This document shows positions 1-38,632 of a stretch of DNA of 38,632 nucleotides, piece after piece. The first letter of the stretch is position 1; the number at the start of each line of letters is the position of its first letter. Source of the stretch: a virus; IMG/VR virus record IMGVR_UViG_3300037493_002702, positions 1 to 38,632 of that record; one strand, 5' to 3'. A program made the translations under genes and the position numbers. The notes beneath the pieces were generated by a model that was not told the origin of the DNA, did no database searches, and worked only from the letters and a program-made list of their open reading frames with translations.

Positions 1-549
1 GCTTGGTGGTGCGTTCGGGCTTTGGATTGGAACATTGACCCCCGCGATGTCATTAAGGCGCTGCTTCCATCCGTGGAACGTGCCGCGCGGCGCACTACTG
101 ATAAGCATGTGCAGGGTTGTATAGCTGCGCTTAAAGATTGGGTTGACGGTAAACCCGCCGATCTTGAAGAGGCGGCACGGGCGGCGGACGCGGCGGCGGA
201 CGCGGCGGCGGACGCGGCGGCGGACGCGGCGCGGGCGGCGGACGCGGCGGCGGACGCGGCGGCGGCGGACGCGGCGGCGGACGCGGCATGGGCGGCGGAC
301 GCGGCATGGGCGGCGGCGCGGGCGGCGGACGCGGCATGGGCGGCGGACGCGGCATGGGCGGCGGCGGACGCGGCATGGGCGGCGCGGGCGGCGGCGCGGG
401 GGGCGGCGGACGCGGCATGGGCGGCGGCGCGGGCGGCGCGGGCGGCGGCGCGGGGGGCGTCGGACGCGGCATGGGCGGCAGAAACGGCAGCCCAGCGGGC
501 CGATCTTATCGCAGCCTTTCCACCTTTGATCTTGCGCGAAAAGAAATAG
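1..549 (+). CDS. Alanine-rich repeat protein, C-terminal part (gene crosses the contig junction)
   Basis: The frame is open from the first base, so the true start lies outside the left edge. The missing N-terminus is found at 38322-38632, giving a joined protein of about 228-230 residues. The N-terminal half is a compact helical-looking domain. From about base 181 it becomes an array of A-A-D-A-A and A-A-D-A-A-W units with occasional Arg. Alanine-rich proteins with an N-terminal domain of this style and a D/R/W-A-A repeat tail are common in phages and some bacteria. Their function is not established, although some resemble the Imm-5 immunity-protein type. The gene heads the early block after a small gene at 38040. 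It ends TAG, and a tiny ORF follows 4 bases later. Membership of this loose family is my recognition from sequence style, and no function is claimed. Confidence 0.8.
   Translation, partial: AWWCVRALDWNIDPRDVIKALLPSVERAARRTTDKHVQGCIAALKDWVDGKPADLEEAARAADAAADAAADAAADAARAADAAADAAAADAAADAAWAADAAWAAARAADAAWAADAAWAAADAAWAARAAARGAADAAWAAARAARAAARGASDAAWAAETAAQRADLIAAFPPLILREKK
181..475 (+). repeat. GC-rich short tandem repeat inside the alanine-rich gene
   Basis: The DNA is built from 9-base words, mainly GCGGCGGAC, GCGGCATGG and GCGGCGCGG, in irregular order. Because the words are multiples of three, at least four reading frames stay open across it. Only the frame coding A-A-D-A-A-W continues into an ordinary protein domain upstream. 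Such an array could change length by slippage or recombination and may be collapsed or mis-assembled. Confidence 0.85.
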
Positions 550-553
550 ACGA

Positions 554-622
554 ATGACGCCCCGCGACAGCGCCTTGATCTGCGCCGCGTTTCTGGCGCT
601 GCTCGTCTATATCCTGATCTGA
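554..622 (+). CDS. Tiny single-membrane-segment peptide (22 aa)
   Basis: ATG at 554 follows the stop of the previous gene by 4 bases, and the stop is TGA at 620-622. After a short polar start (MTPRDS) nearly the whole peptide is hydrophobic (ALICAAFLALLVYILI), compatible with one membrane span. A purine-rich stretch (gaaaagaaatag) precedes it. Similar tiny membrane peptides occur in phage early operons, but 22 codons could be chance. I include it because of its position in a tight gene string and its clean hydrophobic profile. Confidence 0.3.
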   Translation: MTPRDSALICAAFLALLVYILI

Positions 623-637
623 AAGGAAAACCGAATC

Positions 638-865
638 ATGCCTCTTTATCTTGTGACCGTCTCCCGTATTGTGCGGGATATTGTAGAGGGATCAGTAGAA
701 GTTGAAGCGCCAAACGCGGAAGCGGCAGAGAATATGGCGCTTGCATATTGGCACGAAGGAAACCTTGATTTGAACTATACAAGCCCAGCGTGGGACGACG
801 TACCAGACGAAGAACCCAAAGCTAACGCGCGGGAAGTCACAGTAACAGAAAGCCGCGCGCCATGA
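638..865 (+). CDS. Small conserved phage-type protein (75 aa), unknown function
   Basis: It starts at ATG 638 with AAAGGAAAA upstream. The N-terminal half reads like a beta strand followed by a helix (Y-L-V-T-V-S-R, then V-E-V-E-A, then E-A-A-E-N-M-A). This pattern is seen in small early phage proteins whose role is unknown. The C-terminal half is acidic (D-D-V-P-D-E-E-P). Its TGA overlaps the ATG of the next gene as ATGA, which supports translation of both. Confidence 0.75.
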   Translation: MPLYLVTVSRIVRDIVEGSVEVEAPNAEAAENMALAYWHEGNLDLNYTSPAWDDVPDEEPKANAREVTVTESRAP

Positions 866-1512
866 TCGACACCTACTTAGACCCCGATGATACCGCGCTA
901 CTTGAAGCGGTATTGCTGCGCCCGGCCCTGCTGGCGCGCATTGCGGCCCTAGCGCCCAAGCCCGCGCCAGCGCCAGCGCCCAAGCGCGCCAAGGCGCAAG
1001 CCCTGGGCGATAGTCCAAAGCAGCGCGCGGCATGGTTGCGCTTGTCTCCTGATCGGCGATCGTACCTCGCGCGGTGGGAGACCTGGCGCGCGGGCTGGAA
1101 GGCGGCGCGGTATGGGGGCGGCGCTGATCCTGGCCCAGAACCGTTTGACACAACCTCGCCGGAAGCCATCGCCCAAGCGGCGCGCAATGCGGAGTATGAA
1201 GAACGCCTAGCGATGTTTGAAAAAATGCTGACTGAACGCTGGGGCGGAAGCCTTGGCGCGCGGGATGCCGCCTTGAGGGACAGCGCGTCAATCCTGCGCC
1301 GACACTTTGCATCCGATGCTGACCACGCGGCGACGGTACAAGCGCACATGGATAGAGCCAGCGCGGAAGCCTTGGCGCACGCGGCCAAGCGCGCGGCGGA
1401 AGCTGAAGCCAAAGCGGCGCGCGATGCGGAAGCGCAAGCCAAGGCGGAAGCTTGGGCCGCGGCCAATCCCGAACAGGCGGCGGCATTGGCGGCGCGACTG
1501 GCGGCGCGGTAA
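862..1512 (+). CDS. Unrecognised Ala/Lys-rich protein with C-terminal coiled coil (216 aa)
   Basis: It is coupled by an ATGA overlap to the gene before it. The N-terminus is a short acidic helix (D-P-D-D-T-A-L-L-E-A) followed by an A-P repeat linker (about residues 31-41). A middle domain is rich in Trp and Arg (W-L-R-L-S-P-D-R-R, W-E-T-W-R-A-G-W). From about residue 155 to the end it is one long Ala/Glu/Lys/Arg helix, very likely a coiled coil. I do not recognise the family, and base composition matches its neighbours. A large antisense frame covers the same DNA and is judged a shadow. Confidence 0.7.
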   Translation: MIDTYLDPDDTALLEAVLLRPALLARIAALAPKPAPAPAPKRAKAQALGDSPKQRAAWLRLSPDRRSYLARWETWRAGWKAARYGGGADPGPEPFDTTSPEAIAQAARNAEYEERLAMFEKMLTERWGGSLGARDAALRDSASILRRHFASDADHAATVQAHMDRASAEALAHAAKRAAEAEAKAARDAEAQAKAEAWAAANPEQAAALAARLAAR

Positions 1513-1518
1513 CAGGCA

Positions 1519-1553
1519 GGGGGCGCTAGCCCCCCGCCACCTGGCCCGGCCCG
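1519..1553 (+). other. Two GC-rich inverted repeats between early genes
   Basis: GGGGGC (1519-1524) and GCCCCC (1529-1534) can form a tight stem with a 4-base loop. Just after it CCACC...GGTGG encloses tandem GGCCCGGCCC words. No run of T follows, so a classical intrinsic terminator is not supported. It may be a processing or attenuation structure in the early transcript. Confidence 0.4.
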
Positions 1554-1607
1554 TGCGGCCCGGCCCGGTGGCGATAATGCCAAACACGAAGGACAGAGGA
1601 AAAGAGA

Positions 1608-2030
1608 ATGACACGCGTAGAAGCAATGCGCCAAACCATGCAGGAAGACACATTACGCAGGCTTGGTTTTACGCAAGATGAAGCTGAAAAGCTGCGCCGC
1701 ATCAGCAAGACCCTACACCGCTGGCATGAAAGGGAATGTGGTACGGATGGGGGCTGTATTGAACGGGACGAAGCCACCGGCAAGGCGTTTTGGCTTAACG
1801 CTATGACCGGGCGCCGGTATCCCATACAGGACCGCGAAACGGGCGCCCGCAAGCGATTGGCCGAAATCATGCTGCAGCGCGGGTTGCGTGTCGGGGGCGG
1901 AAACGCCGAATTGACCACGTATGTCCAGACCGACCCACGCGGCGCGGCCCTTTATATCTTGCGCCCTGGTGACGTGCCGGAAGGCAAAGAGCCGGAATCC
2001 TACTATTCAAACGGCTTGTGCGTGTATTGA
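1608..2030 (+). CDS. Conserved early phage protein (140 aa), unknown function
   Basis: It starts at ATG 1608 after AGAGGAAAAGAGA. Recognisable features are R-R-I-S-K-T-L-H-R-W-H-E-R-E-C-G at about residues 30-45, I-E-R-D near residue 51, P-I-Q-D-R-E in the middle, and a C-terminal block Q-T-D-P-R-G-A-A-L-Y-I-L-R-P-G-D-V. I know this arrangement from small proteins in proteobacterial phages, usually near replication or early genes, with no assigned function. The conserved Cys and Trp/His residues could bind metal, but no clear site is visible. It sits between two GC-rich hairpins and the pentapeptide-repeat gene. Confidence 0.8.
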   Translation: MTRVEAMRQTMQEDTLRRLGFTQDEAEKLRRISKTLHRWHERECGTDGGCIERDEATGKAFWLNAMTGRRYPIQDRETGARKRLAEIMLQRGLRVGGGNAELTTYVQTDPRGAALYILRPGDVPEGKEPESYYSNGLCVY

Positions 2031-2045
2031 GGGAGATAGGACACA

Positions 2046-2648
2046 ATGATACAGGGAGAAATTGCCGCCGTCTTGGCGGACCATGTGCGCTGGCTGCGCG
2101 GAGAAGGCGGCAAGCGCGCGGTATTGACCCGCACGGTATTGACCCGCACGGATTTGACCTGCGCGCGTTTGTCCGGCGCGGATTTGTCCGGCGCGGATTT
2201 GTCCGGCGCGGATTTGTCCGGCGCGGATTTGACCGGCGCGGATTTGACCGGCGCGGATTTGACCGGCGCGGATTTGACCGGCACGGTATTGACCCGCACG
2301 GATTTGACCGGCGCGCGTTTGACCGGCGCGGATTTGACCGGCGCGGGTTTGACCGGCGCGCGTTTGACCGGCGCGGATTTGTCCGGCGCGCGTCTGTCCG
2401 GCGCGGATTTGTCCGGCGCGACCGTGAATCGTTTGCTGCGCCGCGCCACGCGGGCGGATGGCTACGAATTTAGTCTCTGGGATTGTCAGGAAGGCTTTTT
2501 TATCGCGGCGGGCTGTCGCTGGTTCACTTTGGCCAAAGCTCGCCAGCATTGGACCGCCACGCGCGGCTGGACGCCGCTTGGCTATGAAAGCTTGGACATT
2601 CTCGATTTCTTCGCCGCCGCAATCACCAGAACCGAAAAGGAAACTTGA
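2046..2648 (+). CDS. Pentapeptide-repeat protein with phage-specific C-terminal domain (200 aa)
   Basis: It starts at ATG 2046 behind GAGGGAGATAGG. Residues about 26-125 are twenty pentapeptide units of the A-D-L-S-G / A-D-L-T-G type, which fold as a right-handed four-sided beta-helix. Several characterised pentapeptide proteins (MfpA, Qnr, AlbG) mimic DNA and bind gyrase, so a DNA-mimic role is possible but inferred. The C-terminal 70 residues are a separate conserved unit, with Y-E-F-S-L-W-D then A-G-C-R-W-F-T then A-R-Q-H-W and T-R-G. I recognise this unit from other phage pentapeptide proteins. Near-identity of the repeats at DNA level suggests recent expansion. Several shadow frames across the array are ignored. 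Confidence 0.9.
   Translation: MIQGEIAAVLADHVRWLRGEGGKRAVLTRTVLTRTDLTCARLSGADLSGADLSGADLSGADLTGADLTGADLTGADLTGTVLTRTDLTGARLTGADLTGAGLTGARLTGADLSGARLSGADLSGATVNRLLRRATRADGYEFSLWDCQEGFFIAAGCRWFTLAKARQHWTATRGWTPLGYESLDILDFFAAAITRTEKET
2121..2420 (+). repeat. Twenty tandem 15-base units encoding pentapeptides
   Basis: The units follow the consensus GATTTGNCCGGCGCG. Runs of exactly identical units (for example consecutive GATTTGTCCGGCGCG and then GATTTGACCGGCGCG copies) indicate recent duplication or gene conversion. Two early units use GTATTGACCCGCACG, and a third copy of that variant reappears mid-array. Confidence 0.9.
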
Positions 2649-2651
2649 ACC

Positions 2652-2939
2652 ATGACCACACACACCCCCGGCCCTTGGGGCATAAAGCGCGTCAACTATG
2701 GCGCGTACCACGCCGGTCCTGCTGCGCTGGATCGGCCAAGCAAGGAGGCGATTGACTACGCGCGCAAAAGCGGGGTTGACCTGCTGGCGCGGCGCTTAGC
2801 TAACGCTTACCTTGTTGCCGCTGCGCCTAACATGCTCGCCGCGCTCAAGTACGTTCTGGCTTGCATTGAGTGCGGCGACCCGGTGGACCCGCAAATAATC
2901 CGCGACGCGGCGGCGCTGGCTGAAGGCCGCGCGCCATGA
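2652..2939 (+). CDS. Conserved small phage protein of the T-P-G-P-W type (95 aa)
   Basis: The start at ATG 2652 is 3 bases after the previous stop. The N-terminal T-P-G-P-W and central N-A-Y-L-V-A-A-A-P-N-M-L-A-A-L-K are the hallmarks of a family of small proteins very widespread in phages of proteobacteria. They occur in early regions and their function is unknown. The length is normal for the family. The stop overlaps the next ATG (ATGA at 2936-2939). Confidence 0.8.
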   Translation: MTTHTPGPWGIKRVNYGAYHAGPAALDRPSKEAIDYARKSGVDLLARRLANAYLVAAAPNMLAALKYVLACIECGDPVDPQIIRDAAALAEGRAP

Positions 2940-3115
2940 CTACCAATCCCACCCGCCGCCGGCGCTGGCGCGTCACCCGATGGGACGGCGACGGAACGCC
3001 GCCCCGCACGGTCGCCACCTTTGGCAATAGGACCGCCGCCCTTGCGGCGCGGGACGCGCGCCAGGCGGCCGAACCGCGCCGCTGGTTCTACGTCACCCGG
3101 GCGGCAGCGCCATGA
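2936..3115 (+). CDS. Small very basic protein (59 aa), unrecognised
   Basis: ATG at 2936 overlaps the previous stop (ATGA), and its own TGA (3113-3115) overlaps the next ATG, so it is coupled on both sides. The N-terminus is N-P-T-R-R-R-R-W-R-V-T-R-W-D-G-D-G. A central A-T-F-G-N-R-T-A-A-L-A-A-R-D looks like an AP2-type or integrase-arm-like beta-strand plus helix element. The high Arg content suggests nucleic-acid binding, but this is inference. It falls just under a 60-residue cutoff and would be missed by default gene calling. Confidence 0.6.
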   Translation: MTTNPTRRRRWRVTRWDGDGTPPRTVATFGNRTAALAARDARQAAEPRRWFYVTRAAAP

Positions 3116-3177
3116 TTACGCTGCTGATCCGCGCCATCTGCCTCTTAATCGCAACCGGAAGGAACCCAAGACCATGA
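3112..3177 (+). CDS. Tiny hydrophobic peptide (21 aa)
   Basis: It is linked by ATGA overlaps to the genes on both sides (3112-3115 and 3174-3177). The sequence starts with a hydrophobic stretch (M-I-T-L-L-I-R-A-I-C-L-L-I-A) and ends basic. It may be a real membrane peptide, or only a device coupling translation of the basic protein to the gene at 3174. The exact overlaps are the only support. Confidence 0.35.
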   Translation: MITLLIRAICLLIATGRNPRP

Positions 3178-3419
3178 CCCAGGACGACCACGACACATGC
3201 ACCGCCATCCTCTACGCGCGTTGGCTGGCAGACCAAGACAAGATGCCCCTCCCGCCTGACGATTGCAGCATCTCGACCGAGTGGGGGCGGGTGCTGCTGC
3301 GCGACGGCAGCCAATCACAACGCATTCGGCAAGTGACGTTTCACGGCGCGCGGTATTCGGTGGGGGTTCAGTTGCCTAATTGGGCACACGATCCGACGCC
3401 AAGCCATGCGCCAAGCTAG
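3174..3419 (+). CDS. Unrecognised early protein (81 aa)
   Basis: The frame is open further upstream. I choose ATG 3174 because GGAAGGAAC precedes it at good spacing and it forms an ATGA overlap with the peptide before. The protein begins M-T-Q-D-D-H-D-T. Its C-terminal half (Q-R-I-R-Q-V-T-F-H-G-A-R-Y-S-V-G-V) looks like beta strands. No family is recognised. It is the last gene before a 118-base gap. Confidence 0.6.
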   Translation: MTQDDHDTCTAILYARWLADQDKMPLPPDDCSISTEWGRVLLRDGSQSQRIRQVTFHGARYSVGVQLPNWAHDPTPSHAPS

Positions 3420-3430
3420 GAAAAGGACCA

Positions 3431-3468
3431 CCCGCCAGGGAACCAAAGTAAGGGCTCGACCTGGCGGG
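3431..3468 (+). other. Perfect 9-bp inverted repeat in a 118-base gap
   Basis: CCCGCCAGG (3431-3439) pairs with CCTGGCGGG (3460-3468) around a 20-base loop. No T tract follows on either strand. This could be a weak terminator, a processing site or an operator between two early gene groups. Apart from the Shine-Dalgarno sequence of the next gene, nothing else is visible in 3420-3537. Confidence 0.4.
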
Positions 3469-3537
3469 CGTCGCGGGGTCGGGAGGAAAGCCGCCACGCG
3501 ATCCGGTAACGCTACACAATCTTGAAAGGAAATGCAA

Positions 3538-3825
3538 ATGACAATTTTGGACTTTGCGTGGCTGGCGCTAAGCGGACTGTTGGTAGGGGCGCTGGTGCTT
3601 CTGGCTGGCGTTTTGGAAATAGGAAAGGAAAACAGGAAAATGACCACACCCACCAAGAAACAGTACCCCGGCGGTATTGTCGTTCAAGATTACGGGCGAG
3701 AAGAATACCTCGATGGTATTCTAATGCAGTATGCAGTTATGGGTAAGAAAGGCGACATGGCGTATTTCTCAACCAAAGAGGACGCGCACTTGTTCGCAAA
3801 AGCAAAATCAGCGGGGTTGAAATGA
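3538..3825 (+). CDS. Small protein with N-terminal membrane segment (95 aa)
   Basis: ATG at 3532 and 3538 share a frame. I prefer 3538 because AAAGGA is then about 9 bases upstream. Residues about 5-28 are hydrophobic (A-W-L-A-L-S-G-L-L-V-G-A-L-V-L-L-A-G), a likely single membrane span. A soluble domain follows with Q-Y-P-G-G-I-V-V-Q-D-Y-G. A second strong Shine-Dalgarno (GGAAAGGAAAACAGGA) sits before an in-frame ATG at 3640. A shorter soluble product (about 61 aa) may therefore also be made, or the gene may be a fusion of two units. No family is recognised. Confidence 0.6.
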   Translation: MTILDFAWLALSGLLVGALVLLAGVLEIGKENRKMTTPTKKQYPGGIVVQDYGREEYLDGILMQYAVMGKKGDMAYFSTKEDAHLFAKAKSAGLK

Positions 3826-4220
3826 CCGTGTTGATTGACCCCATGCCGTTCCGCTCGCTGCGGGTGCTGACGGCTTCCATTGTGGTCCACGAGGAACTGC
3901 GTCGAAAGGCGCCGGAAGGTAGCGAAGAACGCTGGCGCATCGAACGCAAGCTGGCGGCCTTGGGGCGGCAGCTTGACGAGGCGGAAGCCGTTTGGCTGGC
4001 GCACAACCGCACCAAGGCGCTAGATGGGCCGAGCGGCCCTTTCTTAATGGTGCCAGAAGCCAAAACCCTACGCGATGAATTTGCATCTGAAGCCATGAAA
4101 AAACTGATGGACACGTCAGGCTTAAAAGCTGCCGCCCATCACGACGTAGCAAACCGCATCGGGCTGGGGAAGTTGTCCTATGGCATTGCCGACGCCATGA
4201 TGGAGGCACGGAAGAAATGA
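3822..4220 (+). CDS. Unrecognised mostly helical protein (132 aa)
   Basis: It overlaps the previous stop by ATGA. The central part has heptad-like charged helices (H-E-E-L-R-R-K-A-P-E-G and R-W-R-I-E-R-K-L-A-A-L-G-R-Q-L-D-E-A-E). The C-terminal half is also helical and ends M-M-E-A-R-K-K. It gives the impression of a small soluble helical bundle. The stop overlaps the following ATG (ATGA at 4217-4220), supporting the operon. Confidence 0.7.
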   Translation: MTVLIDPMPFRSLRVLTASIVVHEELRRKAPEGSEERWRIERKLAALGRQLDEAEAVWLAHNRTKALDGPSGPFLMVPEAKTLRDEFASEAMKKLMDTSGLKAAAHHDVANRIGLGKLSYGIADAMMEARKK

Positions 4221-4405
4221 CCAAAACCAGAAAGAAGAAGAAGAAGAAGCTGCGCTGCCTTTCGTGTTTGATCGGTGGTTATACTCAGACCCAGTGTTTG
4301 CCGGGCGATGGTAGGCCGCTTTTTATATGCAGCCGTTGCAATGCTTCGTGGACGTGCGGAAAAGATGGCGGTGAATACGTGCTGGAAGGGAAGAAAGATG
4401 AGTGA
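4217..4405 (+). CDS. Small zinc-ribbon-like protein with poly-Lys N-terminus (62 aa)
   Basis: It overlaps the previous gene by ATGA. Residues 3-11 are a Lys/Arg run coded by repeated AAG. They are followed by C14-x2-C17 and C38-S-R-C41 knuckles with extra Cys at 27 and 47. The spacing fits a zinc ribbon, so zinc binding and perhaps nucleic-acid or transcription contact are likely. The partner is unknown. Confidence 0.7.
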   Translation: MTKTRKKKKKKLRCLSCLIGGYTQTQCLPGDGRPLFICSRCNASWTCGKDGGEYVLEGKKDE

Positions 4406-4697
4406 CGACATCAAATCCGAAGGCTACATCTTCGCCAACCTCTGCCATAACGTATCTCAGGCGCTTTATGCGGCGATGATACAAAAGCGTTGGCGTCAAG
4501 GCTATGCACTAAAGCGAGTGCATAGTGGCAACATGCGCTTATCTGACATAGCAAAGACGCTGGCAGAACTCGGCGCCCACATGGAGGTGACGGTCAAGTT
4601 TATTGATGCGCCTGATGGGATGGAAGAGAAGAAAGACGATATGCACCACACAACTATTGCCGCCGCCATCCGCGCCGCAGCGGGGGAGGGGAAGTGA
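4398..4697 (+). CDS. Unrecognised early protein (99 aa)
   Basis: The frame is open from 4275. ATG 4398 is chosen because GGAAGGGAAGAAAG sits just upstream and the overlap with the zinc-ribbon gene is then only 8 bases. It starts M-S-D-D-I-K-S-E-G-Y-I-F. The rest looks helical, with R-L-S-D-I-A-K-T-L-A-E-L-G-A-H resembling a helix-turn-helix-like segment at about residues 50-65, although no confident DNA-binding fold can be assigned. The stop overlaps the next start. Confidence 0.65.
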   Translation: MSDDIKSEGYIFANLCHNVSQALYAAMIQKRWRQGYALKRVHSGNMRLSDIAKTLAELGAHMEVTVKFIDAPDGMEEKKDDMHHTTIAAAIRAAAGEGK

Positions 4698-5032
4698 TGA
4701 CCGAGTTTTCCTTTTGGATTTTAGCCGTCGCCATTGGATGCGCGGCGGGCGCAGTCTTAATTACCGCCAAGCAAGCAATCTGCGAAATCATCCCGTTGCC
4801 AGAATTAGCCCTCAAGCCTGCCGCCCCCGACCAATGGCGGATCGTGACAGAAGGCGTCTTGGCGCTGGATGGGACAAGCTATGAAATTAGGCTTGAGAAT
4901 GTTGCTGCCATTGCGGCATTCCGCATTTATCATCGCGGTCGCTCTGTGGAGTGGGAATTGCGGCTAGAGAAAGCGAAACAGACAACCCTTCGCCACATGA
5001 GGGAAATGATTGAAGTGGGGGTTGAGCCGTGA
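4697..5032 (+). CDS. Membrane-anchored small protein (111 aa)
   Basis: A GTG at 4694 and an ATG at 4697 are both possible. ATG 4697 overlaps the previous stop by one base and has GGGGGAGGGGA upstream. Residues about 4-24 are hydrophobic (F-W-I-L-A-V-A-I-G-C-A-A-G-A-V-L-I), a single span or uncleaved signal. The remainder is a soluble domain of mixed beta strands and a final helix. Function is unknown. The stop TGA overlaps the GTG start of the next gene. Confidence 0.65.
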   Translation: MTEFSFWILAVAIGCAAGAVLITAKQAICEIIPLPELALKPAAPDQWRIVTEGVLALDGTSYEIRLENVAAIAAFRIYHRGRSVEWELRLEKAKQTTLRHMREMIEVGVEP

Positions 5033-5244
5033 CCGTCACGCAATTAAACCCCCCGTTGCCGGTGGTGACGCCTAAAGGCACCGCCTGGGCGCATGTGCTG
5101 GTGGATTACGGGCCGGAAGCAGATTTGCTATGGGTCTGCTTCCAAGACGCTGGCGGCGAGTGCTGGACCTGGCGCAACCAAGACATTCGCGCCCAACCGA
5201 ACATCACCCTTGGACGGGGCGCTAGGCCACCGTCTGAAGGTTGA
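5029..5244 (+). CDS. Conserved small phage protein (71 aa)
   Basis: It uses GTG 5029, overlapping the previous stop. The core A-H-V-L-V-D-Y-G-P-E-A-D-L-L-W-V-C-F plus C-W-T-W-R-N and a final N-I-T-L-G-R matches a small family I know from proteobacterial phage early regions, of unknown function. Its 3' end overlaps the convergent primase-helicase gene by 23 bases, so there is no room for a separate terminator between the two transcription units. Confidence 0.75.
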   Translation: MTVTQLNPPLPVVTPKGTAWAHVLVDYGPEADLLWVCFQDAGGECWTWRNQDIRAQPNITLGRGARPPSEG

Positions 5245-7531
5245 CCACCTTCGGCGCTACGGGTTCTTCCACCAAGCGCCGAAGGTCGCTCTTGCTGAAT
5301 TTCTTGGCCATGTCGGGCGCCGCGAAGATGTGCTTCTTGGTGGCGTATTCCGCCGACGCCACCCGCCCCACGTCCACCCACCCGGCTTCTTGCAGCGCGT
5401 GAAGCAACGCCGCTTGCGGCACCTTCACGCCCGCCGGCGCCATGCCGGCCATCCGGTCGCATAGCGCATGGAACGGGCCGCCCACCACACCCTTAGCGAA
5501 ATCGCCCGTCCGATTGCGGATAAGGTCCACAATGAAGGATTCGGCCATGCTCATGCTATGCTCGACCAAGTTAGCCTTGGGGTCGGTCATGGGCGGCGCA
5601 GCGCCAGGGTTGAACTTGGCCACGTCGCGGGCGTAAAGCCATTGGGCGATCTGCGCGAAGCCGTGCCGGTTCTTGTACCAATTCCACATCGCGGCGGCTG
5701 CGTCGGCCTCCATGCGCGGCGCGGAGGACCAGATAACAAACCAGCGCCGGTCGTCGCTGGATAGCGTGATCGGCAGCAAGTCGTTTGAGAACGCCAGAAC
5801 CAGCGCCCGGTTTGCCATGTCGTAGGGGTGTAGGTTCTTCCGGTTGACGGTAATCATCTCCGGCGGCGCGGCGATGATCGGCTTCAGGCGGTTCGCCAGC
5901 GCCCGGCGTTGCGACGCCTCGGGCTCCTTCAACTCGTTCAGGAGGATGATTTCGCTCTCTAGGGCGTAGCCCCACTGGCTGTTGATCGTGTCGCCGTCAA
6001 TCAATCCTCGGTTGGTCAATTCCGGCCCGCACACGGCCCACATGAACGGCGCCCACATGGTATCCTTGCCGCTGCCGCCGTGGCCGCCGTGCAGGACTGC
6101 GTGGTTAATCTTAACGCGCGGGTATTGCAGCTTGAACGCCATCACGTCCCAGATATGGGCCAATTCGCCCGCGTCCGGCACCAGCGCCCGGCAATGCTCA
6201 ATCCATGGGGTTATATCGCCCGCTGGCGCGTTAGCCACGTCTGGGCGCCCGTTGCGCCAGCGATTACCATACACGTCGCCGTTGCGCGCCACCAAGACAT
6301 CATCGCCGGCGGCGTAGGTCACACCCACCAGAACGCGGGCGTTCATCGCCTGGCGGTTTTCATCGTAGCACGTCGCCGCTTCCAGCCGCCGGCCGTTGTG
6401 TATGCTCTTGCAGTCCACATGCCGAAACAGGGCGTTAAACGTCTGCCGGCTAACCTCGCGCCGGTCGGCTAGGTCAAAATAGGCGTCGTCTGACATGATA
6501 TAAGCAAACCGCTCGTACCAAGCGGCCTTCTCAACCCGGCCCAATTCCTTGCGTTCCACCTCGGCTATGACCTGCGCCGCTTGGTCGGGGTATTCGGGCG
6601 TCGGCACCAGCTTGTCCATGGCGCGGGCCATGTGTTCGGCTAGCAATTCATCCCGCAACCCGGTCACGGCGCGCGGGCCGCCGTTGTCGCAAACCCACTT
6701 TAGGAACGCCGTGCTATCCAGATGTTCGCAATGGCTATGGTAGCAGCAGAACGCCCGGTTGATCGGGCTATAGCGCGCCTCGGTCTGTCCGTCCGTATGC
6801 TCCGCAGCGTTCGGGCACACGACCCCAAGCCACCCTTCCGCGTTCTCCCGCGACAGAACCAAGCCCTGCTCGTTCAGCCAGGCAAGCACGTTATCTTTGC
6901 CGGTGTCGCGCAGCCGCAGCGCGCGTTGCGTCGCGGTGTCGGGCGCGGCAAGCGTGACGCCCAGGGCGTCACATATCTGAGGGAGGGTAAATTCGCGGGC
7001 GGGATCGAACGCCACAAGCCGCGCCTTGTATCCGCCGCGCCCAGGCTTGAGGTTGACGCTACCAGGCAAGCGGAAATTCCGCACGGCGTTTGTCGCGCCG
7101 GGATCGGTGTAGCCCGCCGCCGCAATGGCGTTCATCGCCGCGGTAAACTCGCCCTTGGTCGGCTGGTCGCTGAAAGCGTAGCCCCACTGGAACGACCCCT
7201 CGGACGTTTCCATGATCCACGTCGGGGCCAAGTCAGGCTCGCGGGCCTTGGTGCCCACGTCGTCCAGCATCAGGACAAGGACATATTCGCAATTCGCCGC
7301 CGACGCTGACGGCTGGCCGTCCTTGAAGCGGTCAATGATGAAAGACCCGGTGTTGCCGTACCACGCACCTTCAGGGCGCTTTTTGCCTGGTAGGAACGCT
7401 GGCCATGTGTATTTCGGCGTTCCGTCCGCGTGGGTCACTTGCGCGCCCTCGCGCATGACGGGCTTTTGCCGCGCGACTAAAAGCGTTTCACCTTCCGGCG
7501 CTAACCCTTGCAGAAACTCTACAAAATCCAT
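5222..7531 (-). CDS. DNA primase-helicase (RepB-like primase domain plus SF3/D5-like helicase)
   Basis: The protein (769 aa) should prime and unwind phage DNA in the cytoplasm. The N-terminal part (about 1-190) carries the D-D-V-G-T-K motif (90-95) seen in RepB-type archaeo-eukaryotic primase domains. A zinc-knuckle-like segment lies at about 239-270 (C-P-N-A-A-E-H ... C-C-Y-H-S-H-C). The C-terminal helicase domain has the Walker A H-G-G-H-G-G-S-G-K-D-T (about 481-491) and a Walker B-like I-I-L-L-N-E-L-K-E (about 528-536). A sensor-like region L-A-F-S-N-D-L-L-P-I follows. This is the DUF5906 / D5-like arrangement frequent in phages with their own polymerase. It lies 13 bases downstream of the polymerase gene in the same direction. 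Confidence 0.9.
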   Translation of the reverse strand: MDFVEFLQGLAPEGETLLVARQKPVMREGAQVTHADGTPKYTWPAFLPGKKRPEGAWYGNTGSFIIDRFKDGQPSASAANCEYVLVLMLDDVGTKAREPDLAPTWIMETSEGSFQWGYAFSDQPTKGEFTAAMNAIAAAGYTDPGATNAVRNFRLPGSVNLKPGRGGYKARLVAFDPAREFTLPQICDALGVTLAAPDTATQRALRLRDTGKDNVLAWLNEQGLVLSRENAEGWLGVVCPNAAEHTDGQTEARYSPINRAFCCYHSHCEHLDSTAFLKWVCDNGGPRAVTGLRDELLAEHMARAMDKLVPTPEYPDQAAQVIAEVERKELGRVEKAAWYERFAYIMSDDAYFDLADRREVSRQTFNALFRHVDCKSIHNGRRLEAATCYDENRQAMNARVLVGVTYAAGDDVLVARNGDVYGNRWRNGRPDVANAPAGDITPWIEHCRALVPDAGELAHIWDVMAFKLQYPRVKINHAVLHGGHGGSGKDTMWAPFMWAVCGPELTNRGLIDGDTINSQWGYALESEIILLNELKEPEASQRRALANRLKPIIAAPPEMITVNRKNLHPYDMANRALVLAFSNDLLPITLSSDDRRWFVIWSSAPRMEADAAAAMWNWYKNRHGFAQIAQWLYARDVAKFNPGAAPPMTDPKANLVEHSMSMAESFIVDLIRNRTGDFAKGVVGGPFHALCDRMAGMAPAGVKVPQAALLHALQEAGWVDVGRVASAEYATKKHIFAAPDMAKKFSKSDLRRLVEEPVAPKVVNLQTVA

Positions 7532-7544
7532 GGCCTTTCCCTCC

Positions 7545-9518
7545 CTATTTGCCGTAACGTGTCATTACTTCCGCTTCAATGTCGAGCGGGATACCGCCGG
7601 CCCAATTCGGCGGTGTACACATGGCGCGGCGCATGGCGGCCACGGTCGCATCTGGATCGGCGGTTTCGCACACAATCTCGTCATGCACATGCAACACCAC
7701 CTCTTGCCCCTCTGCCTCTAGCCGTCGCAGGCTGGCGCGCAATAAGTCGTGCGCGGCGGCCTGGGTGACATTCTCACAAGCCAGCCCGCGCCAGAGCCGG
7801 GCGCGGGGCCATTCTGTCGCATCGGCGGCGGGCTTCCAAGACGCTTTGGCATAGGTCACGCCGTCCGCTTCCAGCTTCGCAAACGGGTAGCGTAGCACAC
7901 GGCCCGACGGCAGGGCATACCAAAGATGCGTTCCGTCGAACAAATAGGTAATCAGCCCGGCGCTAAACTCGCGCCCGCGGTTTCTCATGGCGCGCGTATA
8001 GGCGCCCTCAAGAGCCTGCCAGAACGGCAACGCCCAGGGGTTCGCCCGGCGCCACGCATCCACCATGCGCCGCGCCTCGCTCTCGGGCAGGTGAACGCCA
8101 TAGACGCGGCCCATGGCCGCGAAGGCCCCCACGCCGCCGGCAAAGCCACACGCCAATTCCTGCACCTTGCCGACCTGGCGCTGGTCCTTGGTCACTTCAT
8201 CCACCGACACGCGAAACGTCGCCGCGGCGTTGACTTTATACACGTCCTGCCCGGTGCGGAACAATTCCAGCTTGGCCTCGCCGTTGCCGGATAGCCAGGG
8301 GTTCACGCGCGCCTCGATGGCGGACCAGTCAGCAGCCGCCAGCACCTTACCGGGCGACGGCATCATGGCCGGGCGCAGCATCCCCTTCAGCACGTCGGTA
8401 ACGCGCTTGCCGTGCGCCGGGACAATCTGGTGCCCCCTCACCATGGCCTGCCGCACATCATCCGGCGCGGCGGCGCACTTGCGTGGGAAATTGTGAACCT
8501 GCAAGCCGTAGCTGGACGCGCGGCCCGTCGCCGCGCCGCCGGCGAACACGAACGCGCCGCGCACCCGATCATCCTCCTTGTCGGCCAGCGCCGCGGCGCG
8601 GTTGAACTTGGCCACGCTGGACGCCCAAAGGTCGTCCGCGCATTGGATTACCTCGGCCACATCGGGCGGAACCTCGTCGGGGTTCTCGTCGGCCAGGTCC
8701 AGCAGGTTAGCCCGCACCGTCTTGTCAATCGAAACCTTGGCCTCGCCGTCCTTATAGACGATCATCAGCTTGCGCGCTTCCGGCCCTACCCGGTGTTCCA
8801 CCCAAGCGCGCATTTTGGGGCTGCGAACGCTGGTAATGGCGCCCGCTGTCACCTCTCGAACGACTTGCTGGATTTCCACCAACTCTTGCTCGGCGTAGCG
8901 CGCGGCGGCAGCGCATAGCGCCGTGTCCACCAACACGCCCCGGTCATTGATCCGCTCGTTGACGTGGTAATCGGCCAATTCTTCCTCGGACAAATCACGC
9001 ATGGCCTTACTGACCGCGCGCATGGCGCGCACGTCCTGCTCGCAATACTGGACCATTTCGGCCATTAGCGCCGGGTCTTCCCGAAACGTGCCGTCGGGCT
9101 TGGGGACGCACAGCGCGCGGATAAGCTGCGCGCCGCGGTAATCCTTCTTCATGCTCGCGCCCGCAAACCGCCCCACGTCTTCCAGACTGCCAGGGCCACA
9201 ATTCGCGCGGGCTTGCGTCGCGGTGCAATAGAACTGCTCTAGCGCGGGCTCGGGAAAGGCTTGCTCGGGCGCCAGGACGTACCAGAAGATAAGGCGCTCA
9301 AAGGCGGCGTTGTGCGCCCTGATCTGCCCCCGGTGATGCGCCACGCGGGCGGGGAACGGTTGACCGGGTAGCCAGGTCGCCACGTCCTCGTCACCAAAGG
9401 CGTAGGACATGCACAACAATTCGGTGCTGGCGTCCTGCGCGTAATTGTACGCCCCGGCGCTCGGCAGGTCGCAACGGCTGCGGGTTTCAAAATCTAGCCA
9501 GAGGATCACGGCTGGCAA
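7545..9518 (-). CDS. DNA polymerase, family A, with 3'-5' exonuclease
   Basis: This 657-aa protein is the phage replicative polymerase. The N-terminal proofreading domain shows D9-F-E11-T (Exo I), H-N-A-A-F-E (about 69-74, Exo II) and Y158-C-E-Q-D162 (Exo III). Polymerase motif A is A-D397-W-S-A-I-E-A-R, motif B is K-D-Q-R-Q-V-G-K ... F-A-G-G (about 444-462), and motif C is H-V-H-D-E at about 610-614. No 5' nuclease domain is present, as usual for phage Pol I enzymes. Its start overlaps the 3' end of the methyltransferase gene by 13 bases. Confidence 0.96.
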   Translation of the reverse strand: MPAVILWLDFETRSRCDLPSAGAYNYAQDASTELLCMSYAFGDEDVATWLPGQPFPARVAHHRGQIRAHNAAFERLIFWYVLAPEQAFPEPALEQFYCTATQARANCGPGSLEDVGRFAGASMKKDYRGAQLIRALCVPKPDGTFREDPALMAEMVQYCEQDVRAMRAVSKAMRDLSEEELADYHVNERINDRGVLVDTALCAAAARYAEQELVEIQQVVREVTAGAITSVRSPKMRAWVEHRVGPEARKLMIVYKDGEAKVSIDKTVRANLLDLADENPDEVPPDVAEVIQCADDLWASSVAKFNRAAALADKEDDRVRGAFVFAGGAATGRASSYGLQVHNFPRKCAAAPDDVRQAMVRGHQIVPAHGKRVTDVLKGMLRPAMMPSPGKVLAAADWSAIEARVNPWLSGNGEAKLELFRTGQDVYKVNAAATFRVSVDEVTKDQRQVGKVQELACGFAGGVGAFAAMGRVYGVHLPESEARRMVDAWRRANPWALPFWQALEGAYTRAMRNRGREFSAGLITYLFDGTHLWYALPSGRVLRYPFAKLEADGVTYAKASWKPAADATEWPRARLWRGLACENVTQAAAHDLLRASLRRLEAEGQEVVLHVHDEIVCETADPDATVAAMRRAMCTPPNWAGGIPLDIEAEVMTRYGK

Positions 9519-10537
9519 TTCATCACGGCTTGGATGAACTCGACGGCGAGCGGCGCGACAATCGCGTTGCCGTAGGCGCGCAGTCGTCCCACTCGGGCGG
9601 GGGCCCCATGAGCCAGCGGGAATGTGCCGGGTTCAACTGGCCGCCACTTTCCATCCCGGCACAGGAGCCAGTCAGCGTCTCGCCAGAAGCCGTGTAGCGG
9701 GCCGGCTGGTCCGTCGAGAGTGCGAGCTTCACGGACGCCGACAGGTCCATCGTCACCTTGGAGCCGTCGGGCATCCGGCCCGTCATTGACACGCCTTCCC
9801 GAAACCCCTTGCCGCCCACCCCGTCGCTCGCCGCTGTCGTCGGCCACCCCGCCAGCACCGCCATTTCGTTCAGCGGCCTGGCGTTGTGCGTCAACTCGTT
9901 TCCCGGGCTCAGCGCCCCCTTGTGGTCCCGCGCCTGCGGGCTGGGCCACCCGGCTAGATGCGTCGCCACCGCCGTCAACGTGTCTGCCTTGCCCCGGCCC
10001 CACCTCATTCCGCTGCTCTCGCCGTCTTCTAGCCGGGGCGTTGGCCACCCACCAAAGGCGCTGTCGGATGTGCGGAGCGCCGACGCTCGCCGCGCCAAGA
10101 TCAGCGGCTGCGACGGCCCATCCCAATGCTTCCAGGTCAACCCGTACAGAGACGAGCCAGTCTCGACCAAGCGCGCTTGCAACCTGCTCTCCAAAGACCG
10201 TTGCAGGTTGGCACTTGCTAATAAGCCGGGCAAATTCAGGCCACAAGTGCCGCTCGTCGGCAAAACCGTCGCCTCGACCGGCGGCGCTGAAAGGCTGGCA
10301 GGGGCATGAGCCGGTCCAGACGGGCCGGTCGTCGGGCCATCCTGCAAGGCGCAGCGCGCGGGACCATACGCCGATCCCGGCGAAGAAATGGGCTTGTGTA
10401 AAACCTGCGATGTCCTCCGCAGCCACGTCCCGAATTGATCGCTCATCTACTTCCCCCGGCGCGATATGCCCCGCCGCAATCAGATTGCGAAGCCATTGGG
10501 CAGCGTAAGGCTCTATCTCGTTGCAATATGCGGCCAT
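9506..10537 (-). CDS. C5-cytosine DNA methyltransferase
   Basis: It transfers a methyl group from S-adenosylmethionine to C5 of cytosine in DNA, probably shielding phage DNA from host restriction. The frame extends upstream to 10687, but conserved sequence begins at M-A-A-Y-C-N-E-I-E (ATG 10537), giving 343 aa. Motif I is F-F-A-G-I-G (51-56), motif IV is S-C-P-C-Q-P (77-82) with catalytic Cys80, motif VI is G-E-Q-V-A-S with Glu117, and motif VIII is R-Q-R-L-W-W (158-163). A motif X-like Y-G-N-A-I lies near the C-terminus. The target-recognition region (about 166-285) is unusually Gly/Arg-rich in this frame. A second long ORF (9523-10446) lies entirely inside this gene in another frame. Confidence 0.93.
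9523..10446 (-). CDS. Overprinted ORF inside the methyltransferase gene, G-W-P-T-P repeat family (307 aa)
   Basis: This ORF lies on the same strand as the methyltransferase but in another frame. Its ATG at 10446 has GGGGGAA a few bases upstream. The predicted protein contains [13 protein letters not shown], then [10 protein letters not shown], then A-S-A-L-R-T-S-D-S. Three G-W-P-[TS]-[PT] units follow, and it ends [14 protein letters not shown]-x-P-P-E-W-D. I recognise these phrases from many phage proteins deposited beside cytosine methyltransferases. They arise by reading the motif VI-VIII and C-terminal DNA of such enzymes in another frame. The ORF is either a true dual-coding gene or a conserved by-product. 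The sequence alone favours but does not prove translation. Confidence 0.45.
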
Positions 10538-10575
10538 GGTGAAACGGCCCCGGCTTGCGCCAGGGCCGATCCTTC

Positions 10576-11238
10576 TCAGGCTGCGCGACGACGGCGACGG
10601 CCAGTTTCGGCCGGCGCGGGTTCTTCGGCTTCCGGCTCGGCTTCGGCGGCCGGCGCCGCGGCGGCGGGACCGGCCATGCTGACCCACTTCACCACTTCAA
10701 AATCCGGCGTAAAAACCTTGCCGTATTTCTTGTGTGCGTAATGGCCCTTTTTCAGCAGCACCACAGGAACAGGTTTGGTCTCGTCCTTTTCAACCTGCGT
10801 GGAAACAGCCAGCGCCAGCACCGCCCAAGCCTTTTTGCCTCCGACGGAAACGGTAGTAAACCGGGCTTCCATGCCTGCGTCTTCGCCGGTGATGCACTTC
10901 AAAGAAAACCCGACCTGAGTTTCCCATCCGTTTTTTGCTCCCGGCGGCGGGCCGTCAACTTCGGGTAGCGGTTGGGATACCGGCCCCATCTTTTCGCCAA
11001 GCGGTTGACCTTCGCCCCAGGCAATAAAGCCGTGAACAAACGACAAAGGATTGACAGCCCACAGGCTATCATCCTCGATTTCCGTTTGTTCACCCCCATA
11101 CACCCAATGGCCGGTCTTATCCATTTTCAGAATAACCGCGCCGCTGGTCGCCGCCGCCGAAGACGCCGCGCGTAGCGATTGCGCGAGCGATTGGGCGGTA
11201 GGTAGGTTTGCGCTACCAAATTTCGTGATTTCGTTCAT
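10576..11238 (-). CDS. Conserved replication-module protein, possible single-strand DNA-binding protein (220 aa)
   Basis: It starts at ATG 11238 with AGGAAAA about 9 bases upstream. The core contains W-V-Y-G-G-E, N-P-L-S-F-V-H-G-F-I-A-W-G-E-G and G-W-E-T-Q-V-G-F-S-L-K, typical of a conserved family found beside polymerases in podo- and siphophages. The tail (about 188-220) is Ala/Glu/Pro-rich and ends in six Arg and two Ala. Position and an OB-like beta-rich core suggest an ssDNA-binding role. The basic terminus is unlike the acidic tip of classical SSB, so the role is inferred. Confidence 0.7.
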   Translation of the reverse strand: MNEITKFGSANLPTAQSLAQSLRAASSAAATSGAVILKMDKTGHWVYGGEQTEIEDDSLWAVNPLSFVHGFIAWGEGQPLGEKMGPVSQPLPEVDGPPPGAKNGWETQVGFSLKCITGEDAGMEARFTTVSVGGKKAWAVLALAVSTQVEKDETKPVPVVLLKKGHYAHKKYGKVFTPDFEVVKWVSMAGPAAAAPAAEAEPEAEEPAPAETGRRRRRAA

Positions 11239-11250
11239 CGTTCGGTTTTC

Positions 11251-12393
11251 CTATACGAGTTTGCCAAGAGCAGCGCGCAATTGAGCGCCAATCTGCAACG
11301 ACGCCGGGCGAGGATCATCCTCGGTTGCCAGCGTGTCGCCTGATGAGACGGCAACAATCAGGTCGTCGGGCATGGCAAGCTTGCGCTTCTTCAGCACCTT
11401 CTCTGCCTGCGCCGGCGATACCAGCTTTGTTTCCGTCAATTCCGTCGCGTCAAGGCCGACACCCTGAAGCGCCGCTTGCGCCTTCTCGGGGTCAATCCAT
11501 TGCCGCATAGCGCGCTTCGGCACCAGCTTGTAGCCTGGCACCGCGACGCCTTCCTTCAGCATGTCAAACGCCAGCCCGCGCAAGTCTTTGATCCAGTCTT
11601 CCAGCAAGTCGGCCTTGGTCAGCATTTGGCCAATCATCGGCGCGTCCAGGGCCGCCATCTGCAATTGCAACGCCCGATCCACGGCACCCGTCAACAGCGG
11701 GCATGTCGGCTTGGCCGGGCACCAGCGGCAATGATCGCCGGATACCAGCGCGGGCTTTGGCCCCATGGCGGCCTTGACCGCAGCAAACAACTCGCGCTCG
11801 AACGCGCGGATGCGCGTTGGGCCGGTCAGCCACCGCTTGACAGGCTTGTACGCGGTCGGCTGGATGATAACGCATTCGATCTCCGTCGCGCCGTCGAACG
11901 CCCATTGCGCCGCCGGGGTACGCATGGCCGCAGCCGCGTAGAACATCGCTTGCGGGTTTTCCTCAACCGCCACGTCAACGCCGTCGCCAAATTTCCAATC
12001 AAGCACAATCGCCCGGTTGCCGATGCGCCCGATTACGTCCGCCGAACCAAACACGTCAGGCAACGCCTCACCAAACCCGACAACGGTTTCACATTCAAAT
12101 TCCATCTGCCCGTCAGGGTCAATCTCGGCCAGCGCCGCCAGCGCGGGCAACACCTTCGTATCAAGTAGTTCATGCGTGACCTGGACATCGTTCAAGGTCA
12201 TGTCAAGAAAGTCCTCGGGCTTGCGCCCGTCCGTCAACACCGCGTCCATGATGTTGTGGCAGAGGGTGCCTTCGTCCGCGTACTTGGAAGACTTGCGGCC
12301 TTCCGGCATGGCCTGGGCCAGCTTGACGCTGGCGGGGCAGGCGATAACCCGCTTGGCGGTGGAACCGCCGACAATGTTTGAGTGATTAACCAT
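11251..12393 (-). CDS. PD-(D/E)XK nuclease of the RecB/Cas4-like DUF2800 family, with predicted Fe-S cluster
   Basis: The start is placed at ATG 12393 (M-V-N-H-S-N) because AAGGAG lies 7-8 bases upstream; the frame runs on to 12417. The protein has 380 aa. Active-site features are E-G-T-x-x-H46, S-A-D119, D132-W-K134 and Q148-A-M-F-Y152, the H-D-DxK-QxxxY order of RecB-family nucleases. Cys19 plus C222-x2-C225-x5-C231 matches the Fe-S staple layout of AddB/Cas4 nucleases. It probably processes DNA ends in phage recombination or replication. It is the first gene of the leftward replication block, divergent from the VRR-NUC gene. Confidence 0.88.
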   Translation of the reverse strand: MVNHSNIVGGSTAKRVIACPASVKLAQAMPEGRKSSKYADEGTLCHNIMDAVLTDGRKPEDFLDMTLNDVQVTHELLDTKVLPALAALAEIDPDGQMEFECETVVGFGEALPDVFGSADVIGRIGNRAIVLDWKFGDGVDVAVEENPQAMFYAAAAMRTPAAQWAFDGATEIECVIIQPTAYKPVKRWLTGPTRIRAFERELFAAVKAAMGPKPALVSGDHCRWCPAKPTCPLLTGAVDRALQLQMAALDAPMIGQMLTKADLLEDWIKDLRGLAFDMLKEGVAVPGYKLVPKRAMRQWIDPEKAQAALQGVGLDATELTETKLVSPAQAEKVLKKRKLAMPDDLIVAVSSGDTLATEDDPRPASLQIGAQLRAALGKLV

Positions 12394-12425
12394 TCGCTTT
12401 TCTCCTTGGGGTTTCAATGCCGCGA

Positions 12426-12454
12426 GGTGTAGCGCAACAAAGTCTCTTGCACAA
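12426..12454 (-). promoter_or_regulatory. Candidate promoter for the leftward replication block
   Basis: On the minus strand TTGTGC (12449-12454) and TACACC (12426-12431) are separated by 17 bases, 33 bases before the ATG of the nuclease gene. The match to a sigma-70 consensus is moderate. It overlaps the -35-like box of the opposing candidate. Confidence 0.4.
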
Positions 12455-12475
12455 GTCCCTTTTTTGGGGTAACAG
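12447..12475 (+). promoter_or_regulatory. Candidate promoter for the rightward nuclease-helicase block
   Basis: TTGCAC (12447-12452) and TAACAG (12470-12475) are 17 bases apart. The start point would fall close to ATG 12482, and no strong Shine-Dalgarno is seen there. A leaderless or nearly leaderless message is therefore possible. The consensus match is weak. Confidence 0.3.
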
Positions 12476-12481
12476 GTTTTT

Positions 12482-12763
12482 ATGCGCGAAATCGAAATCG
12501 AACGACATTTGCTTTGGCACGTCGCCCGCCTGGGCGGCTTGGCCTACAAATTCAAGTCGGTCAATCACCGCGGCGTGTCTGACCGCATTGTATGCCTGCC
12601 GGGCGGGGAAACGTGGTTCATCGAGTTGAAGAAGCCGAAAGGCGGGCGCCTGGCGCCGCTTCAACAGGTGTTTGCGGACGACATGCAGCGATTGGGGCAG
12701 CGGTACGCTTGCCTTTGGACAAAGGAACAGGTGGATGGCTGGGCTGCGACCGTATCAGGATGA
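12482..12763 (+). CDS. VRR-NUC domain nuclease (93 aa)
   Basis: A small single-domain PD-(D/E)XK nuclease. Motifs are the N-terminal E-R-H-L-L-W-H-V-A-R-L-G-G helix, the glycine/serine stretch H-R-G-V-S-D-R-I-V with catalytic Asp34, and E48-L-K-K-P-K-G followed by Q-Q at about 61-62. Stand-alone VRR-NUC proteins are common in phages and are thought to cut branched DNA. Its 3' end overlaps the helicase gene by 29 bases, a pairing seen in many phages. Confidence 0.92.
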   Translation: MREIEIERHLLWHVARLGGLAYKFKSVNHRGVSDRIVCLPGGETWFIELKKPKGGRLAPLQQVFADDMQRLGQRYACLWTKEQVDGWAATVSG

Positions 12764-14084
12764 AGCGGCGGATTTCTTGTACGAACACGACCGCGCGATG
12801 ATCCTGGCGCCGGTCGGCGCGGGCAAGACGGCTATCACCCTAACCGCCATGGCCGCCATGTTGGCCGATGGGCATGTCAAGCGGTGGCTGGTGCTGGCGC
12901 CAAAGCGCGTCTGTACCGACGTATGGCCGGTTGAAGGGCCAAAATGGGCGCCGGGTATGAAGATCGCGGTTGCCGTCGGGACGCCGAAGCAGCGCGCGGA
13001 CGCCTTCGCGTCGGACGCGCCGGTGGTGGTGACGAATTACGACAACATCGAGCGCATCCCCGGCGGCATCGGCCCATTTGACGGGATTGTGTTCGACGAG
13101 TTGACCCGCCTAAAGAACCCCGCCGGCAAACGGTTTAAGGCCCTCGACAAGATCATCGGCTGGTTCAAATATCGGTGGGGGCTGACCGGCAGCTTTACCA
13201 GCAACGGCCTGGAAGACGTGTTCGGGCAATGCAAGATGGTGGACCAATCACTATTAGGCCGGTCCAAGGGAGCCTTTCTGCAAAAGTATTTCGTCTGCCT
13301 TAACCGAGAGATTGGCGAGTGGGCGCCGCGTACTGGCGCGCTCGCGGGCATCATGGACGCGATCCGGCCGGCTACTTTCGTGCTTGAGCCGGGCGAGTAT
13401 AAGGACCAGTTGCCGCCGCTTCACACGGTCGAAATGCGCTGCGACCTGGTGGAGCGGTTGCCATACGAGAAGATGAAGCGGGATTTTCTGGTCAACCTAG
13501 AGGGGAAGCAGATCACGGCGCTATCTGCCGCGGCGGTGACAAACAAGTTGCAACAGATGGCCAGCGGCTTCGTCTATCTTCGGACGACCGTAGCGGACGA
13601 AATCGCGGGGAAATTCACGCCTAGCCAGGAAGCCATTTGGTTCTCTGACCACAAGTTTGTAGTGCTGGACGACATTCTGGAAGGCAACCAGCGCGCTAAC
13701 ACGATCATCGTCTATAACTACAAGGAAGAATTGGCCGAATTGCAGCGCCGGTATCCCCAGGCGGCGACGATTGACGACCCGGACGCTATCGCGCGGTGGA
13801 ACGCCGGCAAGATCGAATTGTTGCTGGTTCACCCCAAGTCGGCAGGGCATGGGCTCAACCTTCAGCATGGAGGTAGCAAGATGGTGTTCTTGTCTATCCC
13901 CTGGTCGTTGGAGTTGTTCGAGCAGACGGTGGGGCGGCTGCACCGCAGCGGCCAGGCGCACCCGGTTTGGGTCTATGTGCTGCTATGCAATAAAACGATT
14001 GACGAACGCATATGGGCTGCGCTTTATGACAAGCGCGCCGTGTCTGACTTGGCGCTGGATGAACTGAAAGGGACTACAAAATGA
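12735..14084 (+). CDS. SNF2-type superfamily 2 helicase / ATPase (449 aa)
   Basis: The frame is open from 12672. ATG 12735 is chosen because AAAGGAACAGG precedes it and homology-like sequence begins at once (L-R-P-Y-Q-D-E-A, the Q-motif). Further motifs are Walker A A-P-V-G-A-G-K-T-A (about 25-33), the DEAD-box equivalent V-F-D-E-L-T-R-L-K-N, L-T-G-S-F as motif III, A-G-H-G-L-N-L-Q as motif V, and Q-T-V-G-R-L-H-R-S-G-Q as motif VI. It likely remodels DNA or protein-DNA complexes during replication or recombination. It works from the same transcript as the VRR-NUC nuclease. Confidence 0.94.
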   Translation: MAGLRPYQDEAADFLYEHDRAMILAPVGAGKTAITLTAMAAMLADGHVKRWLVLAPKRVCTDVWPVEGPKWAPGMKIAVAVGTPKQRADAFASDAPVVVTNYDNIERIPGGIGPFDGIVFDELTRLKNPAGKRFKALDKIIGWFKYRWGLTGSFTSNGLEDVFGQCKMVDQSLLGRSKGAFLQKYFVCLNREIGEWAPRTGALAGIMDAIRPATFVLEPGEYKDQLPPLHTVEMRCDLVERLPYEKMKRDFLVNLEGKQITALSAAAVTNKLQQMASGFVYLRTTVADEIAGKFTPSQEAIWFSDHKFVVLDDILEGNQRANTIIVYNYKEELAELQRRYPQAATIDDPDAIARWNAGKIELLLVHPKSAGHGLNLQHGGSKMVFLSIPWSLELFEQTVGRLHRSGQAHPVWVYVLLCNKTIDERIWAALYDKRAVSDLALDELKGTTK

Positions 14085-14269
14085 ATTGGCGGGAATTGAA
14101 CGCCCGGCTAAGTAGTCTGCGTGAAGATGAATTGGCGGCGATGATCGAAGAAGAACGCCAGGGCGAACGGCGTCATACTCTGCTGGTGCGGATGCACCAG
14201 CGATTTACGGCGCTGCGAACGCTACGCGAACGGCGGGAATTGCTTACACCAACAGCCGCAGCGCCTTAG
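14081..14269 (+). CDS. Small conserved phage helical protein (62 aa)
   Basis: It overlaps the helicase stop by ATGA and starts N-W-R-E-L-N. The body is one charged helical hairpin (E-D-E-L-A-A-M-I-E-E-E-R then L-V-R-M-H-Q-R-F-T-A-L-R). Short proteins of this type follow VRR-NUC/SNF2 pairs in other phages, with function unknown. The last 26 bases overlap the convergent endolysin gene. Confidence 0.75.
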   Translation: MNWRELNARLSSLREDELAAMIEEERQGERRHTLLVRMHQRFTALRTLRERRELLTPTAAAP

Positions 14270-14861
14270 CGTAGCGGTCCAGCACGTCCTTTAGCCCGAT
14301 TTTCCCGCCGTTGATGCGGAGCCTGCATTTGGTCACGGCGCCAAGGTCGGCCAATTCGTTGCAGCCGTTGGCGGACCAGAAGAACGCCGCGCTTTCGGCG
14401 GCACCTTCCTTCGTCTCAATCCACCCCGGCAAGTCGTCCACCAGCATCCCCAGGGTTTGCGCCAAGCGTTCGTAATTGTTCCGCCCGGTAGTCTGCATTA
14501 GCCCCCGGCCAATGAACCGCCAGCCGTCGCCCAGGTTCACGTTACCCATGCGCCCGCCGTAAGCCGCCTCGGCTATGGCCTTCTGGTCTGCCGCGTGGTT
14601 GACCGTGCGACCCACTTCCTCAGCGTACTCGGGCGGGAAATAATCGGGCCATTGGGCCACCAGCGCCGCGGGCGCGTAGTTTAGGTTCTCGCGCAGCGCC
14701 CGCCCGCCGTTGCTTTCGTGCCCGGTGTTGGCCAGGAACAGGGCAACACGCTTAGGCGTGTTTATGTCGTGCCGGGCGCAAGCGTCGCCCAGCACCGCCG
14801 CCCACTCAACCGGCGTCGTCCAGCCCAAGCCGTAAAGCAGTTTGGCCGTCAACACGGTCAT
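14244..14861 (-). CDS. Endolysin, GH19 chitinase-like muramidase (205 aa)
   Basis: It degrades peptidoglycan at the end of infection. The frame extends to 15050, but ATG 14861 makes an ATGA overlap with the holin stop and starts the conserved domain (M-T-V-L-T-A-K-L-L-Y). The GH19 hallmark is N-T-G-H-E-S-N-G-G with the catalytic Glu, followed by E-N-L-N-Y-A, G-R-G-L-M-Q-T-T-G-R-N-N-Y and the C-terminal R-I-N-G-G. No signal peptide is seen, so export depends on the holin. It is the last gene of the late block. Confidence 0.93.
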   Translation of the reverse strand: MTVLTAKLLYGLGWTTPVEWAAVLGDACARHDINTPKRVALFLANTGHESNGGRALRENLNYAPAALVAQWPDYFPPEYAEEVGRTVNHAADQKAIAEAAYGGRMGNVNLGDGWRFIGRGLMQTTGRNNYERLAQTLGMLVDDLPGWIETKEGAAESAAFFWSANGCNELADLGAVTKCRLRINGGKIGLKDVLDRYAKALRLLV

Positions 14862-15268
14862 TGGCGAGCGACCCCCCGCATTTTCTCGAAAGTCCGCAAC
14901 CCACCCATACCAAGCATGGCGACGACCAACTCTAAGAGGTAATCGGTCTGGATAGAAGGTAATTCGGCCTTGACGCCCGAAACCACCAACCCCCAAGACG
15001 CGACCGGGGCCAACACGAAAGCCCATGCCAAGCCCGCCGCACATACCCAACCGATTGACGGGCGCCAGCCCGCCACGAACACGCTGTTGTGCCCGGCCTC
15101 AATTTTATTCACTTCGACCTGCGCTAATGCGGCCTCATTGGCCGACGCCACAAGCTGCGCTTCGATTTCCAGTTTGGCCCTTTCCGCCGCCGCCCGGTCA
15201 GGGATCAGCCTGTCAATCAAGGTTCCAAGCGCGGGCAGAAGGGCGCCGACAATGGCGGGGATAGGCAT
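14858..15268 (-). CDS. Holin with three predicted membrane segments (136 aa)
   Basis: The gene directly precedes and overlaps the endolysin. It has an amphipathic N-terminus (I-V-G-A-L-L-P-A-L-G-T-L-I-D-R-L-I-P), a helical region E-L-E-I-E-A-Q-L, and the signature W-R-P-S-I-G-W-V. Hydrophobic segments follow (A-A-G-L-A-W-A-F-V-L-A-P-V and L-L-E-L-V-V-A-M-L-G-M-G-G). This is the holin type common in proteobacterial phages. It permeabilises the inner membrane to release the endolysin. Confidence 0.88.
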   Translation of the reverse strand: MPIPAIVGALLPALGTLIDRLIPDRAAAERAKLEIEAQLVASANEAALAQVEVNKIEAGHNSVFVAGWRPSIGWVCAAGLAWAFVLAPVASWGLVVSGVKAELPSIQTDYLLELVVAMLGMGGLRTFEKMRGVARQ

Positions 15269-15286
15269 GAGGTTAGCCCCCTGGGG

Positions 15287-17272
15287 TCACGGTGCAAAAG
15301 CGTTGACGGTAAACGGGTCTTCGTATGGGTTCATGGCGTTGCCGATCTGCGCGCCAACGCGCGACGCCGGATTTCGCAGCGCCGCCGCAGTGGCGTCAAA
15401 CGGTGCCTGAACCCGCGCCCGCACCTTAGCGCGCCCGGCTTCCTGACGCAACGCGCGGTCAAGCTGGAACGCCGTAGCCTGGGGGTCCATCAGGTCGCGC
15501 GCAATGCGCTCGGCCGTCTCGCGGTTCACCTTACCTTCAAGCCGGCGATAGACGTTGTTAGCCGCGGTGTATATGCGGTTCAAAATCTGCACTCGCGGAC
15601 CAAGCACATTTGACGCCTCGGTTGCGGCGCGGCTAATGTCGGGAACGTCCCCCCGGCGCCCGGCTGAAATCATGTCGCGGGCGTTGTCGGCGCGGCGCAA
15701 GTCTCGGGCCACGTCCTGCACGATCTTAATTTCGTCCGGCTGCAACACGTCGGATAGGTAGCTGAAGCGGCTCTCGCCCGTGGCGCGCTTGATGGTGCGA
15801 GGGGCGTTTTCCGTCGCCGTGGCGAACGCCGCTGCGCGCGAGGCTTCCCCGGTCAGAGGGTCCGTAAGCGCGTTTTGTATCACCCTGCCCACTCTCATGC
15901 GGTTAATAGGGCCGCTGGCCTCGGCGTAGCCTTCGCGGGCGGCCTTGTACGCATCCGATTGATTGTCAATCCAAGCCAGCAATTCAGTACGCGAACCAAG
16001 AATAGCGTTTCTTTGTTCAATACCAAGACCTTGCGGGTTTTCCTTCACATAATCCCGCAACGCCTTCTGCAAACGGTCCAAGTCCCGAACGGAATATTGC
16101 ACGGGCGGCGCGGGTAACGCGGCCCCTTGCGCGTCCACAAGCCCGCTAGGCGCGGCGGTTTCGGGGCGGCGTATTGTAAATTCCTGGCCTTTTTCTTTCG
16201 CTACGCTTTCCGCCCAGGACAATGCTTGGCGTACAGCCGGGCGCTCTAATAGCGCGTCAACAGTTGCGTCGCTGGCGTAGGTTTCAGGCTCCGCGCGAGC
16301 GTACCGCGCCTTAGCTTCCGTGTCGCGCGTTTCTTCTAAAACTTCCTTCGCGCCGCGGCGCCCGGTGACGGGGTCTGCTGGGGCGCCGGCAACCTGGCCC
16401 AAATACGATTGCCGTGCGACGCTCTGCTCAGCCTTCCGCGCGGCTAACTCGCTGGCCAAGCGTTCCTCGCCCATGCGCGCGAACGCGGCAAACTCCGCGC
16501 TGCCGGCGCCGGCGGCTAGTTCTGAGGTCAGAGGTCGGGAGCCAGGCACAAACACCGCGTTAGGATCACGCAACGCGCTCACAATCGCCGGCCCCTGCCC
16601 CGCCGCCGCCTCGCGGTACGCGCGGGCCATCGGGTCCGACATATCTTGAACCACACCAACCGCCGCCGCCGCGCCCCGCCCCGCCGCCGCGATTGGCGCG
16701 ATAACAGGGGTCAAAGGGTCCGTGTATCGCGCCGCGGTCCTTAAACCTCCCGCCGTGCGAACCGCGCCGGATTTCGCCGCCGCCGCCCCGCCGCCGGTAA
16801 GCAAAAGGGACATATCAGACGCAAACCCTACGGGGTCCGTGGCGATCTTGTCTCGGATACCTTCAACCGAGCCGTAGTTTTTCGCGTACTCGCCTCCCAC
16901 CGCGTTTGCAATGCCGCTGATACGCGCGGTCGTCTCCGGGTTGTCTAGGCGGTCCAGCGCGTCGGTAAAGGCCCGCGGCAACACCGCCCGCGCGCCGGCC
17001 CGCAAACCGCCGGCGGCCAAGTCAGCAAAATTCTTGATCGTCTCTAACGGGTCCATAACGGCTTCGACCACACCGCCATAGAAACGCTGCGCGCTTACAG
17101 GTAGGTTCTGCCTCATGTCCGCCGGTACGTCGCCCCATGTACGCCGCGGACCTGGCAAGCCTTCGGCGGGCGCGTCCAGCCGGAACCCCGGCGGCAACGC
17201 CGCGGCGGGCGCGTTCGGTGCTGCGGGCGCGGGCGCGTCTAACTGGAAACCAGGGGGTAGGGTCGCGCTCAT
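15287..17272 (-). CDS. Putative internal virion / DNA-ejection protein (661 aa)
   Basis: Start ATG 17272 overlaps the stop of the lysozyme-containing gene (ATGA); the frame begins slightly earlier at 17287. The N-terminus carries two copies of L-P-P-G-F-[QR]-L-D-A-P separated by an Ala/Pro linker. A long Ala-rich helical body follows, with L-L-E-R-P-A-V-R-Q-A-L near the middle. It ends N-P-Y-E-D-P-F-T. Size and position match the last ejection protein of P22-like phages (gp16 position), which enters the cell with the DNA. Similarity is positional and stylistic, and no catalytic motif is visible. Confidence 0.7.
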   Translation of the reverse strand: MSATLPPGFQLDAPAPAAPNAPAAALPPGFRLDAPAEGLPGPRRTWGDVPADMRQNLPVSAQRFYGGVVEAVMDPLETIKNFADLAAGGLRAGARAVLPRAFTDALDRLDNPETTARISGIANAVGGEYAKNYGSVEGIRDKIATDPVGFASDMSLLLTGGGAAAAKSGAVRTAGGLRTAARYTDPLTPVIAPIAAAGRGAAAAVGVVQDMSDPMARAYREAAAGQGPAIVSALRDPNAVFVPGSRPLTSELAAGAGSAEFAAFARMGEERLASELAARKAEQSVARQSYLGQVAGAPADPVTGRRGAKEVLEETRDTEAKARYARAEPETYASDATVDALLERPAVRQALSWAESVAKEKGQEFTIRRPETAAPSGLVDAQGAALPAPPVQYSVRDLDRLQKALRDYVKENPQGLGIEQRNAILGSRTELLAWIDNQSDAYKAAREGYAEASGPINRMRVGRVIQNALTDPLTGEASRAAAFATATENAPRTIKRATGESRFSYLSDVLQPDEIKIVQDVARDLRRADNARDMISAGRRGDVPDISRAATEASNVLGPRVQILNRIYTAANNVYRRLEGKVNRETAERIARDLMDPQATAFQLDRALRQEAGRAKVRARVQAPFDATAAALRNPASRVGAQIGNAMNPYEDPFTVNAFAP

Positions 17273-19161
17273 TGCATTGGCACCCATTGGCCGCCGCGAA
17301 ACACTATGCGCTGCCCGTTAGGCCCGGTGGCGGTCTGACCCTCGGTAAAGCCCGCCGCCGCTGGCGCGCTCGGCGCTGCGGGCGCTGGCGACGCCGGTGC
17401 GCCGCCGCCGCGCTCGTCGTATGTGAATTGCCCGTGGCGGTCCCGCATAAGGCGCAAAATTTCTCGCGCTGCGGCCAAACGCTGCGTATTAGGAAGCATG
17501 GAATTTGATAAATCCCCTGCCGCTTTTTCGTATATTTGTACGTCTCGCACACCCTGCGGCCCTTCAAACCGCGGCACCATTTTTAACACCAAATCTGCAA
17601 TAGGCGGTATGGCCGCGGCTGCATCGGCTGCGCGCGACGACATACCCACAAGGTTACCTGCTATATCCACCGCAGTTCCTACGCCGCTTCCAGTGGCGCG
17701 CTGAAGCAACCCGCCAGGGCGTATAAGTTTCTCGACTTCCCGTATTGCGGTATCCAATCGCTGCGCGTCTTGTCGGCGCTTAACCGCTTCTTCAGCTTCC
17801 AGTCTTGCGGTGGTTTGCGCGCCCGACGTTTGCCCCGCTTCCGTCGCCCGCGCCGGCGCGTTCTCGCGCTGCACATCTGCGGTGGCTCGCGCCGTGGCTT
17901 GGGACTGCTGCACGTCCATAGTGCGCCTGTTGCGGTCGGCTTCCGCTATAGTGCCCGGCGTGGCAAGCCGCGCGAAATCAGGGACCGCAAGCGGCGGCTC
18001 TGCCGCCAGCGCGTCTTGCGAAACCAACATGGCGTTGGCGGGCGCAGCGCCGGGCGGCGCCATGGCATTAGCGGGGGCGCCGGCGATCATAGCAGCCTCG
18101 TCGCGGCGACGGCCCGCGTTGACGCCCCGGTTATCTCCCGCCAAACCTTCCACGGCTTTTGCCAGCGCCGCCGGGTCGCCCGACATCGCCGCGTTACGGA
18201 TGCGCCCCGGAAGGGAGCCGTAGTTATACGCAATCGAAATCAAGGCCGCTTGAGCGTTTGGTGGCATGGCCGCGTAGGCTTCCGGCCCGATGGCCGCAAC
18301 CACGCGCTGCTCGAATTGCGGGATGCGGCGGGCCAAGTCGCGTTCTGCGTCCTCGCGGCTGACGGTCATACCTGGGCGCACCGGCACAACCGAACCGTCA
18401 GCCCGCGTTGTAGTGTCGCTGCCGAACCCGGCGCGGTGCGCGTTTACATCAAAGTAAGGCGCTGCGCGGAACCCTTCGCGGGTTCGCAGGTGTTCCGCCG
18501 CGGCCAACTGCCCCGGCGTCATTTCTGGGCCTGCGGCGCGCGGCGCTAGCGCACCGCCAGCCGGGGCTTCGGGGACCATTCTAAAGCCGTTAGGCAGTAT
18601 TTCTATAGGATAGTTCCCTGGACCCGCGGCGTATCGAGGCCGCGCGTTTGCAATAATTTCGTCGGCTTTTGCCAATAAGGTCATGTAGCCGTCGCGGGTA
18701 AATGTTTGAGGTAGTGAAATCCCGGGAACGCGCGCTTGCATATTTTGCCGCCAAGCCGCGTATGCAGTTTGTTGTTCTGTTTCAGGCAAAGACGCGATAG
18801 GAACTAAAAGAGCCTTGCCGATTTCTATATTTTTTAATGTCGCTTCCGCTGCCGCCGTGCTTGCCTGCCGATGTTCCCGAGCGGCGCCCGACAAAGCGTT
18901 AAGCGTCGCCGCGCCCGTCGTGGGCGCAGCAAGCAATATCTCGCGCGCTGCGCCCGGCGCCAAGGGGTCAAAGTCTGGCCGCGAAACCGCGACGCGCAGC
19001 GCGTCTTTTTCAGCCTCCGCGCCCCGCAATATTCGCGATTGCTGTAAAAGCTGATCTTCGCGCATTGCGTTTAGAGACTGCGAAGACATGGCGTTGGCCG
19101 CGCCCATAAAATCGGGAAGCTGGACCGGGCGAATTTGGTTTGGGCTGGTGTAACCGGACAT
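17269..19161 (-). CDS. Ejection-type virion protein with internal lysozyme domain (630 aa)
   Basis: It starts at ATG 19161 behind AAGGAGA. About 200 helical residues precede a GH24-like lysozyme domain (about 216-360). Candidate catalytic residues are Glu229 in R-E-G-F-R and Asp238 in Y-F-D-V-N, nine apart as in T4 lysozyme. The usual Thr of T-I-G-Y-G is replaced by Arg (R-A-G-F-G), a known sub-branch with D-V-N-A-x-R. I-A-Y-N-Y-G-S-L-P is also typical. The C-terminus is disordered and ends G-G-Q-W-V-P-M-Q. The likely role is local wall digestion during DNA injection. It is in the gp20 position of the P22 order. Confidence 0.82.
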   Translation of the reverse strand: MSGYTSPNQIRPVQLPDFMGAANAMSSQSLNAMREDQLLQQSRILRGAEAEKDALRVAVSRPDFDPLAPGAAREILLAAPTTGAATLNALSGAAREHRQASTAAAEATLKNIEIGKALLVPIASLPETEQQTAYAAWRQNMQARVPGISLPQTFTRDGYMTLLAKADEIIANARPRYAAGPGNYPIEILPNGFRMVPEAPAGGALAPRAAGPEMTPGQLAAAEHLRTREGFRAAPYFDVNAHRAGFGSDTTTRADGSVVPVRPGMTVSREDAERDLARRIPQFEQRVVAAIGPEAYAAMPPNAQAALISIAYNYGSLPGRIRNAAMSGDPAALAKAVEGLAGDNRGVNAGRRRDEAAMIAGAPANAMAPPGAAPANAMLVSQDALAAEPPLAVPDFARLATPGTIAEADRNRRTMDVQQSQATARATADVQRENAPARATEAGQTSGAQTTARLEAEEAVKRRQDAQRLDTAIREVEKLIRPGGLLQRATGSGVGTAVDIAGNLVGMSSRAADAAAAIPPIADLVLKMVPRFEGPQGVRDVQIYEKAAGDLSNSMLPNTQRLAAAREILRLMRDRHGQFTYDERGGGAPASPAPAAPSAPAAAGFTEGQTATGPNGQRIVFRGGQWVPMQ

Positions 19162-19172
19162 GGCCTATCTCC

Positions 19173-19940
19173 TTACGCGGCGGCGCCGCCGCGGTTATAG
19201 TACCCGGTTCGCGCTTCATTAAGCTGCATTTGGCTTCGGTACAAAGGATACTGTACACCCAGGCTCATTGCGTTGGTTATGCCGCTGTTCAATGTGTTGG
19301 CCATATTTGTATAGCCTGACGCCCGCGCCTCGCCGCCGGCCATCTGCGCGTTTGCGACCCCCAGGCCCATACCCATGTACGTGCTGCCCATGCCCGCGCC
19401 GGTCTGCTGCGCGGCGCTGGATAGCGCGTTGGTGCTGGTCTGCCCCGCACCCATCAGGCTTTGCAAGGGATTAAGCTGGTTGAACCTGTTTGTCTGGTAG
19501 CGGTTAAAGGCGTTCATGTACTCACCGGACGCCGTGTCTTGGCCGAACCGCGTAATACCTTTCAACGTAGCCCCGGACAGAAGCCCGCCGCGCGCCGCGG
19601 CTGAGCGTTCAAGAGCCTTCATACCCTCGCTCAAGCGGAACCCGTAGCCAGGGTCCGCTTGAAAATCGCTCATACCAAAGTCGCCTGCGTACTTGCCGAA
19701 ATCGGGCGCCGTGCGATCATCGCCTAAGCCTAACAACGTCAACATGCGGTTTTGCGCGGTAAGCCCTGACTGCCTAAACGGCTCTTGCAGTTCAACTTGC
19801 CGCTGAAACATGCGCTCTTGCGCGTCAATGGATTGCTCCGCGGCGTCGCGCTGCGTCGCTGCCGCGTTAGCCGCCGCCGTTTTTTGGGCTTTCGCTGCTT
19901 GGTTCCCTAAAACCAGCGAGGCAACGGTGCCTATTGCCAT
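19173..19940 (-). CDS. DNA-transfer / ejection protein, gp7-like (255 aa)
   Basis: It starts at ATG 19940 with AAAGGAA upstream. The N-terminal 50 residues form an Ala/Gln-rich helix (A-A-A-N-A-A-A-T-Q-R-D). The central motif D-P-G-Y-x-F-R-L-S-E-G-M-K-A-L-E-R-S-A-A-A-R-G is the hallmark of a widespread podophage DNA-transfer protein. The C-terminus is Gly/Ala/Met-rich. In P22 the equivalent gp7 is packaged in the head and ejected first. It overlaps the acetyltransferase gene by 10 bases. Confidence 0.8.
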   Translation of the reverse strand: MAIGTVASLVLGNQAAKAQKTAAANAAATQRDAAEQSIDAQERMFQRQVELQEPFRQSGLTAQNRMLTLLGLGDDRTAPDFGKYAGDFGMSDFQADPGYGFRLSEGMKALERSAAARGGLLSGATLKGITRFGQDTASGEYMNAFNRYQTNRFNQLNPLQSLMGAGQTSTNALSSAAQQTGAGMGSTYMGMGLGVANAQMAGGEARASGYTNMANTLNSGITNAMSLGVQYPLYRSQMQLNEARTGYYNRGGAAA

Positions 19941-20404
19941 GGCGCAATTCCTTTCGCAAACGTGCGTTCCAGGGGCTTATACCCCGCCCGCGCGTAAAAT
20001 TTGCTTGTCTTTTCCACCCTATTGTCAGCAAGCGCAATCATTAAAACGAGCGCCGCGCCTTTTTCCTTTGCCCATTCCTCAAGCGTCTTGTGCATCGCCT
20101 GGCCGGCGCCGCTGCCCCTAGCGGCCGGCGTCAGCCACCACCACAATTCTTGAACGATGGTATGCTGCGGGCTGAAAAACAGGGGGTAGCAAAGCGCGCC
20201 GCAAATACCCACGATCTTACCGTCTATCTCTGCCAACCACATCGCCACGCCGGGGTTGTCCATTGCGCCAATCAGGAAATCCGCCACGTTGTTAGCCTCG
20301 GCGGGTATGAATTGGCTGATGGGCGCCGCCGCGATGAACTCGACGGCCAACTCAGTATAGCGGCCAAGGTCAGCGTATTCAGGGCGGCGAACGGTCAGGG
20401 TCAT
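19931..20404 (-). CDS. GNAT-family N-acetyltransferase (157 aa)
   Basis: The acetyl-CoA binding signature is E-L-W-W-W-L-T-P-A-A-R-G-S-G-A-G at about 88-103. It follows strands with V-A-M-W-L-A-E-I-D-G-K-I-V-G and precedes the C-terminal S-K-F-Y-A-R-A-G-Y. Its start overlaps the upstream stop by ATGA. Such enzymes recur inside the tail and ejection gene clusters of P22-like phages, and their substrate is unknown. It may modify a virion protein or a host target, but nothing in the sequence decides this. Confidence 0.87.
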   Translation of the reverse strand: MTLTVRRPEYADLGRYTELAVEFIAAAPISQFIPAEANNVADFLIGAMDNPGVAMWLAEIDGKIVGICGALCYPLFFSPQHTIVQELWWWLTPAARGSGAGQAMHKTLEEWAKEKGAALVLMIALADNRVEKTSKFYARAGYKPLERTFAKGIAPWQ

Positions 20405-20739
20405 TGCGTCACTTCTCTCCCGTTTGACCGAATGTTGATAGCCGAAGCCGTACCGGCAATGGTAGATATAAACGCCCCCGGCGACAAGGTTTGACCGACA
20501 ATCTCAGGAAACGTGTATGTCTCGCCGGCCTGTAGGGTCTTGGTCTTCACGATCAAGTTGTCGTTGCCTGCCGATCCCGCCGCCGTCACCAGATTGACGC
20601 TGAGCGTAGCCGCCGCCGCGCTGTAGTTGGTCGCGGTGAACTTATCAATGATCGTGGTAACGCCGTTCGCCGTGTATTGCGTGGTCTGCGCGTTCTCGGC
20701 GGTCTTGGCGGGAATCAGAACCTTAACGGTCACGGCCAT
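20401..20739 (-). CDS. Conserved small beta-rich virion-region protein (112 aa)
   Basis: The frame extends to 20892, but ATG 20739 (M-A-V-T-V-K-V-L-I-P-A-K) has AAAAGGATG upstream and begins the conserved part. Features are Q-T-T-Q-Y-T-A-N-G-V, I-D-K-F-T-A-T-N, and F-P-E-I-V-G-Q-T-L-S-P-G-A-F-I-S. A closing N-I-R-S-N-G-R-E follows. The strand pattern suggests a beta-sandwich. I have seen this type near tail-fibre genes of other podophages. Function is unknown, and a minor structural or decoration role is plausible. Confidence 0.72.
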   Translation of the reverse strand: MAVTVKVLIPAKTAENAQTTQYTANGVTTIIDKFTATNYSAAAATLSVNLVTAAGSAGNDNLIVKTKTLQAGETYTFPEIVGQTLSPGAFISTIAGTASAINIRSNGREVTQ

Positions 20740-21028
20740 TATCGGACATCCTTTTTTGCAAGAAGGTAAGCAGCACTTGGACGAACACCGCGGCGCCGAT
20801 GCGCCCGGCCACGGCCCCCGCGCCGGCCACAACCAGGGGGCTATGAAAGCCCAAGGCGTCCGCCAGCCCGCCCGCCCCAAACCCGCACACAAGCGCGCCA
20901 GGTGTTTCTAACAACATCATTTTCCACGAAATCTTGCGCCGTTCTTGGCTTAACTCTCGCGCAAGGGTGCCCACCCACGCGCCGCCGGCAGCAATGGCCA
21001 TTGTCACGGCTATATCATCCAGTTTCAT
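20723..21028 (-). CDS. Small membrane protein resembling LydA-type holins (101 aa)
   Basis: It has three hydrophobic stretches (about 7-24, 42-60, 65-92) with a basic loop E-R-R-K-I-S-W-K between the first two and a basic C-terminus. This topology and the R-K-I-S-W word fit LydA-like phage holins. It overlaps genes on both sides (17 bases and ATGA). Since another holin stands next to the endolysin, this may be a second holin, an antiholin or a membrane protein with a different job. Confidence 0.62.
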   Translation of the reverse strand: MKLDDIAVTMAIAAGGAWVGTLARELSQERRKISWKMMLLETPGALVCGFGAGGLADALGFHSPLVVAGAGAVAGRIGAAVFVQVLLTFLQKRMSDNGRDR

Positions 21029-21240
21029 CGGAACGGCCAGAACGGTAGCATTTTGACCGCCAGCGCAGCCACACCACCGGAAATTGCCGCCGCCGTGGCT
21101 AGAACGTACCAGCCGCCCTTAGTCTGATCCAGTATCGTTTGAAGGGCCTGAAGGCTTTTGGTCACTTCGTCCAGTTGGTCGCTCAGGTGGTCAACCTTAG
21201 CTTCCAGCTTTCCAAAATCGCGGGGGTCAATCGGCGCCAT
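21025..21240 (-). CDS. Small coiled-coil plus membrane-anchor protein (71 aa)
   Basis: GTG 21249 and ATG 21240 are in frame. ATG 21240 is preferred because AAAGG is 7 bases upstream and the previous gene stops just before. Residues about 10-42 form a heptad coiled coil (L-E-A-K-V-D-H-L-S-D-Q-L-D-E-V). One membrane segment follows (about 46-64). The layout resembles XhlA-like proteins or holin regulators. Together with the LydA-like gene it forms a small membrane pair behind the tailspike. Confidence 0.62.
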   Translation of the reverse strand: MAPIDPRDFGKLEAKVDHLSDQLDEVTKSLQALQTILDQTKGGWYVLATAAAISGGVAALAVKMLPFWPFR

Positions 21241-21241
21241 G

Positions 21242-22936
21242 TCAACCACCTTTCGTTAAGATAAAGTCTGTGGCGCAGTCAGTAACCGTGCCGGCGACGT
21301 CGGTTGTGACTATCTGGAATGTGTTTGTCCCCTTCACGACCCGCTGCACAACATTCGCACTCGCATCAACGGACACGGCGGACACCCGGTAAGCCGTAGC
21401 CGCCAAGTTTAGGCTATGCGTGACTGTGTAAAGACCGGTTGATGTTTTAACGGCGGACCAACCTCGCGGCAGCGTGGCGCCAGTCCCGCTTGCGGGTATA
21501 GAGCCGGATCGCGTCCCCAAGCCAAACTTAATCAGGTCCACATATTCCGTATCAGACTGGTAATAATTATTGCCCATGTCGTTGACGGCGCCATTGATGG
21601 CCGCGACATTGACATAGGGCCGCCCCGCCGATGGCGTATAGCTTCCTGCTTGCTCAAAGCCGCACCCGTCAATATTGACAATGTTGAAGGCGGTGCCGCC
21701 CACGTCAACCTTGATATTATTGGTCACGAAATCGGTGCTATTCAGCCTCATAAAATTGCAACCATAGAAATTATGAACCGCCGTTTGAGTACCTGCGCTA
21801 AGCGTCACGTCACTGTCGCCGGCGTTGTATTCAAAATACACGTTTCGGAAATTCCCCCCGACCGCGCCTTCGGTCCCCGCGTTTGTCATGAGAATGCCGC
21901 CGCGATAACCGAACGTCCCAACCCCGCCGATGCCGTTCCCCTGCACGGCGCCACCGTCGAATGAGAATAGCGCAGGCTCCACAATGGAAGCGGCAAATTC
22001 TGTGTTTAGTCCGAAATCTACATTCGTCAGCGTCCAGGCGTTAGGGCGACTAAAATTTTCAAAGAAGGCCAGCAATCCGCGCCGATTATTGCGGATGAAA
22101 AGATTGGCCATTTGAACCGAAAGGCAGTCAATTGCATTAATGCCTATATCAAAACCGCGAACGAAAATCTCATCCATTGACCAGAAGGCGTATTGGTCGA
22201 CTTGTATCCCGATCCCTACATTTGTTTCGGGGCCGCTCAACATAAAGCCGCCCGGCTTAATACCAAGACCGATGCCGCCCGAGGTTACCGAGCCAAGAAA
22301 ATCGAGCGCAGCATAAACCCCATTCGATTGCGCCTTGATTTCAGTCTGAGCGATGCCCGCACCGCGCAATGAACCGCGCCGGTCAGAAACCACGGCGCTG
22401 CTTTGTTCATCAAAAGTCACCTGCCCCGAGATTGAAAACTTGCCAGCCGGAAGCTTGCCGACAAACCCATTAGCCGCGCACTCGGCAGCTAGTCGCTGCA
22501 TTGCCAGGGTCGCGTCATAGACGCCGTTATTCAGGTTTGGGCTGCTGTCGAAATCCCCAATGCTCAAGCCTTCCTGCAAAACCGTTTGGACGGATCGAAC
22601 AACGGTAAGATTCGCCGGGAACTTATATCCTATTTTTGACGCGCCAGTCGCCAACTGAAGACTGGTTATCGAACCTATATTATCAACTGTCCAGATTTCA
22701 ACGTCCGCAGTGGTGGTCAGTTTGAATTTATACAGCGGCGACCCTAACCACACCTCCGCTTCGCCGCGCGAGTTTAGGATGATAGGGTTGGTGTTGAACG
22801 TCGTTTCCGCGGAAGACGTATATGTCGCCAGCGGCGTTGTCGTGCCGGCGGCGTAGGAGTATAGCTTGCCGCCCACCAAAGGGACGCCGTTAGCATCAAA
22901 AAACTGTAGTTTCGGCGGGGGGCTAAGATTGGCCAT
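21242..22936 (-). CDS. Tailspike / tail fibre with beta-helix body (564 aa)
   Basis: It starts at ATG 22936 behind AGGAG. Residues 1-100 are a particle-binding domain of the common podophage type (P-K-L-Q-F-F-D-A-N-G-V-P-L-V-G-G-K-L, then I-L-N-S-R-G-E-A). The middle (about 140-450) is a repetitive Gly/Asn/Phe-rich stretch typical of a pectate-lyase-like right-handed beta-helix. The C-terminus (about 470-564) is a separate beta domain. Its role is receptor binding and perhaps surface-polysaccharide cleavage, with specificity not readable from sequence. Confidence 0.86.
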   Translation of the reverse strand: MANLSPPPKLQFFDANGVPLVGGKLYSYAAGTTTPLATYTSSAETTFNTNPIILNSRGEAEVWLGSPLYKFKLTTTADVEIWTVDNIGSITSLQLATGASKIGYKFPANLTVVRSVQTVLQEGLSIGDFDSSPNLNNGVYDATLAMQRLAAECAANGFVGKLPAGKFSISGQVTFDEQSSAVVSDRRGSLRGAGIAQTEIKAQSNGVYAALDFLGSVTSGGIGLGIKPGGFMLSGPETNVGIGIQVDQYAFWSMDEIFVRGFDIGINAIDCLSVQMANLFIRNNRRGLLAFFENFSRPNAWTLTNVDFGLNTEFAASIVEPALFSFDGGAVQGNGIGGVGTFGYRGGILMTNAGTEGAVGGNFRNVYFEYNAGDSDVTLSAGTQTAVHNFYGCNFMRLNSTDFVTNNIKVDVGGTAFNIVNIDGCGFEQAGSYTPSAGRPYVNVAAINGAVNDMGNNYYQSDTEYVDLIKFGLGTRSGSIPASGTGATLPRGWSAVKTSTGLYTVTHSLNLAATAYRVSAVSVDASANVVQRVVKGTNTFQIVTTDVAGTVTDCATDFILTKGG

Positions 22937-22953
22937 TAAGCGCGCTCCTGCAT

Positions 22954-23538
22954 TTACCTGGGAATAAAGGTCATTGTAGGGGCTACGGTGTACGTCACCC
23001 GCAAAAAGTCATACGCTGATAAAGGGAATACACCAGAAACGGCCCCGACACCATAGAAAGTTGCGTTGTCGCGCGAAAAAGCAACGTCCGATACCAAGCC
23101 CCCCGAGACAATCATGTCTCCGGGGCGACCAGACGTGTTCTGATACGTGTACGGCGACGCGCCGGGGGTTACGCCGGCAGGTAGCAGAAACCGGCCTGGC
23201 ACGTCCAGAAACACCGGCGGGTCCAGCGTATCAAACGTGCTTGGCGCCGCTTGCGCGGCGGGGGGTGTTACGTCAGCGTAGGCTTGAAGCGCAGCCTGGA
23301 TCGCGGCTTCGTCAGCGCCCGGCGACCCTAGTTGAACATCTTGCAGGGACACGGCTTCGTCAGCGCCCGGCGGCCCTAGTTGAACATCTTGCAGGGACAC
23401 GGCGTTGCCGCCGCCGCCGGTCAACGTGAATAGGTTCAGCAAGAACCTATACCACTCGCGCGACATCAACCCTGTACGGTCGTCAATGATTGGAACGCGT
23501 GGCGGGGGGATATTGGTGATGTTAGGAGGACTAGGCAC
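22954..23538 (-). CDS. Virion protein in tail-needle (gp26) position (194 aa), unrecognised function
   Basis: The frame is open to 23607. GTG 23538 is the likeliest start, overlapping the gp10-like stop by 8 bases. The N-terminus is P-N-I-T-N-I-P-P-P-R-V-P-I-I-D then S-R-E-W-Y-R-F-L-L-N-L-F, a segment shared by several podophage tail proteins. A 16-residue unit A-V-S-L-Q-D-V-Q-L-G-x-P-G-A-D-E occurs twice in tandem. The C-terminal half is a beta-rich domain. Its place between gp10-like and tailspike genes equals that of the P22 needle, but it has no long coiled coil, so the role is open. Confidence 0.68.
   Translation of the reverse strand: MPSPPNITNIPPPRVPIIDDRTGLMSREWYRFLLNLFTLTGGGGNAVSLQDVQLGPPGADEAVSLQDVQLGSPGADEAAIQAALQAYADVTPPAAQAAPSTFDTLDPPVFLDVPGRFLLPAGVTPGASPYTYQNTSGRPGDMIVSGGLVSDVAFSRDNATFYGVGAVSGVFPLSAYDFLRVTYTVAPTMTFIPR
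23305..23400 (-). repeat. Tandem duplication of a 48-base unit within the needle-position gene
   Basis: 23305-23352 and 23353-23400 differ at one base only (GGCGACCC against GGCGGCCC). The duplication is in frame and adds 16 residues, so it looks recent. Confidence 0.9.
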
Positions 23539-24961
23539 GTGTAGGGCTCGCAAGCAATTCGGCGGCAGTAATGAAAATCTTGACGGGGTCGGTGCCCGAC
23601 ACCTCATAAACCCGGTCGCGTATTTTCATCGTCATACCCAACCGGCGCCAGATGGTACGGTAGCCGTGCGCGCCGATGCGCCCCATAGATCGCCAATGCT
23701 CGTTGGACCATGTGTGCCCGCCGTCGTCGGACCAGCGCAGCATGACTTGAGGGTCTTCCCCTTGGCCGCTGTTTAACCCTACGCCAGTCTCCCCTTCTAG
23801 CTGAAGCATGTGGTGGGCAGACCGAAAGGTGTTGTCAGCGCCGGCCGGCATAGCGCGCCAGGACCGTAACCACCGCTGCACGGCGCCGTTGTCGGCGTAC
23901 ACGTCAAGGTCAAAAGCGTATAGGTTGCCGTTTTCGTAATCGCCAATGACAATCTCGTTGCCAAACGCCATCTGGCAGTTGCCGCGGTGCCGGGTAAATT
24001 CGCCGTCAACCCACCCCGCGCGCTCGTGCCAGGCTTGGGTCGCCACGTCATAAACCCAGGTTGCGTTAGCCGAGGGGAACACCAGCACATAAAAAGCGTG
24101 GCCGTCCTGCTGGTATGTGTAGCCTATGGCGTCCGATAATTCGCCGTACTGCTGTATTTGCCACTCAATCGCATGGGTAGAAATGCGCGTCCCGGTGTAG
24201 CCGTTGGCCCGGTACACGATGCCGCGGCCGCGGGCGTCGGAGCCTAGCCAGAACAAGCCGTTGTCTAGCTTGGCGACCGAATACGCAGCGGCGCAGCCTA
24301 TTTCGTTGAACGCACCCTGTACCCGCGTGAGCGGGAAATCAGCTTCGCCGGAATCATACCAGACCTCAACCGAATTGGTCCCAAACACCCATACCTCGCG
24401 GTGATCCACGATAATAGCCACTACGCCGTCCGGCGAGCCTTCGGCGCTGGCAAAATCAAGCGGGTCAACCGACGTGCCGTCTAATAGGCTCGTAACCCAT
24501 ATTTTTTGACTGTTGGGCTCGTTGAACACGAAATAGCCGTCCAAAAACCCGACGGACCCCGCGCCGGGGAAATCGGGGTCGGTTATAGGCGCAAATACGC
24601 TTGTGCTGGCGTTGTATATGAAGCTAGGCCCATTAGCGGCAATAAAAAGCTGCGTTCCGTTGTCAGACATGGATACGGGGCCAGAGCCCGCAATAGTCCC
24701 TAGCAGGGTGGCCGACCACGACGTATTTACGCGGTACAATTCAGAGCCCGACACCACATATCCATAAGCGCCGAATTGCCACACGCCGCGAATAGGCCCT
24801 GTGCCTACGGTCGCCAGCAAACGCAAACCGGGCGCGCGGCTCAGGAACGCGGGCTCGTTGCCGCCCTCTGGCACAATCTCGGGAAACAGGTTCACCATGC
24901 GGCTGTCGGCAGCGTTGACGCTTCGAGCCACATACGTTCCGCCGAGTATCGGCGTCTTCAT
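23531..24961 (-). CDS. Tail hub / packaged-DNA stabilisation protein, P22 gp10-like (476 aa)
   Basis: Length and pattern match the P22 gp10 family (472 aa in P22). The N-terminus is L-G-G-T-Y-V-A-R-S-V-N-A-A-D-S-R-M-V-N-L-F-P-E. Propeller-like strands follow, with F-L-D-G-Y-F-V-F and S-A-E-G-S-P-D-G-V-V-A. A central E-V-W-Y-D-S-G motif precedes A-F-N-E-I-G-C-A-A. It plugs the portal channel and connects to the needle and spikes. The start ATG overlaps the gp4-like stop by one base. Confidence 0.9.
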   Translation of the reverse strand: MKTPILGGTYVARSVNAADSRMVNLFPEIVPEGGNEPAFLSRAPGLRLLATVGTGPIRGVWQFGAYGYVVSGSELYRVNTSWSATLLGTIAGSGPVSMSDNGTQLFIAANGPSFIYNASTSVFAPITDPDFPGAGSVGFLDGYFVFNEPNSQKIWVTSLLDGTSVDPLDFASAEGSPDGVVAIIVDHREVWVFGTNSVEVWYDSGEADFPLTRVQGAFNEIGCAAAYSVAKLDNGLFWLGSDARGRGIVYRANGYTGTRISTHAIEWQIQQYGELSDAIGYTYQQDGHAFYVLVFPSANATWVYDVATQAWHERAGWVDGEFTRHRGNCQMAFGNEIVIGDYENGNLYAFDLDVYADNGAVQRWLRSWRAMPAGADNTFRSAHHMLQLEGETGVGLNSGQGEDPQVMLRWSDDGGHTWSNEHWRSMGRIGAHGYRTIWRRLGMTMKIRDRVYEVSGTDPVKIFITAAELLASPTRA

Positions 24962-25671
24962 CAGTAATTCCCGGCGAAGATGTTGTACCGTTGACGAGTG
25001 CCGACGATACTGTATGGCAGCGCCATAACGTCGTCTGGGTTGTTCACGCGCTTGAGGTTGCGCTTCGATGTCATGGCAATGCGCTGCACTTGAGGCGTCG
25101 GTTCTACCCCAAACTCAGGCGCCATTTCGCAAGCCAGACTGTACCGAAAACAGCGCAGGTAGCCCGGAGGAAAGGCCAAGGTGGTTGCCAGATTGACCGG
25201 CTGCGTCAATTCCTTGACGGACACAAAATGAAACTCGATGGACCGAAGCGGGACCGGATAGACGTACATTTCAATGTCCGGGTAGGTCATGTTGACCCAC
25301 ATGACTTGTGGAAATGAACTGGTGACGGTTTTGACCGCGATCCCGTTATACTGCTGCTGGTTGATAATCTTGATGCCGTATGAAATACCGGACGCGGGGT
25401 CACGGAAGAAAGTGCTGTCGTCCAACGCAATAGGCCGGATGCCGGAGAAGGTGCCGGACGGCCCGAGGGTGCGGGAAATCACGCCTGGCGACCAAGTGAA
25501 AATCTGGTCCTGGGTAGAGAAAACAGCCAGCCGTTCGGTGTTCCAACTGTCAATCATCTGATTGAGCGCGGTAAGCGCGTCTTGCGATGTAGCCGCCGAT
25601 GGCGTCTCACCTTCAGCTAGCACCCCTAACAGGCGCAAAGACCCGTTTATGATGTCGCCAGCCGAGGCCAT
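24961..25671 (-). CDS. Head-to-tail adaptor, P22 gp4-like tail accessory factor (236 aa)
   Basis: It starts at ATG 25671 with AGGAGG upstream. The N-terminal helical half (I-I-N-G-S-L-R-L-L-G-V-L-A-E-G-E-T-P, then A-L-N-Q-M-I-D-S-W-N-T-E-R-L) is the gp4 signature. The rest is longer than P22 gp4 (166 aa), as in many proteobacterial relatives, with P-L-R-S-I-E-F-H-F and A-F-P-P-G-Y-L-R-C. It binds under the portal and is followed at once by the gp10-like gene, as in P22. Confidence 0.87.
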   Translation of the reverse strand: MASAGDIINGSLRLLGVLAEGETPSAATSQDALTALNQMIDSWNTERLAVFSTQDQIFTWSPGVISRTLGPSGTFSGIRPIALDDSTFFRDPASGISYGIKIINQQQYNGIAVKTVTSSFPQVMWVNMTYPDIEMYVYPVPLRSIEFHFVSVKELTQPVNLATTLAFPPGYLRCFRYSLACEMAPEFGVEPTPQVQRIAMTSKRNLKRVNNPDDVMALPYSIVGTRQRYNIFAGNY

Positions 25672-25674
25672 GTT

Positions 25675-25866
25675 TTAGTCCTCCTGCGCGGGCGGGCGGC
25701 GCCGGCGCGAACCATGGGCCGCCGCAAGCTGGTTGATTGCTTCGGACGGGGCTTCTTCGGCTACCGCGTCGCGGGACCAGCCGTTGCGCGCGTCGTACTC
25801 AGCCTCCATGTCGGAGGTGGCAACCTTGGTGCCAAAAACAGGGTGTGTCATGTAGATAACGGCCAT
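25675..25866 (-). CDS. Small conserved head-region protein (63 aa)
   Basis: ATG 25866 is chosen over upstream in-frame codons because AAGGAAA stands about 9 bases before it. The motif M-T-H-P-V-F-G-T-K-V-A ... E-A-E-Y-D-A-R-N-G-W is shared by small proteins between coat and gp4-like genes in other phages. The C-terminus is basic (S-R-R-R-R-P). Function is unknown. Confidence 0.68.
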   Translation of the reverse strand: MAVIYMTHPVFGTKVATSDMEAEYDARNGWSRDAVAEEAPSEAINQLAAAHGSRRRRPPAQED

Positions 25867-25893
25867 ATCCGTGATTTCCTTTTGCAAAGGTGC

Positions 25894-25920
25894 TAGGCCC
25901 TCGCGCGTAGCGAGGGCCTA
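25894..25920 (-). terminator. Strong hairpin downstream of the coat and decoration genes
   Basis: TAGGCCCTCGC (25894-25904) and GCGAGGGCCTA (25910-25920) form a perfect 11-bp stem with a 5-base loop, 8 bases past the decoration-protein stop. Only a short T run (CCTTTG) follows on the transcribed strand. It may be a leaky terminator or an mRNA-stabilising 3' structure that sets capsid genes apart from tail genes. Confidence 0.5.
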
Positions 25921-25928
25921 ACCGTTTG

Positions 25929-26342
25929 TTACGCGACGCGGTAGAGCGTCCAGGCGCCTGCCGCGGACTTGCGGGCGACAAGCAGCGCGCCGGTAGTTAC
26001 CGGGATCGTCATGGTAAGCGACCCTGAGATAGTCCAGCCGGTGCCCGCCGCGATAATGGCGGTGCCGGAAGACGTACCCAGGTTCACGACGCGGAAGTCA
26101 AAAGACGTACCTACGCGCTCCATATTGACGAAGGCCAACTCAAGGTCCGTCACCGAAGGGAGCGTGTAGGTCTGCGCGGCGGTAATGCCGCTATTTGCCA
26201 GGATAAGCCCGTTGACAATTTGCGCGGGCGTCAGCGTGGCGGTAGCAGTAACCGAAATCGGCAGGTCAATCGGCGTTATGTTTGGTTCGGAGGCGTTGCC
26301 AGTACCGATCTGATACCCGCCTGAACCGTTAGCGATAGGCAT
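25929..26342 (-). CDS. Head decoration-type protein (137 aa)
   Basis: It follows the coat gene, with a good Shine-Dalgarno (AAAGGAA) before ATG 26342. The sequence is beta-rich, with L-T-P-A-Q-I-V-N-G-L-I-L-A-N, then T-S-F-D-F-R-V-V-N-L, G-T-G-W-T-I-S-G and a final A-W-T-L-Y-R-V-A. This family lies next to coat genes in many phages and is often seen in virions. A role in capsid decoration is inferred from position. Confidence 0.72.
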   Translation of the reverse strand: MPIANGSGGYQIGTGNASEPNITPIDLPISVTATATLTPAQIVNGLILANSGITAAQTYTLPSVTDLELAFVNMERVGTSFDFRVVNLGTSSGTAIIAAGTGWTISGSLTMTIPVTTGALLVARKSAAGAWTLYRVA

Positions 26343-26368
26343 GTCAATGTTTCCTTTCGGTTAGAGGG

Positions 26369-27574
26369 TCAGCCCCACAGCCGCGTGGCCATTTGAGGAC
26401 GGATCACGCCGTAGCCGTACAGCACGTCAATACGGCAAGGCAAGCGGTCGTTGTTGATGTCGTAATCGCGCACAATACGCAAAGAAATACCGTTGTGAAC
26501 CTGGCGGGACGCCATATCAACGCCTTGCGGCAGCAACAAATCGGCAGTTGCCATCGTGATAGCGTCTTTGTGGTACACCAAGTTTTGCGGAAACGCGGTG
26601 GACGCCGCGCCCAGGAACGTAACCACCGCGCCGGACTGCGGGAAGCTGTCCACCGTGGCCAGAGCGTTCGTAGCGGTAAACATGGCCGGGCTGACGGATA
26701 CGTTGGTGTACGCGCCGGAAACCGCCGTGTTGGCCGCCAGCACCACGAACTGTTGAAGCGAGCCGGTGGATTGGCGGGTCTGAGGGTTGACCGCAAACAC
26801 GTTGGCCACCGTGAACACGTCGCCAGCCGCGATCACCTGCGTACCCGTGCCGGTGATGTTGATGGTGGCTTGGCCCTGCGTGGCAACATTCGTAGTGACC
26901 GTGTGTGCGCCGGTGCGGGTGCCTGTAGTGAACTGCTGGACGGACTGCGACATATTGATTTCGTCGTAACCCAACACGCCTTCACCCATCATGCCGCTTT
27001 TGAATTGGCGAGAAATGGTATTGGCAGGGCTAAACAACCCCTTCAAACCTTCCACCAAGCCCGCGTTAGCCGCCGGGTTGACCGTGGCGTAGCGGTTCGG
27101 CATCATCGCCGCAAACTCGTTCAACTTCTGCTGGGCTTGCAGAAGCACGAGCGAAGTAGCAGGCGTCGTGCCGGGGGTACCCACGGAATTGTAGATAGTC
27201 CGGTAGGCGTTGGCCACGTCCGCGTCAATAGACGCGGCAAGCTGCGAAATACGCGGCTTGAGAACGCGGTCAGCGAAATCGTCCAACTGCAAGGTCAATT
27301 CAGCGGACGTAAAGCTGACGCCGATGTGCTTCTGAGAATCAACGCGGAGCGTCGTAAACTGCTCGTTGTCGTCCTGCACTTGCAACGCAGCGCCGTCCGT
27401 GACCAGCGCGCGGTCAGGTAGGCGGATACGCAGCGTGGAGCCAATTTTGGCGCCTTCGGCAGCAAAACTGTCGTCGTACTGCCGGTTGATATTGCGCGTG
27501 ATAACCAGGTTGTTCTCGAGAATTTCGAGAGCCTTCCGGGTAATCATGTCAATAGTAAGAAGTGAATTGGGCAT
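26369..27574 (-). CDS. Major coat protein, P22 gp5-like (401 aa)
   Basis: It starts at ATG 27574 behind GGAG. The N-terminus L-T-I-D-M-I-T-R-K-A-L-E-I-L-E-N-N-L and the block N-R-Q-Y-D-D-S-F-A-A-E-G-A-K-I-G-S-T are diagnostic of the P22 coat family (P22 gp5 has 430 aa). F-T-S-A-E-L-T-L-Q-L-D-D-F follows, and the C-terminus (R-I-D-V-L-Y-G-Y-G-V-I-R-P) is conserved. The HK97-fold shell is implied. The gene lies between scaffold and decoration genes. Confidence 0.94.
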   Translation of the reverse strand: MPNSLLTIDMITRKALEILENNLVITRNINRQYDDSFAAEGAKIGSTLRIRLPDRALVTDGAALQVQDDNEQFTTLRVDSQKHIGVSFTSAELTLQLDDFADRVLKPRISQLAASIDADVANAYRTIYNSVGTPGTTPATSLVLLQAQQKLNEFAAMMPNRYATVNPAANAGLVEGLKGLFSPANTISRQFKSGMMGEGVLGYDEINMSQSVQQFTTGTRTGAHTVTTNVATQGQATINITGTGTQVIAAGDVFTVANVFAVNPQTRQSTGSLQQFVVLAANTAVSGAYTNVSVSPAMFTATNALATVDSFPQSGAVVTFLGAASTAFPQNLVYHKDAITMATADLLLPQGVDMASRQVHNGISLRIVRDYDINNDRLPCRIDVLYGYGVIRPQMATRLWG

Positions 27575-27590
27575 CTCTTAACTCCGATGG

Positions 27591-28370
27591 TCAGAAATTG
27601 CGGGAAGCCTCCGCCTTCTTGATCTGTCGCAACCGGTCAGCTTTGATCCACTCTTCCGTACTCATAGACTTGATAGAGCGCGGATCAGTAGTATCGTAAG
27701 TCGGCGCCGTGGCGGCGCGGGCGGTGACAGGGGCAATAGGGGCGGGGGCAGAGGTTGTCTTGCGCGCCGGGGGATTGGCCGTCAAAGCGGCTTCAATCTT
27801 CCCAATTTCGCGGGCTTGCATCAATGGGCTCAGCCGGGAAATCCGCTCAGATTCCTTGGGGTTGGAACCAAGATGATATAGCAACTCGGGGCCAATCTCA
27901 GAAGACTGAATGGTTTGCGCCATCGCGTCCGTAACAGGAAGCGCCGGGTTGTACGCAACTTGTTCAAAGTCGGCGTATCTGTTTCGGGCTTCGTCTTCAC
28001 GGTCGCGGTAAGCGTCCTGCATCTTGGCCTGGGTGGCTTCGGCCTCTCGCTGCGCGAGTAGGGCTTCGGCTTTCCGTTCGGCCAAGGCTTCGGCATAGGC
28101 GGGTGCGTTGTCAAAATCCGCGGCGTCCAACGGCGCGGCCGGCAGCGCCGGCGCGGTAAGGGGCCTTGTCTTTTGATCCCGTTCCCATTGACGTTGCGCC
28201 CGCGCCAAGCGTTTGCTTATGGCCGCGTCCAATTCCTCCTGGGTGAAGGTTTTTGGCGCGTCCGTAGGCGGGGCTTCCGGCGAAGAATTATCTGTGGCGG
28301 GCGCGGGCGTAGCCGTTACGTCCGGTTCCGGCGCGGTGGTAGCCGCTATCTCTTGCATTGCGTCAGACAT
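27591..28370 (-). CDS. Scaffolding protein (259 aa)
   Basis: It directly precedes the coat gene. The N-terminus is acidic and Pro-rich, followed by F-T-Q-E-E-L-D-A-A-I-S-K-R-L-A-R-A-Q-R. The middle is a long charged helix. The C-terminus, which binds coat in P22, reads T-D-P-R-S-I-K-S-M-S-T-E-E-W-I-K-A-D-R-L-R. Composition and position identify it with good confidence. Confidence 0.88.
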   Translation of the reverse strand: MSDAMQEIAATTAPEPDVTATPAPATDNSSPEAPPTDAPKTFTQEELDAAISKRLARAQRQWERDQKTRPLTAPALPAAPLDAADFDNAPAYAEALAERKAEALLAQREAEATQAKMQDAYRDREDEARNRYADFEQVAYNPALPVTDAMAQTIQSSEIGPELLYHLGSNPKESERISRLSPLMQAREIGKIEAALTANPPARKTTSAPAPIAPVTARAATAPTYDTTDPRSIKSMSTEEWIKADRLRQIKKAEASRNF

Positions 28371-28413
28371 AGTAGTCCCTCACGAAACCTGGTGAACCGC
28401 GCCAGTACGGTTG

Positions 28414-28436
28414 CCTCCGGCGGCGTTCCGCCGAGG
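28414..28436 (-). other. Hairpin upstream of the scaffold gene
   Basis: CCT-C-CGGCGG and CCGCCGAGG pair with a 4-base loop and one bulge, between the coiled-coil gene and the scaffold ATG. No T tract follows on the minus strand. It may tune translation or mRNA processing ahead of the capsid genes. Confidence 0.35.
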
Positions 28437-28442
28437 AAAAGG

Positions 28443-28934
28443 TTACGCCTTCATTTGTGCCGCCAGGCTTTGAAAAGCGGCGACCTTGGCGTTAAAAGCG
28501 TCGCGTTCCGCGTCCAGCTTGGCGGCAGCTTCGGCCAAAGATTGGTCTTTGGCGGCCGCTGCGGATTCGCGCAATTTCACCGCGCGTTCGCGGCTAGTCA
28601 CCGCAATTTCGCGCGCTAAAGCCTCATTGGCTGCTTCTGCGGCGGCACGAGCAGACGCCGCGTCGCGTTCGTCCAGCGCGGCGGCACGGGCTTTTACGCT
28701 CCCATCCGCGGCTTTGGCGTCGGCAAGAATTTCGGCCGCTTGGCTCTTGGCGGTCGCCAATTCCACCCCTGCGGCTTCGCGGTCCTTTTGCGCCTCCTCA
28801 ACCGCGGCTAGGGCGCCTTGCCGCTTACGCAATTCGTCCCGCAACTCGGTCAGCCGCGCCAATTCCAACGGTAGTTGCTTGGTGTAGTAATCTACCGGAT
28901 CAAAAGCGGGGGTTTCGTTAAGTACGCCGGGCAT
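28443..28934 (-). CDS. Coiled-coil protein near the scaffold gene (163 aa)
   Basis: It has an excellent Shine-Dalgarno (AAGGAGG) before ATG 28934. The N-terminal P-A-F-D-P-V-D-Y-Y is followed by an almost unbroken Ala/Glu/Arg/Lys heptad helix to the end. No family is recognised. Its size, extended helix and place before scaffold suggest an assembly or minor head protein, but this is inference. Confidence 0.68.
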   Translation of the reverse strand: MPGVLNETPAFDPVDYYTKQLPLELARLTELRDELRKRQGALAAVEEAQKDREAAGVELATAKSQAAEILADAKAADGSVKARAAALDERDAASARAAAEAANEALAREIAVTSRERAVKLRESAAAAKDQSLAEAAAKLDAERDAFNAKVAAFQSLAAQMKA

Positions 28935-28944
28935 AAAGACCTCC

Positions 28945-29250
28945 TTATGCGTAATAGCTGACGTTGATGATAGCGCCGGCGGATTGCTGGATGAAGCGAA
29001 TTTTTGTCAGGTCGCCATCATACTGCAATGTCACACCGGCCGCCAAAGGCATCCCCACCGTGGCTGTCGGGGCGGTAGGATCATCACGCCAGCGAACCCC
29101 CGCGGTTTCAGGGGTGATAATGGCTATCGTAGGTTTGGCGGAAAGCCCGTTTGCGTCCGCTACAGGCACCGTAAGCGCGGTGGACGCGCTCAGCGAAGTG
29201 ATCTGTTGATAGCCAAGGCAGGAAGTGATTGCCTTTAGGTTCATAGCCAT
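28945..29250 (-). CDS. Small head-region beta protein (101 aa)
   Basis: ATG 29250 is supported by GGAG nine bases upstream; ATG 29244 is an alternative. It contains I-T-S-C-L-G-Y-Q-Q-I-T-S-L-S, R-W-R-D-D-P-T-A-P-T-A-T-V-G-M-P-L and a C-terminal I-R-F-I-Q-Q-S-A-G-A-I-I-N-V-S-Y-Y. These are features of small conserved structural proteins in phage head clusters. The exact role is unknown. Confidence 0.72.
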   Translation of the reverse strand: MAMNLKAITSCLGYQQITSLSASTALTVPVADANGLSAKPTIAIITPETAGVRWRDDPTAPTATVGMPLAAGVTLQYDGDLTKIRFIQQSAGAIINVSYYA

Positions 29251-29252
29251 AG

Positions 29253-29510
29253 CTAAAATCTCCTGTGCCCCGTAAAGGAACGTAATTTAATCAGATATAT
29301 GTCTGTCGCCGGCGGCGAAGGCGGGGTGCCTACATACGCCGAAACAGCAAAAATATCCGACCCTACCTCTGTTGCCCCAAGCGAAACCGAGACTTTATAC
29401 CCAATAAAAGCGTCGGAAGCAAGAATATCCGACCCTACCTCTGTCGCGGTTAGCGCCGCCGTTACCCCGACGGGGGCGCCGCCGGACTGAAGAAGCGTTA
29501 GCAGCGTCAT
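29253..29510 (-). CDS. Small protein with internal duplication (85 aa)
   Basis: ATG 29510 lies just after the stop of the tiny gene upstream. No Shine-Dalgarno is visible, so translation may depend on coupling. The sequence has two 24-residue repeats built around A-T-E-V-G-S-D-I, each followed by a Y-K/Y-V-G beta segment, and a basic tail. It looks like a short duplicated beta-hairpin protein. No family is recognised. Confidence 0.5.
   Translation of the reverse strand: MTLLTLLQSGGAPVGVTAALTATEVGSDILASDAFIGYKVSVSLGATEVGSDIFAVSAYVGTPPSPPATDIYLIKLRSFTGHRRF
29352..29444 (-). repeat. Direct repeat of 21 bases with a 72-base period
   Basis: 29352-29372 and 29424-29444 are identical (beginning AATATCCGACCC). 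The 72-base period keeps frame and makes the duplicated A-T-E-V-G-S-D-I segment. Confidence 0.85.
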
Positions 29511-29515
29511 GGAGG

Positions 29516-29686
29516 TTACTCGTTAGGCGGCGAAAGCTGCTCGTTCAACAGGGCTTGCGTCTGGTTGATCTCAATCTCAATTTCCTGCGCCTGCTGCAAT
29601 TCATTCAGCCTCTCAAGTGAACCCTTCAAAACGGTAAGGCTATTGATTTTCGCTTCGAGCATCGCGATCAATTCTTCTTTGTCCAT
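29516..29686 (-). CDS. Small coiled-coil protein (56 aa), below common length cutoffs
   Basis: ATG 29686 lies 2 bases after the kelch-gene stop, with AGGTGAT upstream; it stops at TAA 29516. The sequence M-D-K-E-E-L-I-A-M-L-E-A-K-I-N is followed by L-K-G-S-L-E-R-L-N-E-L-Q-Q-A and further heptads. It is a clear amphipathic coiled coil ending S-P-P-N-E. Small genes of this kind are common in head clusters. Without it, 29511-29688 would be an unexplained gap. Confidence 0.65.
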   Translation of the reverse strand: MDKEELIAMLEAKINSLTVLKGSLERLNELQQAQEIEIEINQTQALLNEQLSPPNE

Positions 29687-29688
29687 GG

Positions 29689-31119
29689 CTAGATCACCTG
29701 CTGTCTGAGATGGATGTTGAGCGAATTTAGAACCATGTGGACATAATAGATTTCCGTGGCGCCATCTTTATAGACCACATCAAAGGCCGTATCGCCAATC
29801 GTGCCTACGCCCTGCGGATAAAGCATCATGCCCCAGGGGAACATTTCTGACCGGGCAAAGTCATACGCATACCAGCGGCCAACTGCATCTTTTTGTATAT
29901 ACAAAATGCCGTTTTGCAGCGCGTATTTAGTGCCTTGTCCAAAGGTTTCGGCATTGGGTGCGTAAGTGATAGTCGCCCAGGTATTGCCCGCGATGTCGTA
30001 ACGATGCAGGTTTGCAGAAGAGGCGCCTTGAAACGAGTAGATATAGCGACCGTTCTGAATGGCGCTTTCATTCGTCCAATCGCTTTCTGGCGCAGAATGC
30101 ACCCAATGCCCCGACATTCCACCTGCGGGGGCAGCCGCCCGCGCCGCTATCGGGGATAGTGTTGACCATGTGTTAGCGGTGATGTCATAGCGATACATCG
30201 TAACCGCGTTGTTGCCAATGTAATAAAGGAAATTGTCATTTCCCTCGATGGCATAAGTGCTGGTCGCGTCGGGCGTTGTGGTCCAGGTGGCAACGGTCAA
30301 CGTGTCCGCCGTGTTGGCCGTGATGGCCCTGATCTGCCCCGCGCCCGTGCCGCCCGTAATGCGAACCTGCGAGTTAATCCACTGCGATGCGGCCCAAGTC
30401 TTGCCGGTCTGTGTCAGTGTCGTGCCGGTGGCGCTGGTTGCCGTGCCTGTGGCGAAGCTTTTGAAATCGCCATCAATAATTGAGGGTGTGGCAATTAGCC
30501 GGCCATCAGTACCCAAAGACGCAGGCAAGCCGGTTTGCGAAAGCGTTGTCCATGTGTTGGTGGCGTAGTCATAAACACGGAAAGATGCCGCCGCCAAAGT
30601 GCCAGCCCCCACCACATACCAGCGCGGCGTCAACAGGCGATAGACCGTCGAAGCGGTAAACGCGCTAGCCTGCACCGGAACCGTAATAACCGCGTTTGTG
30701 CCGATGGTGTTGGAGGAAATCGTAATGACGGCGCCCGCATTCGGGCCTGACAGGATCAGAACCTTGTAACCCCGCAAGTCGCGCGCAAGGGTTTGGTTGG
30801 TTATGATCGTGGTGGTGGTGCCGCCCGTTGCAGTCAGGGAAGCCGCGCCAACCGTCGCGCCAGTTGACCATGCGCCCGCCACCCCAGCCGCGCCACCACC
30901 AAACGTCCCAGCCAAGCCCGGCGAGGTAATCGGCGCCCAACCATCCTCGGAAGGATTGTAGATAAAGGCTTCAGTGTTGCTTCGGACGCAAAGCTGTTGC
31001 TGTCTAAAATGGCGCGAGGAAGCGATGAAGGTTCCGTTTTGCGTGTTGGCGGGCAGGATAGCGCAAAATTCCCACCGCTTTAGATCGAGAATTTTCCGGT
31101 TGCCGTTTGTCGTTGCCAT
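29689..31119 (-). CDS. Kelch-type beta-propeller virion protein (476 aa)
   Basis: Kelch signatures occur at about 183-193 (Y-D-Y-A-T-N-T-W), 309-320 (Y-R-Y-D-I-T-A-N-T-W) and 371-382 (H-R-Y-D-I-A-G-N-T-W). Two inserted beta units interrupt the propeller (about 97-165 and 225-292). Each has G-T-T, then a G-x-x-A-G-x-x-x-x-I loop and a final S-T-V-Y or S-T-Y. It probably sits on the outer head or collar as an adhesion or stabilising protein. It lies between portal and scaffold genes, where P22 has none. Confidence 0.75.
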   Translation of the reverse strand: MATTNGNRKILDLKRWEFCAILPANTQNGTFIASSRHFRQQQLCVRSNTEAFIYNPSEDGWAPITSPGLAGTFGGGAAGVAGAWSTGATVGAASLTATGGTTTTIITNQTLARDLRGYKVLILSGPNAGAVITISSNTIGTNAVITVPVQASAFTASTVYRLLTPRWYVVGAGTLAAASFRVYDYATNTWTTLSQTGLPASLGTDGRLIATPSIIDGDFKSFATGTATSATGTTLTQTGKTWAASQWINSQVRITGGTGAGQIRAITANTADTLTVATWTTTPDATSTYAIEGNDNFLYYIGNNAVTMYRYDITANTWSTLSPIAARAAAPAGGMSGHWVHSAPESDWTNESAIQNGRYIYSFQGASSANLHRYDIAGNTWATITYAPNAETFGQGTKYALQNGILYIQKDAVGRWYAYDFARSEMFPWGMMLYPQGVGTIGDTAFDVVYKDGATEIYYVHMVLNSLNIHLRQQVI

Positions 31120-31120
31120 C

Positions 31121-31567
31121 TCAGGTCACCGTAATGTTGCGGCGAAGGTTATCCGCCTGAAGGTGCATTAGCGCGGGAATTTGGTCATTGGCCGCAAAGC
31201 CGCCGATCTGCGTTTGGTTTGTCAGCGTGGAAACCGTCGCAAGCGCCTGCCCGCCCGCGATAGAACCCACGGTCACTTGCAGATTTGCCGCTGTCGCTTG
31301 CCTCGCCTCAAAGATCGGCTGGCCCAGCGCATTCGGAAGCGCAAAGCCGATGCTTTTGGTCAGGGCCGCGATTGCAATCCGCATGGCCTCAATGGCTTCA
31401 ATCAATTCGCCATATGCGGCGACCGGAAGCGGTGTGGTTTCCGAAGCATCAGCCGCCACGCCATCAGCGCCGACGCTGATCTTGACCCGCTGGTGCAGAT
31501 TGCCGCCAACATTATCAGCCGCAACTATCGCCCCGCTGCCAGGTGTATAGCCTACGTTATCGCTCAT
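31121..31567 (-). CDS. Head-region structural protein (148 aa), unknown role
   Basis: It starts M-S-D-N-V-G-Y-T-P-G-S-G, with an early beta part (V-K-I-S-V-G-A-D-G-V-A). Next come a helix (A-Y-G-E-L-I-E-A-I-E-A-M-R-I-A-I) and an Ala/Gln-rich C-terminus. This pattern occurs in phage head clusters as a protein of unknown function. The gene ends one base before the kelch gene. Confidence 0.68.
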   Translation of the reverse strand: MSDNVGYTPGSGAIVAADNVGGNLHQRVKISVGADGVAADASETTPLPVAAYGELIEAIEAMRIAIAALTKSIGFALPNALGQPIFEARQATAANLQVTVGSIAGGQALATVSTLTNQTQIGGFAANDQIPALMHLQADNLRRNITVT

Positions 31568-31580
31568 ACGTTCCAGCCAT

Positions 31581-31952
31581 TCAAGTTGCGTGGGTTATAG
31601 ACGCCGAAGTAACCTGTACCGGGTCGCTTGTCGCTACTGTAGTCGTGTTGACAATGACATCGGAGGCCGAAGTTCCAACCGTTAGCCCTGTGACAATATC
31701 CGTCCCGCCCGTAGTCGTCCGAATACGCGCGGCGGCCGCGGTGCCGGACGCGACGGCCGTGGTACTTTTTGGGAACCCGCTGAACGTCAAAACACCCCCT
31801 GAAGCTGCGCCGGCGGGGTTATCAAACGTCACCGAAAACAGCACCGAAGCCATCCCGGCGGTACCTATCTCCAAAACGCCTGTGGTGCCAATCTGCGTAA
31901 CAACAGCGTTAAGACGGGCGTTTTTAACGGCGGTGGGGTAAACGACGGCCAT
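31581..31952 (-). CDS. Small beta-rich structural protein (123 aa)
   Basis: ATG 31952 has a distant AAAGG. The sequence M-A-V-V-Y-P-T-A-V-K-N-A-R-L-N-A-V is followed by I-G-T-A-G-M-A and an all-beta Thr/Ser/Val-rich body, similar to small head or fibre proteins in other podophages. Function is unknown. Confidence 0.7.
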   Translation of the reverse strand: MAVVYPTAVKNARLNAVVTQIGTTGVLEIGTAGMASVLFSVTFDNPAGAASGGVLTFSGFPKSTTAVASGTAAAARIRTTTGGTDIVTGLTVGTSASDVIVNTTTVATSDPVQVTSASITHAT

Positions 31953-31970
31953 CCAGCAAAACCTTTCGTT

Positions 31971-32336
31971 TTACGCCAAAAACCGCAATTTATATAACGT
32001 AGTGTAATAAAGACCCGTAATCTCGTCAATCACGTTCTGTATTGCGGTGCATTCCTTGTCCACCACATCATATCGGAGTTTTTCCAGTTTTTCAACTTGA
32101 TCTTGAAAAAACTCGACGGCGTTGTTGGTTTTCCCTGCGGACATCAGCGCAATAGGCCCGATCAAGCCATATTTGCCCTGATACATCTCCGCAAATTTGT
32201 CCGTTAGGTCAACAATCCCGTCGTAAAACCCGTTTAAAGCAACGTGTTTGGCGTATGATCGGGTATTAAGGTGCGCCGAATGAGCCACATCGCGCGCCAG
32301 GAACAAAAGCCCTATAAACTCGTCGCATTTACTCAT
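31971..32336 (-). CDS. Four-helix protein of the DUF5856 type (121 aa)
   Basis: The sequence F-L-A-R-D-V-A-H-S-A-H-L-N-T-R-S-Y-A-K-H-V-A-L-N and F-Y-D-G-I-V-D-L is typical of a phage family classed as DUF5856. It looks ferritin-like by its His/Glu/Asp-bearing helices. H-S-A-H, K-H and later E-F-F could bind metal, but this is not shown. The start overlaps the portal stop by ATGA. It may be a virion or Dps-like protective protein. Confidence 0.72.
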   Translation of the reverse strand: MSKCDEFIGLLFLARDVAHSAHLNTRSYAKHVALNGFYDGIVDLTDKFAEMYQGKYGLIGPIALMSAGKTNNAVEFFQDQVEKLEKLRYDVVDKECTAIQNVIDEITGLYYTTLYKLRFLA

Positions 32337-34468
32337 TGCATGACCCCCTGCGGCGGCATTTCAGGCTCGGCAACCGGCATTTCTCGGCCCAAATTGGCGT
32401 TTTGCCCTACTAAATCGCCCGTATCCAGCGCCGCAGCAATCGTGCCCATGACAATATCTTGAATTTGCTCCGGGGTCATACCGGCCTGGACCGCGGAAAT
32501 ACGCTTGGTTTCGGCGTCATACGCCTTGATCTGCAATTCCTGCGCCTCGACGGATTGCTCGACGCGCTGCAACATGCCGGCCATCTGATTTAGGTCTTTC
32601 ATCAGGGCTTCCATTTGCATCTTGGCCGCCTGCATTTCCGGCGATTGGTCCTCGCCTTCCAAAACCTTCGGGTCAATGATCTTGGCAAACCGCTTGGCCA
32701 TTTCCTGCGCGCCTGGCCAATCCATGTTCTTTACAAACAGGTCGCCGGCGACAGACCAAAGTTCCGGGTTGGATTGCAGGAGCATAGACATGGCGTCCAG
32801 GGCTTCTTGCCGTTTGGTCATGTAGCCCGGCCCGGTGGTCACGCACACGTCATACACGCCAACCGACGGGTTATAGACCTTACCAATGACCAGCCCGTTT
32901 TGGTCCTGTATTTCTCTGACCGGCTCGGGCTGTTGCGGGTTAAGCTGGACCATGCCGACTTCGCCGTCCAGCCCCACAATGCGCGCCACGCGCTCCGTAT
33001 CGTAAATCTTGGGGATCAGGTCCACCAACTGCCGCGCGACGTACCGCACCGCGCGAGCAAGGTTGTCAACGTAATGGTACGTCCCGGTATCGCCCTGCTT
33101 TTCCCGTGCCAGGATAGCCCGGCCCGACCGCTCGTTGCTCTGCTGGCCCAAACTGCTGTCGTATTGGCCTGTGGTGCTTTTGATGTCGTCAGAAGCCCCT
33201 AGCTTAGCCTGTAGCAAGCCCGAGGAAGCCATAGGCGGCTGCGCGCGGGCTGGTAGAGGTAAGGGTGCGCCGGCGCCGTCAGTAACGTCCGGGTTGATCT
33301 CTAGGTAGGGCCAATTATTCGTATTGGCCGTCTTCCATTGCTGTTCGTAGCCCTCAAACTGTCCGCCGTAGCCAATAAACGGTGCCTTGGGTGCCAGGGC
33401 CAGCATTTCGGCCTCCTGGCTGACCCAATAGTTATACATGCGCTGCGCGTCCTTGGCGTTGCGAACCAGCCCCGACACAAACAGGCGCCCGTCAACTTCA
33501 AACTCGTTGCCGACCACACGCACTACGGGGATATGCTTGCCGGCCCATTCGCGTTCGTCCAGCAATTCCGCCCCGTTGGTCTTAGCCCACATGACTTTTT
33601 TGCGGTCCATGGTGCGGGTTTTTAGGGGTGCGCCAAACATCGCCTTTAGCTGCTTGTCCTGGGCCGTGCCTTCAAACGCCGTCACGTTGTCGGGGAATAG
33701 GTTGAGTGTCGCGCGCTTCCGCGCGATGTAGAAGTACTCGGCAATCCGAACCCGGTCCTCAGTCAACCACATGGCCATGCTCTGATCGCCAACACCTTGC
33801 GACATCAGGCTCGACACGGGCGAGGCGTCGGGAAATTCGCGCTCGTAATCCGCCTTGAGCATGTCTTGCGTGATAAAGCAATATTCGGCATCTGATCCGC
33901 AAGGGTCTTGAATAGCAGGGTCCATATAGACCGAAAATGAATTGCGGATGCGCCCGATCTTGATGTCTTGGTCGAAGCTGTCCTCGCGGGCATATTCCGT
34001 CAGGATGCGGATATACCCCTCGCCGTAAGTGACCTGGTTGTCGCAGGCGGTGTCATATGCCACGTCGGCGTCCGAGATATACTCGATGTGCCGGATCATG
34101 CCGTCGAAAATCTCTGCGACCTGAATGTCGGCCTTGTCGTCGGCCGGGATCACCTTACCTGAAGGCCGGTTCTGCCGCTGCTCGTTCGTCACCTGGCGCA
34201 CATGCTGCGGCAGCTTGTTGATGGTCAGGCAGGGCCGCGCGTTAATCGTCTGCCCCTGGATAGACCCGCGCGTGGCCAGTACGTCCGCCGGCCATTGCCA
34301 TTGATTGTCCGGCGATCCGGCCATAAACTTCAAGTCATTAACTTCATCCTCGCGGCTGTTTGATAACGCAGCGAGAGCCACTTGGAAGCGCCGGCGCATC
34401 AACGCCAGCATGTCGCGGTTGTCACTATCCGACACGCGGCCTGCCGACACTACATCGTTGGCCGCCAT
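32333..34468 (-). CDS. Portal protein, P22 gp1-like (711 aa)
   Basis: It forms the dodecameric DNA entry ring. Length is close to P22 portal (725 aa). Conserved features are F-M-A-G-S-P-D-N-Q-W at the front, R-P-C-L-T-I-N-K-L-P-Q-H-V-R-Q-V-T-N-E, V-T-Y-G-E-G-Y-I-R, and S-L-G-Q-Q-S-N-E-R-S-G-R-A-I. The C-terminal 100 residues are helical, as in the P22 barrel. It follows the terminase genes in the usual order. Confidence 0.93.
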   Translation of the reverse strand: MAANDVVSAGRVSDSDNRDMLALMRRRFQVALAALSNSREDEVNDLKFMAGSPDNQWQWPADVLATRGSIQGQTINARPCLTINKLPQHVRQVTNEQRQNRPSGKVIPADDKADIQVAEIFDGMIRHIEYISDADVAYDTACDNQVTYGEGYIRILTEYAREDSFDQDIKIGRIRNSFSVYMDPAIQDPCGSDAEYCFITQDMLKADYEREFPDASPVSSLMSQGVGDQSMAMWLTEDRVRIAEYFYIARKRATLNLFPDNVTAFEGTAQDKQLKAMFGAPLKTRTMDRKKVMWAKTNGAELLDEREWAGKHIPVVRVVGNEFEVDGRLFVSGLVRNAKDAQRMYNYWVSQEAEMLALAPKAPFIGYGGQFEGYEQQWKTANTNNWPYLEINPDVTDGAGAPLPLPARAQPPMASSGLLQAKLGASDDIKSTTGQYDSSLGQQSNERSGRAILAREKQGDTGTYHYVDNLARAVRYVARQLVDLIPKIYDTERVARIVGLDGEVGMVQLNPQQPEPVREIQDQNGLVIGKVYNPSVGVYDVCVTTGPGYMTKRQEALDAMSMLLQSNPELWSVAGDLFVKNMDWPGAQEMAKRFAKIIDPKVLEGEDQSPEMQAAKMQMEALMKDLNQMAGMLQRVEQSVEAQELQIKAYDAETKRISAVQAGMTPEQIQDIVMGTIAAALDTGDLVGQNANLGREMPVAEPEMPPQGVMQ

Positions 34469-34608
34469 TACTTGCCCTTCTTCCCGGCTGCCGTGCGCTG
34501 GGTGGAATACGCGATGGCGACCGCCTGTTTGGCGGGTTTGCCCGCGGCAATTTCCGCCTTCACGTTTTTGCGAAAGGCGTCTTTTGACGCGGATTTGACC
34601 AACGGCAT
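34468..34608 (-). CDS. Conserved tiny phage protein (46 aa), M-P-L-V-K-S type
   Basis: ATG 34608, TAA 34468-34470. The stop shares one base with the portal start (TAATG). The sequence begins M-P-L-V-K-S-A-S-K-D-A-F-R-K-N-V and has A-G-K-P-A-K-Q-A-V-A-I-A-Y-S near the end. This is a very widespread small phage protein, often beside portal genes, of unknown function. It is too short for a 60-codon cutoff but one of the most confidently conserved small genes here. Confidence 0.85.
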   Translation of the reverse strand: MPLVKSASKDAFRKNVKAEIAAGKPAKQAVAIAYSTQRTAAGKKGK

Positions 34609-34609
34609 G

Positions 34610-35095
34610 TTACTGACCGTGAATAATGGTGTAATTCAGCACCACGGCTTCAGCCAGCGCGCCGGCCGTCAAGTTTCGCAGCGCAATGACGCAAGACCCC
34701 GCCGTAAGGCTGGTCACATACGCGATGTACGCGGCGGCAGTAGCGCCGCTGCTCACATGGACCGACAAAACGTCGTTGGCGCCAATCAGGCTGTTTGTCA
34801 GCGTAAACGTCACCGCGGTACTGGCCGCCAGCGACGCCGCGTTCATGGTAATGCGACCCATGGAGCGGTTCAACGTGACGCCCGTACTTTTGTCCGTCGC
34901 CTGCGTGACGGTGCCTTGCGCGGCTGCCGCGTAGCCAATTTCGTCGGAAGCGTAGATGTCCACGCCGTTGATGTTAGTGCCGCTGATGTTAGTGCCGCTG
35001 ATGTTAGTGCCGCTAACGGTTGTCGCGTTGACAATATCAGCGCCGACGATGTCTTGGTCGCTGTACGCAACCCCGATTGGTTTGGTATTGCCCAT
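34610..35095 (-). CDS. Small virion-region protein with short repeat (161 aa)
   Basis: A TTG at 35113 opens the frame. ATG 35095 is preferred, 2 bases past the terminase stop. Residues about 15-45 contain pentapeptide-like units (V-S-G-T-N, I-S-G-T-N, I-S-G-T-N, I-N-G-V-D). The rest is an Ala/Thr/Val-rich beta domain. Possibly a minor fibre or decoration protein. No family is recognised. Confidence 0.65.
   Translation of the reverse strand: MGNTKPIGVAYSDQDIVGADIVNATTVSGTNISGTNISGTNINGVDIYASDEIGYAAAAQGTVTQATDKSTGVTLNRSMGRITMNAASLAASTAVTFTLTNSLIGANDVLSVHVSSGATAAAYIAYVTSLTAGSCVIALRNLTAGALAEAVVLNYTIIHGQ
34971..35015 (-). repeat. Three tandem 15-base units
   Basis: ATGTTAGTGCCGCTG occurs at 34971 and 34986 and, with two changed bases at its end, at 35001. 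It encodes I-S-G-T-N-like units. It is a second, independent pentapeptide-type expansion in this genome. Confidence 0.85.
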
Positions 35096-35097
35096 GA

Positions 35098-36621
35098 TTA
35101 CGCACCCATCCAAGATGTTGATATGCCGGAAACCGTATAGCCCCTTTTGGTAGAGGAAGCAACATTTTCCCGATGCGCCACCGGAAACGCAAAAGTTACC
35201 GCAATAGCGTCCGCCGCGTCGGGGCTCGCCAGCCCGCGCGCCTTCATGTCTTTCTTACTTTCCAAGAAGATAGTCCCTCGGCTGTCGGGTTTAACTTTGG
35301 GGCCGGTCAGGTCATTTTTCAAAAACCTATCCTGGGGAATGGCCGCGTCTTTGAGCCATTTCCGCATTTCGCCCCACATTTCGGCGCGCTTGTTACCCCA
35401 CATGACGGGGTTTTTGGACTTGTTGCCAAAATTGACACCCCGGATTTTGTACCGCTGTTCCTTCAGCCGGTCCACGATCCCGGCGCCCAGGCCGCCTTCG
35501 TCAATCACCACCAGCGCCGGCTTATACGTCTCGATAGCCTCAATCACATGCCCCACAACGGTCATAGTATCATCCCCGCGGAACCGCTTGAGCGCCGTCA
35601 CGTCCCGGCCCTGGCGCACGGCGATGATGGTGCTATCCGACCCAAACCGCGCCGGGTCCACCCCAATGACAATCGGCGCCGTGGGGTCTTTGTGCAGTTC
35701 CCGGCGCATGGCGTCGTCCACTAGGCTCGCGCCGATAAATTGGTCGTCCGATGCGTTCGGAAACTGCCCGTACACCTCAACATGCGCCTCGGTGCTGTCC
35801 GGTCCGTACTCGTCAATGATCTGCTGATAGACCTTCTGGTCGGTATGCTCGACCGTCCGCGCGTCCACAAACTCCGTATCCCAAAATTCCCGTTTGGAAT
35901 GGAAGCACTCGTAAAAATACCCGCTGTTGCGCCGCGGGTTGCTGAAGGCCAACCAAAAGCGGTTCGGCGTGTTCTCGGTAAAGAACCCCGACGCCACACC
36001 CCAAATGCTGTCGTCAATACCGCTGGCCTCGTCGAACACCAGCAAGACGCCGGCAAAGTTGTGGACCCCGGCGTAGGCGTCCGGGTTCTCGGCAGACCAT
36101 AGCCGCCCCTCGACGTTCCAATACCGGGTGCCGATCTTGAGGTCGCGTTCCACCAACTCCGTCAGCCACTTGGCCGGCAACACGCGGGTTGCGCTCGGCT
36201 CAAACCAATGGCTGTTGAGCGCTAGGCTCAGCCACTTGGTAATTTCCGCCCAGGTGATAGACCGAAGCTGCGCCTCGCTGTTGGCCGACACCACGGTCGT
36301 ACTGCCAATCCGCGTCGAGAGCATCCAAATGACCAGCCAGGCCACCAGCGCCGATTTGCCAATACCGCGCCCCGACGACGTGGCCCGGCGGAACGTCTCA
36401 AAGTCAACCTTGCCGTTGTTGGCCTTGATATGGGCGGTCATGCGCTGAAGCGCCTGGCGCTGCCACCGCCGCGGCCCGTCGAACTTCTCTAGCGGCGTCC
36501 CCGGTTGCCCCCAGGGGAAGACGAACATAACAAACTTGAGCAAGTCGTCCTTGATCGCCGGCGACCATAACCGGGCCATCAACTCCATCTCGTCGTCAGC
36601 GCTATACCGCGTGGTCTGCAT
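35098..36621 (-). CDS. Terminase large subunit (507 aa)
   Basis: The frame opens at 36666. ATG 36621 is chosen because it starts the conserved protein and limits overlap with the small subunit to 20 bases. The ATPase has S-G-R-G-I-G-K-S (83-90) and L-L-V-F-D-E-A-S (about 193-200). The nuclease has G-V-D322-P-A-R-F-G, V-I-D374-E-G-G and S-P-D-A-A-D-A with Asp468/471. It packages DNA into the prohead together with the portal. Confidence 0.95.
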   Translation of the reverse strand: MQTTRYSADDEMELMARLWSPAIKDDLLKFVMFVFPWGQPGTPLEKFDGPRRWQRQALQRMTAHIKANNGKVDFETFRRATSSGRGIGKSALVAWLVIWMLSTRIGSTTVVSANSEAQLRSITWAEITKWLSLALNSHWFEPSATRVLPAKWLTELVERDLKIGTRYWNVEGRLWSAENPDAYAGVHNFAGVLLVFDEASGIDDSIWGVASGFFTENTPNRFWLAFSNPRRNSGYFYECFHSKREFWDTEFVDARTVEHTDQKVYQQIIDEYGPDSTEAHVEVYGQFPNASDDQFIGASLVDDAMRRELHKDPTAPIVIGVDPARFGSDSTIIAVRQGRDVTALKRFRGDDTMTVVGHVIEAIETYKPALVVIDEGGLGAGIVDRLKEQRYKIRGVNFGNKSKNPVMWGNKRAEMWGEMRKWLKDAAIPQDRFLKNDLTGPKVKPDSRGTIFLESKKDMKARGLASPDAADAIAVTFAFPVAHRENVASSTKRGYTVSGISTSWMGA

Positions 36622-37072
36622 GTTCAGCCTGTTCAATACGGGTGTGGCGCGCGGGCTCGGGCGCAAGCTCGTCGGCTGGCTCAGCTAGGCCCTCGATCAC
36701 GCGGCGGCTGGCCTCGTGCAGCGCGCTTGTGATGGAAATGGTCTGGTTTACGTCAATCTGCACCGCTTGCTTCGCCACCCACCCATGAGCGTGCTTCAAC
36801 ATGTCCAACGCCGCCTTGGCGTCGCCGCCTAGGGCCGCGTCGCGCAAGATGCCGGCCATTTCCATTTCGCCGTCCGCCCGGCCTTTTTCCTCTGCCAAGG
36901 CGGCCAGGGGGTCAAACTCACACAGCGCCCGGTATTCGCGCGGCGTCATGCCCGACGCCAGCGCCAGCGTGTCGCCACGCGCGCCTTTGCGCGCCGCTTG
37001 GTAAATTGCGTCCAGCCGCGCTTCTGTCGCTTGCAGCCGCCGCGGCTCATGGGGCAGGGAATAAAACGTCAT
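36602..37072 (-). CDS. Terminase small subunit (156 aa)
   Basis: The frame continues upstream to 37246, but conserved sequence begins at ATG 37072 (M-T-F-Y-S-L-P-H-E-P). R-L-D-A-I-Y-Q-A-A-R-K-G-A and M-T-P-R-E-Y-R-A-L form an N-terminal helical DNA-binding part. R-D-A-A-L-G-G-D-A-K-A-A-L-D-M-L-K-H-A-H is the oligomerisation helix pair. Size and place match P22 gp3 (162 aa). It is the first late gene, directly below the AT-rich palindromes. Confidence 0.85.
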   Translation of the reverse strand: MTFYSLPHEPRRLQATEARLDAIYQAARKGARGDTLALASGMTPREYRALCEFDPLAALAEEKGRADGEMEMAGILRDAALGGDAKAALDMLKHAHGWVAKQAVQIDVNQTISITSALHEASRRVIEGLAEPADELAPEPARHTRIEQAEHADHAV

Positions 37073-37103
37073 GGACGCAGGGTGTAACACATTTGCCCGC
37101 GAA

Positions 37104-37165
37104 CGCAAAAAATAAAAATTTTGCAAAATATTTTGTTGTGTGAGTTTTTGGCCGCGTAAAAATTT
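37104..37165 (-). promoter_or_regulatory. AT-rich late control element with nested palindromes
   Basis: Inside an otherwise GC-rich genome this block is mostly A and T. It holds three perfect overlapping palindromes: AAAATTTT (37115-37122), ATTTTGCAAAAT (37118-37129) and CAAAATATTTTG (37124-37135). It lies 32-93 bases before the small terminase start, where a late promoter or its operator is expected. No clean -35/-10 pair was assigned. Confidence 0.5.
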
Positions 37166-37204
37166 CTTGTGGCCCCTCCGTTTTCGACACGACCAGGCGC
37201 CCGG

Positions 37205-37218
37205 CCCCCTCCCCCCCC
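37205..37218 (-). other. G-run block, possible G-quadruplex
   Basis: The minus strand reads G8-A-G5 and continues CC-GGG, immediately upstream of the AT-rich element. Runs of this length can fold as a quadruplex in single-stranded DNA or RNA. It is also a hot spot for sequencing and assembly error. Confidence 0.45.
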
Positions 37219-37271
37219 ATGCCCTGACATTCAAACATCTGAACACCTATTTATATGTCCAGAGGTTTATG

Positions 37272-37317
37272 TTGCAGCGCAGCATTAGCTTTGCGTCATA
37301 TTGCAGCGCAGCATTAG
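37272..37317. repeat. 17-bp direct repeat
   Basis: TTGCAGCGCAGCATTAG occurs exactly at 37272-37288 and 37301-37317, with starts 29 bases apart. The second copy abuts the stop of the gene at 37318. It may be a protein-binding iteron (terminase pac site, operator or origin element) or a simple duplication. Confidence 0.75.
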
Positions 37318-37578
37318 TTAAAGCATCTCTGGCAAAGATATGTGCGCGCGATTGTTTACTTTGATGCGCCATGCTGCGCCCGCCGTGTGAATAGTAATGG
37401 TGACCACGCTTTTAGGGGTTCTCTGGTCTATTTGTATCTTGGCAGGGAGATGCGCGGATAAATGGCGCGCGATACTCGCCACCTGGTTTTTAGTAAGCGG
37501 CATCGGCGCCAGCATATCGCGCAGCTGATCGGCGGTTTCCACCAAGGCTAAAGGATGCAGGGTTTCTAGCTTAGGCAT
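37318..37578 (-). CDS. Small leftward control-region protein (86 aa), unrecognised
   Basis: ATG 37587 and ATG 37578 are both possible. GGAG stands exactly 9 bases from ATG 37578, so that is preferred. The protein has L-E-T-L-H-P-L-A-L-V-E-T-A-D-Q-L-R-D-M-L. An A-P-M-P-L-T-K-N-Q-V-A-S-I-A-R-H-L helix region (about 24-40) follows, and then a basic beta part (S-V-V-T-I-T-I-H-T). It stands alone between early and late blocks with its own promoter-like site. A regulatory role is a reasonable guess but no HTH is certain. Confidence 0.6.
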   Translation of the reverse strand: MPKLETLHPLALVETADQLRDMLAPMPLTKNQVASIARHLSAHLPAKIQIDQRTPKSVVTITIHTAGAAWRIKVNNRAHISLPEML

Positions 37579-37606
37579 TTTAGGCATCTCCAAAAATGGC
37601 ACTCTC

Positions 37607-37635
37607 TATATAGTGTAATTTTACGCTGCGGGCAA
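37607..37635 (-). promoter_or_regulatory. Candidate promoter for the small leftward gene
   Basis: On the minus strand TTGCCC (37630-37635) and TATATA (37607-37612) are separated by 17 bases, about 29 bases before ATG 37578. It is the best sigma-70-like match seen in the control region. Confidence 0.5.
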
Positions 37636-38039
37636 GGGGCGAGGTGACAGCGCCCGGCATAGAAAAGGGGTTTAGGTAGCGTTAGGCAAGTTAGGCGGTT
37701 TGGGTAGCCGGTTCGAAGTTGCAACGCACCCACGCCTATATATAACTACATTACGGTATATTAACAAATATTGATAGACTGTTATCTAGTAGGTATTACC
37801 TAAATAGCCTAAGACATATATAAAAGCCGGGCAATTTCAGCGACTTAGCCGGATGCAAACATTGGCCGACAATTTGGCATAAAAATATGCCCAAAAGACC
37901 CATTTTTTTCTAGCTCTGCCTTAATTTCGCCACAATTAGCTTGTAAAAGATTGTCTAGCGCAGTGATGCGCGGCATTTTTGGGCAAACGCTTTGCCTAAC
38001 TTGTCTATATGTTGTCTAGAAACAGAAAGGGAACATGAT
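37613..38039. other. Non-coding early control region, no gene seen
   Basis: About 430 bases without a credible gene. It contains a TTAGGC word in both orientations (GTTAGGC at 37681 and 37690, GCCTAAC near 37994). TTGTCTA occurs three times (37951, 38001, 38012). TAGGTATTACCTA (37790-37802) is a perfect palindrome, and GGCATA-AAAA-TATGCC (37876-37891) forms a hairpin followed by a run of seven T. Such clustered short motifs suggest regulator or replication-initiator binding ahead of the rightward early genes. Confidence 0.5.
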
Positions 38040-38240
38040 ATGCCAATGATACCGCCTAAAGAGCTTAGGTCGCTAATTGCGGAGCAAAAAACATCTTGGC
38101 TGGTCGCGTGTTTATACTCAAACCGAACATGCCCTGCGCGAAACGCGAAAACATCCACCGCAATTGTGAACGCAATTATTCGGCGGGAATTGCTGCGCCG
38201 GGGCGCAGAACAAGATGTTAAACATTGGGCGCATTATTGA
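38040..38240 (+). CDS. First rightward early gene, small basic protein (66 aa)
   Basis: The frame opens at 37992. ATG 38040 has AAAGGGA about 8 bases upstream; an ATG at 38035 in another frame stops at once. The protein is short and basic with a Cys, a Y-S-N-R-T-C-P-A-R-N segment and a helical A-I-V-N-A-I-I-R-R-E-L-L-R-R-G. No family is recognised. Being first behind the control region, it may be an early host-takeover or regulatory protein. Confidence 0.6.
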   Translation: MPMIPPKELRSLIAEQKTSWLVACLYSNRTCPARNAKTSTAIVNAIIRRELLRRGAEQDVKHWAHY

Positions 38241-38258
38241 GCAGGGGTTTCCTCGCGC

Positions 38259-38304
38259 GATGGCAGGCCGCGGCGCTGCCATCTTGTGATGCAATCACGC
38301 ATCA
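38259..38304 (+). promoter_or_regulatory. Hairpin cluster before the alanine-rich gene
   Basis: GATGGCAG (38259-38266) and CTGCCATC (38276-38283) form a perfect 8-bp stem. Directly after it, GTGAT/ATCAC (38286-38290 with 38294-38298) and TGATGC/GCATCA (38287-38292 with 38299-38304) are mutually exclusive stems. They end 17 bases before the ATG, so they could affect translation or act as an attenuator. Confidence 0.4.
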
Positions 38305-38321
38305 GGATAGGAAGATAGACC

Positions 38322-38632
38322 ATGATGACCCTACAAAAAATCCGCGACCATTCGCCTTGCACTGAGGGATGGTCTAAACTACTCAAATCCCTTGGAAACC
38401 CGCCGATGGATACCGTGGTTAGCCTTGGCGATGTTGCCAAGTCCAATGGCGCGGCAGACGCTTGGTGGTGCGTTCGGGCTTTGGATTGGAACAATGAACC
38501 GGCGTGCCGCGATGTCATTAAGGCGCTGCTTCCATCCGTGGAACGTGCCGCGCGGCGCACTACTGATAAGCATGTGCAGGGTTGTATAGCTGCGCTTAAA
38601 GATTGGGTTGACGGTAAACCCGCCGATCTTGA
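38322..38632 (+). CDS. Alanine-rich repeat protein, N-terminal part (runs off the end)
   Basis: ATG 38322 (a second ATG follows at once) lies behind AGGATAGGAAGATAG. The 103 visible codons give M-M-T-L-Q-K-I-R-D-H-S-P-C-T-E-G-W, then D-A-W-W-C-V-R-A-L-D-W-N-N-E-P-A-C, then A-A-R-R-T-T-D-K-H-V-Q-G-C. The sequence continues exactly into the gene at 1-549. The Asp/Trp/Arg-rich N-terminus is shared with a group of phage and bacterial alanine-repeat proteins. Confidence 0.85.
   Translation, partial: MMTLQKIRDHSPCTEGWSKLLKSLGNPPMDTVVSLGDVAKSNGAADAWWCVRALDWNNEPACRDVIKALLPSVERAARRTTDKHVQGCIAALKDWVDGKPADL
38460..38632. repeat. Terminal repeat matching bases 1-167
   Basis: 38507-38632 equals 42-167 exactly (126 bases), and 38460-38493 equals 1-34. 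Between them the right copy is 6 bases longer and differs at several positions. Both versions keep the gene in frame (N-I-D-P-R-D against N-N-E-P-A-C-R-D). This marks a circular or circularly permuted molecule with a variant or error at one contig end. Confidence 0.9.

Follow-up and report, generated by a model that had tools for sequence, protein, structure and literature searches.

Does a long open reading frame (ORF) that lies inside another gene, on the same strand, encode a protein of its own, and if so, what might that protein do? The question is raised by a methyltransferase gene in the window, i.e. the whole stretch of viral DNA analysed here, positions 1 to 38,632 of the IMG/VR virus record IMGVR_UViG_3300037493_002702. 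Namely, the ORF list of the window contains, on the minus strand, an ORF for the catalytic subunit of a C5-cytosine methyltransferase, here called alpha (a 393-aa version starting at an upstream GTG is also listed), and, in the +1 frame relative to it, an ORF of 307 codons with an ATG start, here called beta (Table 1). A preliminary description of the locus had put the share of the methyltransferase gene covered by this inner ORF at about 90%, and the measured value is 89%. A family A DNA polymerase gene lies on one flank of the methyltransferase and a phrog_9528 gene (nucleotidyltransferase by its label) and then a DUF2800/exonuclease gene on the other; a paired restriction enzyme was considered among the neighbouring genes only, and the immediate flanks are these polymerase, phrog_9528 and DUF2800 genes. 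The same DNA is also covered by a 294-codon antisense ORF (9624-10508, plus strand), which was rejected as a real signal, its P value under synonymous shuffling being about 0.05 in the window and its homologues showing no enrichment.

The answer that we consider highly probable is that the locus encodes a two-subunit C5 methyltransferase, with the catalytic domain and the DNA-reading domain written into a single stretch of DNA in two frames. In particular, the outer frame would give alpha, the catalytic large domain with motifs I-VIII, a long disordered linker and motif X, and the inner +1 frame, read from its own ATG within alpha, would give beta, a small DNA-reading domain, in which an N-terminal part is followed by interchangeable GWPTPxxxD target-recognition modules arranged in an array, and then by motif IX. 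Alpha and beta would then assemble into a single enzyme, with the modules of beta setting which sequence becomes methylated, and the methylation would probably serve to protect phage DNA against host restriction.

Table 1. Features of the overlapping genes (window coordinates).
Feature	Position	Strand	Basis or remark
Alpha, C5-cytosine methyltransferase catalytic subunit, outer frame	9506..10537	-	343 aa, ATG at 10537
Beta, putative DNA-recognition subunit, inner +1 frame	9523..10446	-	phrog_1008, phrog_31772; stop-depletion, codon-position and start-site tests
Proposed beta start, ATG 10446-10444 with GGGGGAA 10457-10451	10444..10457	-	sequence
Possible second start of beta, TTG at inner codon 62	10261..10263	-	uncertain; may be a conserved Leu codon
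Outer motif I (HFFAGIG)	10370..10390	-	alignment
Outer motif IV, catalytic Cys (GSCPCQPFS)	10286..10312	-	PCQPFS invariant in alignment; PF00145 match
Outer motif VI (GEQV)	10181..10192	-	invariant in alignment
Outer motif VIII (13 letters)	10043..10081	-	alignment; PF00145
Outer Gly/Arg-rich linker, predicted disordered, where the target-recognition domain is expected	9701..10042	-	
Outer motif X (21 letters)	9533..9595	-	hhalign
Candidate inner recognition module 1 (GWPTP...)	9952..10050	-	module clustering
Candidate inner recognition module 2 (GWPSP...)	9850..9951	-	same module in L001, L043, L084
Candidate inner recognition module 3 (GWPTT...)	9718..9849	-	common to seven other loci, once at a different position
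Inner motif IX (20 letters; core of 13)	9583..9642	-	hhalign

Selection on both reading frames

Both frames are under selection, as can be seen first from their stop codons. Namely, in 77 phage loci fetched with the outer protein (a few extra ones coming from a search with the inner protein), the interior of the +1 frame contains 3 stops versus approximately 213 expected, and the +2 frame of the same loci contains 910 versus 761 expected. The median longest open +1 stretch in these loci is 321 codons, as compared with 174 under synonymous shuffling, and for the window's own outer gene, 1 in 300 synonymous shuffles gives an open +1 frame of at least 307 codons. For the reciprocal ascertainment, the inner alignment served to fetch 80 bacterial loci, and in all 80 the outer frame is present, with an identical +1 offset. 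In the 78 distinct loci among them, the outer frame carries 1 stop versus approximately 489 expected. Inner-synonymous shuffling, for its part, predicts 214 stops in the outer linker, where none is seen. An outer frame that is dead past motif VIII is ruled out by these two results. Related loci are counted as separate in these statistics, and yet their kinship leaves the verdict unchanged, since the counts are too extreme and the two ascertainments agree.

Resolved by region in 59 non-redundant loci, the +1 stops (seen/expected, by outer codon range) are enriched over codons 2-30 (84/52; about 10448-10534 in the window), close to expectation over codons 31-37 (6/5), and depleted from codon 38 on: 2/19 over codons 38-60, 1/7 over 61-91, 0/53 over 105-134, 0/13 over 135-164, 0/52 over 165-280 and 2/26 over 281-318. 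Over codons 319-343 (about 9509-9583 in the window) they are enriched again (45/30); stops in this frame are, in other words, commoner than expected both directly before and directly after the inner gene. Inner-frame stops in relatives with an intact outer frame, which the preliminary description had named as evidence that would speak against a second gene, are by these regional counts almost absent. Two loci (L236 and L261) present the reverse picture, a stop interrupting alpha with the inner frame intact, and are possibly decaying prophage genes or sequencing errors.

The distribution of differences over codon positions offers a second line of evidence. In the first 30 codons, which are not shared, the differences between loci fall mostly at outer third positions. 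In the middle region, the fractions at outer positions 1/2/3, taken from ungapped matches, are 0.72/0.18/0.11, 0.67/0.21/0.12 and 0.59/0.25/0.17 by identity class; in the comparison of the window with its nearest relative (L001), 22, 8 and 6 differences fall at the three positions. Outer position 1 is inner position 3, and with 59-72% of the differences located there, the middle of the gene evolves as an ordinary inner-frame gene. Judging by this pattern, selection there acts on the inner frame, which does not evolve like non-coding sequence, the other outcome that had been held to count against it. What is more, inner second codon positions coincide with outer third positions, so that nearly every synonymous change in the outer frame also changes the beta protein. 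The outer fourfold synonymous divergence, 0.71 outside the overlap, drops to 0.30 in the part that precedes motif VIII, to 0.16 in the C-terminal part and to 0.008 over the codons that encode inner motif IX. Synonymous constraint was also looked for in outer codons 33-48 (inner residues 3-18), where none was found; this counts against the two-subunit reading as set out above, and implies that beta is probably not tied to a particular sequence at its beginning.

As for how beta is made, we infer that it is translated from its own start inside alpha. The GGGGGAA noted in the preliminary description does lie upstream of the inner ATG, four bases ahead of it, and the four nearest relatives have an ATG at the same codon, preceded by GGAG. 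Among the 59 loci, a start codon with a Shine-Dalgarno (SD)-like sequence is enriched at outer codons 31 and 37, with 24 of the 59 having both at codon 37 versus 3.4 expected, and the depletion of stops switches on beside these codons and off at the end of beta. Programmed frameshifting from alpha, which would yield a fusion of the alpha N-terminus to beta along with full-length alpha and would dispense with a separate start, is in our opinion an unlikely alternative: it would fit the onset of the strongest constraint only near outer residue 105, as well as the evolutionary frame switching seen in related actinophage enzymes, where the modules are fused in frame or lie in +1 (L121), but it is at odds with the enrichment of starts and SD-like sequences at codons 31 and 37 and with a depletion of stops that sets in right past these codons, following an upstream stretch enriched in stops. 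A downstream start at the TTG listed in Table 1 was considered as well and set aside. Namely, an SD-like sequence and a start codon are found there in 45 of the 59 relatives versus 13 expected, but this may reflect inner-frame coding, and the site is missing from the window's nearest relatives.

Motifs and modules of the two proteins

Alpha matches PF00145 (E 1e-13) over motifs IV-VIII, with the match ending near motif VIII, as well as phrog_363 (E 1e-83). The hallmarks of the PF00145 catalytic large domain, motif I, the PCQ of motif IV, motif VI and motif VIII, are all found in alpha, with motif VI reading GEQV in place of the usual ENV. In the AlphaFold model of alpha, the large domain, which Foldseek matches to M.HhaI/M.HaeIII, and the motif X helix are predicted with confidence, whereas confidence is very low in the linker (pLDDT mostly 33-46 over residues 191-283). 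Conservation of the linker in the alignment is mostly 10-30%. Outer motif X aligns in hhalign (E 7.8e-5) to the in-frame motif X of actinophage methyltransferases, in the columns directly past motif IX.

Beta matches phrog_1008 (E 7.6e-29) and phrog_31772 (E 8e-31). Its alignment shows, in succession, GSTLYxLTWK, PSGRS and RTS phrases, typically two to four GWPTPxxxD modules, and finally a near-invariant phrase of 19 letters. This C-terminal phrase is, by homology, motif IX of C5-cytosine methyltransferases: in hhalign, it aligns to the in-frame motif IX of the actinophage enzymes with a probability of 96% (E 4.6e-9). The match spans motif IX only, without the modules, which we count against our reading. 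The three GWP[TS][PT] units of the window lie at inner residues 133, 166 and 200, where the outer protein is poorly conserved and, as had been pointed out earlier, rich in Gly/Arg. Across the 59 loci, 154 modules fall into 93 clusters, 13 of which have at least three members, and several clusters recur at different positions or in different orders within the array. The minimal beta, with one module, occurs in phages 6947 and SAP012 and in a Lacticaseibacillus plasmid. One locus, on Paenibacillus polymyxa plasmid pAP1 (L194), has two motif IX phrases (GQLNPxWVECLMGFP) in the +1 frame within one alpha gene.

Motif IX, motif X and the recognition domain are thus not found in one chain: alignment places motif X in the outer frame and motif IX, together with the modules, in the inner one, so that the two motifs are partitioned between the frames. 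In single-chain actinophage methyltransferases, one and the same frame carries the catalytic domain, the modules and both motifs, and phrog_1008 also matches the C-terminal half of one such enzyme, gp76 of Mycobacterium phage Rita (E 2e-61), as well as a separate protein, Float294 gp61. Motif IX and the modules of beta are, by this homology, the counterpart of the in-frame C-terminal half of the single-chain enzymes, and the inner frame very probably makes the target-reading half of the enzyme.

Several results count against this reading. Taken alone, beta gives a poor AlphaFold model (pLDDT 57), which was not used further, and no relative of its sequence was found in Pfam, NCBIfam or the PDB; profile searches of the PDB, whether started from beta or from the in-frame C-terminal halves, likewise returned nothing meaningful. 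In a spliced alpha-beta chimera, the PF00145 match was not extended into motif IX/X. The lack of a confident predicted fold for beta alone would agree with an accessory or regulatory protein, e.g. a modulator of host restriction, rather than a recognition half. We hold this to be very improbable, given that motif IX and the modules are found where single-chain enzymes have their recognition part, and that alpha has no other recognition domain.

Of the preliminary description, then, both overprinting and a role in target recognition are supported by stop, codon-position and homology evidence, and the inner ORF is a true overprinted gene; the inner motif IX and the two-subunit precedent had escaped it.

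Occurrence in phages, plasmids and bacteria

The same two-frame layout is, as far as sequences tell, kept in hundreds of phages and bacteria. For example, 66 distinct loci with 38-60% GC, related to Firmicutes enzymes, were fetched with the alpha proteins of Paenibacillus phage Tadhana and of Lacticaseibacillus. The +1 frame is open at P<=0.05 in 64 of them, and the motif IX pattern, present in 54, is always in frame +1 and never in frame 0. Both genes are annotated in Tadhana (47% GC, beta in +1) and in the K1ind3 record. Most records examined annotate alpha only, so that for many phage methyltransferases the half that determines specificity has probably gone unannotated. Nearly all matching loci in plasmid records have only one gene annotated, and Salmonella phage SAP012 (L182) has neither.

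The Lacticaseibacillus, Roseicitreum and Bacteroides plasmids were tried as non-overlapping controls and rejected, the same inner frame being present in them; in the Bacteroides plasmid, it is found alongside an alpha with stops. The usable control is a set of split actinophage loci with a short overlap, in which +1 stops before motif VIII are near normal (26 seen, 30 expected). The enzyme alone, in other words, does not keep the +1 frame open there. Actinophage loci of the fused type show a mild depletion in this region (12 seen, 22 expected), and the +1 frame of Rita still matches phrog_1008 over the N-terminal part of that family (E 2.4e-25), which suggests that the fused forms derive from overlapping ones. 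Among the actinophages (L105-L150, L096), some loci have the modules joined in frame to the catalytic domain and others have them in a +1 gene, and even the close relatives L119 and L121 differ in this respect, so that fusion and splitting of the frames recur.

The possibility that the inner ORF is a mere by-product, a false family created by a conserved, GC-rich enzyme, has next to nothing left in its favour: GC-rich sequence does favour open frames, and at motif VIII the inner frame indeed reads as a mirror of the outer motif (the 26-letter correspondence given in the preliminary description is correct), but such a spurious ORF is refuted by the stop, codon-position and synonymous tests, by AT-richer relatives that also keep the +1 frame open, and by the split actinophage enzymes, which have near-normal +1 stops where a deep overlap is missing.

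With moderate confidence, we further propose that the overlap is the standard form of a methyltransferase class spread by phages through elements of Proteobacteria, Firmicutes and Bacteroidota, which would acquire its specificities by module swaps that matter in the +1 frame only, the outer frame having merely to stay open as a linker. The overlap also offers a clean system for studying how two proteins that probably have to bind one another evolve on a single stretch of DNA, and how specificity can change when modules are exchanged under dual-frame constraint. A survey of 968 prokaryotic overlaps longer than 60 bases found no real co-directional overlap (PMC2478687); here, a same-strand overlap of about 900 bases is kept by selection in both frames at many loci, and both of its products have an identifiable role.

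Comparison with known systems

We found no description of the phage class in the openly readable literature, most subscription papers and REBASE being outside our scope. PHROG families 363 and 1008, matched by the outer and inner proteins, respectively, are both labelled DNA methyltransferase, and the label of the latter is silent on a second frame or subunit. Rita gp76 shares with the window's locus its type of module (LPTPxxxD) and both motif IX and motif X, but has everything in one frame and one protein, where the locus uses two frames. M.AquI is a C5 methyltransferase split, as here, into two polypeptides that share one catalytic unit; its small subunit carries motifs IX and X (PMC3404938), whereas motif X of the window stays in the outer frame, so that the M.AquI pattern of a small subunit with motif X is not found. 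The split actinophage loci among L121-L150, and Float294 gp62/gp61, are AquI-like.

The nearest parallel is M.EcoHK31I. Its small gene presumably sits within the large one but in a different frame, as does the inner ORF here, and its small subunit, of 176 aa, is shorter than beta; unlike the window's locus, it belongs to a restriction-modification system. Neither its sequence nor an adjacent restriction enzyme was found in the plasmids searched. According to PMC3404938, citing Lee, Kam and Shaw 1995, this enzyme (YGGCCR) is a two-polypeptide C5 methyltransferase whose larger polypeptide has motifs I-VIII and X together with a predicted recognition domain, motif IX being in the smaller. Compared by this description, the division of motifs is that of the window, with I-VIII and X in the outer frame and IX in the inner. 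The placement of the recognition domain differs and counts against our reading, as that source assigns it to the larger polypeptide; at the present locus, selection and homology point to the inner-frame module array instead. A two-subunit enzyme with overlapping genes would thus have a reported precedent in M.EcoHK31I; less known are the breadth of its occurrence, the modular recognition array and the placement of that array in the inner frame.
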